Source: a virus. Taken from it: a stretch of 64,000 nucleotides of DNA. The notes under the pieces are model-generated. The model saw only the letters and a program-made list of their open reading frames with translations, was not told the DNA's origin and ran no database searches. The translations under genes were made by a program, and so were the position numbers. This document shows positions 1-64,000 of this stretch, one piece after another (the first letter of the stretch is position 1; each line of letters begins with the position of its first letter). Location: the IMG/VR virus record IMGVR_UViG_3300048997_000225, positions 1-64,000 of that record, one strand, 5' to 3'.

Positions 1-45
1 GGAACCAATCAGTTCCAGAAATTAATTAATTATCGATACTTCTAT

Positions 46-73
46 CCCTTAAACACATTGAATTTAAGGGAGG
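46..73 (+). promoter_or_regulatory. Hairpin covering the ribosome binding site of the ECF sigma gene
   Basis: An 8-bp perfect stem (CCCTTAAA at 46-53 with TTTAAGGG at 63-70, 9-nt loop) ends inside the purine-rich Shine-Dalgarno AAGGGAGG (66-73) in front of the ATG at 81. Folding would hide half of the ribosome binding site, so translation of the sigma factor may be controlled by RNA structure. It could instead be the terminator of an upstream gene. A second small stem (GGAAC/GTTCC) lies at 1-16. Confidence 0.4.
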
Positions 74-80
74 TTTAATC

Positions 81-593
81 ATGGACTTTGAACAACATTT
101 ATCAGCCAATCGGAAATGGCTATTTTATGTCACTTTAAAAATGACTAAGAATTACGATGAAGCCGAAGATTTGGTTCAAGAGGTGATGCTCCAAGCTTTG
201 GAATATCGATCTGAATATGAAGAACATGGGAATATTCGTGCTTGGTTGGCACGAATCATGAAGAACCGGTTCATAAACAAATGTCGCAGGAATTCACTTC
301 ATAAGAAGATTTGTTCTCGGAACGATATTTCGGAACTTATCCATGAATGGAGTGGATCGTCTTCCATTGCACGAATGAACGGTGAACAAAGTGTATCTAA
401 TATTCAAACTTTGGAAGCATTGCAAAAATTACCCAAAGATTTTTGCATGGTTGTTGGATTAGTTGATCTGATTGGACTTAAATATGAAGAAGCCGCTTCA
501 GCGATAGGTTGTCCTCGAGGAACTATTATGAGTCGTCTTCATAGAGGTCGAAAAATGCTTGCTAATAACTTGGCAATACAGGAAGTTGCGTAA
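81..593 (+). CDS. ECF-type RNA polymerase sigma factor
   Basis: A 170-aa sigma-70 family protein of ECF size, predicted to bind host core RNA polymerase and direct it to phage promoters. Region 2 is visible at about residues 10-75, including the helix EAEDLVQEV at about 27-35. Region 4 with its helix-turn-helix is at about 108-165 (YEEAASAIGCPRGTIMSRLHRG). There is no region 1 or 3, as is usual for ECF factors. The start is set by AAGGGAGG 8 nt upstream of the ATG, which is partly buried in a hairpin. It is the first of three sigma-like genes in the window and lies 9 bp upstream of pyrE in the same frame. No anti-sigma gene is recognisable beside it. Confidence 0.88.
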   Translation: MDFEQHLSANRKWLFYVTLKMTKNYDEAEDLVQEVMLQALEYRSEYEEHGNIRAWLARIMKNRFINKCRRNSLHKKICSRNDISELIHEWSGSSSIARMNGEQSVSNIQTLEALQKLPKDFCMVVGLVDLIGLKYEEAASAIGCPRGTIMSRLHRGRKMLANNLAIQEVA

Positions 594-602
594 TGTATAG
601 AT

Positions 603-1229
603 ATGAATATTAATATTTCTGATAATAATGCATTGCGTAACGCTTTGATTCAATTATTTTTAGATAAATCAGTCAAATTCGGAGATTTCACATTGGCTTC
701 TGGAAAGAAAAGTGATTTCTTCGTCGATTGCAAACAGTCAATATTGAGTGCGGAAGGTCACTTCGTAACTGGTCATTTACTCATCAACGAGCTTATTCGA
801 CATTTCCCGACTGTCCAAGCTGTTGCTGGCGTAGCCTTAGGTGGTTGTTCTTTGGCTTCGGCAGTATCTCTTTTAAGTTTGGATGAATTCAATCCAGGTT
901 TGGGGGCTTTATATGTCCGGAAAGAACGAAAAGACCATGGAAGTACTCAACTTGTAGAAGGTATGGGTTCCGTACCATATGGAGCAAAAGTTGTACTTTT
1001 GGAAGATGTATGCACGACCGGCGGATCGTCTCTCAAGTCAATTGAAATCTTGCGTAGCGTTGGATATGAAGTACTCGGTGTCATTTCATTAGTGGATAGA
1101 CTCGACGGTGCCCAAGCAATATTTGATGCTGCTGCTGTTCAATATCATTCCATTATGACCAAAGATGATTTGCGCTTGCGTCATAATAATGGAAATATAG
1201 TAAATTTATTTGATACTCGAGATACATAA
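603..1229 (+). CDS. pyrE: Orotate phosphoribosyltransferase
   Basis: This 208-aa protein is expected to convert orotate and PRPP to orotidine 5'-monophosphate in de novo pyrimidine synthesis. It shows the family signatures in order: LASGKKSDFF near residues 31-40, the RKERKDHG...EG loop at about 106-120, and the PRPP-binding motif VLLEDVCTTGGS at about 131-142. The length matches bacterial PyrE, so the enzyme looks intact. In a phage it would feed UMP toward dNTP pools during infection. This fits the dCTP deaminase, HD nucleotidase and MazG-like genes elsewhere in the window. The stop overlaps the next ATG by one base. Confidence 0.93.
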   Translation: MNINISDNNALRNALIQLFLDKSVKFGDFTLASGKKSDFFVDCKQSILSAEGHFVTGHLLINELIRHFPTVQAVAGVALGGCSLASAVSLLSLDEFNPGLGALYVRKERKDHGSTQLVEGMGSVPYGAKVVLLEDVCTTGGSSLKSIEILRSVGYEVLGVISLVDRLDGAQAIFDAAAVQYHSIMTKDDLRLRHNNGNIVNLFDTRDT

Positions 1230-1600
1230 TGTATTTTGCTGATTTAACTCACTACATTTATCATGGTAGTACTAATACCATCAAGATTTATAATATTGGT
1301 TGGCTCGTTAAAGGGAAACCATTCCCAACGGGCATAACAACTGATGAATTTCAGGCTAAACTCCATATTCTTAGTCAACATCGAGTCAATTTATGTCGTG
1401 GTTTTCACACATGTGAATTCTGCATTAAACATGATGCACAACGCGGTAATGGCGAGATTCGAGTATTTGGAAATGCAAACGATGGAATAATATATGTTGC
1501 TCCTATGATGATTCATCATTACGTTCAATGTCATGAATATAAACCGCCACAAGAATTTATAACAGCAGTAATGAATACTGACCAAAATAAAGTAATTTAA
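1229..1600 (+). CDS. Conserved small protein with CxxC motif, unknown function
   Basis: This 123-aa protein is translationally coupled to pyrE (TAATG). It begins MYFADLTHYIYHG and continues with NIGWL, PFPTG, a Cys-containing block CRGFHTCEFC at about residues 57-66, GNGEIRV, and YVAPMMIHHYVQCHEYKPP. From memory this order matches a family of small bacterial proteins found in many chromosomes, sometimes beside toxin or immunity genes, with no biochemical function known to me. It has no signal peptide or membrane segment. The Cys and His residues could bind metal; that is a guess. Confidence 0.7.
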   Translation: MYFADLTHYIYHGSTNTIKIYNIGWLVKGKPFPTGITTDEFQAKLHILSQHRVNLCRGFHTCEFCIKHDAQRGNGEIRVFGNANDGIIYVAPMMIHHYVQCHEYKPPQEFITAVMNTDQNKVI

Positions 1601-1623
1601 TTTATGTTTATCCAATGGATTTG

Positions 1624-1694
1624 GCTCCTATAGCTCAGTGGCAGAGCAACGAATTTTAACCTCGTGGATGAGAGTTCGATTCTCTCTAGGAGTT
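1624..1694 (+). tRNA. tRNA with anticodon UUA (ochre suppressor type)
   Basis: A complete cloverleaf can be drawn. The acceptor pairs 1624-1630 with 1687-1693 (first pair G-U). The D stem is GCTC/GAGC with loop AGTGGCA. The anticodon stem is 1649-1653 with 1661-1665. The variable loop is 4 nt, and the T stem GAGAG/CTCTC has loop TTCGATT. The 7-nt anticodon loop TTTTAAC (1654-1660) places TTA at positions 34-36, which reads codon UAA. The closing anticodon-stem pair is an A-C mismatch. CCA is not encoded and the discriminator base is T. A lysine or leucine reading would need a register that breaks the stem. It may be a functional ochre suppressor or a decaying tRNA. Confidence 0.85.
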
Positions 1695-1702
1695 CTGGAG
1701 TT

Positions 1703-2110
1703 ATGTTCAGTTATAGTGAATTAGAAATATTCGGCAGATCAGAACTTGGTTTGTTGAAGGACGCGATTTTTATTGTTGCTAAATTGCCAGATATTCCTGG
1801 ACTACGTTGTCATGAACTTGCGCGGGTTGTGGGCAATATTCTAAATTTAGAAATTCAAGATGGATATTTTGGGATGGCCGAACATTCTTGGCTCTGGACC
1901 AGTCCTATGAAACATTCATACGAAAAGCGTCGATATCCAAATATTCTAGATGTTTATGCTGTAGGCTCGCTTCCTCAAGTCCAGTTAATTGATATGGGAC
2001 ATTGGTTGCCACATACTTCATCATATCGATTTGCTGGTAAACTTGGTCAACCACGAATTGATATCGATTATGATATAATCGATAAATTGGAATTTTTAAG
2101 CAAAGATTAA
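1703..2110 (+). CDS. Unknown protein, possible transglutaminase-like fold
   Basis: The open frame begins inside the tRNA, so the ATG at 1703 is preferred; the TAGGAG that ends the tRNA could serve as ribosome binding site 10 nt upstream. The 135-aa product has Cys36 in GLRCHELA, His61 in EHSWLW and Asp83 in ILDVYAVG. A Cys, an aromatic-rich His and an Asp in that order and spacing are reminiscent of transglutaminase-like or papain-fold proteins, but this is a visual resemblance only. There is no signal peptide or membrane segment. Confidence 0.6.
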   Translation: MFSYSELEIFGRSELGLLKDAIFIVAKLPDIPGLRCHELARVVGNILNLEIQDGYFGMAEHSWLWTSPMKHSYEKRRYPNILDVYAVGSLPQVQLIDMGHWLPHTSSYRFAGKLGQPRIDIDYDIIDKLEFLSKD

Positions 2111-2136
2111 TTAATATTAATTCATTAGGCTTTATT

Positions 2137-2160
2137 GATCCATTTGTTATAAGATGGATC
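2137..2160 (+). promoter_or_regulatory. Hairpin containing a start codon
   Basis: GATCCAT (2137-2143) pairs with ATGGATC (2154-2160) across a 10-nt loop. The second arm contains the ATG of the next gene, which has no recognisable Shine-Dalgarno. It may limit initiation; a 7-bp stem can also arise by chance. Confidence 0.25.
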
Positions 2161-2756
2161 CTCGACAAAATGCTACAGAATTATTATCTTTTGCTGGATT
2201 GTCGGAGACCGGACGTCCGTTTTCTGATCCAGTATATAAAGCAATTACTGAAGGCCGGCAAGATAGAGCCGTTCGGGCCAAACAATTTTATAGTTCATGT
2301 GGAGATTTAGCACATTGGTTATTTTTTCGGATGGGAGTCCGAATGCCATTTATTAATCGAGACGAACTCGATGGATGGTCATTTATGGGTACAAACAATA
2401 ATATTACGACGTTATATACTCATCCCAACGGTAAACATCCTGGACTGGATGCTAAGTTTGAAGCGGGTGATGTATTAATAGTTGCCGCTACTAATGTAAA
2501 TAAAACGCATGTGATATGTGTGATTGATCACGATCCTAATACTAATATTCTGCATTCAGCCGAATACGGTCAACCACACGGTGCGCTCCGGACTCGACAT
2601 ATCATTAAGAATATGGATAGTCATAAATTATATATTGGTGATAGATCAATTGATGTGCATTTACCGATATATGATGTGCTCAATTCCGCTGCAGCCGCTA
2701 ATAAATTAGTGGAGCCTATTACAGCTTATGAATATGGACTCCAGTTCAAAGCCTAG
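2154..2756 (+). CDS. Putative NlpC/P60- or CHAP-like cysteine hydrolase
   Basis: A 200-aa protein with a Cys in YSSCGDLAHWLF (Cys49), a segment FEAGDVLIVA at about 102-111, His119 in KTHVICVID, and an acidic residue in SAEYG (about 137). Cys followed by a helix, then G-D-hydrophobic strand, then His is the layout of NlpC/P60 and CHAP hydrolases that cut peptidoglycan peptides or amide bonds. The N-terminal 45 residues match nothing I know. No signal peptide is present, so export, if any, would need a holin. It may be a lysis or tail-associated enzyme. A terminator follows immediately. Confidence 0.5.
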   Translation: MDPRQNATELLSFAGLSETGRPFSDPVYKAITEGRQDRAVRAKQFYSSCGDLAHWLFFRMGVRMPFINRDELDGWSFMGTNNNITTLYTHPNGKHPGLDAKFEAGDVLIVAATNVNKTHVICVIDHDPNTNILHSAEYGQPHGALRTRHIIKNMDSHKLYIGDRSIDVHLPIYDVLNSAAAANKLVEPITAYEYGLQFKA

Positions 2757-2777
2757 TTATTAAATAACTAGGCTTTT
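2750..2777 (+). terminator. Rho-independent terminator
   Basis: A perfect 11-bp stem, AGCCTAGTTAT (2750-2760) with ATAACTAGGCT (2764-2774), has a 3-nt loop and runs into TTTT. It overlaps the TAG stop of the preceding gene and should end the first transcription unit. Confidence 0.8.
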
Positions 2778-2795
2778 GTATTGTAAAGTGTGGAT

Positions 2796-3002
2796 ATGAT
2801 TGACAATATCATAGATTACAAAACATTGACTGAACCGCAACCGGGCGAAGTCGAGACTCCTGTATTAAATTATGAAGTTATGGTGATTCAAGCTCGTAAG
2901 ATCCTTATCGAAGGATTCAAGTTTGATGGACATACCGTCCCTAAATATATAGTACGTGCAGCTTTAGAAGCGCTTGGGATTCCAAAACAAGAACAACCGT
3001 AA
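2796..3002 (+). CDS. Small unknown protein
   Basis: This 68-aa protein starts at the ATG at 2796; an in-frame GTG at 2790 is possible. Its C-terminal part (HTVPKYIVRAALEALGI) looks like a short amphipathic helix. It has no recognisable domain, signal peptide or Cys motif. It is the first gene after the terminator at 2750, so a promoter probably lies in the short gap, but I cannot point to one with confidence. Confidence 0.5.
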   Translation: MIDNIIDYKTLTEPQPGEVETPVLNYEVMVIQARKILIEGFKFDGHTVPKYIVRAALEALGIPKQEQP

Positions 3003-3031
3003 AAAACTCCGCCATTGGTAAATTAAAATTT

Positions 3032-3403
3032 ATGGATTTCATAGTTCTTAGTGGTAAATCAATCAATCGAGTGTCTGCCAACACTTTAGATAAAGCAATC
3101 TCAGGATTCCAGTTTGCACCAGAAGATAATTTATCAGGTTTTTTCTTGGTTTTTGAACAATCCAATGAAAAAGCAGGTATAATTAACGCTGTCATACGTG
3201 GTATGTTAGCTGTTAGTCAATATTTGGATAATTATAACAAATTAGCGGTTAGAGATATTTTATATCAATTGTTGATTGAAAATAAAGCATTATCTGCTAA
3301 TTTAACATCAGTCCAAACTCGCTGTACTGAATTGCTTACTCAAGCACGTGCTATGAGGAAAAATATTATTAGTCTTGGTGGTGATGATCCGGGCAATCCA
3401 TAG
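3032..3403 (+). CDS. Unknown protein, helical C-terminus
   Basis: A 123-aa protein with a mixed beta-type N-terminal half (FIVLSG, GFFLVFEQ) and a long helical, possibly coiled C-terminal half from about residue 60 (VRDILYQLLIENKALSANL) ending in a Gly-rich tail. I do not recognise the family. No Shine-Dalgarno is evident before the ATG. It ends 77 bp before the RRM gene. Confidence 0.5.
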   Translation: MDFIVLSGKSINRVSANTLDKAISGFQFAPEDNLSGFFLVFEQSNEKAGIINAVIRGMLAVSQYLDNYNKLAVRDILYQLLIENKALSANLTSVQTRCTELLTQARAMRKNIISLGGDDPGNP

Positions 3404-3480
3404 TTCATCATCATTTTGTTATATTGAATATTGAAATAGTTGGAATCATATTGCTATCATTGCATTTGGAGTAAATAGAA

Positions 3481-3948
3481 ATGGGTCGCAAGTTATATAT
3501 CGGGAATCTTTCATATACCCTTGTTGAAGAAGATGTCAAGCAAGCTTTTGAACGTAGTGGAAAAGTCATCAACGTCAAAATCATAACAGATAGAGAAACC
3601 GGTCAAAGTCGTGGATTCGCATTTGTTGAAATGGGATCTGATCAAGAAGCTAGTCAAGCGTTGTCTGATTGGGCAGGTAGCGAACTCGGTGGTCGAACAT
3701 TAGTAGTCAAAGAGGCCCAAGAAAGACGGAATAACAACGGATATCGTCCCAATGATTCCGATCGTGGAAATGGATACAGGCCAGATAATCGAGGTCCTGT
3801 TAGACCGAATTATGAATATGGAAGCGATCGGAATGTCGGTGGGAATCGGACTGGACCGAATCCCGATCCATATCGATCCAATCAGAATAATCCCGAGCGT
3901 CCGAGGCGTCCTGCAGGACGCGGGAATTATGATGATTATGATCGTTGA
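3481..3948 (+). CDS. RRM-type RNA-binding protein with Gly/Arg/Asn-rich tail
   Basis: This 155-aa protein has one RNA recognition motif at about residues 3-80. RNP2 is LYIGNL at 5-10 and RNP1 is RGFAFVEM at about 43-50. A disordered tail rich in Arg, Gly, Asn and Pro fills about residues 85-155. This architecture matches the small RNA-binding proteins of cyanobacteria and some proteobacteria, which bind single-stranded RNA. The gene stands alone between a 77-bp gap and a strong terminator, with GGAG 8 nt before the ATG, suggesting independent expression. A phage RRM protein could protect or regulate phage mRNA; that role is inference. A 16-bp palindrome lies in the tail-coding part. Confidence 0.88.
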   Translation: MGRKLYIGNLSYTLVEEDVKQAFERSGKVINVKIITDRETGQSRGFAFVEMGSDQEASQALSDWAGSELGGRTLVVKEAQERRNNNGYRPNDSDRGNGYRPDNRGPVRPNYEYGSDRNVGGNRTGPNPDPYRSNQNNPERPRRPAGRGNYDDYDR

Positions 3949-3971
3949 TTAGGACGTAAGTTTTTCGATTC

Positions 3972-4012
3972 CGAATTAATCCGGTCCAGTTGGACCGGAT
4001 TAATTCGTTTTT
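3972..4012 (+). terminator. Strong rho-independent terminator
   Basis: A perfect 17-bp stem (3972-3988 with 3991-4007), GC-rich near its tip, has a 2-nt loop and is followed by TTTTT. It ends the RRM transcript just before the GGAG of the next gene. Confidence 0.85.
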
Positions 4013-4022
4013 GGAGTATAAT

Positions 4023-4520
4023 ATGTTAATTTCAGCAGATCAATTATTGTGCCATATTATTGGTGATTATGTACTTCAATCCGATTATATGGCTCAGAAT
4101 AAAACTAATAAATCATGGATTGCTATGTTCCATGCATTCTCATATAGCATTCCATTTTGGTTTGTGGCTTCATGGCGAGCCCAAGTATTCATCATAATCA
4201 GCCATTTTGTAATTGACAGATGGAGATTGGCAAGATACGTGTGTTGGGCTAAGAATTTCTTGGCTCCGAAACACATTATGTTAGAATGCAATATAGGATC
4301 ATCTATTGCTAAGTATAAGAAATCCGATGAGAAAGCCAAAATAACATTTATCGATGTTGAAACTGTGAAATCAGTTAAAACTCGGAATTTACCGTGGGCA
4401 GATTGTTCAGTTACCGGCTATTCAAAAGATACGCCTGTCTGGATGGCTGTCTGGTTAATGATTATAGTAGATAACTGTATGCACACATTATGTAACGCAT
4501 TGGCTATCAAATATTTATAA
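4023..4520 (+). CDS. DUF3307-like membrane protein
   Basis: This 165-aa protein starts at the ATG at 4023, chosen because GGAG lies 6 nt upstream; the longer frame from 3990 begins inside the terminator. The first 30 residues (LLCHIIGDYVLQSDYMAQNK) carry the His/Asp/Gln pattern I associate with DUF3307, followed by hydrophobic segments at about 40-65 and a last one near 140-155. The function of DUF3307 is unknown; it occurs in many phages and bacteria as an integral membrane protein. Confidence 0.62.
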   Translation: MLISADQLLCHIIGDYVLQSDYMAQNKTNKSWIAMFHAFSYSIPFWFVASWRAQVFIIISHFVIDRWRLARYVCWAKNFLAPKHIMLECNIGSSIAKYKKSDEKAKITFIDVETVKSVKTRNLPWADCSVTGYSKDTPVWMAVWLMIIVDNCMHTLCNALAIKYL

Positions 4521-4584
4521 AATAGATCGAATCGGCCGGTCGTATTGTTATTCATATATTTTCTATTACATGGTGTCTAATAAT

Positions 4585-5088
4585 ATGGCCAAGCGACAAT
4601 CAGCTAAAGCTAAGAAACGTATATCTAAACCACGTATTAGAAAAATTTTGATTACATTGCCAGAACATCTAGTACAAGATTTACAAAAAGAAATAAAACG
4701 ACTAAGTCGGACTAAAGATGGTGTTCGATATAATAGAAATGCTTATATCAGAGATATAATCTATTTGAACCTATTGAAAAATCCTTATGTGGTATCTAAA
4801 CATAAACTGACTCGACTAGATGCTCGAAAAGCCTTGTTACATGCGGCTAATTCAACTAAAACAATAGCTAAAGAATCATTATTAGAAGGAAATTCCGAAG
4901 TCGCTAGCGCTTTGTTTTTGGCTGCGGCGGCTAAAGAACTGGAAGCTTTATCAGTATTGAGGAATCCAGACGAATCAACTATACGGAGCACCATAATTGA
5001 AGTACTCGTTTGTTTGAAAGCTGGAACTGGATATAATCATTTGCCAGAAGTCCCATTACCTAATATATTCAAATCTATTCCTTGTTAA
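4585..5088 (+). CDS. Ribbon-helix-helix-like DNA-binding protein
   Basis: A basic N-terminus (about 20 residues rich in Lys/Arg) is followed by a segment that looks like a ribbon-helix-helix: a strand KILITLPEHL, a helix to about residue 55 and a second helix NAYIRDIIYLNLLKN. The remaining 100 residues are helical (alanine-rich AALFLAAAAKEL type) and unmatched. It could be a transcriptional regulator. The start is uncertain: ATG 4570 and ATG 4585 are in frame and neither has a clear Shine-Dalgarno. The stop abuts a convergent gene with no spacer. Confidence 0.5.
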   Translation: MAKRQSAKAKKRISKPRIRKILITLPEHLVQDLQKEIKRLSRTKDGVRYNRNAYIRDIIYLNLLKNPYVVSKHKLTRLDARKALLHAANSTKTIAKESLLEGNSEVASALFLAAAAKELEALSVLRNPDESTIRSTIIEVLVCLKAGTGYNHLPEVPLPNIFKSIPC

Positions 5089-5478
5089 TTATTCAGTCGG
5101 CAATGGAATAGAATTTAATGGAATACGTGGATTGAAATGAATAGTCCCTTCATTTTTCCCAACCCATTCCCACTGCCAGTCATCATTTAAATAATCATTC
5201 CTCCAGCACCATTCAATCAATAAGAACTGCGTGATTTTAGATAACGTAGAATTCTCTGTTAATGAATTTATATTCTTTATCAAATGTTCCAACAACGGAC
5301 TCGGGATTTTTTTAGTCAGATCGTACGGGTCTTCTTGGCCTGATCTGTAAAAACTGAATAAACATAACTGGACTACGGGTTCAATATCTGAATTAGATAT
5401 GTTGGGAGTCAATGATTTAGATAAAGTTTGATGTAAAATATTAGAAATCAATTGTTTAGTTATGTCAATATTATTCAT
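5089..5478 (-). CDS. Unknown protein
   Basis: A 129-aa reverse-strand protein, predicted mostly helical, with a Trp-rich end (WCWRNDYLNDDWQWEWVGKN at about residues 90-110). There is no known motif. It is divergent from the sigma-70 gene, sharing an 88-bp AT-rich intergenic region that probably holds both promoters, and convergent with the gene ending at 5088. Confidence 0.5.
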   Translation of the reverse strand: MNNIDITKQLISNILHQTLSKSLTPNISNSDIEPVVQLCLFSFYRSGQEDPYDLTKKIPSPLLEHLIKNINSLTENSTLSKITQFLLIEWCWRNDYLNDDWQWEWVGKNEGTIHFNPRIPLNSIPLPTE

Positions 5479-5566
5479 TTCAACATGTACTGTACTAAAT
5501 ATTAATGATTTGGGGGACTAGAATTGAACGTTTGATTGTGTAATTTAAATATATAACGAGGAATTT
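5479..5566. promoter_or_regulatory. Divergent AT-rich promoter region
   Basis: This 88-bp gap separates a reverse gene from the forward sigma-70 gene. A TTGAAC at 5524-5529 followed by AT-rich sequence could be a -35 element, but no good -10 match sits at 17 bp. GAGGA just before the GTG at 5567 is the ribosome binding site. Confidence 0.3.
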
Positions 5567-6697
5567 GTGTCAGCAATAGCCTTAAATACTAATAAAGCTT
5601 CAAATGATTTCTATGACAGAGCATTGAAGGATTCCAATGTCTTAACTAGAGATGAGGAATCGTTGATTTTCCAGTCTAAATATGAACTGGAAGCGATTTT
5701 ATTCCAAAAATTATTTGATTCCAATGGTATTTTGGAAGCGTTATCTAGTTTGATACTAGATGCTATGGATTCCGAAGATAATGATAGGAAAGACCAAATC
5801 ACCGGCATTCTATCAGACATCAATAATAATATTTTTTCGATTCAAGATAAACTTACTCATTCGAAACTGCTTTGTATATGGGAGTCTATCTACGACGCTG
5901 TGCTTGCAACAGAATCGGACACTGAATTATATTATGCTAAGTTAAATTCATTAAAGAAAGATTTGAGTCAAATCAAAAATAAAATAGTCCAAGCGAATCT
6001 CCGATTAGTAGTTTCTTTAACTCGATTTTATAATAGGAAAAATCAATATACTAAGTTATCTGATTTGATCCAAGATGGAAATATCGGTCTGATTTTAGCT
6101 GTAGATAAATTCGACTGGACTTATGGCGTTAAGTTCGCTACTTATGCTGCATGGTGGATAAAACATGGGCTACGGGCTTCTCTTAAGCAACAAGAAAAAT
6201 TAGTCCGATTGCCTTCTCAAGTGATTGATAAACTATATAAAATCAATCAACTGAATACTAAGCACTTGGCTATGACAGGTGAAGATATGTCAATTCACCA
6301 GTTAGCAAAGACGCTCGACACCGAAGAAGTTCGAATGGAAGAACTTGTTCGAGTATCTAAATCAACTGTCGCGTCCATGGACGCGCCGGTCTATGCGGAT
6401 AATGATACTTCGACATTGCATGATTTATTGACTGATTCAGTTGCTTTATCTCAACATGATGTACTGCAACGCAATCAGCTCACTAAATTATTAAATAAGG
6501 CAATGGCTAAGTGTTTGAGATCAATAGAAAAAGAAATTATTATCGGCAGATTTGCTTTAGATGGTAATGAACCATTAACTCTTCAAGCTATTGCTGATAA
6601 ACATAAATTATCACGTGAACGGATTCGACAGTTAGAGAATTCTGCGCTTCGGAAATTGCGCAATGTAAGAGGGATTAATCTGAAGATTAATCTGTGA
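5567..6697 (+). CDS. RNA polymerase sigma factor, sigma-70 family
   Basis: A 376-aa sigma factor with regions 1.2 (about 15-45), 2 (about 140-215, with NLRLVVSLTRFY and the AAWWIKHGLRASL end of region 2), 3 (about 220-295) and 4 (about 300-370, helix-turn-helix LSRERIRQLENSALRKLR). A roughly 90-residue non-conserved stretch lies between regions 1.2 and 2.1. This is the architecture of primary and group 2 sigma factors, not ECF. It starts at GTG with GAGGA upstream. A phage-encoded full sigma factor would retarget host RNA polymerase, most likely to middle or late promoters. Confidence 0.92.
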   Translation: MSAIALNTNKASNDFYDRALKDSNVLTRDEESLIFQSKYELEAILFQKLFDSNGILEALSSLILDAMDSEDNDRKDQITGILSDINNNIFSIQDKLTHSKLLCIWESIYDAVLATESDTELYYAKLNSLKKDLSQIKNKIVQANLRLVVSLTRFYNRKNQYTKLSDLIQDGNIGLILAVDKFDWTYGVKFATYAAWWIKHGLRASLKQQEKLVRLPSQVIDKLYKINQLNTKHLAMTGEDMSIHQLAKTLDTEEVRMEELVRVSKSTVASMDAPVYADNDTSTLHDLLTDSVALSQHDVLQRNQLTKLLNKAMAKCLRSIEKEIIIGRFALDGNEPLTLQAIADKHKLSRERIRQLENSALRKLRNVRGINLKINL

Positions 6698-6724
6698 TGT
6701 ATTATTCCGTAGAATCAGGTGATT

Positions 6725-7042
6725 ATGTCCAATAATAACGATCGAGAATGTGATAGTGAAGATATCACATTCGTCGGAGCTGAAAATCCAGACGGTTCAT
6801 TGCCTTTCACAAGACATCGTGGAGATCACACCATTGAAAATGGTGTCATCCACCCATTGATTGAAGGCCAACCTATACTAGGAGAAGTAGTTAGTTTAAC
6901 GCCTCGAGAAGATGGTCAAGGATATAATACAGAGACTTTATACAGTCCTGACAAATCAGGACCTTGTATGTATAACAGTCAAGGATTCCAAAACGGCTGG
7001 GATGCAACTTTCGGCAACAAAGATAAATCGAAATTGAATTGA
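6725..7042 (+). CDS. Unknown acidic protein
   Basis: A 105-aa acidic, Gly/Pro/Asn-rich protein without hydrophobic segments, probably poorly ordered. ATG 6725 is chosen over GTG 6719 because AGGTG lies just upstream. Phrases such as PDGSLPFTRHRGDH and PILGEVVSL suggest a short beta-rich stretch near residues 20-65. I do not recognise it. It is 27 bp downstream of the sigma-70 gene, probably co-transcribed. Confidence 0.5.
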   Translation: MSNNNDRECDSEDITFVGAENPDGSLPFTRHRGDHTIENGVIHPLIEGQPILGEVVSLTPREDGQGYNTETLYSPDKSGPCMYNSQGFQNGWDATFGNKDKSKLN

Positions 7043-7049
7043 TTATGTG

Positions 7050-7541
7050 ATGGAAAATAATTATGATGATCCAGCATCGCCAGCTGCATATAATTTTGTA
7101 GGATATATTCAAAATCAGGATAAGCTGTGGCTCCAGAGTTTCCATGATAGACTATGGAGAAAGACTCTGCCTGATAGATTCCAACATGCAATGTTAGTCG
7201 AATCTGATGGAGTTCGACTAACGACCGAAGAACTCGATCGGATATTTAGTCTAATACGTTCCCATAAATTAATAACAGGAGTCGGATGTGGAACATTCGG
7301 GCTTCCTGGATACAGCTTCTTAATATATGATAATCCAGAAATTTGTGGATTTTTGATTCCAAAACCTGAATGTTTGTTCGTGATGACTCATAAACATCTA
7401 CCAGTTCAGTTGGATATTGGAGAATATCATCAAAAAGCTTGGGATTTGTTCTCACAATTTGCTTATTCAGATATCAATTCACAATTGCGAATATATCATG
7501 ATATGAAAAAATTGGAGAATCGTTCCTATTACGACTACTGA
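7050..7541 (+). CDS. Unknown protein
   Basis: A 163-aa soluble protein with a central beta-rich segment (GVGCGTFGLPGYSFLIYDN, about residues 72-90) and a helical C-terminus. Its Cys residues are scattered and form no metal motif. GTG 7047 directly precedes the ATG at 7050; the ATG is preferred. It is adjacent to and co-directional with the preceding unknown gene. No family is recognised. Confidence 0.5.
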   Translation: MENNYDDPASPAAYNFVGYIQNQDKLWLQSFHDRLWRKTLPDRFQHAMLVESDGVRLTTEELDRIFSLIRSHKLITGVGCGTFGLPGYSFLIYDNPEICGFLIPKPECLFVMTHKHLPVQLDIGEYHQKAWDLFSQFAYSDINSQLRIYHDMKKLENRSYYDY

Positions 7542-7576
7542 CATGTTCATTGAATCAGAGAATATGGAGATGCTAA

Positions 7577-7861
7577 ATGGAAATAATAATCAATCCTGAT
7601 GATCGGTTCCCGTGGGAAGATGAATATGGCAACGAATTTGCTACTATAGATGGTTCTCTAGCAAAATGGTCCAATCCGCCTGATTCTTGTCGAGCTTGTG
7701 TTGGCGCAATCCTCCCAGAGAATCGACGCATCGCTGATGGATGTCCATGTAATTCAGCACGCGGAATCAATCATGGTTTAGTACCAAAGAACACTTGCAC
7801 TTGTGTCGAATGCGATCCAGCTCAAACAGGTTCTACGCGCATCGGGCGTTTGAATAAATAA
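7577..7861 (+). CDS. Cys-rich small protein, putative metal binding
   Basis: A 94-aa protein with Cys spaced as SCRACVG (about residues 38-42), DGCPCNS (about 55-57) and TCTCVECD (about 73-78). Six to seven Cys in CxxC and CxC arrangements suggest one or two zinc sites. GGAG 9 nt upstream supports this start. The function is unknown. Confidence 0.55.
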   Translation: MEIIINPDDRFPWEDEYGNEFATIDGSLAKWSNPPDSCRACVGAILPENRRIADGCPCNSARGINHGLVPKNTCTCVECDPAQTGSTRIGRLNK

Positions 7862-7907
7862 GCGTGATTGGTTCGTAAATCCATTAATATATTTTATACT
7901 AATTAGC

Positions 7908-8591
7908 ATGGAAAAATCACCAGACAACACTCATCCGTCCTACGGGATGATCGCGGTTAACCGGTTCACTATTGGAGGAACCAAGAAAACTCCATTTTTT
8001 GGTTCATCTTTGGATACTCACTATTCGGGAATTCGAATAGTTATAAAACGAGCTGTTTTGACGAAATATCCTGGCTCATCAAGAGTTGATCATCCATTCG
8101 CTCGCGAATCTTTGATTGAAGTTGATTTGACCGGAGCGCAGTTTGCTGAACTTATCACTGCGATGAATGTTGGTGATGGAGTTCCATGCACAATTAAACG
8201 AATCGGAGGAGAAGGGATTCCTGAACCACCTGCAATGGCAAACGAAGCTGAGAAAGTTCGCGAAGACATAAAGACAGATGTGGCTTCGTTGGCTGTAGAA
8301 GCCCGGGAACTGCTCACAGCACTTCGCTCCACTTTTGACGGGAAGAATATCAAAAAAGTGGATAGACAGGTTCTGATAAAGAAAACCGAAGCCGTGATTC
8401 AGAATCTTGAATCCAATCTCCCATACCTACTTACTCGTTTTGAAGAAGCCACTGAAAAGACTGTTGTTCGAGCTAAAGCTGAAATCGAAACGTTCATGCG
8501 TACCACACTCGAGCAAGCCGGACTCGAAGCTCTGAAATTAAATAGTCAGAATCTACTAGTCGACAAGACTCCATCGGATACTGTTGATTAG
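7908..8591 (+). CDS. Conserved phage protein of unknown function
   Basis: A 227-aa protein. Residues 10-110 are beta-rich and include NRFTIGGTKKTPFFGSSL, IRIVIKRA, and the segment LIEVDLTGAQFAELITAMNVGDGVPCTI, which I have met in many unannotated phage proteins. Residues 115-210 form a long helical, probably coiled region. It was perhaps a DNA-metabolism accessory, since such genes sit among replication genes in other phages, but no function is established. No clear Shine-Dalgarno precedes it. Confidence 0.6.
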   Translation: MEKSPDNTHPSYGMIAVNRFTIGGTKKTPFFGSSLDTHYSGIRIVIKRAVLTKYPGSSRVDHPFARESLIEVDLTGAQFAELITAMNVGDGVPCTIKRIGGEGIPEPPAMANEAEKVREDIKTDVASLAVEARELLTALRSTFDGKNIKKVDRQVLIKKTEAVIQNLESNLPYLLTRFEEATEKTVVRAKAEIETFMRTTLEQAGLEALKLNSQNLLVDKTPSDTVD

Positions 8592-8603
8592 TAAAATAAC
8601 TGA

Positions 8604-9857
8604 ATGTTAGAAATATTCAATCAATTTGCCCACAATGATGTATTTAGTGGAGTGGTCGGCGGATCGCTGCTCGTTAGCATCATTTATCTCTTTAAAAGCA
8701 TTCCAAGGAATCTATTGGATGCGTTTATGTGGCGATTCACTTCGGTGCTGATTGTTTTCAATGAAGATCCGGCATTTGATATTGTGAGTGAATGGTTATC
8801 ATCACTTGAATATTCCAAGAAGGCTCGTCGCCTCCGTTTAACATCCAATTATTCAGAATACGATCAAGCTAACGTTCCGAAATTTTCGCCGGGAATTGGT
8901 AAGCATCTGATTTGGTATAAACGAAATCCAGTTATCATAGAACGTTTTGTCCCACAAGAAGGACAAGGTTCCGGCGGATATAAACGGCGAGAAGACATAA
9001 GTATCCGGACGCTCGGGACTTCTCCAGCATTCATGCATCAGTTAATCGAGCAAATTACTCAAGCTCGGACAGCGACTAATAAGAAATATGTTGAAATATA
9101 TATGTTCCGTGGTTGTTGGCGTTTAGCTTGTCGAAAAATGAAACGATCTCTTGAATCAGTGATTCTTCCTGAAGATCAAAAAGAAAATATTACTATAGAT
9201 ATTCAAAAATTCCAGAAGTCACGATCTTGGTATGCACAGCGCGGGATTCCCTATCGACGCGGATTTTTATTATATGGTCCGCCTGGATGTGGTAAGACTA
9301 GTTTAATTTTGGCTATCGCTAGTCATTTTTCTAAATGCATATATTCTCTGAACTTAGGCAGCGTAATAAATGACGATCAACTTATTGATGCTATAACCAG
9401 TGTTCCAGAAGACGCTATTCTGCTAATAGAAGATATTGATGCTGCTCAAAATAAGAGAGAACTGGTTCAAGAGTCTCCTGTTCCCAGTTATAAATCCGAT
9501 ATTCCGATATCTCCAGAGGAAACTCGATCAATTTCATTGAGTGCATTGCTAAACTCGATTGATGGAGTATTCAGCAGAGATGGTCGGATTTTGTTTATGA
9601 CGACCAATCATGTAGAGAAAATCGATCCGGCTTTGATGCGGCCCGGTCGAGTGGATAGAAAAGAGTATATCGGAGCATTTTCAGATAAAGAAATCTTGAA
9701 AATGTGCGTCCAATATGTCCATAATGTAGAATATGCTAACCGGTTAGCCAAAACAATTCCCGGTCCAATCATGCCGGCAGAGCTCCAGCAGCTTTTGCTC
9801 ATTAAACGCAATCATTCCGAAAATCATAAACCAATAGATATTTCTCAATTATCATGA
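8604..9857 (+). CDS. BCS1-like membrane-anchored AAA+ ATPase
   Basis: A 417-aa protein with one N-terminal membrane segment (about residues 14-33), a BCS1-specific middle region (about 40-200) and a C-terminal AAA+ domain. Walker A is GPPGCGKT near 225-232, Walker B ILLIEDID near 272-279, sensor 1 MTTNH near 332, and the arginine-finger motif MRPGRVD near 345-351. BCS1 AAA proteins translocate folded substrates across membranes in mitochondria, and bacterial relatives are uncharacterised. It overlaps by 4 bp (ATGA) the first of three adjoining membrane-protein genes, so these are very likely co-translated partners or substrates. Confidence 0.88.
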   Translation: MLEIFNQFAHNDVFSGVVGGSLLVSIIYLFKSIPRNLLDAFMWRFTSVLIVFNEDPAFDIVSEWLSSLEYSKKARRLRLTSNYSEYDQANVPKFSPGIGKHLIWYKRNPVIIERFVPQEGQGSGGYKRREDISIRTLGTSPAFMHQLIEQITQARTATNKKYVEIYMFRGCWRLACRKMKRSLESVILPEDQKENITIDIQKFQKSRSWYAQRGIPYRRGFLLYGPPGCGKTSLILAIASHFSKCIYSLNLGSVINDDQLIDAITSVPEDAILLIEDIDAAQNKRELVQESPVPSYKSDIPISPEETRSISLSALLNSIDGVFSRDGRILFMTTNHVEKIDPALMRPGRVDRKEYIGAFSDKEILKMCVQYVHNVEYANRLAKTIPGPIMPAELQQLLLIKRNHSENHKPIDISQLS

Positions 9858-10351
9858 ATAATTATATGTCAGTAATATTCCTTATATTTTATATTGTGTT
9901 GAGCACAATTATAATGTATTGCGTTATAACAATTATCTCAACGTTGTTGACTAAAATACTGAGACAATCACCAGAAATGAGTAAAGTCCCTAGCATAAAT
10001 TGTGAATTTAAAGATTTTTTCTCACATACAATTCCTAAAAACTTCACATTTTATTCATCATCTGATCTGCTATATATTGATAAAGATAGAAATCTTTATG
10101 TAAAGTATGGTCACGTCATTCAAAACATAGCAAATAGGAATACAGTTATTATTCGTAAAGATTCATTAAATAATCTACATGTAATCACTGAACATAATAT
10201 TCAATTTTCTCTAAATAAACGTGAGATGTCAGATGGTTGTTTTGTAACTACTATTCGATTCGTACCCGGATGGATGTTACCCCTAGTATTCAAAAAATGC
10301 AGGCGTGAAGACTACACTAATAAAATAGCCGAAATTGTTATGGAATCATGA
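9854..10351 (+). CDS. Membrane protein 1 of the C-terminal VM-tag family
   Basis: A 165-aa protein with an N-terminal membrane segment (about residues 5-33) and a soluble beta-rich domain containing TVIIRKDSLNNLHV. That phrase aligns loosely with IILHKDHVGEYNVYIN in the next gene. The protein ends IAEIVMES. It is coupled to the BCS1-like gene and to the next gene by ATGA overlaps. The last eight residues resemble those of six other membrane proteins in the cluster. The function is unknown; coupling to an AAA+ translocase suggests a shared membrane complex. Confidence 0.7.
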   Translation: MNNYMSVIFLIFYIVLSTIIMYCVITIISTLLTKILRQSPEMSKVPSINCEFKDFFSHTIPKNFTFYSSSDLLYIDKDRNLYVKYGHVIQNIANRNTVIIRKDSLNNLHVITEHNIQFSLNKREMSDGCFVTTIRFVPGWMLPLVFKKCRREDYTNKIAEIVMES

Positions 10352-10881
10352 AACACAGCTGGATTCATATAGTATGTTTCGTAATATCTTTCGTTCTATT
10401 TATGATGATAATAATGGGTGACGAATTTTTTAGATTATATAAAGAACGGCAATATAAAAATTATCTTTATCGGGTTCTTAAATTGGAACCGCCAAGCATC
10501 GATACAAGATTTATTAACATTGATACACTGCCTAGGAATTCGATTGCATATATATTTGTAGATTCTTGCCGTTTCCGCAAAATAGATTCTGCAACGCCAG
10601 TTTTGTTATTTATTTGGACCCGCGGCTCTGTAGTCGATTGGATACCGGTGCGATCTAATCGCATTATATTACATAAAGATCATGTTGGTGAATATAATGT
10701 CTATATTAATAATTGGGTAAAGCAAAACATAAAAGTCGAACGTTATCCGACATTTTTGGATGGACAAATTCAAGTGAAATCATATATGTATATTCCAACA
10801 CATCAGACGTATTATATATTTGATAAATTACGCAAACAATGCGAAGTCGATGCACTGATTTGTGATGTGATGGAATCTTGA
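10348..10881 (+). CDS. Membrane protein 2 of the C-terminal VM-tag family
   Basis: A 177-aa protein with an N-terminal membrane segment (about residues 6-25) and a soluble domain containing RIILHKDHVGEYNVYINN at about 110-127, closely matched by KIILHRDNSGSFHLYIN in the following gene. It ends LICDVMES. ATGA overlaps it with the gene before and TTGA with the gene after. It is clearly homologous to the next protein. Confidence 0.7.
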   Translation: MKHSWIHIVCFVISFVLFMMIIMGDEFFRLYKERQYKNYLYRVLKLEPPSIDTRFINIDTLPRNSIAYIFVDSCRFRKIDSATPVLLFIWTRGSVVDWIPVRSNRIILHKDHVGEYNVYINNWVKQNIKVERYPTFLDGQIQVKSYMYIPTHQTYYIFDKLRKQCEVDALICDVMES

Positions 10882-11411
10882 AACTCGATGCCGGAACTTT
10901 TTGGTTATTCTGTTTTGGTATTGAATTCACATATATCGCATTGGAATGGTTCCGATCAAAAGATTATCGGGATTACATATTTGGACTCCCATTCGATGGA
11001 TTTACGATATTGAAAGAATTGCCAGCAAATTCTGTTATCTATATTCCATGCAAGACGTTAGTTATTGACGTCGTTAATAACTATCGATTATGTATCGATA
11101 TCAGACGTCGAGCTTATATGAGACTGCCTTATGGATGGAATAAAATCATCTTACATAGAGATAACTCTGGAAGCTTCCATTTATATATAAATATATTGAT
11201 TATTAATCATTTTCCAAATTTACGTAAATTGGATTATCCATCTATCACCGATGATTTATCAACATCTTTAGTGCAAATTTTGCATTCTGACAGATATATT
11301 CATCCGACCAACATCAATTTCATTGATTCGCATCAGTTCGAGTCCAAATTTCAAGAATTGCAAGCTGAATGTTATGACTCACGATTCATCCATGATGTTA
11401 TGGTTAGTTAA
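10878..11411 (+). CDS. Membrane protein 3 of the C-terminal VM-tag family
   Basis: A 177-aa protein read from TTG at 10878, which overlaps the preceding stop (TTGA); no in-frame ATG lies nearby. A hydrophobic N-terminus (TFWLFCFGIEFTYIAL, about residues 7-22) precedes a soluble domain with KIILHRDNSGSFHLYIN. It ends RFIHDVMVS. It is paralogous to the two preceding genes, and its stop overlaps the next ATG by one base. Confidence 0.68.
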   Translation: MKLDAGTFWLFCFGIEFTYIALEWFRSKDYRDYIFGLPFDGFTILKELPANSVIYIPCKTLVIDVVNNYRLCIDIRRRAYMRLPYGWNKIILHRDNSGSFHLYINILIINHFPNLRKLDYPSITDDLSTSLVQILHSDRYIHPTNINFIDSHQFESKFQELQAECYDSRFIHDVMVS

Positions 11412-11812
11412 TGATTGAACATATTCGCCAACCCGGTGGATCAAAAGTATGTGGACACTCTTGTTTGGCTATGATTTTAGGCATTCCGCTTGAGCAAGCC
11501 ATTGGACTCATTGGGCATAGACATGGGACCAGGACTCGAGAACTTTTAAAACATCTTGGAACAAGAGCACTTGATTCTCGACTCCGAGTAATAACTAAAA
11601 AACTTATACTCCCAGATTTTGCGTTGCTTAAAGTCCGATGGGCTGATATTACGTTTGGTCATTATGTTTTAAAAATACATAAATTAGTGCATGATCCTGA
11701 ACTGCCTATCGGGGTCCCAATCGAAGATTGGAATCTTTGGATTATTTCAATGCATGGTAAGGTGACTTCGTATTTACCAGTGAGTCATTGTGGAAATCTA
11801 AATAATTCCTAA
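11411..11812 (+). CDS. Putative peptidase C39-like protein
   Basis: A 133-aa protein with VCGHSCLAMILG at residues 13-24, matching the CGxxCLxMI start of C39 and bacteriocin-processing peptidases. His84 (GHYVLKI) and Asp95 (HDPELPIG) supply the other two expected catalytic positions. The size is that of a stand-alone C39 domain without transporter. It sits inside the membrane-protein cluster, coupled by TAATG, so it might cleave one of those proteins; that is speculation. There is no VM tag at its C-terminus. Confidence 0.62.
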   Translation: MIEHIRQPGGSKVCGHSCLAMILGIPLEQAIGLIGHRHGTRTRELLKHLGTRALDSRLRVITKKLILPDFALLKVRWADITFGHYVLKIHKLVHDPELPIGVPIEDWNLWIISMHGKVTSYLPVSHCGNLNNS

Positions 11813-11834
11813 TTAGTTGGATGCAGGACAGCCA

Positions 11835-12791
11835 ATGCCAAACCTGAACCAACATCAAGATACAATTGACCGCGCTCTCCGCCCTCTCAATTTTAAGGAA
11901 TTCCTTGGCCAGGAAGAAGCCAAGGCAAATTTGCAAGTTTATGTGTGCTCTGCTAGAAATCGGAGAGAGCCTTTGGATCATGTGCTGTTGGCTGGACCGG
12001 CCGGTTTGGGAAAAACCACTCTTGCCGGAATTTTGGCTAACGAAATGGGTACTCGACTAGTGGTCGTCAATGCTCCTGCACTCAAAACTAAAGGAGAACT
12101 GGCTGCCCTTTTGACTAGTCTCCGTCGTAATGATATTTTGTTCATTGACGAAATTCATAGTTTGAATTCCAAAATTGAAGAAGTCTTGTATCCGGCCATG
12201 GAAGATTACAAACTCGAGATGGTTGCCGGAAATCGTGCTATCACTATTCCACTCGAACCTTTCACATTGATCGGTGCTACAACTCGTGCCGGCATGTTGC
12301 AGCGCCCATTGCGTGACCGTTTTGGGATCAAAGTCGAAATGCAGCCATATTCAACGGACGAACTTTCGCAGATTATTGCCAGTTCGGCACGCAAGCTCGG
12401 AATGGATTGTAGTATGCAAGGTGCGAATGAACTCGCTGGTCGTAGTCACGGTACGCCTCGAATCGCTATTTCGTTGCTCAAGCGAGTTCGAGATTTCACG
12501 AACGTCGCCAATACCAACACGGTTGATGCGGCGATAGTGCAGTTCACTTGTTCTAGACTTGGTATAGATAAACTTGGTCTAGATAAGACAGCTCAAAAAT
12601 ATCTTCAGATTCTGGCCGATAAACGCGCTCCAATTGCTCAGAAGACTTTAGCAGCGCTTCTTGGAGAATCACTCGATGTAGTAGAAGAAGTGATAGAACC
12701 AATTTTGTTGCGGCTTCAATTCATTGAAATCACGGCCAAAGGTCGAATGCTAACTAATGTTGGTGCCAATCATATTGCTCTTGTAAATTAA
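11835..12791 (+). CDS. ruvB: Holliday junction branch-migration helicase RuvB
   Basis: A 318-aa RuvB from ATG 11835, chosen for AGGA 6 nt upstream; the frame is open from TTG 11817. Walker A GPAGLGKT is near residue 55, Walker B LFIDEIHSL near 103-111, GATTRAGML with the RPLRDRFG arginine-finger segment near 150-166, and a winged-helix C-terminal domain near 245-318. The length and all AAA+ motifs match bacterial RuvB, which drives branch migration together with RuvA. No full ruvA is present, but a RuvA domain III-like C-terminus occurs in the gene at 22939 and a RuvC homologue at 16668. Its placement between membrane-protein genes is odd. Confidence 0.95.
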   Translation: MPNLNQHQDTIDRALRPLNFKEFLGQEEAKANLQVYVCSARNRREPLDHVLLAGPAGLGKTTLAGILANEMGTRLVVVNAPALKTKGELAALLTSLRRNDILFIDEIHSLNSKIEEVLYPAMEDYKLEMVAGNRAITIPLEPFTLIGATTRAGMLQRPLRDRFGIKVEMQPYSTDELSQIIASSARKLGMDCSMQGANELAGRSHGTPRIAISLLKRVRDFTNVANTNTVDAAIVQFTCSRLGIDKLGLDKTAQKYLQILADKRAPIAQKTLAALLGESLDVVEEVIEPILLRLQFIEITAKGRMLTNVGANHIALVN

Positions 12792-12794
12792 AAT

Positions 12795-13190
12795 ATGGAA
12801 TTCTACCTAGCAGACATGATATTTTTTGTGTTTGGAATAATAACATCATTAATCTTGTTAGGAACGTCTTCTATACTAGATATTTGTGGTTATTCCAAGC
12901 CGATTACTGACGCCGTCCAGTTATTTGCTTTTATAATTGGGATTATGTTGTCAGTTGGAATAGCAACTTGGACGCTACGCCATGATTATTTTGTATATTA
13001 TGGTGCAGTCGGAACCGTATCAGCGACAATACTACACTGTAAAATTGGCCGTCGCTGGCAATGGTCAGATAAACAGATCATGTTCATGGGGTCATTGTGG
13101 CCAATGACCATATTATTTTCGCCATGGATTATTCACGGCAATGAACAAAAATATAAATTGCGAATAATCCAGGAAATTATGGAAGAATAA
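12795..13190 (+). CDS. Membrane protein 4 of the C-terminal VM-tag family
   Basis: A 131-aa protein with hydrophobic segments at about residues 6-28, 38-58 and 92-112, and a polar C-terminus ending LRIIQEIMEE. It lies 3 bp after ruvB in the same frame. The conserved layout (short Lys/Arg linker near 75-85, last membrane helix, basic stretch, tag) is shared with the three following genes. The function is unknown. Confidence 0.65.
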   Translation: MEFYLADMIFFVFGIITSLILLGTSSILDICGYSKPITDAVQLFAFIIGIMLSVGIATWTLRHDYFVYYGAVGTVSATILHCKIGRRWQWSDKQIMFMGSLWPMTILFSPWIIHGNEQKYKLRIIQEIMEE

Positions 13191-13192
13191 TT

Positions 13193-13513
13193 TTGTGTTC
13201 TAAATGCAGGAAACCGATACCATTCCAAAAACTAGGTAATATGATAATCCAAGGATTTTGTAATGGATTGAATTATCTAGTCTGGGATTTGAGTTTCCGA
13301 TTTGATATATTATTCTTATATATCCATCTTGTTGGCATAGTAATAATATATTTGATTTTGAGATATTTGAAAGTCAGATGGCATTTGAATGCTTCGATAA
13401 TATATCCTATGATTACGTTTTGGCCAATAACAATATTATTATCTTGGTTTGTAACATCGAAATTTGAACAATCGCGTAAGCAACGATTGATTTGCGACGT
13501 CATGGATAGTTAA
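13193..13513 (+). CDS. Membrane protein 5 of the C-terminal VM-tag family
   Basis: A 106-aa protein read from TTG 13193; ATG 13241 preceded by CTAGG is an alternative start that would remove the Cys pair near the N-terminus. It has hydrophobic helices at about residues 35-58 and 75-92, then KFEQSRKQR and the tag LICDVMDS. The final eight residues are nearly those of membrane protein 2. Its stop overlaps the next ATG (TAATG). Confidence 0.62.
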   Translation: MCSKCRKPIPFQKLGNMIIQGFCNGLNYLVWDLSFRFDILFLYIHLVGIVIIYLILRYLKVRWHLNASIIYPMITFWPITILLSWFVTSKFEQSRKQRLICDVMDS

Positions 13514-13815
13514 TGTGGGTTCCAAACAATAATTCATTGAGTTGGCGAGATAAAGTATTTGACCATATTATCGCAGCAATGATGATAACGATGGTCGCCA
13601 ATGATTGGACTGGATCATATTATGTTAGTATACTATGGTTATTGGGCTTCGTGGTTTATGCAATTGTGCTATGGAAACTTAGGAATCGTTGGAAAATAGA
13701 ATGTGATTTCCAAATTTTCGGCATGGCTGTTTGGTGGTTTGTTTTTGTTTTTTGGATTCCGGAATTTGAACGCAATTACAAAGCTGATATTGTGAAAGAT
13801 ATTATGGATTTATAA
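13513..13815 (+). CDS. Membrane protein 6 of the C-terminal VM-tag family
   Basis: A 100-aa protein with two or three hydrophobic helices (about residues 18-32, 36-55, 67-85), the linker RNRWKIECDF at about 57-66, then EFERNYKADIVKDIMDL. The linker and tail align with the reading frame immediately downstream (SRWKLKTNH and WEAERNARIVTNVMTS). It ends in TAA at 13813, after which the same frame remains open for 79 codons. Confidence 0.65.
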   Translation: MWVPNNNSLSWRDKVFDHIIAAMMITMVANDWTGSYYVSILWLLGFVVYAIVLWKLRNRWKIECDFQIFGMAVWWFVFVFWIPEFERNYKADIVKDIMDL

Positions 13816-14055
13816 CCGATATATATATATATATATAGTGCTTTTTGGATCTATAGATATAACGTTGATTTAGTATTGATCATAGTAATTGATTCGATTC
13901 TATTTCCCTTCCAATCCCGCTGGAAGCTAAAGACGAATCATATAGTCATTTACGGAATAATCTGGCCATATATTCTAACAGCAGCGTATTGGCTAGTTCG
14001 GAATTGGGAAGCTGAACGCAACGCAAGAATCGTGACCAACGTAATGACGTCATGA
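13816..14055 (+). pseudogene. ATG-less paralogue 7 of the VM-tag family, in frame behind a TAA stop
   Basis: The frame that ends at the TAA (13813-13815) continues open to TGA at 14053. It encodes 79 codons whose C-terminal two-thirds align with membrane protein 6: a hydrophobic helix, FQSRWKLKTNH, a second helix, then WEAERNARIVTNVMTS. About 20 N-terminal residues are missing and no ATG or GTG is present; the only near-cognate start in a useful place is TTG 13876, without Shine-Dalgarno. An (AT)n run at 13819-13836 follows the stop. The TGA overlaps the next ATG (ATGA), as for active genes here. It is either a truncated remnant, a TTG-started gene, or an extension reached by UAA readthrough using the UUA-anticodon tRNA. 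Confidence 0.6.
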
Positions 14056-14339
14056 ATAAAAAAGTTTTTCCAATCTTAAAAGTTTCTTCTGAACGTCCTC
14101 GAATAATTCATAAATCGGCGTGTGCGCATTGTCCGAGTGCACATTTCCCTCCAGATCCGGAAGCCGAAGACATAAAGTATGCTCCGAGAGCAATCCAAAT
14201 TGAATCATGTTTCCCATGTGGCTGGAGACCCAATAAACTATGTAAGGGATATTGTGATTATTTGAATATAACAGAACGAGATTTAGAATCTACAATTTAT
14301 ATTGTTGTCAATGTAAAATCGGAAAATGCAATTGTCTGA
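14052..14339 (+). CDS. Cys-rich small protein, putative zinc binding
   Basis: A 95-aa protein with Cys spacing CAHC (about residues 24-27), CFPCGWRPNKLCKGYC (about 54-69) and His nearby, suggesting one or two zinc sites. Its ATG overlaps the preceding TGA. The function is unknown. Confidence 0.55.
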   Translation: MNKKVFPILKVSSERPRIIHKSACAHCPSAHFPPDPEAEDIKYAPRAIQIESCFPCGWRPNKLCKGYCDYLNITERDLESTIYIVVNVKSENAIV

Positions 14340-14706
14340 ACAAGATAAATTAGTTGGCGAAGAATTCCGAAGTCGATTGAAGCAGTTAACTGATTTGATG
14401 ACAGTTGATCAGTTAACGGTTTCACACTCATTCGACACATATCGATTCGGACAAAAACAATCTCACTTTTGTTCCATGAATTTCAAAATTCCGCCCAATT
14501 CAACACAGAGAGAAGTTGAAGCTTTGCATTTGCAAGCCGGATTATTCGTGGCTCGATGTACAATTCACGATGCATTGGCTCAAGGATCAATTTCTATAGA
14601 AGAAGCTAAAGAAAAATTGACAATGTCTCAGACTAATTATGATAACATATTGAATATATTAGTCAAGAAATATATCATGGAATCCACAGAAACTGTTGCT
14701 AGGTAA
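14326..14706 (+). CDS. Unknown helical protein
   Basis: A 126-aa soluble, mainly helical protein that overlaps the previous gene by 14 bp. Its mid-section FKIPPNSTQREVEALHLQAGLFVARCTIHDAL could be a helix pair. It is upstream of a coiled-coil protein in the same frame and near the recombination genes. A role as DNA-replication accessory is possible but unsupported. Confidence 0.5.
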   Translation: MQLSEQDKLVGEEFRSRLKQLTDLMTVDQLTVSHSFDTYRFGQKQSHFCSMNFKIPPNSTQREVEALHLQAGLFVARCTIHDALAQGSISIEEAKEKLTMSQTNYDNILNILVKKYIMESTETVAR

Positions 14707-14718
14707 AGTCTAATATCT

Positions 14719-15567
14719 ATGACTGATCAATTATCCGAAGCTTTCCAATTCGATCCATCGAATATCTCTGGATATATTTCCTCTAATAAATTGGAAGATA
14801 TTCTTGAAGAAATTGCTGGATATGAAATCCAACTTCCAGATGATCCGACGTTGCCGGAGCTCGGAACTAAATTATTGAATTCCAATATTGCTAAATGCCG
14901 CAATTATATAAATCGAGTTCAATATTATTTGCAAATCACTCGACGCTATGAAAAAAATTTACGAACAGAAATTAGTTTTTCTACATTAGATTTGGAATTC
15001 AAAACTCAAAAATTGTTGGCGGATGATCCAATAGTTAAACAAGGGCCAGCACAGCAAGATAGATTAGCCATTGCTGCGATGAAACTCAATCTTGAACACA
15101 AAAAACTACATGTGCTTAAAGTCGAACATGTGAATGTTGAAGAGACTATCAAAATCATCAAACTCAAATATGATGATTTGAATCGCACATCTCAAGATAT
15201 TCGTTTGCAACGTCAAATTGTGAAAGATGATAAAGAAAGCTGGAGTAACGGAGGAGAAGGTTATATGCCTCCACAAACCAATAGAGATGGTACCATTCCC
15301 GGAGGAATGTCTCCGCATGTTCGTGAAAAAATTGTGAATCCGACAGATTTATTGGATGAATCGAAACGTCCGGAAGATTTGCCAGTTCCTGTAGATGCTG
15401 TACATGCACAGCAAATTGCTGATTTTTTTAATCAAGCTCCGATTTCTGATATTTCCACAGCTCAATCAGAAATCATTCGGTCAACTGAACCTGCTTTGGA
15501 CCCTGAGAATATTCCTAAAATTGCTAGTCAATCGGTAATGTCGTACGATGATTTGCTTGCTGATTGA
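14719..15567 (+). CDS. Coiled-coil protein sharing a C-terminal tail motif with its neighbour
   Basis: A 282-aa protein. Residues 60-175 are strongly helical and heptad-like (KKLHVLKVEHVNVEETIKII). Residues 180-282 are Pro/Ser-rich and disordered and end SYDDLLAD. The next gene product ends SYDALLE. No enzymatic motif is visible. A position directly before the putative ssDNA-binding protein and the RuvC/RecA genes suggests a recombination-mediator or scaffold role, which is inference. Confidence 0.5.
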   Translation: MTDQLSEAFQFDPSNISGYISSNKLEDILEEIAGYEIQLPDDPTLPELGTKLLNSNIAKCRNYINRVQYYLQITRRYEKNLRTEISFSTLDLEFKTQKLLADDPIVKQGPAQQDRLAIAAMKLNLEHKKLHVLKVEHVNVEETIKIIKLKYDDLNRTSQDIRLQRQIVKDDKESWSNGGEGYMPPQTNRDGTIPGGMSPHVREKIVNPTDLLDESKRPEDLPVPVDAVHAQQIADFFNQAPISDISTAQSEIIRSTEPALDPENIPKIASQSVMSYDDLLAD

Positions 15568-15717
15568 GTTTTTAATTGTATAGTTATTCATAATGCCAGA
15601 GCAATCTGGCGGGTTCAACGGTTTAGTGATAGGTTAGTTCTGCGGTGTTTCGCAGAAATGTTCAACAAAATCCAAATATAATAACGACGGCTAATGCCAA
15701 ACGTCTAGGAGAAAAAC
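15568..15717 (+). promoter_or_regulatory. Structured leader upstream of the putative ssDNA-binding gene
   Basis: This 150-bp gap holds three hairpins: GCCAGA/TCTGGC with a GCAA tetraloop (15595-15610), TTCTGCG/CGCAGAA with a 6-nt loop (15638-15657), and GACG/CGTC enclosing GGC-TAAT-GCC (15686-15705). It ends with a strong AGGAG at 15707-15711 before the ATG at 15718. The first hairpin might terminate upstream transcripts, but no T-tract follows it. The set looks like a 5' untranslated region with stabilising or regulatory folds. Confidence 0.45.
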
Positions 15718-16599
15718 ATGTCTGGAATTATTGAATTCGGTTTCGAAGAGTCCAAGGTTGTTAAACCCCAAGGTATTGATTCATTCAAACTCTCTCGTTC
15801 AGGAGAAGTCGCTCGGATTTCCATTATTATTTTTAAGTTATATCATGAGGTTATTTGGGCCCAAAAAGCTAAAGAAGCTGGCCGAGCGTTGACTGAAGAA
15901 GAAAAGCAAATGTATCTGACTAAGGTCAATTCCAAATTGGCTGAAAAATTGGGCAAGAAACCTGAAGAACTTACTGAATTTGATAGATTGGATATCAATT
16001 CGCCCAAATTTGGAACGGCGTTCACTCATTATAGAGACGGCATCGGCAGTATTCGATGTTTGAGCAAATATGAAGGCGGCAATTTAGTCAAACCCGAAAT
16101 TTGTTGCAATGATATCGGGGAAGCTGAACAGCAAGTTGCCACGTTGGTTTTGAAATATCCGGTCGAAAAAGATGGAAAAATCGATTTAGATTTGCTCAAA
16201 CAACGCAAATATACTGAAATCATGACTTGGCGTATGAGTGCAAAGCGCTTTAAGAAAATTGAAAGCACTTATACTGATGCGCGTAATAACAAGATGCCAG
16301 TTATCGATCTCAAGTTAACTTTGGATGGTGATCCAAAGTACAAGAAATTGGTTCCTGAAAACGGATATACAGCGGCTTGGGCACGTGAAGACGCAGATCC
16401 GGAGCTGCGTCGATGGGTACTGGAGAGCGGGCTCCGGAATGTTAAATACCTCAAGTCGGAGCTTGGTTTCGAAATGAGTAAAGAGAAGCTCACGGAACGT
16501 CTTCGAGGCGCTTCGGAAAGTGCAGCGGCTCTGTCTGGTGGTGAGGCTTCAGCGGCTTCTCCGCAGATTACTACGTCATACGACGCGCTTCTCGAATAA
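15718..16599 (+). CDS. Putative single-stranded DNA-binding protein
   Basis: A 293-aa protein with one of the strongest Shine-Dalgarno sequences in the window and its own structured leader, suggesting high expression. The N-terminal half is beta-rich (SFKLSRSGEVARISIIIFKLY). Cys residues in SIRCLSKYEGG and EICCNDIG could bind zinc. The C-terminal part is a Ser/Ala/Gly linker ending in the short acidic tail SYDALLE. Position just before ruvC and recA, abundance signals and an acidic tail after a flexible linker resemble phage ssDNA-binding proteins. No sequence signature proves this; a structural or capsid-associated protein is the alternative. Confidence 0.42.
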   Translation: MSGIIEFGFEESKVVKPQGIDSFKLSRSGEVARISIIIFKLYHEVIWAQKAKEAGRALTEEEKQMYLTKVNSKLAEKLGKKPEELTEFDRLDINSPKFGTAFTHYRDGIGSIRCLSKYEGGNLVKPEICCNDIGEAEQQVATLVLKYPVEKDGKIDLDLLKQRKYTEIMTWRMSAKRFKKIESTYTDARNNKMPVIDLKLTLDGDPKYKKLVPENGYTAAWAREDADPELRRWVLESGLRNVKYLKSELGFEMSKEKLTERLRGASESAAALSGGEASAASPQITTSYDALLE

Positions 16600-16613
16600 T
16601 AATATTCTAATAT

Positions 16614-16656
16614 AGAACTCGGTGACGCATTCACATCCAATGCGTCACCGAGTTCT
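16614..16656 (+). terminator. Long hairpin after the putative ssDNA-binding gene
   Basis: A perfect 17-bp GC-containing stem (16614-16630 with 16640-16656) with a 9-nt loop lies between two co-directional genes. No T-run follows on either strand, so it is not a canonical intrinsic terminator. It may attenuate readthrough into ruvC or protect the 3' end of the upstream mRNA. Confidence 0.55.
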
Positions 16657-16667
16657 AATAAAATCAA

Positions 16668-17390
16668 ATGCGTGCTTTGGGCTTGGATCCGAGTCTATCT
16701 GGCTATGGATATTGTGTATATGACACTGATGCATCAGTGACTGCCGAACGATTAGTATTATCAGGCCATGAATGCACTTTAAATTCGATTGTGCCTGTTG
16801 CTAGATTCATGCACTTCCGAGCATTGGTCAGCGACTTGCTCAGAAGATTCCGTGTAGACGTTGTTGGAATTGAAAGCCCGGCTTATGGAGGAGGTCCATA
16901 CGACGTCATCCATCATGGACTCATGCTGTTTTCTCTCGAGGCCATTTTTATGGCTCGCAAAGATTGCGTATTGTTCGATCCTATCACTTTAAAAATCCTA
17001 GCAACAGGAAATAGCGCTGCAGATAAAACCGATATGCAGCGTTCGGTCCAAATTGATAGAATGTGCCCGGACTTGTTACAAGCGGACGAAGCCGACGCCT
17101 ATCATGCGAGTCGGTTTGCCGCTCGATTCAATCAGCTGCGTTTAGGACTTTTAGACCCAGAGCAACTGACTGGTGATGAACAGAAAGTGTTCCTGGAGCG
17201 CACGAAGAAAATCAAACGGCGTTCCACCGGCTTACCAGTTATTCGAAGAACAGCGCACGTATTTCGAGAAAATAATAGGTTTTTCTCATTCAGTAAGATC
17301 CCGGAAGGGTCGATAGATCTCCCATTCAAATCCAATATCGATCCGAATCTTCTTAAATGGCTAGAACGTGATCAACAGAATCAGGAGTAA
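16668..17390 (+). CDS. ruvC: RuvC-like Holliday junction resolvase
   Basis: A 240-aa RNase H-fold endonuclease with the RuvC acidic residues in order: Asp7 in LGLDPSLSGYG, a Glu near 69 in VVGIESPAYGG, and the pair in ADEADAYH near 140-143. This family cuts four-way junctions symmetrically. It is about 60-70 residues longer than typical RuvC because of a basic C-terminal extension (ERTKKIKRR and beyond), which could bind DNA or a partner. It overlaps recA by one base, giving a ruvC-recA operon. RuvB is encoded 5 kb upstream. Confidence 0.88.
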   Translation: MRALGLDPSLSGYGYCVYDTDASVTAERLVLSGHECTLNSIVPVARFMHFRALVSDLLRRFRVDVVGIESPAYGGGPYDVIHHGLMLFSLEAIFMARKDCVLFDPITLKILATGNSAADKTDMQRSVQIDRMCPDLLQADEADAYHASRFAARFNQLRLGLLDPEQLTGDEQKVFLERTKKIKRRSTGLPVIRRTAHVFRENNRFFSFSKIPEGSIDLPFKSNIDPNLLKWLERDQQNQE

Positions 17391-17392
17391 TG

Positions 17393-18730
17393 ATGTCTAA
17401 GCAAATAATTAAATTACACAATAAATTGGCTCGATTTAAGGCTTCCGTTGATAAAAGAGCCGGTGCACTTGGTGATTTATTTGTTGAACCATCATTCAAA
17501 ATGGAGTATATTAATACTGGTAGCACAGTGCTCAATATGCTAATCGGCGGCTCTCGTTTGCCTGACGGAAATTTTGTGTGTCCCGGATATCCACGAGGTC
17601 GTATTTCTGAAGTATATGGACGGGAGAGCTCCGGAAAATCCACGCTAGCTTTGTCAGGAATGGCACAGGCCATTTTTAATGGAGGCAAAAATGATGGATG
17701 TGGATTCTATGTGGACTTGGAATGTGCAGTTGTAGATAAATATTCGATGTCCCTAGGAGTGGACTTTCGACCTGTTACTCAAAATGGATCTGGTCAGGCG
17801 CTCCGAGCTCAACCCCGGACTTTCGAAGAAGCCGAAGCTCTAGTAACTAATGCTGCACTTAACGGAGTGGATTTCATTGTTATTGACTCTGTTGCAGGTT
17901 TAATTTCCACTCGCGAAGTTAAACGCGATACTGTCGATGTCAAACAGAAACAAGGTGTAGCGGAAATTCCGAGACTCATGTCCAATTGGCTACCCAAGCT
18001 CCAGAATATTATTTCTAGGACTGGTAGTCATGTTATGTTCCTTAATCAAACACGCGATAAAATCGGGGCAATGGGTTACACCGAGGAAGCTTTAAAAAGC
18101 ACGACAGGTGGTAATGCCCTCAAATTCTGGGCTTCAATCAGATTGTTGCTCAAACCTAAAATGTCCACCAAAGCTAAACGTTATAATCCGATAATCAAGG
18201 CTTATGAAGAAGTACAAATAGCCACTGATATCGAAGTCAAGATGATTAAGAATAAGGTGGATGCCAAACAAGGGCATTCAGGGCTTATTACTATTCGTTA
18301 TGGAGTTGGTATTGATGAACTCCGAACTTTACTTAATGTCGCCGAAGCATATAATATTGCTAGACTTACTAAAAATGCGAAAAAGCAAGAAGTTTGGCAA
18401 TTCAAATCACAAAAGTCTGGCAAATTGATAGAGCAAGTCGGCATTGAAAAGTTTCGGCTTGCTCTAAAACAAATGGACGACGGAGCATTGTTGCAAGAAC
18501 TATCAGAACTTTGTATGAATAAAATCGTCGAAGGTTACGAACTTATCAGTGATGAAGAACTTGCTTCATTGGCTGAAGGAGCGGTCAGTAAGCGGAATGA
18601 TGATGACGATGATTATGAAGCGTCCGATGCTCCTGTCGTTGAAATAGATGAGCAGACTGATACTGACGACGCGGAATTACCAGATCCGGTCGGTGCTACG
18701 TCTGCGATGGAACTGTTGGACTCACCTTAA
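17393..18730 (+). CDS. recA: RecA recombinase
   Basis: A 445-aa RecA-family recombinase. AGGAG at 17383 favours the second of two tandem ATGs. Walker A GRESSGKST is near residues 75-83. Other conserved blocks are VDLECAV (about 105), FIVIDSVAGL (Walker B, about 162-171), MFLNQTRDKIG (about 215-225) and TTGGNALKFWASIRL (about 240-255). It is longer than bacterial RecA (about 350 aa): a 90-100 residue C-terminal region ends in a very acidic tail (DDDDDYE) and SAMELLDSP. It should form filaments on ssDNA for strand exchange together with the phage Ruv and SbcC-like proteins. Confidence 0.95.
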   Translation: MSKQIIKLHNKLARFKASVDKRAGALGDLFVEPSFKMEYINTGSTVLNMLIGGSRLPDGNFVCPGYPRGRISEVYGRESSGKSTLALSGMAQAIFNGGKNDGCGFYVDLECAVVDKYSMSLGVDFRPVTQNGSGQALRAQPRTFEEAEALVTNAALNGVDFIVIDSVAGLISTREVKRDTVDVKQKQGVAEIPRLMSNWLPKLQNIISRTGSHVMFLNQTRDKIGAMGYTEEALKSTTGGNALKFWASIRLLLKPKMSTKAKRYNPIIKAYEEVQIATDIEVKMIKNKVDAKQGHSGLITIRYGVGIDELRTLLNVAEAYNIARLTKNAKKQEVWQFKSQKSGKLIEQVGIEKFRLALKQMDDGALLQELSELCMNKIVEGYELISDEELASLAEGAVSKRNDDDDDYEASDAPVVEIDEQTDTDDAELPDPVGATSAMELLDSP

Positions 18731-18749
18731 TTCAAGCGTATTTTCTTAT

Positions 18750-19187
18750 ATGAATACTGAACAAGTTGTAGCTGAACGCCAACAACACAATAAATGCAGC
18801 ATCGGAGTCTATTGTTCAGAGCATAGCTTCATACCCATGAATGAAGCGGAAGAACTCCGGGATAAACTAGAAGTGGCGATCGACGGAGATCATCGGAATA
18901 TTAAAGAATTTCGAGACGCTTTGCGTACGTTATTAGAACAAGTGGATGCAAGAGATTCTTGTGCATATTTATCAGCTAATCGAGCGGCTAACGCTGAAGA
19001 TATACGAGCTCAAGGCTGGTCAGTAGCAGTACATAATGATTATAAGATAGACGGTGTTTCGCATACTTTTTGGCTATTTACCAAAAATGGACAAGCGATA
19101 AAAGGTGAGGGGCGAACCGACGCCGACGCATTATATGAAGTTCGGAAACTAATATCTAAAGGACCTATAAATGTCAGTCAAACGTGA
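18750..19187 (+). CDS. Unknown protein
   Basis: A 145-aa protein from ATG 18750; the longer open frame overlaps the recA tail. It has a helical centre (EAEELRDKLEVAI, EFRDALRTLLEQV) and a C-terminal beta-rich part resembling a small sandwich (AQGWSVAVHNDYKIDG, HTFWLFTKNGQAIKGEG), ending with a helix. The domain is unrecognised. Its last 17 bases overlap the next gene, suggesting co-translation with the SbcC/RecF-like ATPase. Confidence 0.52.
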   Translation: MNTEQVVAERQQHNKCSIGVYCSEHSFIPMNEAEELRDKLEVAIDGDHRNIKEFRDALRTLLEQVDARDSCAYLSANRAANAEDIRAQGWSVAVHNDYKIDGVSHTFWLFTKNGQAIKGEGRTDADALYEVRKLISKGPINVSQT

Positions 19188-20496
19188 GCTTTCACCTATT
19201 TCAGTCCAAATCACTAACTTTCAAAGTATCGGGAATCTCCAATTCGCTATTGAAGGTTTCACTTGTATCAAAGGCTCGACCAATCTTGGTAAGAGCGCAA
19301 TCATGCGAGCCATCGCAGGAGCGCTTCTTAACAAATCAGTTGTTGGATTGGTTCGGAAAGGTGAAAAATTTAGCACAGTTGATCTACAGTCCAGAACTTG
19401 GGGAATTAAATGGGAAAAGGGAGAAAAGGGTATAAACCGCTATTGGCTCCCTGGCGAAGATAAACCTAAAGATAAATTAGGTCAGGGTCAATCTGATATT
19501 ACGGTGCAGTTAGGATTCGGATCAGTCAAAATTGGAAAAGATGATTTATATCCATGGTATGCAGACCAGTTCCACCCGGTTTTTTTGCTTGATCAAACAG
19601 GACCATCGGTTACAGACTTCATATCTGAAGTCTCTCATTTAGAATTTTATCAAGATGCAATACTTATTAACGTAAGGAATCGATCTCGATTCCTACAAGA
19701 ATCTGGATTAAAAGAAGCTACCACCGTCCAATTACGGGAAGCAATATTGCATTTTGATCCTCTGGATAATATTTTAACAATCGAGAAAGAATTAATTGAT
19801 CAGTTAGATTCCATCAATAAATATCAAGATAAATTGATACTTGCAGAATCTTTATATAACAATCTAAATAACGAAGCAAGAGCTATTGAAAGATTCTTCT
19901 CTGTTAAAGATGTGAAGGTTCCGAATGATGATTTTGTGGAACCACTACATCGATTAACAATCGCTTGGAATTTGTCACAAATTTGTGATAGTATTGCAAA
20001 ATCGATTTTAACAATACGTGAAGTTAGTAATTTATCAATCCCCAATGATGTTATTGCTAACGATTTACAAAGATTGAACACTGCAGCACAATTCCTTGTG
20101 ATAGAAACATTACAAAATAATATTAATCATATTGATGTTATTCACGGAGTTCAGATTCCGAATCCAATACTCAATCAAGAATTAGAAGAAATCATGCGAC
20201 TCCATCAATTAGCGTCGAATTTGGAGACAGCATTAGCTTCTTATCATGACCTTGGAACTGAATTGCCTGAGATTCCAGATAATGATATTGACATTGCTAC
20301 AATCCAGTTAATGTCGGAAATATTAACTGGAGTCGAAAGTTGTGAATCTGATATTCAGCAATTTGAATCACAATTAATTATCATGGATTCTTCCATTAAA
20401 GATGTTGAATCTGAAATCGGAAAAATCCCGATTTGTCCAACTTGCCGTCAAGTTATCACTCCTCCAGTAGTCCATCAAACACATATCAATTCATAA
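19171..20496 (+). CDS. RecF/SbcC-like ATPase, N-terminal half ending at a zinc hook
   Basis: A 441-aa protein. The N-terminus has the SMC/Rad50/RecF opening (ISVQITNFQSIGNLQFAIEG) and Walker A GSTNLGKS at about residues 34-41. A long helical coil spans about 165-415, and the chain ends just after CPTCRQVI (about 423-430), the zinc-hook motif that normally lies at the middle of SbcC or Rad50. The returning coil, ABC signature and Walker B are absent. The following gene, in frame after TAA-GTC, has none of these. The missing lobe may be encoded elsewhere, or this is a distinct one-lobed phage ATPase. It probably acts in DNA-end processing with RecA. Confidence 0.75.
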   Translation: MSVKRELSPISVQITNFQSIGNLQFAIEGFTCIKGSTNLGKSAIMRAIAGALLNKSVVGLVRKGEKFSTVDLQSRTWGIKWEKGEKGINRYWLPGEDKPKDKLGQGQSDITVQLGFGSVKIGKDDLYPWYADQFHPVFLLDQTGPSVTDFISEVSHLEFYQDAILINVRNRSRFLQESGLKEATTVQLREAILHFDPLDNILTIEKELIDQLDSINKYQDKLILAESLYNNLNNEARAIERFFSVKDVKVPNDDFVEPLHRLTIAWNLSQICDSIAKSILTIREVSNLSIPNDVIANDLQRLNTAAQFLVIETLQNNINHIDVIHGVQIPNPILNQELEEIMRLHQLASNLETALASYHDLGTELPEIPDNDIDIATIQLMSEILTGVESCESDIQQFESQLIIMDSSIKDVESEIGKIPICPTCRQVITPPVVHQTHINS

Positions 20497-20499
20497 GTC

Positions 20500-20874
20500 A
20501 TGCCTCAAGATCAATCTAGTTTATTATTAATAGCAAGACTGAACGGAATCGCATCCGGCGTTCATAATGCCTCAACAGCTGAAATCCAAGCCATGGCTTA
20601 TTTACTCCTGAAGATGCATTATGAACGCGACAAATCATATGTCGCCCAAAAAGAATTCGCAGATGACTATGAACAAATTTGTTTGGAATTACGTGCTCAA
20701 AACACAAAACTTAGTTCAGCTAAGGAAGAAATCAATAGATTAAATACACTTATCGGAGCGCTAGCTTCAGATTGTGAATACTTGGCAGAACATTATCCTA
20801 AATTGGATCAAAATAAGATCAAAACACCGCACGGACAAGTATTATTTAATAATTTATTTCTAGCTTTGGTTTAA
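20500..20874 (+). CDS. Unknown coiled-coil protein
   Basis: A 124-aa, largely helical protein with a heptad-like centre (CLELRAQNTKLSSAKEEINR, about residues 64-83). It lies in the same frame as the preceding SbcC-like gene, separated by TAA and one codon. Its stop overlaps that of the convergent gene. It may be a partner of the upstream ATPase; there is no motif. Confidence 0.5.
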   Translation: MPQDQSSLLLIARLNGIASGVHNASTAEIQAMAYLLLKMHYERDKSYVAQKEFADDYEQICLELRAQNTKLSSAKEEINRLNTLIGALASDCEYLAEHYPKLDQNKIKTPHGQVLFNNLFLALV

Positions 20875-21416
20875 ATATCGTTGGCTTCGGGCGGTAAATC
20901 CGTTTTTTTACCGGTCAACACTGGGAACAAATCTGTTATATCATGTATCATCATTGCACCGGGTCCACCACCAGCAAGTATCAATGACTGCAACCATGGG
21001 ATTCCGAGCCCGATATTGGTAGCGATAAAAGCAATTAATCCAACTCCAATGGATATTACCTTTAACCAAGCTTTGCCTTTAACAGTCGTGAAATAACTCT
21101 TCCAAGACCGTAATAATGAAAGAATCCCTTTCAGTACGACTGCAAAAACAGCTGCAAACGCAATAGTCTTTGCAGTCGTTTCTTCATGTTTTTGATCTTC
21201 TTCAACTTTAACTTTTTCTATTGTTTTATCCTCATTTTTAGTAAATTTAGCTGTTACTTGTTTTTGTTCAGCCAGCTTTTGATTGAGATCCAAGATCTGC
21301 TGACATAAATCTTGAGGACCATCGCAGCCTTTAGGTTGAGCAACAACTAATTTGCTCAAAGATCCAAATAATGCTAATACGATTACAATGATCACAAAAT
21401 ATAGTCTATATTTCAT
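20871..21416 (-). CDS. Membrane protein with signal-anchor and two C-terminal membrane segments
   Basis: A 181-aa protein. An N-terminal hydrophobic segment (about residues 5-26) is followed by Cys pairs (GCDGPQDLC) and a charged coil (about 35-80). Hydrophobic segments follow at about 84-102 and 117-145 (ISIGVGLIAFIATNIGLGIP). The topology resembles a holin or membrane-anchored lysis accessory, but there is no family match. It is the last gene of a three-gene operon joined by ATGA overlaps, after the HExxH peptidase and ferritin-like genes. Confidence 0.55.
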   Translation of the reverse strand: MKYRLYFVIIVIVLALFGSLSKLVVAQPKGCDGPQDLCQQILDLNQKLAEQKQVTAKFTKNEDKTIEKVKVEEDQKHEETTAKTIAFAAVFAVVLKGILSLLRSWKSYFTTVKGKAWLKVISIGVGLIAFIATNIGLGIPWLQSLILAGGGPGAMMIHDITDLFPVLTGKKTDLPPEANDI

Positions 21417-21967
21417 GGTGAAATTTCTTTCCTTAATTTTTCAACAGTGGCGCCATACCACTTTTCAATCGATTTCGGAAATGGCCACATCCATAGATAA
21501 TCCGATGATGTGAAGTGCCCAGTTAATTGTTGTTTATATTTAATATCATCTAAAGCTGACATTCCATAAAATTCGGCTCGGGCTCGCATACTTTCTTCGT
21601 ATGCTTCTTTTTCAAATTTAGCTCGAAAATACGCCAAGCCGATTGGGAATATAATGAATAAATATAAAATCGAAAAAATAAACTGGCTATATTTCCGAGC
21701 TTGTCGCATATGAACAAGCTCGTGTCTAATTACTGCGACTCTTTCTAATTCGCTGGAATTATTGTAATTATTTGGAACATAAATAGTATGTCCAATAGTT
21801 GTATAATAATTGTCCATGAATTGAGTATTTTTACCGAACGTCAAAATTTTCAAGAATATTGAAATACTTTTCATGAATAAACTATTGGATTTGGGCCGGA
21901 TTTTGAAATCCGGGAATTCTTGAATTGCTGAATTCAATAGCACATTTAACTGTCGAATGCCATTCAT
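21413..21967 (-). CDS. Putative membrane-associated zinc metallopeptidase (HExxH)
   Basis: A 184-aa protein with the zinc-binding motif HELVH at residues 82-86 in AVIRHELVHMRQARKY. A hydrophobic segment follows (about 95-115, IFSILYLFIIFPIGLAYF), then an acidic helix FEKEAYEESMRARAEF that may supply the third metal ligand. This arrangement occurs in short uncharacterised phage and bacterial proteins. The substrate is unknown; lysis and host-protein cleavage are both possible. ATGA overlaps couple it to both neighbours. Confidence 0.65.
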   Translation of the reverse strand: MNGIRQLNVLLNSAIQEFPDFKIRPKSNSLFMKSISIFLKILTFGKNTQFMDNYYTTIGHTIYVPNNYNNSSELERVAVIRHELVHMRQARKYSQFIFSILYLFIIFPIGLAYFRAKFEKEAYEESMRARAEFYGMSALDDIKYKQQLTGHFTSSDYLWMWPFPKSIEKWYGATVEKLRKEISP

Positions 21968-22554
21968 TGTAATACCTCATTCCCCATTCGCCTGAGATCG
22001 TCGATATGGTGAGAGTCCTTCAGCATCAAATCTTCCATCAAAACTCGCAATGCATCTTGCGTTCCTGCTAATTCAATGATTCGACGTTCGGTCTCAATTG
22101 CCTTCAACTCTAGATTGAGCAACACTGTGAAAAATCCAGTCAAATTAGCAGGACAAATTGGAACGTTTAACGTCGCAAGTATTGGGTCCCCACCAAATCC
22201 AATAATTTTCATTGCAATTGCATATGCATGTTCACGTTCATCTTTGGAATGTTCATACCAATGATCAACTAAAGAATCTCTCCAAGGCCCACGCGTTCTA
22301 TCAGAAAAACTCCTGTAAGTAGCATCTTTTTGATATTTTAAAGACAGCAACCCACTGAGTTCAGCAATTATTTGTCCAGAAGGAGCATTTAATATGCCTT
22401 CTGGACTAGATGTTATAGGAACGTCAGATTCGAGCGCTATTACTACTTTCCCAATTTCGATAGCTAATTTGGATTTGCTGGGATGTTGAGCTTTATTTAA
22501 TGCGTTAGCAATTCGTAAAATACGGCCTTGGAGATTGATATTAGAAGCTGACAT
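21964..22554 (-). CDS. Ferritin-like superfamily protein
   Basis: A 196-aa helical protein with EREHAYAIAMKI at about residues 105-116, LNLELKAIETERRIIEL at about 145-161 and DSHHIDDLRRM near 180-190. Glu and His residues spaced in four long helices match the di-iron pattern of bacterioferritin and related proteins (ExxH in helices 2 and 4). The N-terminal 60 residues are extra. It could store iron, detoxify oxidants or have another role. ATG 22554 follows an in-frame TTG at 22557. It is the first gene of the reverse operon. Confidence 0.62.
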   Translation of the reverse strand: MSASNINLQGRILRIANALNKAQHPSKSKLAIEIGKVVIALESDVPITSSPEGILNAPSGQIIAELSGLLSLKYQKDATYRSFSDRTRGPWRDSLVDHWYEHSKDEREHAYAIAMKIIGFGGDPILATLNVPICPANLTGFFTVLLNLELKAIETERRIIELAGTQDALRVLMEDLMLKDSHHIDDLRRMGNEVLQ

Positions 22555-22609
22555 CAATCTTATTATTGATTAAAAGTTGTTCCAATAAATAACTGAGTAG
22601 AGTTATATT

Positions 22610-22909
22610 GTGAAGAATATTGATTGGCAATTAATCGGGGATGATGGCCGATTGTTGCTTTTGACAGCAGAAGAAATAATTCTAAATGGACTGTTCTTTA
22701 TGGCAGATTTCCGAGACACTCATGCAGCATATTATAATGTAGTCCATAGATGGTTAGGTGTAGATAATACTGGAGTATGGTTTGGAGAAGGTCCTGCCAC
22801 GTTAATTAATGGCATATGGTACGTTCGTAAAGATTTGGAATTAATAATTAAATATCCGAACCATCAGCCCGATGTCAATCATATATCTTTAGAAATTATA
22901 TTACCGTAA
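22610..22909 (+). CDS. Small unknown protein
   Basis: A 99-aa protein starting at GTG 22610. It is beta-rich (LIGDDGRLLLLTAEEI, VWFGEGPATLINGIWYVRKD) without Cys motif, signal peptide or membrane segment. It is divergent from the ferritin-like gene across a 55-bp gap. The family is not recognised. Confidence 0.45.
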   Translation: MKNIDWQLIGDDGRLLLLTAEEIILNGLFFMADFRDTHAAYYNVVHRWLGVDNTGVWFGEGPATLINGIWYVRKDLELIIKYPNHQPDVNHISLEIILP

Positions 22910-22938
22910 ATCTATATGTTGATATCATAAATCACTTT

Positions 22939-23517
22939 ATGAAAAGCCAAGATTATTTGACGTCCGATCATCCGTCGTTTAAATGTAAAAACGCTTGGTT
23001 TATGTTTGCTTGCAAAAATCCCAACGGTCCAGGTTTTAGTAAATTGCTACTGGTCGAAGCCGAAAATGAATGTGCGGTAGCTGCTATTGAACGCTTGGTT
23101 GCTGTAGATGGTTATGTCAATCCAAGTTGTGAACTGTTGTCAGTCCATAGACAGTGCGTTTCGATTGGTATTCGATCGGATATGGCAGATCAATTGTCAT
23201 ATATCGAATTCATGTCAGACGTCGTAGAATATTCTAGATATAAGAATGATAAGCTAGCCATGGAAGCTTTCCAAAATTCATTGTCTCCGAAAGATAGAGA
23301 ACTGGCTATTGATCGGCTCACACGCAAACCGACGAGTCGATTAGTTCAAACAATGAAACCTCGCTCCAGTTCAATGCAAGAAGCTGAAGCCATATTGATT
23401 GATCTTGGATATAAATCCAATCAAGTGCGCCGTATGATTCAGGAGCTTGATGCGGATACTATGGCGCTTCCATTGGAAGCACTTATTAAGGCAATTCTAC
23501 AAAAACAAGCCGCATGA
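22939..23517 (+). CDS. Protein with a RuvA domain III-like C-terminus
   Basis: A 192-aa protein. The N-terminal 75 residues (KNAWFMFACKNPNGPG, LLLVEAENECAVAAIERL) look like a small alpha-beta domain I cannot name. The last 45 residues (EAEAILIDLGYKSNQVRRMI, then LEALIKAILQ) follow the RuvA C-terminal domain III pattern: a three-helix unit with LGYK and a final LIxxxL helix. In RuvA this domain contacts RuvB and regulates it. A phage RuvB is encoded at 11835 without a RuvA, so this protein is a good candidate adaptor. It overlaps the next gene by ATGA. Confidence 0.6.
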   Translation: MKSQDYLTSDHPSFKCKNAWFMFACKNPNGPGFSKLLLVEAENECAVAAIERLVAVDGYVNPSCELLSVHRQCVSIGIRSDMADQLSYIEFMSDVVEYSRYKNDKLAMEAFQNSLSPKDRELAIDRLTRKPTSRLVQTMKPRSSSMQEAEAILIDLGYKSNQVRRMIQELDADTMALPLEALIKAILQKQAA

Positions 23518-23777
23518 AGTATCTATCTGGAAAAAACCAAACAACCGATGATATTATGCAGAATTTAACTATTCAAACCGATTCAGTTAATGTGAATCTC
23601 GGAACAGTTAATAATGTTTATCAAGAAATCCCTGGACTAGAGCTCCAGTCAAATCCAACCAAGAGTCCGCATTTTAACGATTCAACGATTCAAATGTTGA
23701 ATATATTGTGTTGGGCAACACTCGTGTTGTTATTCGTCGGATTTTTAGGATTCATTATACTGGCTATTTCAATATAA
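23514..23777 (+). CDS. Small tail-anchored membrane protein
   Basis: An 87-aa protein whose first 60 residues are polar (TIQTDSVNVNLGTVNNVYQE) and whose C-terminus is one membrane helix (ILCWATLVLLFVGFLGFIIL, about residues 64-83). The start overlaps the previous stop and the stop overlaps the next ATG (TAATG). The function is unknown. Confidence 0.55.
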   Translation: MKYLSGKNQTTDDIMQNLTIQTDSVNVNLGTVNNVYQEIPGLELQSNPTKSPHFNDSTIQMLNILCWATLVLLFVGFLGFIILAISI

Positions 23778-24193
23778 TGAATATATCCATAGCGTATGGT
23801 CCAGCTACAGGTTTGATTCCGGAGTACAGACCGTATGTTCCTGATAGATTAATTATTCAATCACAACATGGTTATCAAATCATTGGTCGAGACGTGACCA
23901 ACGCGGTAACTATATTATTAGATGATATGAATCAATTATTCCACAAGAATTGGTTCCGGCAGTGTGATATTTCTGGATTCACATTAGGAATACATTGGTT
24001 GTGTATCGAAGAAGACGTTATCCAGTTATTTGAATTGGATAACGAAGCCAAATGGCGTTCGCAACGGGCACAACAGTTATTATTAGATATCAATAACTGC
24101 AAAAACAATCCGTTACGAGCCATCAGTCTTATTCAAGCTTCGTCGGCTATGATAGCCATACCTTTTTCGGAATTAGTGAAGAAACTGGCTTAA
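23777..24193 (+). CDS. Unknown protein
   Basis: A 138-aa soluble protein from ATG 23777, which overlaps the previous stop; the longer frame from 23708 lies inside the previous gene. It has mixed beta and helical content with a helical C-terminus (AIPFSELVKKLA). It converges on a reverse gene with a 21-bp overlap. The domain is unrecognised. Confidence 0.48.
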   Translation: MNISIAYGPATGLIPEYRPYVPDRLIIQSQHGYQIIGRDVTNAVTILLDDMNQLFHKNWFRQCDISGFTLGIHWLCIEEDVIQLFELDNEAKWRSQRAQQLLLDINNCKNNPLRAISLIQASSAMIAIPFSELVKKLA

Positions 24194-24433
24194 TCCGCAC
24201 ATACCAATATAAATTATACATAATATGGTTGCTAGTATTTGAATCGGTCTTCTAAATTTGGAATCCAATCCGGTTTCCAAGGTCCCGGTTTCTAACATTA
24301 TGGCCAAAATGAATATTGCCTCAATAATTAGGACTGCAATGTTCATGAGTGGTTGTAATCTTCCTCGGACAGGAAGATTAATAATCATTAGACTTATCCA
24401 CATTAAAGCAAATTGCGAAGCCGATGATCTCAC
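24173..24433 (-). CDS. Small membrane protein
   Basis: An 86-aa protein with hydrophobic stretches at about residues 6-20, 29-48 and 63-82, suggesting two or three membrane helices. It overlaps the upstream reverse gene by ATGA and the convergent forward gene by 21 bp. The function is unknown. Confidence 0.5.
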   Translation of the reverse strand: MRSSASQFALMWISLMIINLPVRGRLQPLMNIAVLIIEAIFILAIMLETGTLETGLDSKFRRPIQILATILCIIYIGMCGLSQFLH

Positions 24434-24678
24434 GCAACGGCACCAAATTTTTCTATGAATTTTTGTTTTGCAAACGCTGTTTTGAGCGCTTCATAACACA
24501 TGCGTTTGAAATCAGGATCTTGGATTATCATTTGAATCCAAGCTCCACATTTCTCCCCATAGATAGAAATGCATTTAGAACATGCCATATTGGTTAGGGC
24601 TTGATGAGCTTGACATGAAATACATTTCCCTATAGTAACTACATTATTCATGTAAAGTAATACTTGAACATAATTCAT
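24430..24678 (-). CDS. Small Cys-rich protein
   Basis: An 82-aa protein with CISCQAHQALTNMACSKC (about residues 19-36), a CxxC pair repeated at a spacing compatible with one zinc site, then a helical C-terminus. ATG 24678 is used; ATG 24651 is possible. It is divergent from the gene at 24708 with a 29-bp gap. Confidence 0.5.
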   Translation of the reverse strand: MNYVQVLLYMNNVVTIGKCISCQAHQALTNMACSKCISIYGEKCGAWIQMIIQDPDFKRMCYEALKTAFAKQKFIEKFGAVA

Positions 24679-24707
24679 ATTTACACATTTTATTCTGGTG
24701 TCTTAAT

Positions 24708-24932
24708 ATGAGTGACGATAATCGTACTCATTTTTATTCTATCGAATATATTGATGAAGAAGGTGATATCTGCATAAAACATGACTTGTTGACTCAAAGA
24801 CAAGTTGAAATGTTGATAAATACACTAGCTAGTAACGGCATATCTGCCACGTGTTATCGACTTAGTGGTCATATGGGTGTGATATCAGATGTAAATTCCT
24901 TAGAGAAATTGCTCGAATCTGAGCTCTTCTAA
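24708..24932 (+). CDS. Small unknown protein
   Basis: A 74-aa alpha-beta protein (FYSIEYIDEEGDICIKHDLL then a helix RQVEMLINTLASNG). No motif is recognised. It is 8 bp upstream of the HD-domain gene, so probably in the same operon. Confidence 0.48.
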   Translation: MSDDNRTHFYSIEYIDEEGDICIKHDLLTQRQVEMLINTLASNGISATCYRLSGHMGVISDVNSLEKLLESELF

Positions 24933-24940
24933 GGATAAAT

Positions 24941-25603
24941 ATGACTAACTGGAACGATTTGATTTCCGTATCAAGCGGAGATATTCGAAGACTATCTCAT
25001 ACAATCCGCTTCAGCAGTATTCCCGTAACATATTCTGAATCTACTGCGGAACATACATTCTGGGTTGCATTGTATGCAGTTCTCATCCATAATAATTTGC
25101 AACAGAAACCAGACGGAATCCTGCCGTCATTACTTATTCATGCTCTGACGCATGATGCTCCTGAATGCGTCACGGGGGATGTGGTTCGGACTTTTAAATA
25201 TTCCAGTCCAGAACTTAAGAACCAAATTGATGAAGCGGAAAACCGATTAGTAGAAGATTTGTTTCCAATAGCTATCAAAGATTTGTTCAAAATGATTGAA
25301 CAAAATTTGCCGAGTCCAGAATCAGCCAAATATGTAAAAGATGTGGTGAAAGCAGCTGATTGGATGAGTTTATTCCAATTCATGCGCAGAGAAGCTGCAC
25401 GACATAATTTTGAGATTATTCCATATTTCAATGGAATGATAGAAGACTTGGATTCCACGGCAGAATCATTCGCGAATGCATCGGATCCATATAAATTCCA
25501 ATTAATGATATTTTATCAAACGTTGGCCTCTCGAGCTACTCAAATCAGAGCGGATTGTTTTAATAATGCATTCCAATTCAATGAATGGAATCGTAAAGTA
25601 TGA
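24941..25603 (+). CDS. HD-domain 5'-deoxynucleotidase (YfbR-like)
   Basis: A 220-aa HD-superfamily phosphohydrolase. It has ESTAEHTFWVAL near residues 32-43 and HALTHDAPECVTGDV near 67-81, providing the paired His and HD metal ligands, and a distal Asp in KAADWMSLF near 139. This arrangement matches YfbR-type dNMP 5'-nucleotidases, which release deoxynucleosides. AGGATAAAT before the ATG is the ribosome binding site. Together with the MazG-like protein and dCTP deaminase it would adjust nucleotide pools in infection. The exact substrate cannot be read from sequence. Confidence 0.85.
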   Translation: MTNWNDLISVSSGDIRRLSHTIRFSSIPVTYSESTAEHTFWVALYAVLIHNNLQQKPDGILPSLLIHALTHDAPECVTGDVVRTFKYSSPELKNQIDEAENRLVEDLFPIAIKDLFKMIEQNLPSPESAKYVKDVVKAADWMSLFQFMRREAARHNFEIIPYFNGMIEDLDSTAESFANASDPYKFQLMIFYQTLASRATQIRADCFNNAFQFNEWNRKV

Positions 25604-25604
25604 T

Positions 25605-25832
25605 ATGCGTGAAACTAAAAATGAAATCCGAGCAAGAATTGATGAACTCAAGACTTTGCGTGATTCAATAATTAAAAATCTTGAATCAGAAGCCATCATT
25701 GATGGCTCCGTAGATCCGTTTATGAATTTGCATCTGTTGACTGTTGATATCGGAAAACGCATAAATATTCTTGAGACCAATCTGATTGAAGCCACTGAAG
25801 ATTATATTATCATTTCTCCGGATTATAATTAA
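25605..25832 (+). CDS. Small helical unknown protein
   Basis: A 75-aa protein from ATG 25605, immediately after the HD gene stop; the longer frame overlaps that gene. It is entirely helical and charged (EIRARIDELKTLRDSIIKNL), coiled-coil-like at both ends. The function is unknown. Confidence 0.45.
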   Translation: MRETKNEIRARIDELKTLRDSIIKNLESEAIIDGSVDPFMNLHLLTVDIGKRINILETNLIEATEDYIIISPDYN

Positions 25833-25834
25833 TA

Positions 25835-26101
25835 ATGTCACAAAATATTAGTCCAGCCACCCGATTGAATAGAGATTCAATCCAATTTTGTCAGTCCATC
25901 ATTAAAGATGCTCTTGAACATATAGATATAAGAGCATTCTTAGAATGCAAGTTACAAGAATTGAATGATCAGGAGCCACTCCTCCATCCAGATATGATAA
26001 AGACCGTGTTGGCGGCTCATCAAGAACTGTGTCAAATCAAAGATATTAATGCACTTAAATTTATAGGATCAGATTCTTTCAACTTAACTAATATGTCGTA
26101 A
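25835..26101 (+). CDS. Stand-alone copy of the domain fused to the MazG-like protein next door
   Basis: An 88-aa helical protein. Residues 13-75 (DSIQFCQSIIKDAL, FLECKLQELN, TVLAAHQELCQI) align throughout with residues 6-65 of the next gene product (NSIQFCKKLIQEAL, FLKNKVEELS, SVLEAHESLCAV). It is therefore a tandem partial duplication. The TAA at 26099 is the only stop between the two frames, which are in phase. The function of the domain is unknown. Confidence 0.6.
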   Translation: MSQNISPATRLNRDSIQFCQSIIKDALEHIDIRAFLECKLQELNDQEPLLHPDMIKTVLAAHQELCQIKDINALKFIGSDSFNLTNMS

Positions 26102-26158
26102 TCTAATGAAAAATTTATATTGGTTTTTTTCCTCACATATCTAAAGGATAATAAAAAA

Positions 26159-26632
26159 TTGGAACAAACTAAAAATTCAATACAATTTTGTAAGAAATTA
26201 ATCCAAGAGGCTCTCAATTCGGAGAATGTTGAGTTATTCCTTAAAAATAAAGTAGAAGAATTATCAAATTTAGAAGATCAAGCCATCCCTGATATGGTTT
26301 TTTCAGTCTTAGAAGCGCATGAATCTCTATGTGCTGTTAAAAAAATGGGACCGAAAGAAGCATTCGGACATAATCCAGCAGTTTTCTATGGATTAGCTTT
26401 GAATGGAGAGTGCGGGGAATTATCAGGTTCTCTGATTAAAGTTATACGATTGCATGGTACGAGGGATCAAGAAATAGCAGCCGTTCGAGCTGAAATAGCT
26501 GATATATTAATATATGCAATATTACTGGCATGGACTAATGACATTGATCCTAATAAAATAGTCAGTGAAAAATCAAAAATAGTCATAGAAAGAGCGATAT
26601 CTGGATACTATGGTGGAGCTTTACATGAATAA
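26159..26632 (+). CDS. MazG-like nucleotide pyrophosphohydrolase with duplicated N-terminal domain
   Basis: About 157 aa from TTG 26159, chosen for AAAGGA 10 nt upstream; TTG 26120 is also in frame and there is no ATG. The N-terminal 65 residues repeat the preceding protein. The C-terminal part is MazG-like: NGECGELSGSLIKVIR (ExxE ligands, near 90-105) and AEIADILIYAILLAW (ExxD, near 118-132). This all-alpha family hydrolyses NTPs or dNTPs to the monophosphate and pyrophosphate. The ATG-less start in frame behind a TAA leaves open either TTG initiation or readthrough fusion. Confidence 0.72.
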   Translation: MEQTKNSIQFCKKLIQEALNSENVELFLKNKVEELSNLEDQAIPDMVFSVLEAHESLCAVKKMGPKEAFGHNPAVFYGLALNGECGELSGSLIKVIRLHGTRDQEIAAVRAEIADILIYAILLAWTNDIDPNKIVSEKSKIVIERAISGYYGGALHE

Positions 26633-26704
26633 TCTGGATTATGTGAACACAATGTTCGGGCTATAGGTAAATACATATCAACAGAAATAAGATCTTAAGA
26701 CATT

Positions 26705-26989
26705 ATGACGCCTGATCATATTAACGCCCTTTTCGAAGCCGGTGGAGCTCTCTTGCTCACAATGAACGTAGTCCAACTTTATCGCGATCGGCGACTTGCT
26801 GGCGTACGGCTTGCGCCAGTGATTTGGTTTCAAGCTTGGGGAGCTTTCAATTTATGGTTTTACTGGCGGGTCGGACTAACCTCAAGCTGGTTCGCTGGTA
26901 TCGCCGTGTTTACAGCAAACACTGTGTGGGTTAGTATGGCGATTTGGTTTTCGCGGAATCGGGAGATACAAAATGAACGACAAGCTTAG
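26705..26989 (+). CDS. Small phage membrane protein with three helices (PQ-loop/SemiSWEET-like)
   Basis: A 94-aa protein with three hydrophobic helices (about residues 5-24, 38-56, 62-84) and aromatic motifs WFQAWGAFNLWFYW and ANTVWVSMAIWF. It strongly resembles a small three-helix membrane protein seen in many phages, whose first helix often carries a PQ-loop-like motif. The transport role is unproven. This gene and the next are distinctly richer in G and C than their neighbours, suggesting recent acquisition. Confidence 0.62.
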   Translation: MTPDHINALFEAGGALLLTMNVVQLYRDRRLAGVRLAPVIWFQAWGAFNLWFYWRVGLTSSWFAGIAVFTANTVWVSMAIWFSRNREIQNERQA

Positions 26990-27281
26990 TAAATTGCGTG
27001 AACTGATTGTGCGACTTGGCGATATACATAGTGACCACAACACCAGTCCAGACGATTCGGATATCGGACTCTTTCACGAAGTTCGGGAAACATGGACTGG
27101 CTACCTACCCACTGCTCCACGGCGTGTGCTCCGCTATGCTGGTAATGGGCGTTGGGAAGTCTTCCCTGGGACTAAGACATATACGCTTTGGCGTGAAGAT
27201 GGTGGTAGTGTTCACGATTGGAGAGACGTCTCCGAGTCGCTTCGAGAGCGTGCTTTAATATTGCTCGACTCGCTCCTTTAA
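26973..27281 (+). CDS. Unknown protein in GC-richer segment
   Basis: A 102-aa soluble protein overlapping the membrane-protein gene by 17 bp. It has a beta-rich middle (RRVLRYAGNGRWEVFPGTKT, about residues 48-67) and a helical end. The base composition matches the preceding gene rather than the surroundings. The family is not recognised. Confidence 0.5.
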   Translation: MNDKLSKLRELIVRLGDIHSDHNTSPDDSDIGLFHEVRETWTGYLPTAPRRVLRYAGNGRWEVFPGTKTYTLWREDGGSVHDWRDVSESLRERALILLDSLL

Positions 27282-27326
27282 GCGCGAATTAGATAGTCCA
27301 CATTCATGGACGGTCCTATAAAAGGA
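27282..27326. terminator. Weak bidirectional hairpins between convergent genes
   Basis: The 45-bp gap between convergent genes contains two short stems, GTCCA/TGGAC and GTCCT/AGGAC. No long T-run follows on either strand. They may reduce readthrough from both sides. Confidence 0.25.
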
Positions 27327-27746
27327 CTACAAAATACTTCCATCGATATTTCCCCGGAAAATAGTATAATATGGTATATTCCTATTACCGAGCCGATCCA
27401 TGACTTGTTGATTTTGTTCTTGTTCAGGAACAATTAAACCAACTTTATTTGCCAGTTCCACTAAACACGGATCATTAGTGATTTTTAATAGATCTTTGCC
27501 GGCTCCAGGTACTCGCTCTAACACGCCAATGACTTGTTCATAAGTCAATGTATCGAGAATACATTGACCGGCATATCCCGGTGCGCCTTCTCTGAACCAC
27601 ATATTATTGGCAGTATTTCCATTACTGACAGTGGTTTCAGGATATGTAGGATTGACAGCATCTTCTAGACATAAATTACTACATAAATCAATCATGCATT
27701 CAGATAATTGACAACTACAAGGATCAGTATTGCATCCACAAGACAT
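27327..27746 (-). CDS. Unknown protein with Cys-rich N-terminus
   Basis: A 139-aa protein from ATG 27746 (the frame is open to TTG 27761). The N-terminus MSCGCNTDPCSCQLSECM has Cys in CxC-type spacing, with two more at CSNLC, suggesting a metal cluster or disulfides. The remainder is helical and charged. It is 4 bp downstream of the nitrilase-family gene, so they are co-transcribed; a functional link is plausible but unknown. Confidence 0.5.
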   Translation of the reverse strand: MSCGCNTDPCSCQLSECMIDLCSNLCLEDAVNPTYPETTVSNGNTANNMWFREGAPGYAGQCILDTLTYEQVIGVLERVPGAGKDLLKITNDPCLVELANKVGLIVPEQEQNQQVMDRLGNRNIPYYTIFRGNIDGSIL

Positions 27747-27750
27747 GAAT

Positions 27751-28623
27751 TTAGACCTCAATGGCAGCAGCTATTACACAATTCTCATTAAATATAAGTC
27801 CATTGATATGGACTTTTCCATTGGCTTCGATTATAGCTGAGCCGCCTTGATGAAAATCGGATGTGAACGTTCCATATTTGCCTTTATTGGTTTCTGTTCC
27901 CCAACGATTGGCAGCTACTAAAGTACACTGATTTTCTTCCGCAAAATCCATCCATGTAGTTGGTGGAAAAAATCCCTTTCCCCAGTTGGTAACTCCAGCT
28001 ACTATATCAACAGATTTTCCACCAAACACTCCAGAATTTTTAGTCACATATTTAGTATGCGGAGTTTTTTGATCACCACAAACTCCGCATGGATTGTTGA
28101 GATAATAATTAGATGGTATATCACATATTGAACAAGGAGATTTGGAACTAACAGCCTTATTAATCAAATCCCTGCAAACAATGGCAGATATCAATCCTAT
28201 ATCAGTCGCAGATATTTCAGGCTCCATATTTCCAGGAGCAGCCCATAAGAAATCACATCCAATAAGATTGGATTTCCGATTAATATGTAATAAATTCCCG
28301 TGCGGCCCAATTAATGCTGCTGAATTATATAACTCGCAATCTGAATCTTCTACGAATCCATATACTATGTAAGTTGATAATTTAATAGCGACCTTTTGCA
28401 AATATTTATAAGTGTGCCCATAAATTGGTTCAGCCACAGCTGCAGCTTCTTCTCGATTCAAAAATGAGTTGCCTACAAAAGACAACTCTGGGAATACTAT
28501 TAAAGAAGTCCTATATTCAAAAGCCTTCTGAATATATTGCTCTGAACGGATTATATTATTTTTAGTATCCGATGGACATTTAGCCAATAATGGACTAAAT
28601 TGAATCGCAGTAACTATATTCAT
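27751..28623 (-). CDS. Carbon-nitrogen hydrolase (nitrilase family) with inserted CxxC module
   Basis: A 290-aa nitrilase-superfamily enzyme. The catalytic triad is visible: Glu46 in VFPELSF, Lys117 in INRKSNL and Cys150 in AIVCRDL. Such enzymes hydrolyse amides, nitriles or glutamine side groups, as in the NAD-synthetase glutaminase domain. Between the nucleophile and the next conserved strand (VDIVAGVTNWG, about 205) is an insert of about 45 residues with two CxxC pairs (CSIC, CGVC), likely a zinc knuckle. No ligase domain is attached. It overlaps the upstream J-domain gene by ATGA. The substrate is unknown; NAD or amide metabolism is a possibility. Confidence 0.78.
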   Translation of the reverse strand: MNIVTAIQFSPLLAKCPSDTKNNIIRSEQYIQKAFEYRTSLIVFPELSFVGNSFLNREEAAAVAEPIYGHTYKYLQKVAIKLSTYIVYGFVEDSDCELYNSAALIGPHGNLLHINRKSNLIGCDFLWAAPGNMEPEISATDIGLISAIVCRDLINKAVSSKSPCSICDIPSNYYLNNPCGVCGDQKTPHTKYVTKNSGVFGGKSVDIVAGVTNWGKGFFPPTTWMDFAEENQCTLVAANRWGTETNKGKYGTFTSDFHQGGSAIIEANGKVHINGLIFNENCVIAAAIEV

Positions 28624-28943
28624 ATTTTAATAATTTTGATGAGAGTCCGAGTTTCATCATCATCTTGAATTTTATTAAGTTTTTCACGGAATTCTTTAGT
28701 ATTTTGTTCAATTATGGATAATGCTCGCTGGACTATTTGGAATCTTTCCTTAGCATTATCTATGTCATCTGGATTCTTGTCTGGATGATGCAGTCCGAGT
28801 AACTTCCTGGCTATCGAACGGGCTTGAACGAGTTCCTTTTCTAGAATTCGGAGTCGGAGTCCCTTATCTGATTCCGATTGAACATGAAGGAATATTCTGT
28901 TAGGATCTTGTCCTAATACCCACCATGCATCAGTCAATGTCAT
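28620..28943 (-). CDS. Small J-domain-like protein
   Basis: A 107-aa protein with the J-domain core: a helix before LGLHHPDKNPDD (HPD at residues 53-55) and the following helix ERFQIVQRALSII. The N-terminal helix and strand (DAWWVLGQDPNRIF) fit helix I loosely. J-domains stimulate DnaK/Hsp70 ATPase; this short one lacks the zinc and client-binding regions. The ribosome binding site TAGGGA precedes the ATG. A second, complete DnaJ is at 39468. Confidence 0.68.
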   Translation of the reverse strand: MTLTDAWWVLGQDPNRIFLHVQSESDKGLRLRILEKELVQARSIARKLLGLHHPDKNPDDIDNAKERFQIVQRALSIIEQNTKEFREKLNKIQDDDETRTLIKIIKI

Positions 28944-28949
28944 TGATCC

Positions 28950-29120
28950 CTACATTCCGATATGTTTTAAAGATTTTAACGTTCTCCGGGGTTTACGTCC
29001 ATATTTTCGTTGTTTCAGGAATTCTTCGAGTTCTTGGATTGTTTTGATATCTCTATTATTCACTTGGTGGAATTCGGATTTATATTCATCTAATTTGAAC
29101 AGGAATTCATCATATTTCAT
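28950..29120 (-). CDS. Small basic protein
   Basis: A 56-aa open frame of the same operon, 6 bp before the J-domain gene. It is helical and charged at the N-terminus (MKYDEFLFKLDEYKSEF) with a strongly basic end (LKQRKYGRKPRRTLKSLKH). Codon use and spacing support it as real. A nucleic-acid-binding role is possible. No homologue is recognised. Confidence 0.5.
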   Translation of the reverse strand: MKYDEFLFKLDEYKSEFHQVNNRDIKTIQELEEFLKQRKYGRKPRRTLKSLKHIGM

Positions 29121-29199
29121 ATTAGAACTGATTATTTAATGGTTATTATTACGAAAATAATTGCATGATCCACACAAATTGTTGTATTGTATTATATCC

Positions 29200-29412
29200 A
29201 TGATACCCAAACGGCCTATTCGTAAAATAGCTAACTGGACTATTTTATATGACCAATTACGGACTTTATATCGCAGCTATAATTTAGATAGGAAAGTTGC
29301 GATTCTAGATAATCATACCAATAAGAAAGAGATTATTTGTCGTAAATTGGGGGTTGTCTGCGCATCGGACATCGGACGTATTGAAAAAGATTTGAAATCG
29401 CGTAATATTTAA
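29200..29412 (+). CDS. Small basic unknown protein
   Basis: A 70-aa protein from ATG 29200; an upstream TTG at 29161 is in frame. It is Arg/Lys-rich with a helical middle (TILYDQLRTLYRSYNLDRKV) and a C-terminal segment VCASDIGRIEKDLKS. It is divergent from the small gene ending at 29120. The function is unknown. Confidence 0.42.
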   Translation: MIPKRPIRKIANWTILYDQLRTLYRSYNLDRKVAILDNHTNKKEIICRKLGVVCASDIGRIEKDLKSRNI

Positions 29413-29483
29413 CAATAATTGCATACGAGATTCCAAGGATTTAATATTTATCCCTGGAGGAAAAATTTAGGAGATATGTGATA

Positions 29484-30146
29484 ATGAAAAAAACTGAAAT
29501 CAAGAAAAATAAAACCACATCCAAAGACTTAACACCCAAACAAGCAGAAATTCGAGCTCACTCGTTGATGCGAGGAATAGATAATTCAATTGCGAAAGTA
29601 AAAAAGGAAGTCACTGCACTTGAAGCCATTAAGTTCCAATTTAATGGCGTCCTTCAAGGGCTTTCTAATTCTCCTCTCAAACCGGTGGTTAAGGCAGCTG
29701 TTAAAACCGCTGCTGTGAAAGCTCCAAAGGCTGTGAAAAAGCCTGTTCAGAAGGAACTGGAGAAGGCGGCTAAAACCCCCAAGGCGGCTAAAACCCCCAA
29801 GGCGGCTAAAGCCAAAGTTTCCAAGACAGATGAAGAAAACGAAGCCGCTAAAGCCAATCCTCCGAAGGATGGTCGTCCAGCGCTTCGCGAAGCGATGAAA
29901 GAAGTACTCCGTGAAAATGGAGGCCTGAGCAAGCGAGATTTATATACCAAGGTGACTGAGAAATATGGATATTGGTCACATCAGTCGGTATACAATATCT
30001 TGAAAAAGGACAATTCTTTCCAAGAGAATCCGCAAGGCGTTCAATATCATGATGCTCTTATCATGAAGAACAATAAAGATGATGCTGATGTGGATAAGTT
30101 TGTAGAATCAGTGGCTCAAGATACTACTATAGCCCATACTGCCTGA
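29484..30146 (+). CDS. Histone H1-like Lys/Ala-rich DNA-binding protein
   Basis: A 220-aa protein from ATG 29484, with GTG 29478 in frame. A helical N-terminal domain (about residues 20-60) is followed by a Lys/Ala/Pro low-complexity stretch (about 65-125) with KAAKTP repeats. A C-terminal domain (about 130-190, REAMKEVLRENGGLSKRDLY) looks like a winged helix. Lys/Ala/Pro repeats of this type occur in histone H1 and bacterial H1-like proteins that compact DNA. AGGAG at 29469 is the ribosome binding site. It may coat or condense phage or host DNA. Confidence 0.68.
   Translation: MKKTEIKKNKTTSKDLTPKQAEIRAHSLMRGIDNSIAKVKKEVTALEAIKFQFNGVLQGLSNSPLKPVVKAAVKTAAVKAPKAVKKPVQKELEKAAKTPKAAKTPKAAKAKVSKTDEENEAAKANPPKDGRPALREAMKEVLRENGGLSKRDLYTKVTEKYGYWSHQSVYNILKKDNSFQENPQGVQYHDALIMKNNKDDADVDKFVESVAQDTTIAHTA
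29763..29813 (+). repeat. 18-bp tandem repeat in the Lys/Ala-rich region
   Basis: The unit AAGGCGGCTAAAACCCCC occurs at 29763-29780 and 29781-29798, and a diverged third partial copy runs to 29813. It encodes KAAKTP repeats. Copy number is likely to vary by slippage. Confidence 0.9.
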
Positions 30147-30193
30147 TTTTATACATCGTCCAATTTTCAGACGCATTTCCAGTAACGTAATTT

Positions 30194-30550
30194 ATGTATA
30201 AAAGCGTAGATTATGTTAAATATGAACGTGCAGGCGAGGAGCATATTAAACTATATGCAAATCGTCTTGCACGTTTATTAATTTTCAACCATCATTGGAC
30301 TGTTGAAAATTCAATTATCCAAGCCGAATTGGAATTGATTGATAATGCGCATTCCATATTAAAAAGATTCTTAGTATCAATATTTGGAACGCATATTCCC
30401 GAATCTATGCGTTCCAAATTATGTATTCAAATCAGAGAATGTATATGGAAATACTTGCATTCTAAAATCCAAGATTTTGATTTATTAGGCAGTTTAATTG
30501 AAGATTCTAATAATATAAATCTCGACTCATTATTCCAACAGTCGAACTAA
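30194..30550 (+). CDS. Unknown helical protein
   Basis: A 118-aa, mostly helical protein with aromatic residues (ECIWKYLHSKIQDF). It ends TAA directly before the ATG of the next gene, in the same frame. No motif is recognised. Confidence 0.48.
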   Translation: MYKSVDYVKYERAGEEHIKLYANRLARLLIFNHHWTVENSIIQAELELIDNAHSILKRFLVSIFGTHIPESMRSKLCIQIRECIWKYLHSKIQDFDLLGSLIEDSNNINLDSLFQQSN

Positions 30551-31156
30551 ATGGATATTAATTTTCCAAGCGGTGTGGCTAATGTTAAACTAGCCATACT
30601 TAATACAGCTCAAAAATCTGAAAAACGACGACTCCAGCTAATTAAACAAAACATCCCTTGTAAATCAGGATGTTCTGCTTGTTGCAGTCGTTATATCTTA
30701 GTGAGTGTGGCCGAATCTTTAGTGATTTATCACGATTTGGTTCAAAAAGGGACCTGGGAATCTGTTCGAGTCCGAGCATCTCGACAAATCCAGTTGTTAA
30801 AAAATGCACAACCATTAGCTTGGTTCAAATTAAATCAAAAATGTCCAGTCCTAGATCCAGAATCTGAAAAATGCTTGGCGTGGGAAACCAGGCCTCCGGT
30901 ATGTTCTACGCATTTTGTGAGTTCAGATCCTAAATTATGTGATCCTTGGGGATCAGGATCCGGACAATACGTCCCGATAAATATGGATGATTTATATGAA
31001 GAATTCCAACGCAAATTAGCTTTGGAATTAGCAGAATTCGGAATCCTTAGTCTGCGCGTAGCACTTCCGATTGGATTACTGTTGGCCGAACGTATTAATG
31101 TTCGTTCCAGTCTCGACTTGGATAAAGTAATTTCTCTAATGTTCCATGAATTCTAA
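30551..31156 (+). CDS. YkgJ-family Cys-cluster protein
   Basis: A 201-aa protein with the cluster CKSGCSACC at residues 37-45, then KCPVLD near 96-101 and the family signature CLAWETRPPVCSTH near 108-121. This Cys pattern defines the YkgJ / UPF0153 zinc- or iron-chelating family, whose function is not established; some members are thought to bind Fe-S or zinc. The C-terminal 60 residues are helical. It is in phase with both neighbours, separated only by TAA codons. Confidence 0.8.
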   Translation: MDINFPSGVANVKLAILNTAQKSEKRRLQLIKQNIPCKSGCSACCSRYILVSVAESLVIYHDLVQKGTWESVRVRASRQIQLLKNAQPLAWFKLNQKCPVLDPESEKCLAWETRPPVCSTHFVSSDPKLCDPWGSGSGQYVPINMDDLYEEFQRKLALELAEFGILSLRVALPIGLLLAERINVRSSLDLDKVISLMFHEF

Positions 31157-31180
31157 TGTTCGGTATTTTTAGAATATCTA

Positions 31181-31477
31181 ATGAAACCTTGTCATTATTG
31201 TAATAATCCAGCGCCAATTTATGTGCACGCACAAGAAATACGCCAAACTCTTCAGTCAGCGTTAAAGAGGGATTTATCATCAACGGAGTCGGACTCCGTT
31301 GATGATATGCATGTGTGTGCTGGTTGTGTATATTTATTAAAAAATCCGATAGCTGGTCCGGCTTTAGTCCGTGGTGATATAAACATCGGTCTTAGAGGAA
31401 AAACATTAAATCGAGGTATGAAAAGCATGATAGATGGTTTCTTGAATAATATAACTAAGATCAAAAATCAAAATTAA
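31181..31477 (+). CDS. Zinc-ribbon-like small protein
   Basis: A 98-aa protein with CHYC at residues 4-7 and CAGC at about 45-48, a probable zinc ribbon separated by a helical insert. Between them the segment SSTESDSVDD is encoded by a 31-bp near-perfect palindrome, suggesting that it arose by DNA inversion or templated repair. The function is unknown. Confidence 0.52.
   Translation: MKPCHYCNNPAPIYVHAQEIRQTLQSALKRDLSSTESDSVDDMHVCAGCVYLLKNPIAGPALVRGDINIGLRGKTLNRGMKSMIDGFLNNITKIKNQN
31276..31306. repeat. 31-bp palindrome inside a coding sequence
   Basis: Arms of 15 nt (31276-31290 and 31292-31306) are perfectly complementary around a single base. It has the same geometry as the palindrome at 40181-40211. 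Such length cannot be chance. Confidence 0.95.
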
Positions 31478-32118
31478 ATATCTTTGGCTTCGGTATTTGC
31501 AAAAGCCTTAACTCGCGATCTGAAGTCACGAACGACTTTCAAAGTCACGTTTTTATCGCCAAAACTCAATGCTTCACGGATTATGTCTGGAGAAGCACCA
31601 CTGCGAATGGCTCTCACGTAACGGGCCAAATCCCACATGCCCTTCTTTCGCATCGCGTTCTCAACTTCTTCTAGGCGTTCTTGCATTTGATCGTGATTAT
31701 TTTCAACTTCTATAGTATCTGCTAAAGTCCGTTTATCATCACTGCTATATGGAGCATCAAGCGAATCTTTTTCTAAAGAAAAACGTTTTTGCTTATGGAC
31801 TATATTTATACAAACGTTATTAGCTACCATCCACACATAATGACCGAAACTAGATTTCCTAGGATCATGAGCACTTCCTCCATGATTCTTATGGATTATA
31901 GCGAGAAAGACTTCTTGAAGAAGTTCTTCCATTGAAATCTCAACTACTTTAAAATGGGCATATACAAGTTTTACGATATCGGTACGTTTAGCAACTACAT
32001 CTACTCCAAGTGGAGTAATATTATCTTCGGCCATCCTAGGCCAAGAGAATCTTTTTGGTTCTTTTTTAATTGGTTCGTTAGAAAGTCGTACCTCACGCTT
32101 GCTTGTACCATTTTTCAT
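31474..32118 (-). CDS. Sigma-70-like factor (region 2 recognisable)
   Basis: A 214-aa protein from ATG 32118; TTG 32124 is possible. Residues 50-115 resemble sigma region 2: MEELLQEVFLAIIHKN, then SSFGHYVWMVANNVCINIVHKQKR. The C-terminal region (MWDLARYVRAIRSGASPDII, then NVTLKVVRDFRSRVK) could be a diverged region 4. It would be the third sigma-like factor in the window. The GGGG before the ATG is a possible ribosome binding site. The divergent intergenic region contains an inverted repeat (about 32136-32160) that could be an operator. Confidence 0.65.
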   Translation of the reverse strand: MKNGTSKREVRLSNEPIKKEPKRFSWPRMAEDNITPLGVDVVAKRTDIVKLVYAHFKVVEISMEELLQEVFLAIIHKNHGGSAHDPRKSSFGHYVWMVANNVCINIVHKQKRFSLEKDSLDAPYSSDDKRTLADTIEVENNHDQMQERLEEVENAMRKKGMWDLARYVRAIRSGASPDIIREALSFGDKNVTLKVVRDFRSRVKAFANTEAKDI

Positions 32119-32135
32119 ATTCAAGCCCCGGTTCT

Positions 32136-32160
32136 TCCTCTGTGTTAACTAACACAAGAG
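32136..32160. promoter_or_regulatory. Inverted repeat between divergent genes, possible operator
   Basis: CCTCT-GTGTT and AACAC-A-AGAGG flank a short AACT loop, a two-part inverted repeat with one bulged base. It is in the 109-bp region between the reverse sigma-like gene and the forward gene at 32228. It could be an operator or an RNA hairpin. Confidence 0.35.
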
Positions 32161-32227
32161 GAGTTTGAAATTTACCACATACGATTTAGTAAGACAAGTC
32201 TGCAACAATGACGTAACGTAAGTGAAA

Positions 32228-32770
32228 ATGAGTAAAGACGATTTCTTGAAAGAGTGCATGTCAGATGTTGGATTACCTCCCGTAGACCAATTCAATGCAA
32301 CATATTGCATTGTATGTGCCAACCGTGAATGTAGTAGAAGCTCGCTAAACAATTCAACATTTGATAAACGAATGCGAAATTGGCAATCTACGCTCTTCAC
32401 TAATGTTCCTAGAGCCATTGAAGAAGATAAACGGTTTGATAATATCAGATCTAAGAAATTTTTACCGATGCAGAGTATGTATGAAGTCCAATCAATAAGC
32501 GAAGAGCCGGTAAAAATTCCAGATATTAACGCTACCGAATTTGTCAATATTTCAATAAATAATGTAAATGATGAACCAAAAAGCCCGATTGAATCTATTG
32601 TAATTGACACATCGCGTAGTCAAGAACATCCACTAGATATACCAGTCAAAAAATCGCCGCAGATATCGAATACTCCATTTGAACAAGGTACAATTCTTCA
32701 TAGTCCATCAACTGAATCCCAAGACGTAAAACTCGAATCAGGCGAAACCTATATACTTGAAGATGACTAA
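32228..32770 (+). CDS. Unknown protein with Cys cluster and acidic tail
   Basis: A 180-aa protein from ATG 32228; GTG 32222 is in frame. The N-terminus contains YCIVCANRECSRS (about residues 26-38), a possible zinc site. From about residue 75 onward it is Ser/Pro/Glu-rich and probably disordered, ending YILEDD. It overlaps the next gene by 8 bp. No function can be given. Confidence 0.48.
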   Translation: MSKDDFLKECMSDVGLPPVDQFNATYCIVCANRECSRSSLNNSTFDKRMRNWQSTLFTNVPRAIEEDKRFDNIRSKKFLPMQSMYEVQSISEEPVKIPDINATEFVNISINNVNDEPKSPIESIVIDTSRSQEHPLDIPVKKSPQISNTPFEQGTILHSPSTESQDVKLESGETYILEDD

Positions 32771-33569
32771 TTTATCGAAATCAGGATCCGCTTCGTTAAA
32801 CGCTAAATACTTGTTGGCAATTCGGAAATTTATTCATGATAGTACGGAATTAGCGCAGCTGATTGCAGATTCCGATCCGGCCATCAGCTGCGCAGCTGAT
32901 GTCTACACTTTAATCGCGCATACAATATTGCCCGGGACTGAAGAGATTTTCAAATCTGCCATACACGAAATTTTAGAAGAACTCGATAGACATCGCCAGT
33001 TGCCTTCCAGTTTATATTTAATTGATCAGCATTCTGGAAAAGCTGTTATTCCAATCTCCGAAAGAGATATCTATCAACCGCCTGATTATATTGGAGAAGA
33101 TGGAAAACTTCAAAAGTCTAAGCCCATCGTTCATCCGAAAATAACTTCTTCTTTAGCTTTGGCTCAAGCCGAGCAGTATAACCGGCAAAAAATCCAGAAA
33201 CTAGCAGAACACCCGGTTCACGGCCTCTCGTACAGGCATTTGACAGAACCTGATCAAATATCCGAATTAATCCGTAGCAAACTCGAACATATCGGATTCC
33301 AATTCATTCCACAGTCAGAATCCAATGTTGTCGAAATGGAATTTGGTCGAGAAATTATCGAAGCTGATATGCAATCACATAATCACAGATTTAATCGAAT
33401 CCAGTCATATGCAGCGATCGTCGCCACTAAAATAGTCCGATTGAATGAAAATAAACATCCGATGTGGATGGGACCTATCAGTCTTCGGAAAAATTCTAAA
33501 ATGCGATGGTTTGTTATATCATTCCAATTCGGATCACAAACTATCCCAGCGCTTCAAGATACTAACTAA
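32763..33569 (+). CDS. Unknown protein
   Basis: A 268-aa soluble protein from ATG 32763. The N-terminal 80 residues are helical and the middle contains Gln/Lys-rich helices (LAQAEQYNRQKIQKL). The C-terminal third is beta-rich (MWMGPISLRKNSKMRWFVIS). The domain is unrecognised. A 20-bp palindrome (32882-32901) lies in the N-terminal part. The 3' end overlaps the convergent gene by 36 bp. Confidence 0.5.
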   Translation: MTNLSKSGSASLNAKYLLAIRKFIHDSTELAQLIADSDPAISCAADVYTLIAHTILPGTEEIFKSAIHEILEELDRHRQLPSSLYLIDQHSGKAVIPISERDIYQPPDYIGEDGKLQKSKPIVHPKITSSLALAQAEQYNRQKIQKLAEHPVHGLSYRHLTEPDQISELIRSKLEHIGFQFIPQSESNVVEMEFGREIIEADMQSHNHRFNRIQSYAAIVATKIVRLNENKHPMWMGPISLRKNSKMRWFVISFQFGSQTIPALQDTN

Positions 33570-34136
33570 TATTCCAGCCATTGCATATCGGAATTCAGGG
33601 ATTCCTGCAATATTGGATTCCGATATTTTCTCTAAAGTGATTGCCAATTTATCAATTGAACATCTATATTGGAATTCAATATAAGTGCCCATTGGTAACA
33701 ACGGGACTAAATCAGTCGGAAACTTTAGAATAGCAGAAGCTTCGCAGAAGAATTCCAATATTTGATGTGCTAAATTGATAGCGATCTTATTCACTCCACT
33801 ATCCAATTCAGATTGATTCTGGATAATATCTTCTTTGAAACCTTCACGAGCAATGGTTGGTATCCACGCCATCAATGGAGACACCATTTTATATTCATGA
33901 ATCAATCCGGATTCAAGAAGCAATGGTGTTACAGCTTGCATGACGCAAGCCGGCATAATGATTCGCAATTCGACTTGCCGAGCGTTCTGGTCTTCTAGAA
34001 TTAATTCAATTTTCCCATGTTGAAGAAATTGCCCTGTCGGGATTGATTTAGAAGCCAGTCCTCTATTATGATCGCGAGTAATTCTAGAAGATGGTTTTCT
34101 AGCTGCGAGATTTATTCGTTGGTCACGGCCGGCCAT
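33534..34136 (-). CDS. Unknown protein downstream of dCTP deaminase
   Basis: A 200-aa protein from ATG 34136, which overlaps the dcd stop by 14 bp; the longer frame from 34229 lies inside dcd. It is mixed alpha-beta with a central strand pair (VELRIIMPACVM) and C-terminal FQYRCSIDKLAITL. No motif is recognised. Overlap with dcd implies co-translation. Confidence 0.5.
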   Translation of the reverse strand: MAGRDQRINLAARKPSSRITRDHNRGLASKSIPTGQFLQHGKIELILEDQNARQVELRIIMPACVMQAVTPLLLESGLIHEYKMVSPLMAWIPTIAREGFKEDIIQNQSELDSGVNKIAINLAHQILEFFCEASAILKFPTDLVPLLPMGTYIEFQYRCSIDKLAITLEKISESNIAGIPEFRYAMAGILVSILKRWDSL

Positions 34137-34773
34137 TTGCAAACGATTTCCAAATTCGAGACGGAACTGGTCCTTGCGCAAGTTGCCCTTGATAATGGCC
34201 GGTTTTCCTATAATTAAGTTTTTCTCCAACTAAAGTATGGAAACGCATTTGACAGAAGCGCATTCCTGGATAAACACGGATGGGGTGCGTGACAACCACT
34301 TCCAATGTATATTGACCGTCGAATCCGTAATCTCCAAACCCCGCTGTGATGTGGGCCGTTATAAATAGTCTTCCGATCGATGATTTTCCATCTAAAATAG
34401 GAACATAATTATCGGTAGTTATGACTTCTTGAGTATGCATCAGATACCCGACGCCCGGTTTTAAAATCCAACCGAGTTTAGGATCTATCTTGAACGTATG
34501 AACTTTAGGTTCGCATTTAACATCTAAATATCCATAATGGTTTGGACTAATCCCAGAGCCATCTTCAATCTTATCAGAATCAATATGTTGGCGATGATGG
34601 ACAACATCTGCATAGACGGCCACATACTCACCCAATGTTAAATCATATGAACTTGGATTTATTCTATCATCATTAACTTGGTCTTCATTCCATGGCGTTA
34701 TTTTTATATCTCCAGCTTCATATAATCTTTTGATTTCCGGGCCCGTTAAAATCCCGCCTATATCATTATTCAT
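34123..34773 (-). CDS. dcd: dCTP deaminase
   Basis: A 216-aa enzyme from ATG 34773, with GAGG upstream; TTG 34797 is in frame. Family blocks in order are INPSSYDLTLG near residues 40-50, LDGKSSIGRLFI (substrate-binding segment) near 128-139, HITAGFGDYGFDGQYTLEV near 142-160 with the catalytic Glu, and RVYPGMRFCQMRF near 168-180. It deaminates dCTP to dUTP, or directly to dUMP in the bifunctional form, for thymidylate supply. No separate dUTPase is in the window, so the bifunctional type or MazG could supply dUMP. Confidence 0.9.
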   Translation of the reverse strand: MNNDIGGILTGPEIKRLYEAGDIKITPWNEDQVNDDRINPSSYDLTLGEYVAVYADVVHHRQHIDSDKIEDGSGISPNHYGYLDVKCEPKVHTFKIDPKLGWILKPGVGYLMHTQEVITTDNYVPILDGKSSIGRLFITAHITAGFGDYGFDGQYTLEVVVTHPIRVYPGMRFCQMRFHTLVGEKLNYRKTGHYQGQLAQGPVPSRIWKSFANGRP

Positions 34774-34809
34774 ATTAAAAACGACCTCAAATATCAAGTA
34801 CTGTACTCA

Positions 34810-35094
34810 ATGGCAGACAATAATCTTACTGATGGAGAAATGGATGATTTTCGTCAAAGAGCTTTTTTGATGCCTGATGATGAAATAGCGGAATTATTGG
34901 AGGAACTTGCTAAACGAGAACTCGGGCTTTTGGAATCTGACTCCATACAGCAAAATGAAGATTTCCGACAGCGAGTATTAAATAATGCGGCGGCTCTCAC
35001 TGCGGCGGCTGAAAGATTTCATCCAAAAGGTTGGAACATCAACCAAGTCCAAACAGAGAAGCCAGGAACTGAAACTTCTGAGGATGAACTTTAG
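34810..35094 (+). CDS. Small acidic helical protein
   Basis: A 94-aa acidic protein, mainly helical (DEIAELLEELAKRELGLL). It is divergent from dcd and overlaps the 3' end of the polymerase gene by 56 bp. The function is unknown. Confidence 0.45.
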   Translation: MADNNLTDGEMDDFRQRAFLMPDDEIAELLEELAKRELGLLESDSIQQNEDFRQRVLNNAAALTAAAERFHPKGWNINQVQTEKPGTETSEDEL

Positions 35095-37945
35095 TCCCGA
35101 TAGACTCTGGAATCAAAATTTGACCTTTTAAATTCATTACGCGCAATGGAACATTTCCTTCAGCTAAAGTGCATACGGCTTTAAGCTTCCTTACCGTATC
35201 TTTTGAAGGGACAGCTTTAAATACCCATCTTAAGATCGCTCCTTCATCGGAAGCGGCAGTGATAACATCTGTGATTTCTGGTTTAACTGAACTGGAAGCA
35301 TCACTGGATTCTGGGATTGAATCTGTAGATGCACCAATATCAATTGATTCTATCTCAGATTCTGTTGATAAAACAGTAGTATCAAGCGAGATATCATCGA
35401 GGTTTAAATCAGAAACAGATATTGATGATTCGGATTGAATGGATATTGAATCTTGAGATATATTTTTAGAATCCGAAGAATTCTCCGATACTAATATCGG
35501 ACTAATATCTTGGATTATAACCGAAGGGGTAGAAGCGCTAGAAGCGCTAGAAGTTGGCATCTCCCACGGAATCCCTTCAAGTTGAGCTTGTTTAATAATA
35601 TCGCTTTGAGCCGGAGTCAGGCGCCAAATATATGACTCCAGAAAATCTGGGATTTTCTGATAAATCCGACCATCTGCAAAATATTGGTCTTTCTTCAATT
35701 TTCCTTTATAACTCCCGTCCGAATCCAAGTCCTTGGGATCGGGTTTTTTACCGTCAACCATTGCGAAATAATCGAATCGTGCTCGCCAATGAATATCAAT
35801 ACCGGGTTCGGTCTCGAGCGGCACCATCCATTGTTTACCATGGACTTTAGGGAGTCGCCATGGCGTGGTCATCCATTCATCCAATTTTCGGACAATTTCC
35901 ATTAAATATTCAGGCTTAATCTCAAATACTACTTCATCATGCACAGTCAATACATATCGAACTCTATCTTTCCATCCCAATTTACGAAGTTGTTTATCAA
36001 CATAACACATCGCTAGCTTCAGAATATCTGCTGAAGTAGCTTGAATCGTATAATTGATGGCGCAGCGTTCTGCTTTTTTCTGGATAGCCCTGATTGGAGA
36101 ATCAATAGTTGGGATAGGAATACGGCGACCAAATGCCGTGTAAATGCATTTATGTTTATGTGCAAATTTCTTTTGATGTTCAACATATCCCATGAGTACA
36201 GGTAAGCCGGATCGCATGTTTTCCATATGCCGGCCCCCATCTTCAATGGAACATCCAACATTCCGTGATATCGCTCCTGCACCCCCACCATAAATAATTG
36301 CAAAATTACTGCGTTTCCCACGATTTCGTTCGTCTTTACTAATTTCGGATTTTTCGTATAAAATCCTGGCAGTAATGGAATGCACATCTCCGTCTTTGTG
36401 CAGAAAAGATTCTGCCCACAGGGGATCGCCTGACATATTAGTAATCACTCGGAGTTCTTCCCCAGAATAATCAATTTTTACCAAAACCCAACCAGGACGG
36501 GGGATGATTACAGTCCTGATTTGTTTAAATAACTCTGGTTTATCATCATCTGAATCGCGTGGAATACCTTGAAAATTGACACCTGAGTATCCGTTTTCGA
36601 TTTTATCTGCTTTACAAGATAATCTTGTTGTATCAGTCCCCATTTGATTAAATGATGGACGTACGTCTCCGTATTTATCATGAGATTGGAAAAGCTTCTC
36701 TATATAAGATCCTTTCATTTTCTCATAATGTCTATATTCTAGAATGAGTTCAAAAATACTCTCGGCTTTAGGCTCTCCATCGGAGACTTCGCGTTTATGA
36801 AGGAATTTGCTGCCATAATGGCGATGCAATGCCTTCATAATTTCATCTTTCAATGAATATGTTTTCTCTTTCCCGTCTCCATCATCTTCATCTGAATCCG
36901 AAGAATCATTATCGAATGATCCTCCATCACCCATTCCAAACATGTCTTGAATGGGCTTTAATTTTATTCCTTCTTGATCTGTAAATAACGCGTCCGAAAG
37001 CTGCGAAGCGGAACCAACATTAAGTGATCGCCATTTGCCGGTTTTGCCAGTTTTAGATTCAATTATGCTCCGAACAATATCACCAGTTTGTTGTAATGCA
37101 GTTTTACATTCTTCATATAATTGAGTGACTCTAGTCACATCAGTATGGACGCGATTGCGTTCCATTTCTCGCATGATGTTACAAAATGATCTTTCGATAT
37201 CATAGATCTTTTCGTAACCTTTGAGCCGTTCAACTAATGCAAAGTATAATTTATATGTAAAAATCCCATCGGAGCAACCGTATTCGAGACCCTCGCGTGG
37301 ATGCAGTAATGAGAAGTTATAACGTTGTTTTTGGCGCTGGAGTTGTTCCTTCTTCTCATCTGTGAACAGTTCGTCGATTTCTATCATATCGACTCCAAAC
37401 AATTGTTTGGAGAGTGGTTTTAAACCAGCCGGAGAACTTTTCAAAGGGCTGATGACTTTAGCCATCAACATAGTATCTTCAAATTGCGAAAGCTTCCAGT
37501 ATTCACGACCAACCAATGGCATGATGAATTCTGCGTCGAATTTTTTGTTATGGAAAATGATTCGACAATTATCAACTAATCGAGTGAGTTCATCCCAAGC
37601 TGGATCCCATGCCAAATTCCCGGAATCTTCAGGTTCATGAGATAATGGAATATAATATCCATTAACCCCATCAAAAGATATGCAAACTCCAACTACTCTA
37701 TCAATTGTGCGGATCCCATTGCGAGTGACGATTCCATCATCAAAAAACTCATCCGAGTAAATTCTGTTATCTACTCCAGTAGTTTCCGTGTCGAGTGAAC
37801 AAATCCCTTTTTTGATGCATATACTAACAAGCCTTTGTAATTCTTCTATAGAATTTATTAAATGGAATTTATAGTCTTTAAACCATTCTCTATGAATGGT
37901 AACTCGATCGTCCATCTGACGGAGAGTTGTTAGTATGTTTAACAT
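35039..37945 (-). CDS. polA: DNA polymerase I-like (family A) replicative polymerase
   Basis: A 968-aa polymerase. The 3'-5' exonuclease starts at SLDTETTG (Asp52, Glu54). Polymerase motif A (VKIDYSGEELR) is near 490, motif B (RSNFAIIYGGGAG) near 545 and motif C (TVHDEVVFE) near 668. There is no 5' nuclease domain. Odd features are an acidic insert near 345-360 and a Ser/Asp-rich linker (about 795-898) leading to a 65-residue C-terminal domain. ATG 37945 gives MLNILTTLRQ; ATG 37915 (MDDRVTI) may be the ancestral start, because the same sequence begins the endonuclease gene upstream. It is expected to be the phage replicase. Confidence 0.95.
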   Translation of the reverse strand: MLNILTTLRQMDDRVTIHREWFKDYKFHLINSIEELQRLVSICIKKGICSLDTETTGVDNRIYSDEFFDDGIVTRNGIRTIDRVVGVCISFDGVNGYYIPLSHEPEDSGNLAWDPAWDELTRLVDNCRIIFHNKKFDAEFIMPLVGREYWKLSQFEDTMLMAKVISPLKSSPAGLKPLSKQLFGVDMIEIDELFTDEKKEQLQRQKQRYNFSLLHPREGLEYGCSDGIFTYKLYFALVERLKGYEKIYDIERSFCNIMREMERNRVHTDVTRVTQLYEECKTALQQTGDIVRSIIESKTGKTGKWRSLNVGSASQLSDALFTDQEGIKLKPIQDMFGMGDGGSFDNDSSDSDEDDGDGKEKTYSLKDEIMKALHRHYGSKFLHKREVSDGEPKAESIFELILEYRHYEKMKGSYIEKLFQSHDKYGDVRPSFNQMGTDTTRLSCKADKIENGYSGVNFQGIPRDSDDDKPELFKQIRTVIIPRPGWVLVKIDYSGEELRVITNMSGDPLWAESFLHKDGDVHSITARILYEKSEISKDERNRGKRSNFAIIYGGGAGAISRNVGCSIEDGGRHMENMRSGLPVLMGYVEHQKKFAHKHKCIYTAFGRRIPIPTIDSPIRAIQKKAERCAINYTIQATSADILKLAMCYVDKQLRKLGWKDRVRYVLTVHDEVVFEIKPEYLMEIVRKLDEWMTTPWRLPKVHGKQWMVPLETEPGIDIHWRARFDYFAMVDGKKPDPKDLDSDGSYKGKLKKDQYFADGRIYQKIPDFLESYIWRLTPAQSDIIKQAQLEGIPWEMPTSSASSASTPSVIIQDISPILVSENSSDSKNISQDSISIQSESSISVSDLNLDDISLDTTVLSTESEIESIDIGASTDSIPESSDASSSVKPEITDVITAASDEGAILRWVFKAVPSKDTVRKLKAVCTLAEGNVPLRVMNLKGQILIPESIGTKVHPQKFQFLASLFGLG
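37896..37924. repeat. 29-bp direct repeat, polymerase copy
   Basis: This copy starts ATGGTAACTC and matches 39359-39387 in 27 of 29 positions. It covers the internal MDDRVTI start of the polymerase. The two copies flank the endonuclease-like gene. Confidence 0.9.
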
Positions 37946-39378
37946 GAACTAATCATACAACGGAGTTTCTCGATGATTGCTTTTTTAGATAATTTCAATT
38001 CTTGTTCCGTAATGGTTAAGAATTGATAGCCATTCTTTTGCGCCACAAGAGATTTCCTTTCATCCAAGTTCTTTGCACCTGGCTTATCATGCCACCACTT
38101 ACCATTATATTCTATTAATAAATTTGCTTCAGGAACAAACAGATCATACGCATAACCATCCACTTTATGTTCAAAATATGATTTATATCCTAAATCAGAA
38201 ATAATGGACGCTAAATCACAATTCTTGGATGAAATACGCCATGATGTACATCCGCATGTTAGAGATAATCCTCGTTTTATATCGCTGAATCTTGGGAAAT
38301 ATATATTCTGACAGGCTGGACATATAGCGGCGGCAGGTTTATGATTATAAATCATAGATTCAAGGAAAGATATACCATCTTGTGGTATATCTTGAGTTTG
38401 AATTTTCCCACTCAAAGAACATAATTTATCTTTGTTTCTTATATACCATCCATATATGAGATGACGACATGCTCCACATGTTTTGGTTCGTCCGGCTGAT
38501 ATGGATTTTAGACTTATTGATTTAGATAGTTCACATCGACACTGGAACAAAAGTTTTTGTCTGTCCCATTTACTTATTTCTATATCAGATCCAAGATATA
38601 TGAACCCATTATAAGAATCACCAGTTTTTAAACAAATATAACTACATTTTCCACACCCATTAGCTGTTTGAGCATGACATACTTTCATTAATTTAAGTTT
38701 CCCGCATTTGCACATAAATGGCAGGATTTTATGACTACCGTAGCTTGTTATTATGGATTGACCGATATATCTAAATTCATTAATTGAGTCGCCCGGATTG
38801 AGAGTCAATTTATTGCATGAACCACATGTTACATTATGTCTTAATGTAACATTATTCATACTAATTTTCTTCTCTTTACCACAAGAACATTTGAATAATA
38901 ATTTGGTTGCACTATTAATTTGGATTTCCACAGGTTTTTTTCCAACATAGGAAAATCCCATATATTGTTGTCCAGAGATAAGATTTATGGAATTGCAAGA
39001 CCTGCATCGAACAGTTGATTCCCGTGTAACTGAATCCACTCTTATTGATTTAATTTTCCCGCATTGACATTTAAACAATTTTTTGCATGGTGTATTAGGG
39101 GATACAAATCCATCATCACCCATATATACAAAATTATGATATATTTCCCCATGTTTCAAGAAAATTTTCCTACAATCACCACATGTTTTGGATTTCCTGA
39201 TGGTGATTTGAGAAATATATATTTCTTTTAAATTCCCGCATTGACATTCAAAAAGGATTTTTCGCATGGCTCTGGGGCCAATCGATATCGGGGGTCCTCG
39301 ATAAACGAATCCAAAATAAATGGTTCCGGGAATAAGATTAATTTTCATGTACTCAATGATGGTAACTCTATCGTCCAT
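37939..39378 (-). CDS. Homing-endonuclease-like protein with five zinc repeats and Vsr-like nuclease end
   Basis: A 479-aa protein. Residues 1-300 contain five units of about 50-55 residues, each with a GxxYxxFxYxG segment, a CxCG pair (FKCQCG, FKCSCG, FMCKCG) and a CxxC pair (CGDC, CRSC, CGSC). A degenerate CPAC...CGC unit follows. The C-terminal part (about 400-479) resembles Vsr/PD-(D/E)xK nucleases: YDLFVPEANLLIEYNGKWWH, then a helix and FLTITEQEL. Zinc DNA-binding modules plus a Vsr-like nuclease suggest a free-standing homing endonuclease. It starts with a copy of the polymerase start (MDDRVTI) and ends overlapping the polymerase ATG. Confidence 0.72.
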   Translation of the reverse strand: MDDRVTIIEYMKINLIPGTIYFGFVYRGPPISIGPRAMRKILFECQCGNLKEIYISQITIRKSKTCGDCRKIFLKHGEIYHNFVYMGDDGFVSPNTPCKKLFKCQCGKIKSIRVDSVTRESTVRCRSCNSINLISGQQYMGFSYVGKKPVEIQINSATKLLFKCSCGKEKKISMNNVTLRHNVTCGSCNKLTLNPGDSINEFRYIGQSIITSYGSHKILPFMCKCGKLKLMKVCHAQTANGCGKCSYICLKTGDSYNGFIYLGSDIEISKWDRQKLLFQCRCELSKSISLKSISAGRTKTCGACRHLIYGWYIRNKDKLCSLSGKIQTQDIPQDGISFLESMIYNHKPAAAICPACQNIYFPRFSDIKRGLSLTCGCTSWRISSKNCDLASIISDLGYKSYFEHKVDGYAYDLFVPEANLLIEYNGKWWHDKPGAKNLDERKSLVAQKNGYQFLTITEQELKLSKKAIIEKLRCMISSC

Positions 39379-39387
39379 CTGACGAAG
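39359..39387. repeat. 29-bp direct repeat, endonuclease copy
   Basis: This copy provides the start codon and first seven codons of the endonuclease-like gene and matches 37896-37924 in 27 of 29 positions. It could be a target duplication or a homologous arm left by insertion. Confidence 0.9.
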
Positions 39388-39467
39388 TACGGCGAGCAGT
39401 ATGATGGATCAGTACCCCCAGTCCAGTTAATATGTTATTTTGATCGTACAATTGTAAATTGAATATT

Positions 39468-40529
39468 ATGGACGAAAATCCCTACCATATCTTGGGAGTT
39501 GATAGATCAGCCACCAATGCAGAAATTAAAAAAGCGTTCCGGAGTTTATCATTAAAATATCATCCTGATAAACATAATGGCGACAAAGCGATTGAAAACC
39601 TGTTTAAACAAATTTTGCAAGCATATCAAATTTTGAACGATCCTGAAAAAAAGAAAAAATTTGATAAATCACATCCAAGCCACACATTTTCTGATGTAGA
39701 ATATATGACTAAAGATTATGTCGAACAAATCCTATATCAAACAGGAAGTTCGCAGCATAATAAAAAATCCACAGGGAACCCCAGCACGTATGATTCTACA
39801 ACCAGTATTCACAACGAATCTGGAGGAGATATTGAGCAAGAACTTACGATAACTATTGAAGAATCAATAAGCGGGACAAATCGAGACATCATAACGATGG
39901 GCGGAGACATAATTTGTTGCCTATGTCATGGAAGTCGTAAGGTACCTAATACAACAGTATATCCATGTTCCAGATGTTCAGGGTCTGGAACAACAATAAA
40001 TGTGGTTGGTCAACATGTAACATGTATAATTTGCAAAGGCCATGGTGATTTCCCAATGGTTCCATGTACTCGTTGCAATGGATGGGGTAAAATTCCGTCT
40101 GAAAAGATCGCAAGAATAAGAATCCCTGCTGGTATAGAAGAAAATCAAATACTACGTTTCCGCGGACATGGACATCGGTCAATCAATAGATCTCCTGGAG
40201 ATCTATTGATTACCGTAAGATTCGCTTTACATAATAAATATGTAAAAAACGGATTTGATTTGCATTGTAATTTAGAAATACCCCTTATAAAAGCAATGCA
40301 AAGAGAAGACATGATAATCCAGTCCATTACTGATGATATGATTATGATAGGGATGCCAGATATATTCCAACCCGGAATTACAACCACCAAAATAATAGGG
40401 AAAGGCCTGAAATCCAATAAAGGACAATGCGGTGATTTAATAATCCAATGGAATGTAAAAATCCCGTGCGTTAAAACTGAAAAGTCTAAATTATTATTGC
40501 AACTATTGATGGCTGAAGTTGAAGAATAA
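39468..40529 (+). CDS. dnaJ: DnaJ co-chaperone
   Basis: A 353-aa full-length DnaJ. The J-domain is at residues 4-70 with the HPD motif in LKYHPDKHNGD near 30-40. A linker of about 50 residues follows. The zinc-finger region (about 145-210) has four C-x-x-C-x-G-x-G-type repeats (CLCHGSRK, CSRCSGSG, CIICKGHG, CTRCNGWG), and C-terminal client-binding domains (about 215-345) follow. It should recruit host DnaK, possibly for replisome remodelling or capsid assembly. ATG 39468 lies three codons after TTG 39459. It is divergent from the endonuclease gene. A 31-bp palindrome lies in the C-terminal domain. Confidence 0.93.
   Translation: MDENPYHILGVDRSATNAEIKKAFRSLSLKYHPDKHNGDKAIENLFKQILQAYQILNDPEKKKKFDKSHPSHTFSDVEYMTKDYVEQILYQTGSSQHNKKSTGNPSTYDSTTSIHNESGGDIEQELTITIEESISGTNRDIITMGGDIICCLCHGSRKVPNTTVYPCSRCSGSGTTINVVGQHVTCIICKGHGDFPMVPCTRCNGWGKIPSEKIARIRIPAGIEENQILRFRGHGHRSINRSPGDLLITVRFALHNKYVKNGFDLHCNLEIPLIKAMQREDMIIQSITDDMIMIGMPDIFQPGITTTKIIGKGLKSNKGQCGDLIIQWNVKIPCVKTEKSKLLLQLLMAEVEE
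40181..40211. repeat. 31-bp palindrome inside dnaJ
   Basis: Arms of 15 nt pair perfectly around one central base. It encodes SINRSPGDLLI, a normal DnaJ segment (family consensus near RSPGDLLI), so the palindrome exists without disrupting the protein. Confidence 0.95.
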
Positions 40530-40531
40530 TA

Positions 40532-40969
40532 TTAATATACAATAAATACGTATCTACCATCTTTCCATGCATGTACGATTGTGGTACCAATAGAACGTGA
40601 TAGTCCGTTTTCATGTTGAGACTGGGCCTGCCAACATCGCGGAATAGTTTTCTTTTTACGCTTAATGATAGTTGTTGAACATAATTGTCTGTCAGCTTTA
40701 GAACAACTCTGGAGTTCTGAACATGTTGAATAGACAAGTTTAACTAAGCAACCTTGTGGAGGCGTTCGTAATAATTTTTCAAGAGGCTTGGTTCCACCAA
40801 TTTTGGCATCTTGCAAAACATCATGTGGGACTCGAGTACAATGTTGAAGAATATCATCTAACACTATATCAGTCACATCAGATATCATAGTTTGTTGTAT
40901 TTCTGTTACCAGTAAAAGTTCTTGAGTACTTAAAATTAATGAATATTCGAGAACTTCAATCGGTCGCAT
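40532..40969 (-). CDS. Unknown protein
   Basis: A 145-aa protein with a helical N-terminal half and a C-terminal half with a basic run (IIKRKKKTIPRCW) and several Cys (STCSELQSC, QLCS) that might bind metal. It overlaps the primase-like gene upstream by 14 bp and stops 2 bp from the convergent dnaJ end. A replication accessory role is suggested only by location. Confidence 0.5.
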   Translation of the reverse strand: MRPIEVLEYSLILSTQELLLVTEIQQTMISDVTDIVLDDILQHCTRVPHDVLQDAKIGGTKPLEKLLRTPPQGCLVKLVYSTCSELQSCSKADRQLCSTTIIKRKKKTIPRCWQAQSQHENGLSRSIGTTIVHAWKDGRYVFIVY

Positions 40970-41597
40970 TTAAATCCTTTACTTCTTCAACTTCGTTCAT
41001 TAATGAACGAAGTTTATTCAAGATATTCATCATTGCAGGAGTGGATTGATTTTGTAATAAATTCAAATCGTGTTGGACATTATCCAATACTCGACAAAAT
41101 TTAACATATTCAGGCAATGATACTTTATTCCGGATTCGTAATAACTTGTTCTCTAAGATATTCAATACACGAGGTACATCCAACCAAGCTTCAGAAGCAT
41201 AATTCGAAGAACTTTTATCTTTAGGATCTTGAATAGGAGATCCTTCAGGCCGTTTTGGAATTCGTATTCTGAAGCGTCTTTCTAAATCTTTCAAGGCCTC
41301 CATAAATGGGAGGCCTTTTAACATCATATATAACTGAATACTATCCCAGTTAGTATGCTCTTTGAAGCAACGAACATAATCCGATCTTGCACCTTGAGCT
41401 GGATAATATCTAGCACTCGGTCTATTGTCTGGTCCATGTCCCGGATTTGGACATTGAATCTGAATAGCAGTGATTTCATCTACTAACATTCCTCCCAGTC
41501 CATGTTCATGGAGAAGCTGGAATGCAGATACATGATTACGGACTTCGTCAGCTCTCCTACGGATCCAATCTTTGTGAGACGGATTAAGTGGTTCCAT
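40956..41597 (-). CDS. DnaG-type primase zinc-binding domain protein
   Basis: A 213-aa protein with a CHC2-like zinc-binding region: Cys49 and His54 in IQCPNPGHG, then Cys77 and His81 in YVRCFKEH, followed by WDSIQLYMMLKGLPFMEAL, the helix that follows the zinc site in DnaG primases. The TOPRIM catalytic core is absent; the C-terminal half is helical. It may be one part of a split primase whose catalytic subunit lies outside the window, or a template-recognition factor. It is in the operon with the DnaB helicase. Confidence 0.75.
   Translation of the reverse strand: MEPLNPSHKDWIRRRADEVRNHVSAFQLLHEHGLGGMLVDEITAIQIQCPNPGHGPDNRPSARYYPAQGARSDYVRCFKEHTNWDSIQLYMMLKGLPFMEALKDLERRFRIRIPKRPEGSPIQDPKDKSSSNYASEAWLDVPRVLNILENKLLRIRNKVSLPEYVKFCRVLDNVQHDLNLLQNQSTPAMMNILNKLRSLMNEVEEVKDLNATD
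40989..41014. repeat. 26-bp perfect palindrome
   Basis: Two 13-nt arms without spacer lie inside the 3' end of the primase-like gene. Confidence 0.95.
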
Positions 41598-41753
41598 TCA
41601 TTTTCTGATAGACTTGGACTTTGGTAATACAATAACTTCGACGGGTTTACCTCGAGTGGATTGTATAACTCGGTCTGCAGTTAATAAAGTTGTATGTTTC
41701 GGACTAGATTTATTGGACTCTAAGGATGGGAGTCCAAGATACTTCTTCTTCAT
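41598..41753 (-). CDS. Small basic protein between helicase and primase genes
   Basis: A 51-aa open frame whose ATG overlaps the dnaB stop (TAATG) and whose stop abuts the primase ATG. It is Lys/Arg/Ser-rich (MKKKYLGLPSLESN at the start, LPKSKSIRK at the end). The tight fit in the operon argues that it is real. The function is unknown. Confidence 0.55.
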   Translation of the reverse strand: MKKKYLGLPSLESNKSSPKHTTLLTADRVIQSTRGKPVEVIVLPKSKSIRK

Positions 41754-44572
41754 TATGCTGCTTCTATAATATCGTCAATTCCAAGGGTAATTTGCCTAGC
41801 CGCAGATACCAATTGATCTGTATCCATATCTAACATTCCAGATTCAATGGCCCGCATACGCCGAGATTGCCATAAAATTTTACCTATCATGCGATCAAAT
41901 GGTGGGTTGTCTCGATTTTTGAGACAACCCAAATAAAATTTGCCTTCTTTTCGCAAATTATCATTTAAGTAGGTATATGTAATCACATCTGCTGATTTCT
42001 CACAGTTATGAGATAAGAATCCGCCAGTACAATACTCATGATCGCCTGTGACTTCTAAGTCCCATACCTTTTCATCAGTATATTCCTGGATTCCAGTCAC
42101 TGCAATAAATCGTGTAGTATCAAACCAATTTTTTAAAATATCATAATCATTATTAGTGCCAGCAATCATAGATAGCGTATCAATAATTTCTTGAATGCAT
42201 CCGGTCGTCAATGGTTCGTTATATTCAATATATCTTCCGATTGAATATCGGACTTTTCGAGACCAAGTAATACTTGAATATTCATCGCATAATCTTTTGG
42301 CAATGGAACCTAACGGCCATTGTGTGAAATCACCAGCCTTTTCTGAATCTTGCATGTGATTTACAATTTCACATAATCTTTGTTGTTTATATGGCTCAGT
42401 GAACCCAATTAAATCAAGAAATAGACTCCGAGATTCTCGAGAACGGATTCGTAACACCCAAGAAGGAAATAAATGATCATCCAATTTATTCCACTTCCAA
42501 TATAATGTTGAGTCTATCCCTAAATTAGATAGTAATAATTGGATTTGTCGCAATGTTTTTTCATTTTCGGCTTTCTGATTTACCGATATAATTCCTTGAT
42601 TATTGATACGTCCATTAGTATCAAAAAAGCCTTTCAGAAATGATACTATCATATTCCTTGGAGCAGATAATATACAATCCGGGAGTCCGGGATTTCTATC
42701 TATTCCGACGTCGTTAAACCATCTTGATAAAGCTTTATCAAGATGGTTTAAGTCTGTTGTAGATGATATAAAAGGTGGTTGAGCCACATAAAATGGACTA
42801 CCAAATGAATTTTCAAGAGAATTCTGTAATTTATCCAAAACATGAACTTCGTTGCGATTTAGTATAAATCCGATTAATGAAATGATATTAGTGTGTTTGC
42901 CATCTCCATAGAAAGCTCCTATGATATAGGATAGATCTTCCGTGAGATATTCAGGGACTCTTAGTTGAATCCCGTTCCCCATTATTGATTTTTCTCCTTT
43001 ACCAAAATCTAATTCTGGTAATCGAATCGAATCGACAGGGAATGGAGAAGTCCCGAAATCCGAAATCAAAAACATTCCGGGTTGGAGATCTTTCACATAT
43101 ATCCATTCTTCTTGACCATCACGCATAACTCGCAATCTATGCGAAGATGTTAGTCTGCATTCAATTCCTCTATCAGTTGTTACTCTAAACGTTCGCTTTG
43201 CTCCATTATCATATTTTCCGATCACGCCTTTCCAACCAGTTTTGCTCCATACTAAATCTTCACCTGGTTGAATATTTTCAATAGGAACAAGACCACGTTG
43301 GGTTTTTATCAATGTTCCTTCAGCACAGCATTCATTGGCGTAGGAAATTGCGGATATGTCATATCTCCCATCATTCTTATCAGCTCTCAATTTACCTTGT
43401 CGATTCATTTGAAATAATGCAAGCACTGGGACCGATCGACCTCGGCCGAAATTGAGAGCCATGAGTCTACCATCTCGGACAACATCATTTAAGCTGGATA
43501 CGGTATCCGTGTAACGACGTTTAGTTTTCACAAGTCCGAGATGATCAATAACTATTCCATCACATCCGTATTTGTTATGGAACATTTCAGCTTTGCGCCG
43601 AATATCTTCGATAGAAACATGGTCTGATGGCCGCCAAATATAAGGTTTCCCTCTGGCAGTCGCTTTGAAATCTTGAGCTACGATTTTAAAACGCTCCCGA
43701 TTTCTGGGAGAAAGCTCGCCATCGCGAACTTGTCTGTAATCCAATCCTGTATATCCGTCTTCACTATTCCATTCGGTTACAAATTTACCATGCGAAGAAT
43801 GTATTACATACAGTTGTCGGCGAAGTTGCGAATATGGCATTTCCAAAATGGCATAAAAAATATTCTTGCCATATACCATAATGTTGTTATACATATAATT
43901 CAATGACAAGGAAGTCTTAAGTTCACCTGGAAAAGCGCAATGGATCCAATATTCGCCTTTACGATGACCTTTACAAACTGCGTCAATTGGTTCTAGTCCA
44001 AATAAATTTCTATGCGAATATTTATTGGTCTTCTCAATGATGTCATATTCATTTATGATTTCATCTGCATCTTCTGATGAAACGCCTTCGAGTTTCTCGC
44101 CACCTTCTACCCAAGCAAATTCATGGAGCCGTTCATATAGAAAGTTAACTGCATCAGCCGCGCCACGTAAGCTGATTTTCTTCCCAAAACCTGCATCAAG
44201 CACACGCCCATGTTCAGCAATCGAAGAAGCATCTCTGCACAACAAAATCATGCGCTTGGTTTGTTGTTGTTCTTGTTCATGGCGAAGAATCGATAGATAG
44301 TTGGTACGAATATAAAATTGTGATTTGGAAATCTCAGTCAGTCGTTCTACAGTCTCAATATCATCTAATTTTTCAAAATAATCTTTGGCTAACCCCATAT
44401 CGGGCGGAGCCGACATTTGATTATAAAATGTCTCCAAATATTTATGGATTTTTTGATTTTCTTCGGTATAATACTCAAGCGGATATTCTTGTAATTTCAA
44501 CCAATTATTATATGCTTCTTCAGTTTCCGGTTGCCCACCGACTTGGAAGACGCTTCTTAAGATGCGATCCAT
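41753..44572 (-). CDS. dnaB: Replicative DNA helicase DnaB-like, with intein
   Basis: A 939-aa precursor; the 442-aa intein (42005-43330) leaves a helicase of about 497 aa. The N-terminal domain is helical. The RecA-like domain has a Walker A that reads PGELKTS instead of GxGKS/T, a Walker B-like GIVIDHLGLV and an LALFQMNRQGKL strand, as in DnaB-type helicases. The intein sits within the conserved ISYANE/CEKSADV segment near the C-terminus of the helicase core. The gene follows the loader-like gene in frame after TAA-GTC. It unwinds the fork ahead of the polymerase. Confidence 0.88.
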   Translation of the reverse strand: MDRILRSVFQVGGQPETEEAYNNWLKLQEYPLEYYTEENQKIHKYLETFYNQMSAPPDMGLAKDYFEKLDDIETVERLTEISKSQFYIRTNYLSILRHEQEQQQTKRMILLCRDASSIAEHGRVLDAGFGKKISLRGAADAVNFLYERLHEFAWVEGGEKLEGVSSEDADEIINEYDIIEKTNKYSHRNLFGLEPIDAVCKGHRKGEYWIHCAFPGELKTSLSLNYMYNNIMVYGKNIFYAILEMPYSQLRRQLYVIHSSHGKFVTEWNSEDGYTGLDYRQVRDGELSPRNRERFKIVAQDFKATARGKPYIWRPSDHVSIEDIRRKAEMFHNKYGCDGIVIDHLGLVKTKRRYTDTVSSLNDVVRDGRLMALNFGRGRSVPVLALFQMNRQGKLRADKNDGRYDISAISYANECCAEGTLIKTQRGLVPIENIQPGEDLVWSKTGWKGVIGKYDNGAKRTFRVTTDRGIECRLTSSHRLRVMRDGQEEWIYVKDLQPGMFLISDFGTSPFPVDSIRLPELDFGKGEKSIMGNGIQLRVPEYLTEDLSYIIGAFYGDGKHTNIISLIGFILNRNEVHVLDKLQNSLENSFGSPFYVAQPPFISSTTDLNHLDKALSRWFNDVGIDRNPGLPDCILSAPRNMIVSFLKGFFDTNGRINNQGIISVNQKAENEKTLRQIQLLLSNLGIDSTLYWKWNKLDDHLFPSWVLRIRSRESRSLFLDLIGFTEPYKQQRLCEIVNHMQDSEKAGDFTQWPLGSIAKRLCDEYSSITWSRKVRYSIGRYIEYNEPLTTGCIQEIIDTLSMIAGTNNDYDILKNWFDTTRFIAVTGIQEYTDEKVWDLEVTGDHEYCTGGFLSHNCEKSADVITYTYLNDNLRKEGKFYLGCLKNRDNPPFDRMIGKILWQSRRMRAIESGMLDMDTDQLVSAARQITLGIDDIIEAA
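42005..43330 (-). other. Intein with LAGLIDADG endonuclease in the helicase
   Basis: This 442-residue insert starts with Cys1 of CCAEGTLIKT, has the splicing block TSSHRLRV, and ends SHN before Cys+1 of the extein (CEKSADV). Two LAGLIDADG-type motifs (YIIGAFYGDG and FLKGFFDTNG) lie in between, so the homing endonuclease domain appears intact. Both nucleophiles and the terminal Asn are present, so splicing should work. Confidence 0.9.
42714..42751. repeat. 38-bp perfect palindrome inside the intein
   Basis: Two 19-nt arms without spacer, TTAAACCATCTTGATAAAG and its complement, encode part of the segment before RWFNDVGIDRN. It is the longest perfect palindrome that I found in the window. Confidence 0.95.
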
Positions 44573-44575
44573 GAC

Positions 44576-45370
44576 TTACTGCCTTTTCTTCCTAGAAACT
44601 GCTATTCCAGATCCATAAATATTCATCGGACTGGACTCGGAATCATCATCTGGAACGGATAGAATCTTCTTGGATGGAACCGAATCTTTAGATTGTATTG
44701 ATCTTTGTTTTTTAGCCGGTCTACTCTCTGGATCCATATATACTGGAGCGGCATCGATGTTGGATATTGTAGCATGTATAATCGGTGGAATAATCATTCG
44801 TTCCATCCCAGTACATAATAATTCCCATACTGAATCGGAATAAGCAAAACTGGCCGAATTGAATTGATTATTATTGTCGCTGATAGCCCATGTTACTTTA
44901 TCGTAATCTAGACGGTGTGAAAGAGCTTCTTCTAAAGCTCCAGCCGCCGCTTTATTTTTATATGATAATTTATTGAGCCTGATGATAACTATATCTGGAT
45001 TAAACATTAAATCATATACACTATTATATATATCACCAACAAAATCATCAGTGCGAGATGATTTGGATCGCTTACCTAAATATACATCAATAATATCTAA
45101 ATCACTGGTCAATTTGATGAATTTGGTCGGATATTTAATATATAATAATTTAAGAAAAGCTTTCATATCTTCCCAGTTCACTGTCAAGAACAATGACTGA
45201 TTGATTCTATTTATCAAATCATGCTGAGCATGTTTTTTATTTACAGTTGCCTTCCGAACATAAGGAGGCATAGCATTAGAAATGCGCCTTAAGAATGCAC
45301 ATTTGCATTCATATAATTTCCCATCTCGCTCAATAACTCCAACATCGGAGCATAATTTGCATTTGGTCAT
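44576..45370 (-). CDS. Putative helicase loader-like protein
   Basis: A 264-aa protein with a four-Cys zinc site at the N-terminus (CKLC at 4-7 and CKC at 22-24), the arrangement found at the start of DnaC/DnaI-type loader families. I do not see a Walker A, so the AAA+ part is missing or strongly diverged. The tail (about 205-264) is Ser/Lys-rich and disordered. It lies directly upstream of and in frame with dnaB. A loader or regulator role comes from position and the zinc motif only. Confidence 0.5.
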   Translation of the reverse strand: MTKCKLCSDVGVIERDGKLYECKCAFLRRISNAMPPYVRKATVNKKHAQHDLINRINQSLFLTVNWEDMKAFLKLLYIKYPTKFIKLTSDLDIIDVYLGKRSKSSRTDDFVGDIYNSVYDLMFNPDIVIIRLNKLSYKNKAAAGALEEALSHRLDYDKVTWAISDNNNQFNSASFAYSDSVWELLCTGMERMIIPPIIHATISNIDAAPVYMDPESRPAKKQRSIQSKDSVPSKKILSVPDDDSESSPMNIYGSGIAVSRKKRQ

Positions 45371-47496
45371 ATATCAGAAAAATCTATATCATTATATAGG
45401 GCTGGAGCCACTACGTTATTTAAAATGCTGGCTGCAGATTTTTTACTAGCGGCTTTTTTATCGGACGTAGAACGGATACTTTTAATTGCAGATTTTTTAA
45501 TATTGGCTATCTTTAGTTTGATGTCTTCAGATTGTCCAGACGTATGACTCCGGATAAGATCCATAATTTCCATAACAGCTTCATGTTCAGTAAATTCCAG
45601 ACCGCCTTTTAGAGCTTCTCCGGCTACCGTATCAGCAAGTTTCTTTTTATTTCGCAAAATTTTTATAACATGATTATCAATTGTTTTATCACCATTCATG
45701 CGTTTAGCAACAAGATGAGTGGCTAAAACACTGATATGTTTGGATCCAATACGAATGGCTCGGCCTGTGAGTTGCACATATCTGCCCCAACTAAATGGAG
45801 AATCTATAAAAACAATATGTTCTGCGGATTGCAAGTTAATAGATTCCGAACCAGCGGTCGTAATCAATATTACATTCACGCCAGAATTCATATCACGAAA
45901 CTTCGCAGCATTTTCAAAACGAACTTTTGGATCGTTTTCTTTCCCGGTAATCCTAAGATATTTGATCTTTTCTTTTTTAAATCGAGTTTCAATTAATGAA
46001 ATCATTTTTTCGAATCGCGAGAAAACAATAGTCTTGATATTAGAATCTTCTTCCAAAATATCTATCAGAGTTTCTATTTTGGAAGATTCTCCTTCGAATG
46101 GATTTCCGTCTTCATCCATGAGAAGTTGAGGAGCATTGCATGCTTGCTGCACCATAACCATAGAAGTTATCATGCTGGCAGTATCAGTCTCTGAATTATT
46201 TCCTTCGTTCAATAAACCAAGTTCTGCTATATCATATAATTCTTCTTGTTCTCTAGTCAGAACGCAAGCAATTTCTTTAGTGATTAGTTCCGGGAGTTCT
46301 TTAGCTACTTGATGTTTTTGTCTGGATAAATAAAATGGTTCAATTTTATTTATAAACGATGTTAATTGATCTTTGGTATGTCCAATGACTATCGGGACTT
46401 TTCGTCCACCACCAATAGGTTGTAACTTAGTTAGACAATAATCAGTTTGGAAATGCGATATTTTAGGGAAAAGTTGTGGATAAATAATTCGAAATATACT
46501 AAAGAACTCCATGAGACGGTTTTCAACTGGGGTAGCTGTGAGTCCGATAACGCGTGAACTACAAGCGGCTAATTCTGCACACAACTCATGGATTTTAGAT
46601 TTATGACTCTTGAGCGTATGTATCTCGTCAAAAACGAATACTATTTTGGCTTTGGGATCTCGCTTAATTAATTCTTTGATATGATCCAATAGTCCAGTAG
46701 TTTGAACTGGAGGCTCGACTAAATCTCGAGCTCGATTGAGTTCGAGTTGAGTTTGATGCCATAAATTTCGTGCCGATTTTGCGGCTCGTAATCGTTTTTC
46801 ATCGCCTTCTGTCCAGTTCCCTGGAGGAGCCGGGAACGGAGCATCAGGATCCGACGGCTTCAATACAGCATTCAAATATTCGGAAAAATTCTCGCCCCGA
46901 TTGACAAAATAATCTTCGAACGCTTTTTTCTCTACTTTCAATGCATTTTTAGCAATAATAGCGGCTTTTTTTGCTTTATTTAATAATGATTTGATATTTT
47001 TGTTCGGTTTTTGTTTTTTATCTCGAATAACAGCTGTCTGACTATCCTTTATAATATTATCATAAGTTAGAATCAATAATTTTTTGCGATCGGGGGAATA
47101 ATTATCAAAAAAATCTTTGTAAATACTGGCTCTTTCATATGGTTCGCCGTAGACAACCATGGCTTCCATATTTTGCATGAATTTTTTGATTTCACCATCC
47201 CATTGAAAAATAGCTGATTTTTTAGCAACAACGATTGGTATATATTCGGGTTCAATCATCCAAATATATCCAAGAGTTGTTAAAGTGATGATGGTTTTGC
47301 CAAGTCCAGTTGCATCGGAATTCAAAGTCCGGGTGACTCGGAGCATATCCATGACTCCGATTTTTTGATAATTCCGGAGCTCTACTGGATGACTTTCTCC
47401 ATATTCATCAATATAAATGTTTCGAAGATATGGAGATGGCTTTAAAACCGGATTTTCTAACGTCCGAATTTTTCGTATTTTCTCAATGTCTATCAT
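45367..47496 (-). CDS. SNF2-family DNA helicase/translocase
   Basis: A 709-aa SF2 enzyme. Motif I is DATGLGKT at residues 61-68, motif II FVFDEIH near 297, motif III LTATPVENR near 328. In the second lobe FSRFEKM, TTAGSESINLQSAEHIVFID and motif VI QLTGRAIRIG near 585-594 are visible. This is the SNF2/Rad54 subfamily common in large phages, acting on DNA-protein complexes or recombination intermediates. A charged insert with Lys-rich helices (about 165-260) separates motif Ia from motif II. It overlaps the loader-like gene by ATGA. Confidence 0.9.
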   Translation of the reverse strand: MIDIEKIRKIRTLENPVLKPSPYLRNIYIDEYGESHPVELRNYQKIGVMDMLRVTRTLNSDATGLGKTIITLTTLGYIWMIEPEYIPIVVAKKSAIFQWDGEIKKFMQNMEAMVVYGEPYERASIYKDFFDNYSPDRKKLLILTYDNIIKDSQTAVIRDKKQKPNKNIKSLLNKAKKAAIIAKNALKVEKKAFEDYFVNRGENFSEYLNAVLKPSDPDAPFPAPPGNWTEGDEKRLRAAKSARNLWHQTQLELNRARDLVEPPVQTTGLLDHIKELIKRDPKAKIVFVFDEIHTLKSHKSKIHELCAELAACSSRVIGLTATPVENRLMEFFSIFRIIYPQLFPKISHFQTDYCLTKLQPIGGGRKVPIVIGHTKDQLTSFINKIEPFYLSRQKHQVAKELPELITKEIACVLTREQEELYDIAELGLLNEGNNSETDTASMITSMVMVQQACNAPQLLMDEDGNPFEGESSKIETLIDILEEDSNIKTIVFSRFEKMISLIETRFKKEKIKYLRITGKENDPKVRFENAAKFRDMNSGVNVILITTAGSESINLQSAEHIVFIDSPFSWGRYVQLTGRAIRIGSKHISVLATHLVAKRMNGDKTIDNHVIKILRNKKKLADTVAGEALKGGLEFTEHEAVMEIMDLIRSHTSGQSEDIKLKIANIKKSAIKSIRSTSDKKAASKKSAASILNNVVAPALYNDIDFSDI

Positions 47497-47515
47497 AATT
47501 ATAATGACAAATCAA

Positions 47516-48136
47516 TCAATTAAATGAAAAATACAATCCAGTTAATATACTAGACCGGACTCCATCATAAATTAACGCGTAGCCTGCAAATGGTCCAAAA
47601 TTCTTGGTGATATCTAATCCTACATTTAAACCAACACTCCGTATTCCGGCATGAACACTAGTATTAACTGGCCCTAAATGAAAAAAATCTACGCCAGCGC
47701 CGATATCAAGGAACTGTTGTGATTCTCCACCAAATGATTTAATAAGTTGTGGGACTAACACGCCAGATTCGGCTTTAATCCGAAGTCTAAACATAGGATC
47801 TGGAGGTTGTTCACGATAGGCGACTTGGATAGGCAATGTGGCCTCCATATCCCTTTCTATCGTGGTCCCAAGTTTTAATTTCAAACGTAATGGTTTTTTA
47901 TCTCCACCATCAATATATACTCTATCTTGCCAATCTCGTATAATAATTATCGGATCTTGGATTTCAAGAACGGCTTGGGAATCTTTGATATCCTTTAATT
48001 CTTGAACAGCTTTCGTGACTTCGTCACGTTGTGGCTCAGTTAAACAAACAACATATTGTGGCGGACAATCATTAATCAATAATGTAGTGGATGGTTGTAA
48101 AGCTAAAACTAAAGACGTCAAAAATAAAGGTGTCAT
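47516..48136 (-). CDS. Putative exported beta-rich protein
   Basis: A 206-aa protein with a hydrophobic N-terminus (about residues 3-22) that looks like a signal peptide, two Cys near 24-31, and a short coil (about 36-60). A C-terminal beta-rich region of alternating residues ends GLYFSFN, reminiscent of outer-membrane beta-barrels that end in an aromatic residue. It overlaps the membrane-protein gene upstream by ATGA. It might modify the host envelope or take part in lysis. No family is assigned. Confidence 0.5.
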   Translation of the reverse strand: MTPLFLTSLVLALQPSTTLLINDCPPQYVVCLTEPQRDEVTKAVQELKDIKDSQAVLEIQDPIIIIRDWQDRVYIDGGDKKPLRLKLKLGTTIERDMEATLPIQVAYREQPPDPMFRLRIKAESGVLVPQLIKSFGGESQQFLDIGAGVDFFHLGPVNTSVHAGIRSVGLNVGLDITKNFGPFAGYALIYDGVRSSILTGLYFSFN

Positions 48137-48645
48137 TTTTTCCCTTTCAAAATATCCAAAACGTTATCTGGATTCACTCCAGTGTCGTGATTTCGAACTT
48201 CATAAATATCGGGAGACACTTCAATCACTTCTTGGACGTCTTTATTTTTAACACCATTAGGTAACTGAACTGTTACGGTCCCTTTATCTGGATGAATGAT
48301 TTGAATAGTGTCTGGATTACTGAATATTCCGGGTTCTACAATAGTTGTAGCAACTGGAGCTTGAACATATCCTTTATCATCGGACATTCCGAGTGGAATC
48401 ATAGTTCCGTCAGGATTTTTCCTATCTGATGGAGGAATACCTCGAGCAGATGGTTTTTTGGAATCCCAAAGTTTACTCAAAAGCCCACCGATTTGAAATG
48501 TTTTCCCGCTAATAAGCATTGCCACCGCAACAACGATCAAAAGAATCGTCAGTGCAGTGGCTAATGGATATTTAAGAATTAAGTTGTAAAGATTGCGGAA
48601 AAAAACTACTATATATGACCAAATTATGTTGAAGAATTTTTTCAC
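48133..48645 (-). CDS. Membrane-anchored unknown protein
   Basis: A 170-aa protein with a positively flanked membrane helix (ATALTILLIVVAVAMLI, about residues 29-45) and a second hydrophobic stretch nearer the N-terminus. A Pro/Gly/Asp-rich soluble part (about 60-170) follows, with VTVQLPNGV and DIYEVRNHDTG. Overlap with the exported gene downstream suggests that they form an envelope-spanning pair; a spanin-like role is conceivable but unsupported. Confidence 0.52.
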   Translation of the reverse strand: MKKFFNIIWSYIVVFFRNLYNLILKYPLATALTILLIVVAVAMLISGKTFQIGGLLSKLWDSKKPSARGIPPSDRKNPDGTMIPLGMSDDKGYVQAPVATTIVEPGIFSNPDTIQIIHPDKGTVTVQLPNGVKNKDVQEVIEVSPDIYEVRNHDTGVNPDNVLDILKGKK

Positions 48646-48673
48646 ATAAAGATCATACCAATTAGGATCTCAA

Positions 48674-49627
48674 TCAAATATTATCGTCCGAGCAACAGAA
48701 TTCACCAACTCTCAATTGAACGCATTTGCTCGGATTAGGGTTAGTCATATGAGTGAATTGAGGATTATTGGTGCAATCATACAGATTGGAATGTACAGGA
48801 TCTTTGCAGGAAGATGAGCTGTAAGTGAATTTGCATTGATTCACGTCCGTATCGCAACACCATACGTCAGGAATACCAGAGGATTTGCAAGTACTGGCCG
48901 GTGCCACAGGCACATTAGCAGGATTGGTCCCAGTATTCGGACATCGGTATTCAAGAGGATTGGACATGTTATATCCAGTGCAAGCCGCAGGAATAGTCTT
49001 ATCACGAACGCAACCTTGGCATTTATTAGATACGCAAGCTTGAAATAGCGGGCAAGCTTGAAGCTCGGTGAATACCGAACAATCGACAACTGTCGATCCG
49101 CCGCATCCTGTTGGAACATGTCCACATTCAGCATGAGCTGCTGCACAGGCATCTTTATCTGACAATGGAACACATTGTGCACATTTGTTAGGTTCATTCT
49201 TTCCACATAGACCGGGATCTTCTGCTCCCCAGAGTCCAGTGCATTTGGTGGAACATTGAACAAAATGTCCACATGAATCCGGAACCATTCCGCAGTATCC
49301 AGCGGGACAAGCTTGGGGAACGCATACGGAAGAACCGCCACTTCCACCGGTCCCGTTACCGCTTCCACCGCTACTTGTCGTGCCGCCGGTCCCTCCGGTA
49401 CTTCCGCCGGTCCATCCGGTACTTGTCGTGCCGCCGGTGCCGACGTCTGTACCACCGGTGCCAGCATCTCCTCCAGAGTTCTGGCCGGCATTTCCGCCGG
49501 TACCGGCGCTGCCTGCTGTTCCTACGATACGATTGTTAGATGCAGAGGAATCACTTCCTCCACAAGCGATGATGAAATGAGTTGATGAAATGAGAATGAT
49601 ACTGAAAAAATTTTTGAAATTGGTCAT
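48674..49627 (-). CDS. Lipoprotein with Gly/Thr stalk and Cys-rich repeats (Myxococcota-like)
   Basis: About 317 aa from ATG 49627; ATG 49648 is in frame. A signal peptide ends in the lipobox FIIACGG. A low-complexity stalk of GTGG/STGG repeats (about residues 30-100) follows. Then comes a Cys-rich region (about 102-317) with repeats of the type CVPQACPAGYCG and PDSCGHFVQC. Gly-rich stalks followed by CxxxxC...DGCG...C repeats are typical of myxobacterial surface lipoproteins. The stalk-coding DNA is much more GC-rich than the rest of the window. It may be a host-derived moron that alters the infected cell surface. Confidence 0.75.
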   Translation of the reverse strand: MTNFKNFFSIILISSTHFIIACGGSDSSASNNRIVGTAGSAGTGGNAGQNSGGDAGTGGTDVGTGGTTSTGWTGGSTGGTGGTTSSGGSGNGTGGSGGSSVCVPQACPAGYCGMVPDSCGHFVQCSTKCTGLWGAEDPGLCGKNEPNKCAQCVPLSDKDACAAAHAECGHVPTGCGGSTVVDCSVFTELQACPLFQACVSNKCQGCVRDKTIPAACTGYNMSNPLEYRCPNTGTNPANVPVAPASTCKSSGIPDVWCCDTDVNQCKFTYSSSSCKDPVHSNLYDCTNNPQFTHMTNPNPSKCVQLRVGEFCCSDDNI

Positions 49628-49656
49628 GATGCCAACTACATCACCCATTCCAAGAT

Positions 49657-52600
49657 TTACGAGAAGTTAGCAACTGACGTAAACAATCCTTTATTATGTA
49701 TCATACTTCCGCCCAATGTAAATACTTTGCTAGTGGTTGCCGGATCATAATTGGTTTCCAATCCTAAGATCGGAATAGTGGTTGGCTGATTCCCTACCAA
49801 AGCAAGAGAAGTACCTATCCTGGTATTAAATTGTGCCGAAACCCCTGACCTATCTAGACAATTCCCATATGCATTAAGACGGGTCCCAGTTCCAAAATCT
49901 GAAGCCCTCCATATGTTGACTTGAATGCCTGTATCACTGGAATTATTGGAATATATAGTGTTTTTGAATACATTTATCGTCCCCAGCGATTGTCCAGTAA
50001 TACACAATAATCCACTAACTCCAGAAGAATTCCCACATAATGATATTACATTGGATTCAAATTCAATGATTCCAACGAAATTTCCAGGCAATATCGCAAT
50101 GCCTTGATGTTCCATTGCAGTGATTGTGTTGTTCCTCACGAATAAATTATCAGTGACTCCTGAAAATGATCCAATACCATGGCGATTAGTGAATGACCCA
50201 TCTAATTGACATAGTTCGATGATTATTCCAGAAAAACCAGTTGGAGCTGATGCCCAGCTAGTAAAATCAGATGATAACAATATCATTGCGGCGTTATTGG
50301 CCGTAGGAAACACCATGCCGTTGACTTGAACATTCCTGATTACGAGTCTTGGACTATTTAAATCATTGTCGCTATTGGGAGTTAATAATACAACAGCGTT
50401 CGCATACCAATCACCAACAGTAAAATCATTATTTAAACGAACATCATCAACGGTGATTTTAGTAAAAGAATTAAATGGTCTTAAGAATATTCTGGACACC
50501 GGTATTGCACCCGGAGTCAAAACAGTCCAATCTTCCATTATAATATGATTGATAAATGATTCTCCATAACCATTAATAAATATATCAGGAAAATCAGGTT
50601 GAGAAATCAAGTTGATAAATCGTATATCTCGGACAGTTACATCCCAACCTGATGCTACTAAAAAGCCACTGACATTCTCGGATATTCCTCCCGATCCATA
50701 ATTCTGCATGAATGACGCTCCGCATAACGTCATTGGACCATATTTAGATAGACCAGTATCAAATGTGATACCTTCTATGGTTAACTTTCCACGTGCTTTA
50801 AATGAATTATTGGATGAAGATCCAATTCCTACGCCAACAATCATTGCATGTGGTGAGGTTGTACTATCTGATGCATTAGTCCATGTACCGCCGCGAATAT
50901 GGACATTATCAATCGATACGACAGGATCTGTTCCATAATTGTATGCTAACGGACCATTGAAACCGGTTGGACAGATATGGAAGAAAATAGGGCTCCCTGA
51001 TCCAAGACTATTAGTTGATATATTGCAATCATATAGTCGTAATTTCCCAATTCTTAGACCAGCTCCGACATATGCTTCAGCTGTTCCAGGCAGAAAATCT
51101 ATAACTCCACCACCATTTTGAAGATTCCCACCAACATTATCAACACGTCCTGGAAAATAACTGCCGCCTTCAAATGTTATTTCATTCACAAATATGGAAC
51201 CAGGAGCACCTGTGAGTTCTAATCTGACAATCGGAGAATTGGCTTGGCTACCGATGAATGCGTCTTCAAATCTAATATAATCAACAAATGTTGTCGTATT
51301 CCAGATAAATCTTACAGAAGCCGGTGTGGAAGTACCAAAAGTACTTTCTACTGTTGTGACATTCTTAGCTGAGAATTTCAATGTAAGATTAGTGATTTCA
51401 ATATGACCATGTTGATAAAGAATATTTTCTAATTCAACGTGCGAAGCGCCAATAATTTGAATTATAGGTGAGTCTTGAGCAGCCGTGGACTTGATGTCAA
51501 GTCCTTTCAAAGTTATCATCCCGCCAACATTGGGCCCAGTCAAGATTGGGCCCGGGACCTGATTGATTAATCTGGCAAATCCTGCGAAATTGCTTTGTGG
51601 TACACAAGCACTGATGATTTCAATATGATCAAATGTCGAAAAGTTATATGGTGTGGTGTTAGTATAATCTCCTCGTTTAATTATGAAACGAGCAAAAGTG
51701 ATTCCTCGGAAATTGCAATAAGCGATGGCTTTACTGATCGCATCAGGACCTTCAAAATCTCCTTTGGAGAGAGTCCCATCACCACATACGATAGTGGTCT
51801 TTCCATCCTGAGACCGACCGGCATTGATAGATTGTAATAAACAATATGCTGATGTATTAGGAGCTCCTAAAAATGGGACATCACCAATTTGTAAATTAGG
51901 ATGCGAGACTGACGATATTCGTAAGTATTTATCACTGAAAAATGCGCTTCCGGCAGTTTCTGTGTTAGCGTCTGCCAAACGCAATGGACCGTTCGAATTA
52001 TATAATGGAGCATCTTTGATATTCAAATAATCAGATAGTCCAGGGTTTCCTGATTCATGAGCATATTCAAATGCATCAAATGTACTTCCAGTTTCACTTG
52101 CCCAGCGTGCTATAAAGTGCTTTGGAGCCCCGTTATAAAAATTATCAGGATCTAAGTCAAATAAGAATGTTGGCGAACGAGGGACAGGATTCCCGTCGTT
52201 ACCAGTGGAACGAATATTATTAGTGACTAATGCTATAGTATCTCGGGCCGAATTTAATCGAGTGGTTTGTCGAATAGTGTTATCAAACCAATCATAAATA
52301 GATTGGGCTACTGATTCAGGTAATACCCCCATCGGATCAGCCACCACACTGCGACCCGCAGAAAATATTCCATTAGTGACTATTCCTGAAGATGTGCCAG
52401 CACCTGAAGCTGGTTCAGCAAAATCCAAACCTCGAGTTATAGGTCCAGACGTCAGAGCTTTAGCCAGAAAACTCTGGACTCCCGATTCCATATCAGGTTT
52501 AATATCACCAAATTCTTGGACTTCTGGAAGCAGAGCTTGGACTTCATATGCACTTGCGTCCGATAACGCGGCTCGCATTCTGGGAGCTAAAACAGGATTG

Positions 52601-53958
52601 GGTAATGCTGCATTATCACCAGTTATTGTTGAAGCTACGAGCCCCATACGAATCAGAGTCGTTGGATTGCCAGTGACTATGATTTGGCTTGTAGAACCAC
52701 GAGTCCACGATCGAATCCGTATATCACTAGCACCATAAGGTTCCGCTATATATGCGCCTTTATAAATCCCGGGCATCAAACCAATCATGCGCAGGAATGT
52801 AGCTGACGGCATTTGTGTAAAGCCGATTGCTGCTGTTGAAATTTCGATCGATGAAGTCAATCCGTTAGCGTTGGATGACTGAATTGATATAAATTGTTTG
52901 GAGCCGATTATTATGGTTGTTGCAATGGCTCCGGTTAACTGCGATTGAATAGCTGCAGCTAAGTCCGTTGCTGAATGCGTGGATGCTCCAATGTTTATAA
53001 CTTGAGGAGCCCCGCCATCTACAGAAATACTAAACTGGCTTCCCGGACCATTATATGGTCCGGTCACAGTTGAAATCACCCTAGCATAACTAATTCCACC
53101 AACATTAGATGCATATTGTTGATTGATTCTATCAATAACTTGATCTCGAGTATATGGAGGAGATGGAAAACTGATAACAAATGAATTCCCATCAACATTG
53201 AATGTTATAGAGTCCGTTCCATCTAGTGCTGCAAAGTTACTGTTATATGTGTAAGCATATGCTGGAGATGGCAAATTTACATAATATTTAATGCGATAAT
53301 TAGTGCCGTCAAATATAATTCGGCCTCGAATGGCTAATCCGCCTGGTATATCAACTGTTCGAATTAATTTTCCGAACAATATTGCATGGACAGCATGGAC
53401 AGCTTCAGTGGTTAATGGTATACTATCGCGTGTTGTTAATAAAACTTCTCCTCCTTTTAAATCAGGAGTTTGAGTGAGAATCCCACGAGTGGGTCCATCA
53501 AATCCGGTATAAGTCCCGGCCACAAGTCCTAATTTTGCAAGAACTGAAGGACCGGCATCAGACAGAACAATAGATTGACTAGCTCCAGCTCCAGGAGTTC
53601 GAAGTTGTAACACTCCACCTAAGTCGAATGCGATATCTGATCCAATAACAGAATTGATTTTGGTGGCAACTCGTGACGTTATAATGTCAGTGCCAACAAA
53701 TGTGACAGTCTGAATCGGCCCACTATTAATTCGTATATTAATAGCATCGCCACCTAATATAGCATAAGGCGAATTATTACTACTTTTAACAGAAGCCGGA
53801 ACATCCAGTTCGGCGCCGTTGGGAATATCAGTGATAAAATAGGGATTTAAATCAGATGGTGAAAGAACAGTCTCAGATGTATGTGGGATGATTGAATATC
53901 CAGCAAGTACAAATTTAGTATTTGCTGAATGAATCTGCTCTTTGCGCGGCTGTGTCAT
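49657..53958 (-). CDS. Tail fibre / tailspike-like protein with beta-helix
   Basis: A 1433-aa protein. The N-terminal 450 residues contain several repeats of a module of about 80-100 residues resembling the flagellin hook-IN motif (INIRINSGPIQTVTF...IASRVATKIN type, FSISVDGGAPQVINIG). A linker follows (about 450-740). Residues 740-1400 have the repeating short strand and turn pattern of a right-handed beta-helix (IEIISACVP, VELENILYQHGHIEITNLTL). There is no lyase or hydrolase signature I can name. It is probably the receptor-binding fibre or spike. It has AGAGGA upstream and lies 159 bp from the preceding structural gene. Confidence 0.65.
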   Translation of the reverse strand: MTQPRKEQIHSANTKFVLAGYSIIPHTSETVLSPSDLNPYFITDIPNGAELDVPASVKSSNNSPYAILGGDAINIRINSGPIQTVTFVGTDIITSRVATKINSVIGSDIAFDLGGVLQLRTPGAGASQSIVLSDAGPSVLAKLGLVAGTYTGFDGPTRGILTQTPDLKGGEVLLTTRDSIPLTTEAVHAVHAILFGKLIRTVDIPGGLAIRGRIIFDGTNYRIKYYVNLPSPAYAYTYNSNFAALDGTDSITFNVDGNSFVISFPSPPYTRDQVIDRINQQYASNVGGISYARVISTVTGPYNGPGSQFSISVDGGAPQVINIGASTHSATDLAAAIQSQLTGAIATTIIIGSKQFISIQSSNANGLTSSIEISTAAIGFTQMPSATFLRMIGLMPGIYKGAYIAEPYGASDIRIRSWTRGSTSQIIVTGNPTTLIRMGLVASTITGDNAALPNPVLAPRMRAALSDASAYEVQALLPEVQEFGDIKPDMESGVQSFLAKALTSGPITRGLDFAEPASGAGTSSGIVTNGIFSAGRSVVADPMGVLPESVAQSIYDWFDNTIRQTTRLNSARDTIALVTNNIRSTGNDGNPVPRSPTFLFDLDPDNFYNGAPKHFIARWASETGSTFDAFEYAHESGNPGLSDYLNIKDAPLYNSNGPLRLADANTETAGSAFFSDKYLRISSVSHPNLQIGDVPFLGAPNTSAYCLLQSINAGRSQDGKTTIVCGDGTLSKGDFEGPDAISKAIAYCNFRGITFARFIIKRGDYTNTTPYNFSTFDHIEIISACVPQSNFAGFARLINQVPGPILTGPNVGGMITLKGLDIKSTAAQDSPIIQIIGASHVELENILYQHGHIEITNLTLKFSAKNVTTVESTFGTSTPASVRFIWNTTTFVDYIRFEDAFIGSQANSPIVRLELTGAPGSIFVNEITFEGGSYFPGRVDNVGGNLQNGGGVIDFLPGTAEAYVGAGLRIGKLRLYDCNISTNSLGSGSPIFFHICPTGFNGPLAYNYGTDPVVSIDNVHIRGGTWTNASDSTTSPHAMIVGVGIGSSSNNSFKARGKLTIEGITFDTGLSKYGPMTLCGASFMQNYGSGGISENVSGFLVASGWDVTVRDIRFINLISQPDFPDIFINGYGESFINHIIMEDWTVLTPGAIPVSRIFLRPFNSFTKITVDDVRLNNDFTVGDWYANAVVLLTPNSDNDLNSPRLVIRNVQVNGMVFPTANNAAMILLSSDFTSWASAPTGFSGIIIELCQLDGSFTNRHGIGSFSGVTDNLFVRNNTITAMEHQGIAILPGNFVGIIEFESNVISLCGNSSGVSGLLCITGQSLGTINVFKNTIYSNNSSDTGIQVNIWRASDFGTGTRLNAYGNCLDRSGVSAQFNTRIGTSLALVGNQPTTIPILGLETNYDPATTSKVFTLGGSMIHNKGLFTSVANFS

Positions 53959-54117
53959 ATAAAATAAATCCTCTATTCCAGAAAAGATTAAAAGGGACGG
54001 GAATCTTTATGATTTAGACAGTAAGAACTATATAATGATAATCCAGTCCAATATTGGACTGGATTATCATCGGGTCCAGCAATCTTCCCGTATTGGACCG
54101 AATCTCATATAATCTCC
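53959..54117. other. Intergenic region with 36-bp palindrome
   Basis: This 159-bp non-coding gap lies between two large reverse-strand structural genes. It holds the palindrome at 54035-54070, a second weaker stem formed by GGGTCCA and TGGACC (about 54075-54101) and the ribosome binding site of the fibre gene. A promoter or terminator for the fibre unit is likely here. I see no convincing -10/-35 pair. Confidence 0.5.
54035..54070. repeat. 36-bp perfect palindrome, intergenic
   Basis: Two 18-nt arms without spacer. As RNA on the reverse strand it would be a stable hairpin downstream of the large structural gene ending at 54118. No T-tract follows, so it is not a classic terminator. Confidence 0.95.
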
Positions 54118-57100
54118 CTAAAGTAAGACGTACCATATCTCGAGAGTATCATCGGTTTCCAATATTGGATTGGTCGTAGTTGCTATATAATTAAGTATTT
54201 GACCTGTGGGTCCTGTGATGGTGTAATCAGCCCCATAGGTCAATTTAATTCCACGCAAAAATGCCATAACAGTATTAGCTTGCAGAGGTCGTTCTGTTAA
54301 TGCAAAAGTCGTTTGTCCATTAACCGTAACAATAAGAACTTCCTGTTTAACTGAAGTTAAATTAATATCACTAGATCCAAAGAAAATAGGATCATCATAG
54401 ATGTTGTTTACAAACAAAGGAGGATCATTGAGTGGAGTATTGACTATGTCAACTTGCCCTTTACGTTTTTCAAGCGGTCTTCCCCAAATTCGGAATCTGT
54501 CAACTGCAGTAAATCCTTCATTGGTTCCATTGGCTGAATGAAGAACATCTGTATCTCGAAAATAAGCTGGGACTCCTTGAATCACAATTATCATTTGGAG
54601 TTCATTCCCAGAATGGACTTCAATAGATCCTATAAATTCTGGTTGTGATCGCACCAGATAAGCAGTGGCAGCAAGTACTGACCCGACTTCTGAATTGGGT
54701 CGAGCTTTTGGCATACGTGATGAAATGGCGCCACCAGGCCATGGATTTGTGGCTGACCAAGCTGCCCCACCACGTGCAGTCTTAAATCGAGTTATATCTG
54801 AAAAACTACCGGTGCCATCAATTTTAATAAGAGCTTCTCCGCCGACACCAACCGTGTTACTGGCTTGTCCACACACAAATTCGACTCCTTCCCAAGATGA
54901 GAATCCCGGGGGAGTCGGATTGGCTGAAGCCACGTAATCTGGAAAAAACATAGTTCCTACAGATATTGAGCCAACATTAGTGGAACTCCTTGTTTGATAT
55001 AAAGTTTTTCCAATAAAATCTTTGTCTCGGAGCCAAATTCCAAGAGGCAAATGCGAAATACATCCAGCAAATTCTGGATTAACATCGCGATCAAATACTT
55101 CTGATATTGCCCCGCGCCGCATTCCAGGACGAGCATTCAAAGATGCTGCTAAGACCGGAAACTTAGGAGTCGCCCAATCTTCAAATCCAACCCGGTTTAA
55201 TGAAAAACGTCGATTGAGATCTATTAATGTTCCTACGTAGTCATGGACTCCATCCGGATTCTGTTCAGGAGTCAGAAGTGGGATCGGATTCGATCCAGAG
55301 AATCGACCTGTTCCAAGTGAAGTCACAAAATTCATAGCTGCGAGTACTTCGAAGCCAGCTTTATTTGGCAGAGCTAAAGTATCGACCGATCCAAGTGGAT
55401 TCGCAGCAATGCTTTGTGCTTCAGATGGAGTTAATGGGCCAAGTCTTTGGACGTCGTCTGAATAAGCTGTCTGACTACCAAACACATCACCTTGATAAGG
55501 TTGCCGACTATAATAAACAGTAAGTTCATTATTAGTGGCATTTAAAGATAACGGAGCAGGAACTATTATTCCTATCTTATTATCAGCAGTATTAGTAAAT
55601 GTATTAATATTGCACGGAAGAGATCCTCCACCAGACGTTCGTGCTACAAGCACACGACCATTAGTCTGTAAGAAACCACGATCAAAACCAAATAAAGTGC
55701 ATTCAACTAAGAATTCGGAGTTATCCCAAGTTGTTCCGGTTGTTGCTTTGGAAAAATCTATGGCGTCTTTATTTAGAACGAATGATATATCACCATTAAT
55801 ATCTACATCAAGTAAAAATGTTGGACCGTCAAAAGTATCTTTTAATAGATTTACATCTGTCCCAATTCCTCCAACAAATACTCTATCAGAACTGAATGGA
55901 GAAGAAGCTGGAATAGTGGCAAATGGTGGTGATCCTGAAGTGTTACGTTTATATACACCAGTTATTCTGGCCGGACCATAAAATGGCGGGAATTGGATTC
56001 CTTCAAATGGACCTCCATCAATACTCCTGGCTTTAATATTGGAGTATTTGCGTCCGAACATTGAAGGCAAAGAACCTGTCCCATAGGTCTCGCCGACAAC
56101 CGGCGTTACGACATAATAACCGGCACCACTTGGATAACTTACTAAATTACGATTCCAATCAGAAGTATCGCTAGCTCCGAATGGACCTTCCTTGGCCATC
56201 AGTAAGAAGTTGATGCCCGAAGGGAATCTGGTTGTAGTAGCTGGGATAATCGGAGTATGATGGAATCCGGGCCTTGGAAGATATTCAACAGGAATTTCTA
56301 CATAACGAGCCAAAGCCCCGATATAAAACAATCCAAGAGGATCTACAGTGTCGTGAACAATATTAATTCCTTCTTGATCGGACTGTGGCATAGCCCCTTG
56401 AAATGTGACATCATCTATCCAGTTTAACTGGCTTCCATCACGGACCAATAATGATGGCACCAGCACATTGGAATAAGGCGCCACACATATGGTCTTAGAA
56501 CCGGGATCTACCATAACTTCAGACGTTATAGATAAATCTCGATTTTTGCCAGTTTGAACAAGTGGTGAATGCGGTAAATAAGTCGGAACCATTCTGTTGC
56601 GATCGGATAATCCTGATCGCAACATGATTTTGGATGAATTAGTCGGATCGCCACGATAGTGAACTGTATGGATATAATCAGGTTTATGTGATAAACCTCG
56701 GCCAGAACCGTATGTGACAGCAAATGATATATGCATTACTGTCTTATTAGCTAAGTCTTGTGTTATTGGAGTCGGAACCGCATCAGTAAACTCCTGGAAT
56801 AGACTATCCACAGCATCACTGGATAATTCTATCTCCATATTGCCATTCAAATCAAATGTAACTGTTAATCCGCTGCCATGCTTGAGAATCCGATATCCAC
56901 TTATTCCAACGCCAGCCGGATTAGTGGCTGAAGGCGATGTGGTAAATGGTTGAACTGACGGCTGACCACCATTAGGATCAGTAGTCATGCCTTCAAAATG
57001 GACCAATATTGCATCTGGATCTTCTTCCGGAGAGACAAATCGAACTTGATTCGAATCAGTTATAGGCAATCCAGCTTGGAACGAACCAATATTGACTCGG

Positions 57101-58758
57101 ATTTTATCCCCATTAAACCAGCGAGATACAGAACCACTTAATCTGAATCCAGGAGGATGAGCTGGCGCCGCGGTTATCCATTGCACATTTATAGTATATG
57201 GAGCAACCGCGATTTGTAAATTCGCATTTAGTGCAGTGGCATTGGACGGGACTTGAACCGGAACATTATAACGTTCTGTTATAACGGCATCAGACCAAGT
57301 CTTGCGATTACCGCTTGGTCCATCAAGTCTAGATAACCCTCCTACGAATATCGAGCCATCAGTAATCCTATCACCATAAAAAGTAACTACACCAGCTGAA
57401 TTGGTAGACCCATAACGTTTCCATGAAGTTCGAAGATTACCACGCAATAATTCTATGAGATTGGTTTTTAAAATAGATGAATAATCAAATTTATGAGCGA
57501 CTGAATGCCGCAGATCCATAATATCAGTTTTAGTTATTTGATCAGCATATAATCCATCAGGCCGAACAGTGTAAATATTGAGTGATGTGCCTGACGAATG
57601 AGCACGAATGATGGTTTGTAACTGACCTCTATCAAATGTCACAACAAACGCGGTGGGTCCTGTTTGTGTGATATTGTTGATTCGGATTATTTCATCATTG
57701 ATTTTGAAATATGCTTCACCGAAATCGACCATCCCATTAAGAATGGTGCCTGAAATACTGGTTAATGTGAATTGAACATCAGTTTCGGTGATATCATTCG
57801 GAAGTATAATCGAATTAATATAGATCCTGGAACCTGTACGATTGATAGCGATGCTATTTCGATTGAATGCACCAGCTAAATTCCCTATATCAGAAAACCC
57901 GGCACTATTCCTACGGAATATGGAACAAATCGGAATAGCATATACATAACCATCTACAGTTCCAAGTATAGATGGATCACCAGATCCAGATCTCCAAAGC
58001 CCGGGATCTCCTAATTCTTCTCTCATATTTTCGAAAACAAGAGAACTAGGAGTATTCAATGCTCCTTGCGCAAATACAAGAGTTGGATCAAATCCTTCTG
58101 GATACTGAGATATATTGATGTCAGAAACAACACGAATCCTATATTGAATTTGGATTCGTTTAGTAGTTTCAAAATTGACTTCCGGATCAATCAAGTCATC
58201 CGGTAAAAATGAAAAGCCGCTCTCGACATTACCATATTTATATACAAAGCCGCGTTGAGGTTTTCCCGGCGCGACGTTAGGAGGAGCCGGATCAACATCA
58301 ATTCGTTGTAACCAAACTTCGAGAAATATAAATTCTGCGCGATTCCCGCCTGTAGAAGTACTGGCGGGATTAAGAGCAATTTTATTCCAAGATACTGAAT
58401 TATTAGGAGAAAGTGGAGGTTCCCCGGTTCTAGTTCCAGCAACTGGAATGAGCCAACCGTTTACATTAGCCCATAACAAATCATGGACTTCGCCAGTAGT
58501 TTGGTTTCCGAAGAAGAATAAATTCGAATATGAAGGATCTGTATGATAGTCAGTAAGCGGCGATGATTCATTCATGAACCATCCCGAAGGGAATTGAGAA
58601 CGAACAATATCTGCTCGAGCTTCTAAATCGATTAGAGCTCCCAAATTCAGTTCGGAATCCAGCGGGGGCTTATTAGCTTCAAATAAGACAGCTCCGAACT
58701 GTCTATCTTTGCCGGTTATATATCGAGTCACACCGGCACCGAGAGGATTGGCAGCCAT
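54118..58758 (-). CDS. Large tail/baseplate structural protein
   Basis: A 1546-aa protein without membrane segments and mostly beta-rich. Residues 130-290 (EFIFLEVW, LPDDLIDPEVNF, RIQIQYRIRVV, LWRSGSGDPSILGTVDGYVY) align with residues 125-290 of the 867-aa protein at 59482-62085, so the two are paralogues sharing an N-terminal module. Later parts repeat strand-turn segments. The N-terminal phrase FEANKPPLDSELNL is reminiscent of phage baseplate-wedge or tail-tip proteins. It is a structural component at the tail end. No enzymatic site is seen. Confidence 0.7.
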   Translation of the reverse strand: MAANPLGAGVTRYITGKDRQFGAVLFEANKPPLDSELNLGALIDLEARADIVRSQFPSGWFMNESSPLTDYHTDPSYSNLFFFGNQTTGEVHDLLWANVNGWLIPVAGTRTGEPPLSPNNSVSWNKIALNPASTSTGGNRAEFIFLEVWLQRIDVDPAPPNVAPGKPQRGFVYKYGNVESGFSFLPDDLIDPEVNFETTKRIQIQYRIRVVSDINISQYPEGFDPTLVFAQGALNTPSSLVFENMREELGDPGLWRSGSGDPSILGTVDGYVYAIPICSIFRRNSAGFSDIGNLAGAFNRNSIAINRTGSRIYINSIILPNDITETDVQFTLTSISGTILNGMVDFGEAYFKINDEIIRINNITQTGPTAFVVTFDRGQLQTIIRAHSSGTSLNIYTVRPDGLYADQITKTDIMDLRHSVAHKFDYSSILKTNLIELLRGNLRTSWKRYGSTNSAGVVTFYGDRITDGSIFVGGLSRLDGPSGNRKTWSDAVITERYNVPVQVPSNATALNANLQIAVAPYTINVQWITAAPAHPPGFRLSGSVSRWFNGDKIRVNIGSFQAGLPITDSNQVRFVSPEEDPDAILVHFEGMTTDPNGGQPSVQPFTTSPSATNPAGVGISGYRILKHGSGLTVTFDLNGNMEIELSSDAVDSLFQEFTDAVPTPITQDLANKTVMHISFAVTYGSGRGLSHKPDYIHTVHYRGDPTNSSKIMLRSGLSDRNRMVPTYLPHSPLVQTGKNRDLSITSEVMVDPGSKTICVAPYSNVLVPSLLVRDGSQLNWIDDVTFQGAMPQSDQEGINIVHDTVDPLGLFYIGALARYVEIPVEYLPRPGFHHTPIIPATTTRFPSGINFLLMAKEGPFGASDTSDWNRNLVSYPSGAGYYVVTPVVGETYGTGSLPSMFGRKYSNIKARSIDGGPFEGIQFPPFYGPARITGVYKRNTSGSPPFATIPASSPFSSDRVFVGGIGTDVNLLKDTFDGPTFLLDVDINGDISFVLNKDAIDFSKATTGTTWDNSEFLVECTLFGFDRGFLQTNGRVLVARTSGGGSLPCNINTFTNTADNKIGIIVPAPLSLNATNNELTVYYSRQPYQGDVFGSQTAYSDDVQRLGPLTPSEAQSIAANPLGSVDTLALPNKAGFEVLAAMNFVTSLGTGRFSGSNPIPLLTPEQNPDGVHDYVGTLIDLNRRFSLNRVGFEDWATPKFPVLAASLNARPGMRRGAISEVFDRDVNPEFAGCISHLPLGIWLRDKDFIGKTLYQTRSSTNVGSISVGTMFFPDYVASANPTPPGFSSWEGVEFVCGQASNTVGVGGEALIKIDGTGSFSDITRFKTARGGAAWSATNPWPGGAISSRMPKARPNSEVGSVLAATAYLVRSQPEFIGSIEVHSGNELQMIIVIQGVPAYFRDTDVLHSANGTNEGFTAVDRFRIWGRPLEKRKGQVDIVNTPLNDPPLFVNNIYDDPIFFGSSDINLTSVKQEVLIVTVNGQTTFALTERPLQANTVMAFLRGIKLTYGADYTITGPTGQILNYIATTTNPILETDDTLEIWYVLL

Positions 58759-58803
58759 TATTTAATCCTTGTCTCTATCATAAGGATAATCTGAAGATTA
58801 TCA

Positions 58804-59448
58804 TTAATCATGTAACCAAATCCAATCCGATAAAAAGTAGGTTTTATCTGAACTCGAATTAGTGAATCTTAATCTATAATTGGCTGCAGATAATGATACT
58901 GATTGTTCAATATCTGGGTTAACGGTAGCAATAGTACTCGAATTGGCTGAATTTCGAATAGCTACGATAAAAGCACTAGTTGGAAATTCTGAGAAATTAG
59001 TTAGTCCGATGTCATAATTATATAATACACGACTTGGATCGGGTTGACTGTTGTTCGGACCAGGATCTGAATAAATAGTGAATCCATACCAATGGATAAA
59101 GACTTTGGTGGCCGGAGATGTTAAATTAATTACATTGGTAACAATGGATCCACCAGGCAGTATTGCCGTGCGTTTTTCTTGACCAATGCTATATCGAGAA
59201 GATTGAGCAGTATCAACATTAGGTGAAGTGATTAACTCGTCGTGATGTTCATGGATTAATGCAGGATGCAATGCTTTATAAGCAGCAACTTTGGCTGTTA
59301 TTAAATCCGGCACATAATTGGAAAGTGGTTTAATTCCTAGCGATGTTGGAATGTCAACAATATATTTTCCAGATATAGAAAAATCCAAAGGGAAATCAAA
59401 AGTTCCGTTAATCACTCCAGTTGTTCTATCAACAAGCGCCTTAGACAT
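58804..59448 (-). CDS. Structural protein, tail-associated
   Basis: A 214-aa protein from ATG 59448, where GGAG lies 7 nt upstream; the longer frame starts at 59469. The N-terminus is polar and includes a His-rich stretch LIHEHHDELITSPN. The remainder is beta-rich (TKVFIHWYGFTIYSD, YRLRFTNSSSDKTYFLSD), of carbohydrate-binding or adhesin type. It lies between the two paralogous tail proteins. The role is inferred from location. Confidence 0.6.
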   Translation of the reverse strand: MSKALVDRTTGVINGTFDFPLDFSISGKYIVDIPTSLGIKPLSNYVPDLITAKVAAYKALHPALIHEHHDELITSPNVDTAQSSRYSIGQEKRTAILPGGSIVTNVINLTSPATKVFIHWYGFTIYSDPGPNNSQPDPSRVLYNYDIGLTNFSEFPTSAFIVAIRNSANSSTIATVNPDIEQSVSLSAANYRLRFTNSSSDKTYFLSDWIWLHD

Positions 59449-59481
59449 TATTATCTCCAACCGACGCATTTATATGACGCA

Positions 59482-62085
59482 TTAATAATCTGGTCTCCTC
59501 GGATTTATCATACCACCTTTGATCCTATATACTGAAGCACCAGAGTTCCCTGGAGAAGAACTTAATTCAATACTATTGGCAGGATCAAAGTCGGACCATG
59601 ATATAAAAACTACTAGAATTAATGTACCTTTTTTACCAATACTAAGGAAGTCATCTTTAAGCTCCATGAGCACTGGCAACGCCACTTTATGGCGTTGCCC
59701 ATTGAGCAAAGGTTGAGCATGCGATGCTGGGCTCCGAACTCCCGAACCATTATTGGATTTCGGCCAAAAATTTCTACCTTCAGCATCAGTAACAGTATCT
59801 GGAGCTCCTCGATATAGAGTGACTTCAGCAGGATTAGGCATATATGGAACTAAAGCTGGTAACTGGACAAATCCTGTATCTGAACTAAAATTATTTAAAT
59901 TCAATAAAGCAGGCCCGTCCAAAACTGATTCCGGAAAATCAATAGTTGGTAATGATGGGACGGCTAATTGTGCACTTCCCATTGCAAATGGGATAGTATC
60001 ATCAGGACAACCTGATCCGCCTGTTAAAACATAAAGTTGTTTAGAAATTACTTTTGGAATCAAATTTAGAGTTTGATTCCCTGAAGGAGGTCGTAAAGAT
60101 TGGACTGCTCTGGATTTATAGAATATATTATATGAGTCCGAAGGCGGCGATGATGTTGGTTCAGCTGGCCTATATGCTGTATATGACACTGATACGGAAG
60201 TATTGGCAGATATTGGAGTTGCTCCCGTTAACTGCACAATAGTCATAGACGTATTGAACGTATAATTGGTAGTTGTATACGGGGAATTAATCCCATCAGT
60301 GATAGTGATGGGTCCAGTTAATCGTTCTCTTATCAATAATCGATCAATAGCTATTGTATAATATGTATCAGTTTGACTAGTTGTTATTAAACGAAGTGCA
60401 AATTCTCGGTGACCAATATTAGTCCACCAGTTCGGATCGCGCGGTAGTGATTTCCTGTTGACATCTGAAGTAGTTGTCCACGCAGTAGTATCAACCCATG
60501 CTGCTAATCCAGCAGCAGGCCCCCATACATCATAATCATTAACTATGTTCCTGGTTAAACCTACTCCGCGCGGATATTCAATTAATAATTCTACATAAAT
60601 TACGGTATTAGCTGTAGTAGTGTTGAACGTAATATCTACTTTATCGATATTAGGGCCACTAAAAACAGAGTAACTAATACTATTAATTTTAATAGGGTTG
60701 GAGTTATCGAACATGTCACGGTCGGTATTCCCCGAACTGTCGACAATTCTGACCGCGTTGACCGACGCAATGCACGCATCAGACAATGATACTAAATTGA
60801 CAGGACTAACTCTCCAAGGAAGCTTTAACGAGTTTAGGTTAATAGAAATAGAACTGACCGGCAATCCACCGATAGTCACTGCAGTGACTATCGTTTCGGT
60901 TATGCTGCGATCGCTGAAATATTTCCGAACTCCATCTGGATTTCCAGCATGAGTACCCAGTCCGATATCATCTTTATATAAGAATCCAGTCCCTGCAGTT
61001 CCTAAATTGGATAATTCAAATTGAGTTGTGAGTGAATTATCCAAGACTTGTTGAAATGCTTTATCTAAAATTTCATCTAGGAACTGAGCACGACCTTTTC
61101 GCAAATCACGAACATCATCCGAGACAATTTGATCAACATATAGTCCATCAGGACGAGTGGGAGTCCCAGAACTTATGATTGATCCCCCATTCATATTAGA
61201 GGATCTTTGGAACGTAGATAGATTGCGTCTATAGACTGCACAAACCGGGACAGAATACATATATCCATCTACTGTTCCAAGCGCAGTAGCACTTGTTGAG
61301 TCACCAGAACCGGCTCTCCAAAGTGATTTATCATTGGGAACAGTTGAATATGTATATAGAGTTGGAGTCCCATCAGCTCCAGGACCTGAAAAATTGGAAA
61401 CAGAATTGGCAACCACGGACGGGTCATCCAATCCGTCCGGATATGATGCTAGATTAACATTCGGAATGACACGCAGTCGATATTGGATTTGGACTCGAGC
61501 TGATGATTCGCTGAGAAAATTGGGATCTATCAAATCATCGGTTAAATTCACTCCGTCAGGAGCTTTTACATTCCCGAATCGACAGATAAGTCCACTTGTA
61601 CTCTTATTATCTACGCTCGGGAGAGCTCTCACTAAAGCTCTCCAAACTTCTAAGATTACAAAATCAATTCTAGTTCCAGATGCTGGCGGATTGGTCAGTA
61701 TTATATCATTGAATCCGACCGAAGTAGTATCTGAATACTCCACTCGAACATTCCATCCATTGATGGATGCATTACAAGCTTTGAGACGGAGTTTGTTCTC
61801 GTTACCAACTGTCGCCGCTAGAAATGCATACGAACCGGTTACGTCTGCATGCTCAAGGAAATCACCATCAAGAAAACATGATGGGAGTAATCTCTGAGCA
61901 TTTAATCGGAACCCTTGGTCATTATCAATATCTGTCCGAAGATTCATTTCCCAATCGATGATCGGGATGTTATCCTGAATAATTAATGATTCATATGATT
62001 TATCTTCACTTGCGAATTGCCCACCAGCACTTGTATCATGCGGGTTCTGACTGACCGAAATTCCGTAATCTTTGAATCCAGACAT
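59482..62085 (-). CDS. Tail/baseplate structural protein, paralogue of the 1546-aa protein
   Basis: An 867-aa beta-rich protein. It shares with the 1546-aa protein the module DFVILEVWRALVRAL, LTDDLIDPNFL, RVQIQYRLRVIPNV, SLWRAGSGDS, LGTVDGYMYSVPVCAVYRRN and GLYVDQI, in the same order. It lacks the long C-terminal extension. Palindromes of 24 bp (60870-60893) and a 10-bp stem (59675-59699) lie inside. Duplication of a baseplate module is the simplest origin. Confidence 0.7.
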   Translation of the reverse strand: MSGFKDYGISVSQNPHDTSAGGQFASEDKSYESLIIQDNIPIIDWEMNLRTDIDNDQGFRLNAQRLLPSCFLDGDFLEHADVTGSYAFLAATVGNENKLRLKACNASINGWNVRVEYSDTTSVGFNDIILTNPPASGTRIDFVILEVWRALVRALPSVDNKSTSGLICRFGNVKAPDGVNLTDDLIDPNFLSESSARVQIQYRLRVIPNVNLASYPDGLDDPSVVANSVSNFSGPGADGTPTLYTYSTVPNDKSLWRAGSGDSTSATALGTVDGYMYSVPVCAVYRRNLSTFQRSSNMNGGSIISSGTPTRPDGLYVDQIVSDDVRDLRKGRAQFLDEILDKAFQQVLDNSLTTQFELSNLGTAGTGFLYKDDIGLGTHAGNPDGVRKYFSDRSITETIVTAVTIGGLPVSSISINLNSLKLPWRVSPVNLVSLSDACIASVNAVRIVDSSGNTDRDMFDNSNPIKINSISYSVFSGPNIDKVDITFNTTTANTVIYVELLIEYPRGVGLTRNIVNDYDVWGPAAGLAAWVDTTAWTTTSDVNRKSLPRDPNWWTNIGHREFALRLITTSQTDTYYTIAIDRLLIRERLTGPITITDGINSPYTTTNYTFNTSMTIVQLTGATPISANTSVSVSYTAYRPAEPTSSPPSDSYNIFYKSRAVQSLRPPSGNQTLNLIPKVISKQLYVLTGGSGCPDDTIPFAMGSAQLAVPSLPTIDFPESVLDGPALLNLNNFSSDTGFVQLPALVPYMPNPAEVTLYRGAPDTVTDAEGRNFWPKSNNGSGVRSPASHAQPLLNGQRHKVALPVLMELKDDFLSIGKKGTLILVVFISWSDFDPANSIELSSSPGNSGASVYRIKGGMINPRRPDY

Positions 62086-62195
62086 TTCAAAATTCCGAAC
62101 AAATCGTATATATATTTAACATAATAGGTTGATTCATATAAAAAATCATACCAATACAGTTATTATTCCAATGAAGATTGTATTATCAGATACTT

Positions 62196-62879
62196 TCAAT
62201 ATGTAAGTCGCCACGTCCAAGAGAGAGAGCTCGTAGCTGGCTTATTGATTACTGGAAAGGTTAAATAATTAATAAGCATATCCAATCCCACTAAATCAAC
62301 CGTTGGATCATATATTCCATTGGCAGGCAATACAGGATTTCTGATAGCCATATTAGTATCCACATCTCCACCTAACAAACCCATTTCTGTGAGAGGACCA
62401 ACGGCTTCAGATTCAGCAAATATTGTAGTAAAGTCAACAATATTTGTAGGGATTCCGCTGACCGCTCCAGCACTAGTAATGAAGTTCGAAGAAGCAATTT
62501 GCTTCCGGGCGAGTTCATTATATAATGAACGCTGTGATATAGTAGCTATCGGTGGATTCATTGGATCCCATCCAATATCACCAGTCCCAACGGCCAATAC
62601 GAATACACCAAATTTTGATTCGGAAACGTTTGGGGTTGGAGGGCTCTTCATAAGCCTCGCTACTAATATACTAGCATCTAGTGTAACAATATTTGAATAA
62701 TGCCCGCTATCTTGCAATGCTCCGGTCTTCCCATCGCGGAGTTCCCAAAAAATTTCACCTGAATATGGAATTAATCTATCTTGATGATGTCCATTGAATC
62801 CCATGGACATCGATGGTTTTCGAATCCCATCATTTGCTTTATTTAATCGTTCTTTCCCACTTGGCATATTCATATCCAT
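62196..62879 (-). CDS. Structural protein
   Basis: A 227-aa protein with a polar N-terminus (KERLNKANDGIRKPS) and a beta-rich remainder (GEIFWELRDGKTGALQDSG, FGVFVLAVGTGDIGWDP). It ends SSLSWTWRLTY, an aromatic end typical of phage structural proteins that fold as beta sandwiches. The 109-bp gap before the next gene downstream holds no gene. A tail or baseplate component is likely by location. Confidence 0.58.
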   Translation of the reverse strand: MDMNMPSGKERLNKANDGIRKPSMSMGFNGHHQDRLIPYSGEIFWELRDGKTGALQDSGHYSNIVTLDASILVARLMKSPPTPNVSESKFGVFVLAVGTGDIGWDPMNPPIATISQRSLYNELARKQIASSNFITSAGAVSGIPTNIVDFTTIFAESEAVGPLTEMGLLGGDVDTNMAIRNPVLPANGIYDPTVDLVGLDMLINYLTFPVINKPATSSLSWTWRLTY

Positions 62880-62918
62880 ATCTTACCAATCAATGATCCA
62901 TTATTGATTGGTTGAAAA

Positions 62919-63359
62919 TTAAGTGATTCGAATAATTACTGTTGGACCTGGTGGTGTAGTCTGAATTAACGTAGCAATAGCTATATATTCTTTAGGTTGA
63001 GTCCTGTGTAGTGAATTATTAGTCCGAGACGTCCCAGTCGGACCACATCGAAAAACTCGACTCGATTGCTCTTGAGGACGAAAATATCTATCGCTAGCAA
63101 TAGTCGAAACTTCAATTAATACTATATCAATTTCGTTGATTGAACTTGGAGCAAGCAACGATGGAGAAAAAAATATCCCACCATTAAATCTGGCTAATGG
63201 CCCGCTAGTTGGTTCACCTGTAAATCGTTGCAAATCCGATCGGCCAAGAGGAACTCCAAGAGGTATTGGATATATCGGGGAAGGAGGTGGGGCCGGGTGA
63301 GGTCCGGGACCTCCCCAAATAATACTCCAACTTCTACCCCATCCACCACGGCTTGGCAT
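62919..63359 (-). CDS. Structural protein with Gly/Pro-rich N-terminus
   Basis: A 146-aa protein beginning with a Gly/Trp/Pro-rich stretch (SIIWGGPGPHPAPPPSP) and continuing as beta-rich (INEIDIVLIEVSTI, KEYIAIATLIQTTP, TVIIRIT). It is located between tail genes, 8 bp downstream of the gene at 63368. The function is unknown; a structural adaptor is likely. Confidence 0.52.
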   Translation of the reverse strand: MPSRGGWGRSWSIIWGGPGPHPAPPPSPIYPIPLGVPLGRSDLQRFTGEPTSGPLARFNGGIFFSPSLLAPSSINEIDIVLIEVSTIASDRYFRPQEQSSRVFRCGPTGTSRTNNSLHRTQPKEYIAIATLIQTTPPGPTVIIRIT

Positions 63360-63367
63360 TCTATTCC

Positions 63368-64000
63368 TTAATTGTCAATAACAAGGCGGAAGGAATTAGT
63401 TAGATTATCTCGAACTAAACGATATGTGTGGAATTGACCGTCTGTCCATTCAAATGGTGCTCTGAATACCGGGACATTTGCGTTAACATCTTGAATTTTT
63501 ACATATGGTATCCCACTCAACGTATCGAAACCGATCGCTGCTGCAGCGCCAATGCCAGCGTTACTTAGCAATCCAACATAAATACCGGTATCAATATTAG
63601 GACCTGCGGTGAATTGATTCACTCGCATCGTCACTCGCATTTCAAATTTAAGTGATGGCGTGTCCGGTAGTCCGGTAGCTAATCTATATGCTGTTTGGAC
63701 GCCTGGCGCGGAAGTCCCGTATCTGAAAGCTGAAATAGGACCTTCAGTAATTAATGATTCAGTAACAGTTCCGAGTCCATTATTGTAAATAGTCCATCCA
63801 TTATTTTGGACAGGTGATGGATCTTCAGCATTCACAATATTGTGAATATCGGCCAATGGATGGAATTCGGCTGACGCTTCATGTGCTGTCAACTTTAAAC
63901 GAAGTTCAACCGCCAAAGACGTCGCGGTTTTAATTTCGGTAGGAATATTAACTACTGATTTATCTAGAGTATCATTGATGGTGTGGATTCCTAACGCAAC
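63368..64000 (-). CDS. Partial structural protein with lectin-like end (runs off the window)
   Basis: The frame is open to the right edge of the window, so the true start is outside; at least 210 residues are visible. TTG 63916 is an internal codon, not needed as start. The C-terminal part (MRVTMRVNQFTAGPN, IYVGLLSNAGIGAAA, DGQFHTYRLVRDNLTNSFRL) has the strand pattern of a concanavalin-like jelly roll, with the DGQFHTYRLV phrase that closes such domains. It is probably a tail or fibre component binding glycans. Confidence 0.6.
   Translation of the reverse strand, partial: VALGIHTINDTLDKSVVNIPTEIKTATSLAVELRLKLTAHEASAEFHPLADIHNIVNAEDPSPVQNNGWTIYNNGLGTVTESLITEGPISAFRYGTSAPGVQTAYRLATGLPDTPSLKFEMRVTMRVNQFTAGPNIDTGIYVGLLSNAGIGAAAAIGFDTLSGIPYVKIQDVNANVPVFRAPFEWTDGQFHTYRLVRDNLTNSFRLVIDN

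Follow-up and report, generated by a model that had tools for sequence, protein, structure and literature searches.

A Vsr-like nuclease gene probably inserted into the first codons of a phage DNA polymerase gene, with those codons repeated at the far junction

How could a nuclease gene enter the 5' end of a DNA polymerase gene and leave behind a polymerase that still reads as a complete protein? The question is raised by the window, the whole 64,000-nucleotide stretch of viral DNA that we analysed (positions 1 to 64,000 of the 132.5-kb IMG/VR record IMGVR_UViG_3300048997_000225), in which a nuclease ORF lies between two copies of a 29-bp direct repeat at the beginning of a polymerase gene (Table 1). 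The original prediction described a homing event in which the repeat carried the polymerase translation start, MDDRVTI, into both genes. On re-reading the sequence, the coordinates, strand, length and 27/29 identity that it gave for the repeat are exact, the reverse-strand nuclease ORF is as described, and the new upstream polymerase ATG at 37945 is present. The reading that we favour, with a probability of about 0.72, is that a free-standing, homing-type endonuclease gene was inserted into the first codons of the polymerase gene and that these codons were duplicated at the far junction. This keeps the predicted homing insertion at the polymerase 5' end, with an I-Bth0305I-type nuclease inserted and eight relatives empty at the site, and gives up the captured start.

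The repeat encodes the polymerase codons LRQMDDRVTI. In a tolerant search allowing up to three mismatches its two copies were the only pair in the window and in the whole record, no equally good pair occurred in shuffled versions of the window, and a pair this good lying no more than 3 kb apart would be expected by chance about 1e-5 times in 64 kb. Both mismatches are internal and synonymous (CTT/CTC and AGA/CGA), and the longest exact run shared by the copies is 15 bases. Outward extension of the repeat is not significant downstream (p ~0.18), and upstream there is none. A gapped extension that pairs ACCA-TCATTGAG with ACCATTCATAGAG, together with CATACT on the left, was likewise not significant and was rejected.

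Table 1. Features of the nuclease-polymerase locus in the window, and the N-terminal reading of the ten related polymerases
Feature	Position	Strand	Description
Nuclease ORF	37939..39378	minus	479 aa counted from the MDDR ATG; zinc-ribbon-like units precede a Vsr-like nuclease domain
Five zinc-ribbon-like units	38467..39342	minus	about residues 13-304; cysteine pattern and strand layout recur from unit to unit
Nuclease domain	37960..38214	minus	residues 389-473; MTES_1575 match; 3R3P by sequence and fold
Probable native nuclease start codon, Met11	39346..39348	minus	aligned with the sole possible start of the homologue L024
Repeat copy 1	39359..39387	minus	lies 5' of the nuclease ORF start and overlaps it; continues in frame as the nuclease
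Repeat copy 2	37896..37924	minus	within the intact polymerase ORF, close to its 5' end
Family A DNA polymerase with 3'-5' exonuclease domain	35039..37945	minus	968 aa as called
ATGTTAA	37945-37939	minus	polymerase ATG overlapping nuclease stop; read from the sequence
DnaJ-like gene	39459..40529	plus	divergent upstream neighbour; marks the ancestral left flank
L001 polymerase			reads MLLQQ-ADDR
L003 polymerase			reads MMHLQQ-MDDR
L005 polymerase			reads MLQLRQ-MDDR
L006 polymerase			reads MLLQQ-MDDR; GTG start
L035 polymerase			reads MLALQQ-TDDR; GTG start; closest relative, 65%
L036 polymerase			reads MFPLQT-MDDR
L037 polymerase			reads MFLQQ-ADDK; GTG start
L038 polymerase			reads MLLQR-MDDR
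L042 polymerase			reads MQLAQ-ADDR
L044 polymerase			reads MFKP-MDDK

Related phages show what the site looks like elsewhere. Ten distinct IMG/VR polymerases align almost end to end with that of the window, at 49-65% identity (L001, L003, L005, L006, L035, L036, L037, L038, L042 and L044, with L031, close kin of L006, counted together with it); the start of a distant polymerase, L007, was not alignable. Polymerase matches in phage GenBank were all below 60% identity, and no polymerase relatives were found in GTDB genomes. Copy 2 aligns with the N-termini of all ten relatives. A search for related phages that lack the insertion, proposed along with the original prediction, was fruitful: in eight of the ten, dnaJ and the polymerase gene are divergent and adjacent, with one repeat copy and no nuclease match between them, and none of the eight has two copies. 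In L005 the interval between dnaJ and the polymerase could, by eye, hold a small ORF. L044 gave no dnaJ match within the stretch examined, and in L006 and L031 the interval between dnaJ and the polymerase is occupied by a different nuclease from the same broad class, adjoining or overlapping the polymerase start. In none of the relatives examined does the polymerase beginning occur twice, side by side. Copy 1 lies at a similar distance from dnaJ as the polymerase start does where the site is empty, which probably puts copy 1 at the ancestral place, with the insertion after it. The same site is found empty in eight relatives and filled by another nuclease in L006 and L031, in a comparison of polymerases that, at 49-65% identity, are not close. 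Since no close relatives with and without the same insertion were found, the event itself is not bracketed. Three relatives have GIY-YIG-like ORFs, recognised by eye, directly after the polymerase gene (L006:6859-7935, L031:2727-3803 and L035:5415-6860), so both ends of the polymerase gene may attract such nuclease elements.

The inserted gene has the makings of a homing-type endonuclease. Its zinc-ribbon-like array, which gives a weak DUF4379 match, presumably binds DNA. The nuclease domain matches the Pfam families MTES_1575 and DUF559, both below their curated cut-offs, and its sole meaningful sequence relative in the PDB is I-Bth0305I (3R3P; phmmer E 9.3e-5, residues 392-463). An AlphaFold model built on a two-sequence alignment is weak (mean pLDDT 56) and was used only for the repeat layout, the N-terminal disorder and the nuclease fold; in a Foldseek search with it, 3R3P came first (probability 1.00, target TM 0.73) and Vsr was among the top matches. 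Of the candidate EDxHD-type catalytic residues, E403, D412 and H430 do not vary across 12 family members and E423 and D439 hardly do; at the positions aligned with the window nuclease, the 3R3P chain does not have all of these residues. The PHROG matches are to phage families named HNH or homing endonuclease. Phage GenBank records held neither a DNA match nor a protein match to the nuclease, and a single-protein search of IMG/VR with it returned no match. Related nuclease genes occur in several copies, at varied places, in the window's record and in three of the four related phages searched. A flanking repeat was present at one of the 18 related nuclease genes checked, the other 17 having none above shuffled sequence. 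The aligned relatives carry a further C-terminal domain, Mom/GNAT-like where tested, that the window nuclease lacks: it ends right after the nuclease domain, at the polymerase junction, and the missing domain could be a sign of gene decay. Three Vsr-like nucleases (L006:2492-4006, L024:2945-4732 and L021:3426-5264) are fused to such a C-terminal Mom/GNAT-like domain, which belongs to a DNA-modification family and could serve self-protection or binding.

Two further observations concern the window at large. A DnaB-like helicase ORF (41753-44572) holds an intein with a LAGLIDADG domain, and a tRNA with anticodon UUA (1624-1695) would read the stop codon UAA, despite which TAA terminates 36 of the 62 ORFs counted.

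Which start, if any, was duplicated depends on where the two genes begin. As read from sequence, all ten polymerase relatives have their start codon about 4-7 codons upstream of DDR (5-7 in a count that runs backwards from its first D), and in four of them (L001, L037, L042 and the closest, L035) Ala or Thr stands in place of the M of MDDR. Because of this, and going by the alignments, MDDRVTI is not the ancestral start of the polymerase family, and the repeated segment opens just inside the polymerase gene, at LRQ; the prediction that the duplication carries the polymerase translation start is thus not supported, as the relatives' starts do not align with MDDRVTI. MDDR with its Met is present in five of the ten, and an internal start at that Met may be used in some of these lineages. 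Neither copy in the window has an ATG, GTG or TTG where the relatives start. For copy 2 an ATG lies 11 codons ahead of DDR, where it overlaps the nuclease stop and is preceded by no Shine-Dalgarno site, and copy 1 has the MDDR ATG only.

The nuclease, too, probably has a start of its own. Its closest homologue by identity (39%), L024 in phage G002, starts MILHLEPDDVYKSFIYTG and has no other start codon before the upstream stop, and by eye this start lines up without gaps with MKINLIPGTIYFGFVYRG, residues 11-28 of the window nuclease. Residues 1-11 have pLDDT <50 in the model, and the repeated fold runs from residue 13 on. The nuclease's own start would then probably be the internal Met11, and MDDRVTIIEY, translated or not, has the look of an in-frame leader derived from the polymerase, because L024 starts at the residue aligned with Met11 and residues 1-11 are of low confidence. 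The L024 gene, too, sits on the 5' end of another gene, its first 12 bases being shared with the beginning of a divergent RuvC-like gene (L024:2219-2956). Neither the MDDR ATG nor the Met11 ATG of the nuclease has a clear Shine-Dalgarno site, though just a quarter or so of the genes checked have one. That the nuclease uses MDDRVTI as its own start is therefore not clearly the case, and we consider it unlikely that the duplication captured the polymerase translation start and that MDDRVTI is now the initiation site of both genes. The MDDRVTI ATG is indeed present and in frame in both copies, and the relatives' start codon is absent from both, so the MDDR ATGs may now serve in this lineage; against this stand the upstream starts of the relatives, the Ala or Thr at the Met in four of them, the Met11 start of the nearest nuclease homologue and the lack of a Shine-Dalgarno site before either MDDR ATG.

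Other explanations concern the repeat itself. It is very improbable that reads of two related phages were joined at a common sequence as an assembly or population artefact. The record is metagenomic and no identical second record was found, but the two differences are internal and leave no identical stretch longer than 15 bases, too short for the usual k-mer join, and the gene order on both sides agrees with that of the relatives. We find it hardly credible that the nuclease lies inside a self-splicing intron of the polymerase gene, with the repeat marking splice sites: the window gave no match to any Rfam intron family, a whole polymerase follows the nuclease stop and splicing needs no duplicated 5' end, even though I-Bth0305I is listed as a mobile intron protein and treated among group I intron endonucleases (PMC3943268). 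The repeat is compatible in origin both with a duplication made by repair and with the import of a foreign 5' end. The second is a version of our favoured reading, in which copy 2 came from another phage with the nuclease gene as a replacement polymerase 5' end, and we regard it as a tentative possibility, on the doubtful side. A replacement gene 3' end is documented in fungal mitochondria (PMC3630166), and the synonymous nature of both differences would lean slightly toward import; two differences are too few, however, no donor was found, and the 17 other nuclease family members are without such a flank.

In the insertion history that we favour, the Vsr-like nuclease gene would have been inserted just after the polymerase codons LRQMDDRVTI. 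What was once the left part of the polymerase gene would stay upstream as a relic leading in frame into the nuclease, and the same codons, found again at the 3' junction, would leave the polymerase a complete protein. The duplication may have arisen during insertion or arrived with the nuclease gene. The polymerase probably starts at the ATG overlapping the nuclease stop, and this overlap suggests coupled translation, by which the polymerase would be translated at ATGTTAA. The nuclease gene is in line with the polymerase, as is common for promoterless phage nuclease genes (PMC2988022); it may be transcribed from the polymerase's leader, and we infer that its product would cut the empty polymerase start. 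A more speculative model, and quite an unlikely one, is that the nuclease carries the polymerase's replacement 5' end in its homing cassette and that polymerase translation needs ribosomes finishing the nuclease at ATGTTAA. If that were true, a phage in which nuclease translation was lost would pay a penalty, giving the element an addiction-like hold on replication. The favoured history would mean that a selfish nuclease gene can enter an essential gene without breaking it, as the first codons recur after the insert. It also carries a warning for annotation, that an apparent ORF start can be borrowed from an invaded gene.

Several features of the locus are familiar from known systems. Like free-standing phage homing endonuclease genes, the window nuclease has no Rfam intron, its own stop and an intact polymerase downstream, and phage nuclease genes are often found near DNA polymerase (PMC10448857). 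In T4-like phages, free-standing nuclease genes are often without promoters and overlap neighbouring genes (PMC2988022), and mobA, mobE and seg43 are inserted in or near replication genes, which they can split (PMC2988022; PMC5009743). The window nuclease resembles these three in lying in or beside a replication gene and in an ORF overlap suggesting translational coupling, but mobA, mobE and seg43 split or neighbour the host gene, with no duplication of first codons in those accounts (PMC2988022; PMC5009743). An open-licence literature search found no phage case in which the 5' codons of an invaded gene are duplicated across a nuclease gene. With I-Bth0305I and the EDxHD endonucleases (3R3P; PMC3943268) it shares the nuclease domain, by sequence and fold, and the design of a long protein with an extended DNA-binding part; I-Bth0305I is listed as a mobile intron protein, whereas the window nuclease is free-standing and has five N-terminal zinc-ribbon-like units. 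The nearest parallel to the duplication comes from fungal mitochondria, where mobile ORFs insert with a duplicated carboxy-terminal gene end (Allomyces atp6; Glomus atp6, atp9, cox2 and nad3; PMC3630166). There, as in the window, an endonuclease ORF sits in an essential gene with the gene end on both sides, and the gene is whole. The fungal elements duplicate the carboxy-terminal end and encode LAGLIDADG or GIY-YIG enzymes, whereas the phage locus repeats 29 bp of a 5' end around a Vsr-like nuclease. In the fungal type the duplicated end is of foreign origin; in the phage locus, where the copies show only two differences, both synonymous, and no donor was found, it may be. The locus may thus be a phage, 5'-end counterpart to the gene-end duplications of fungal mitochondria.
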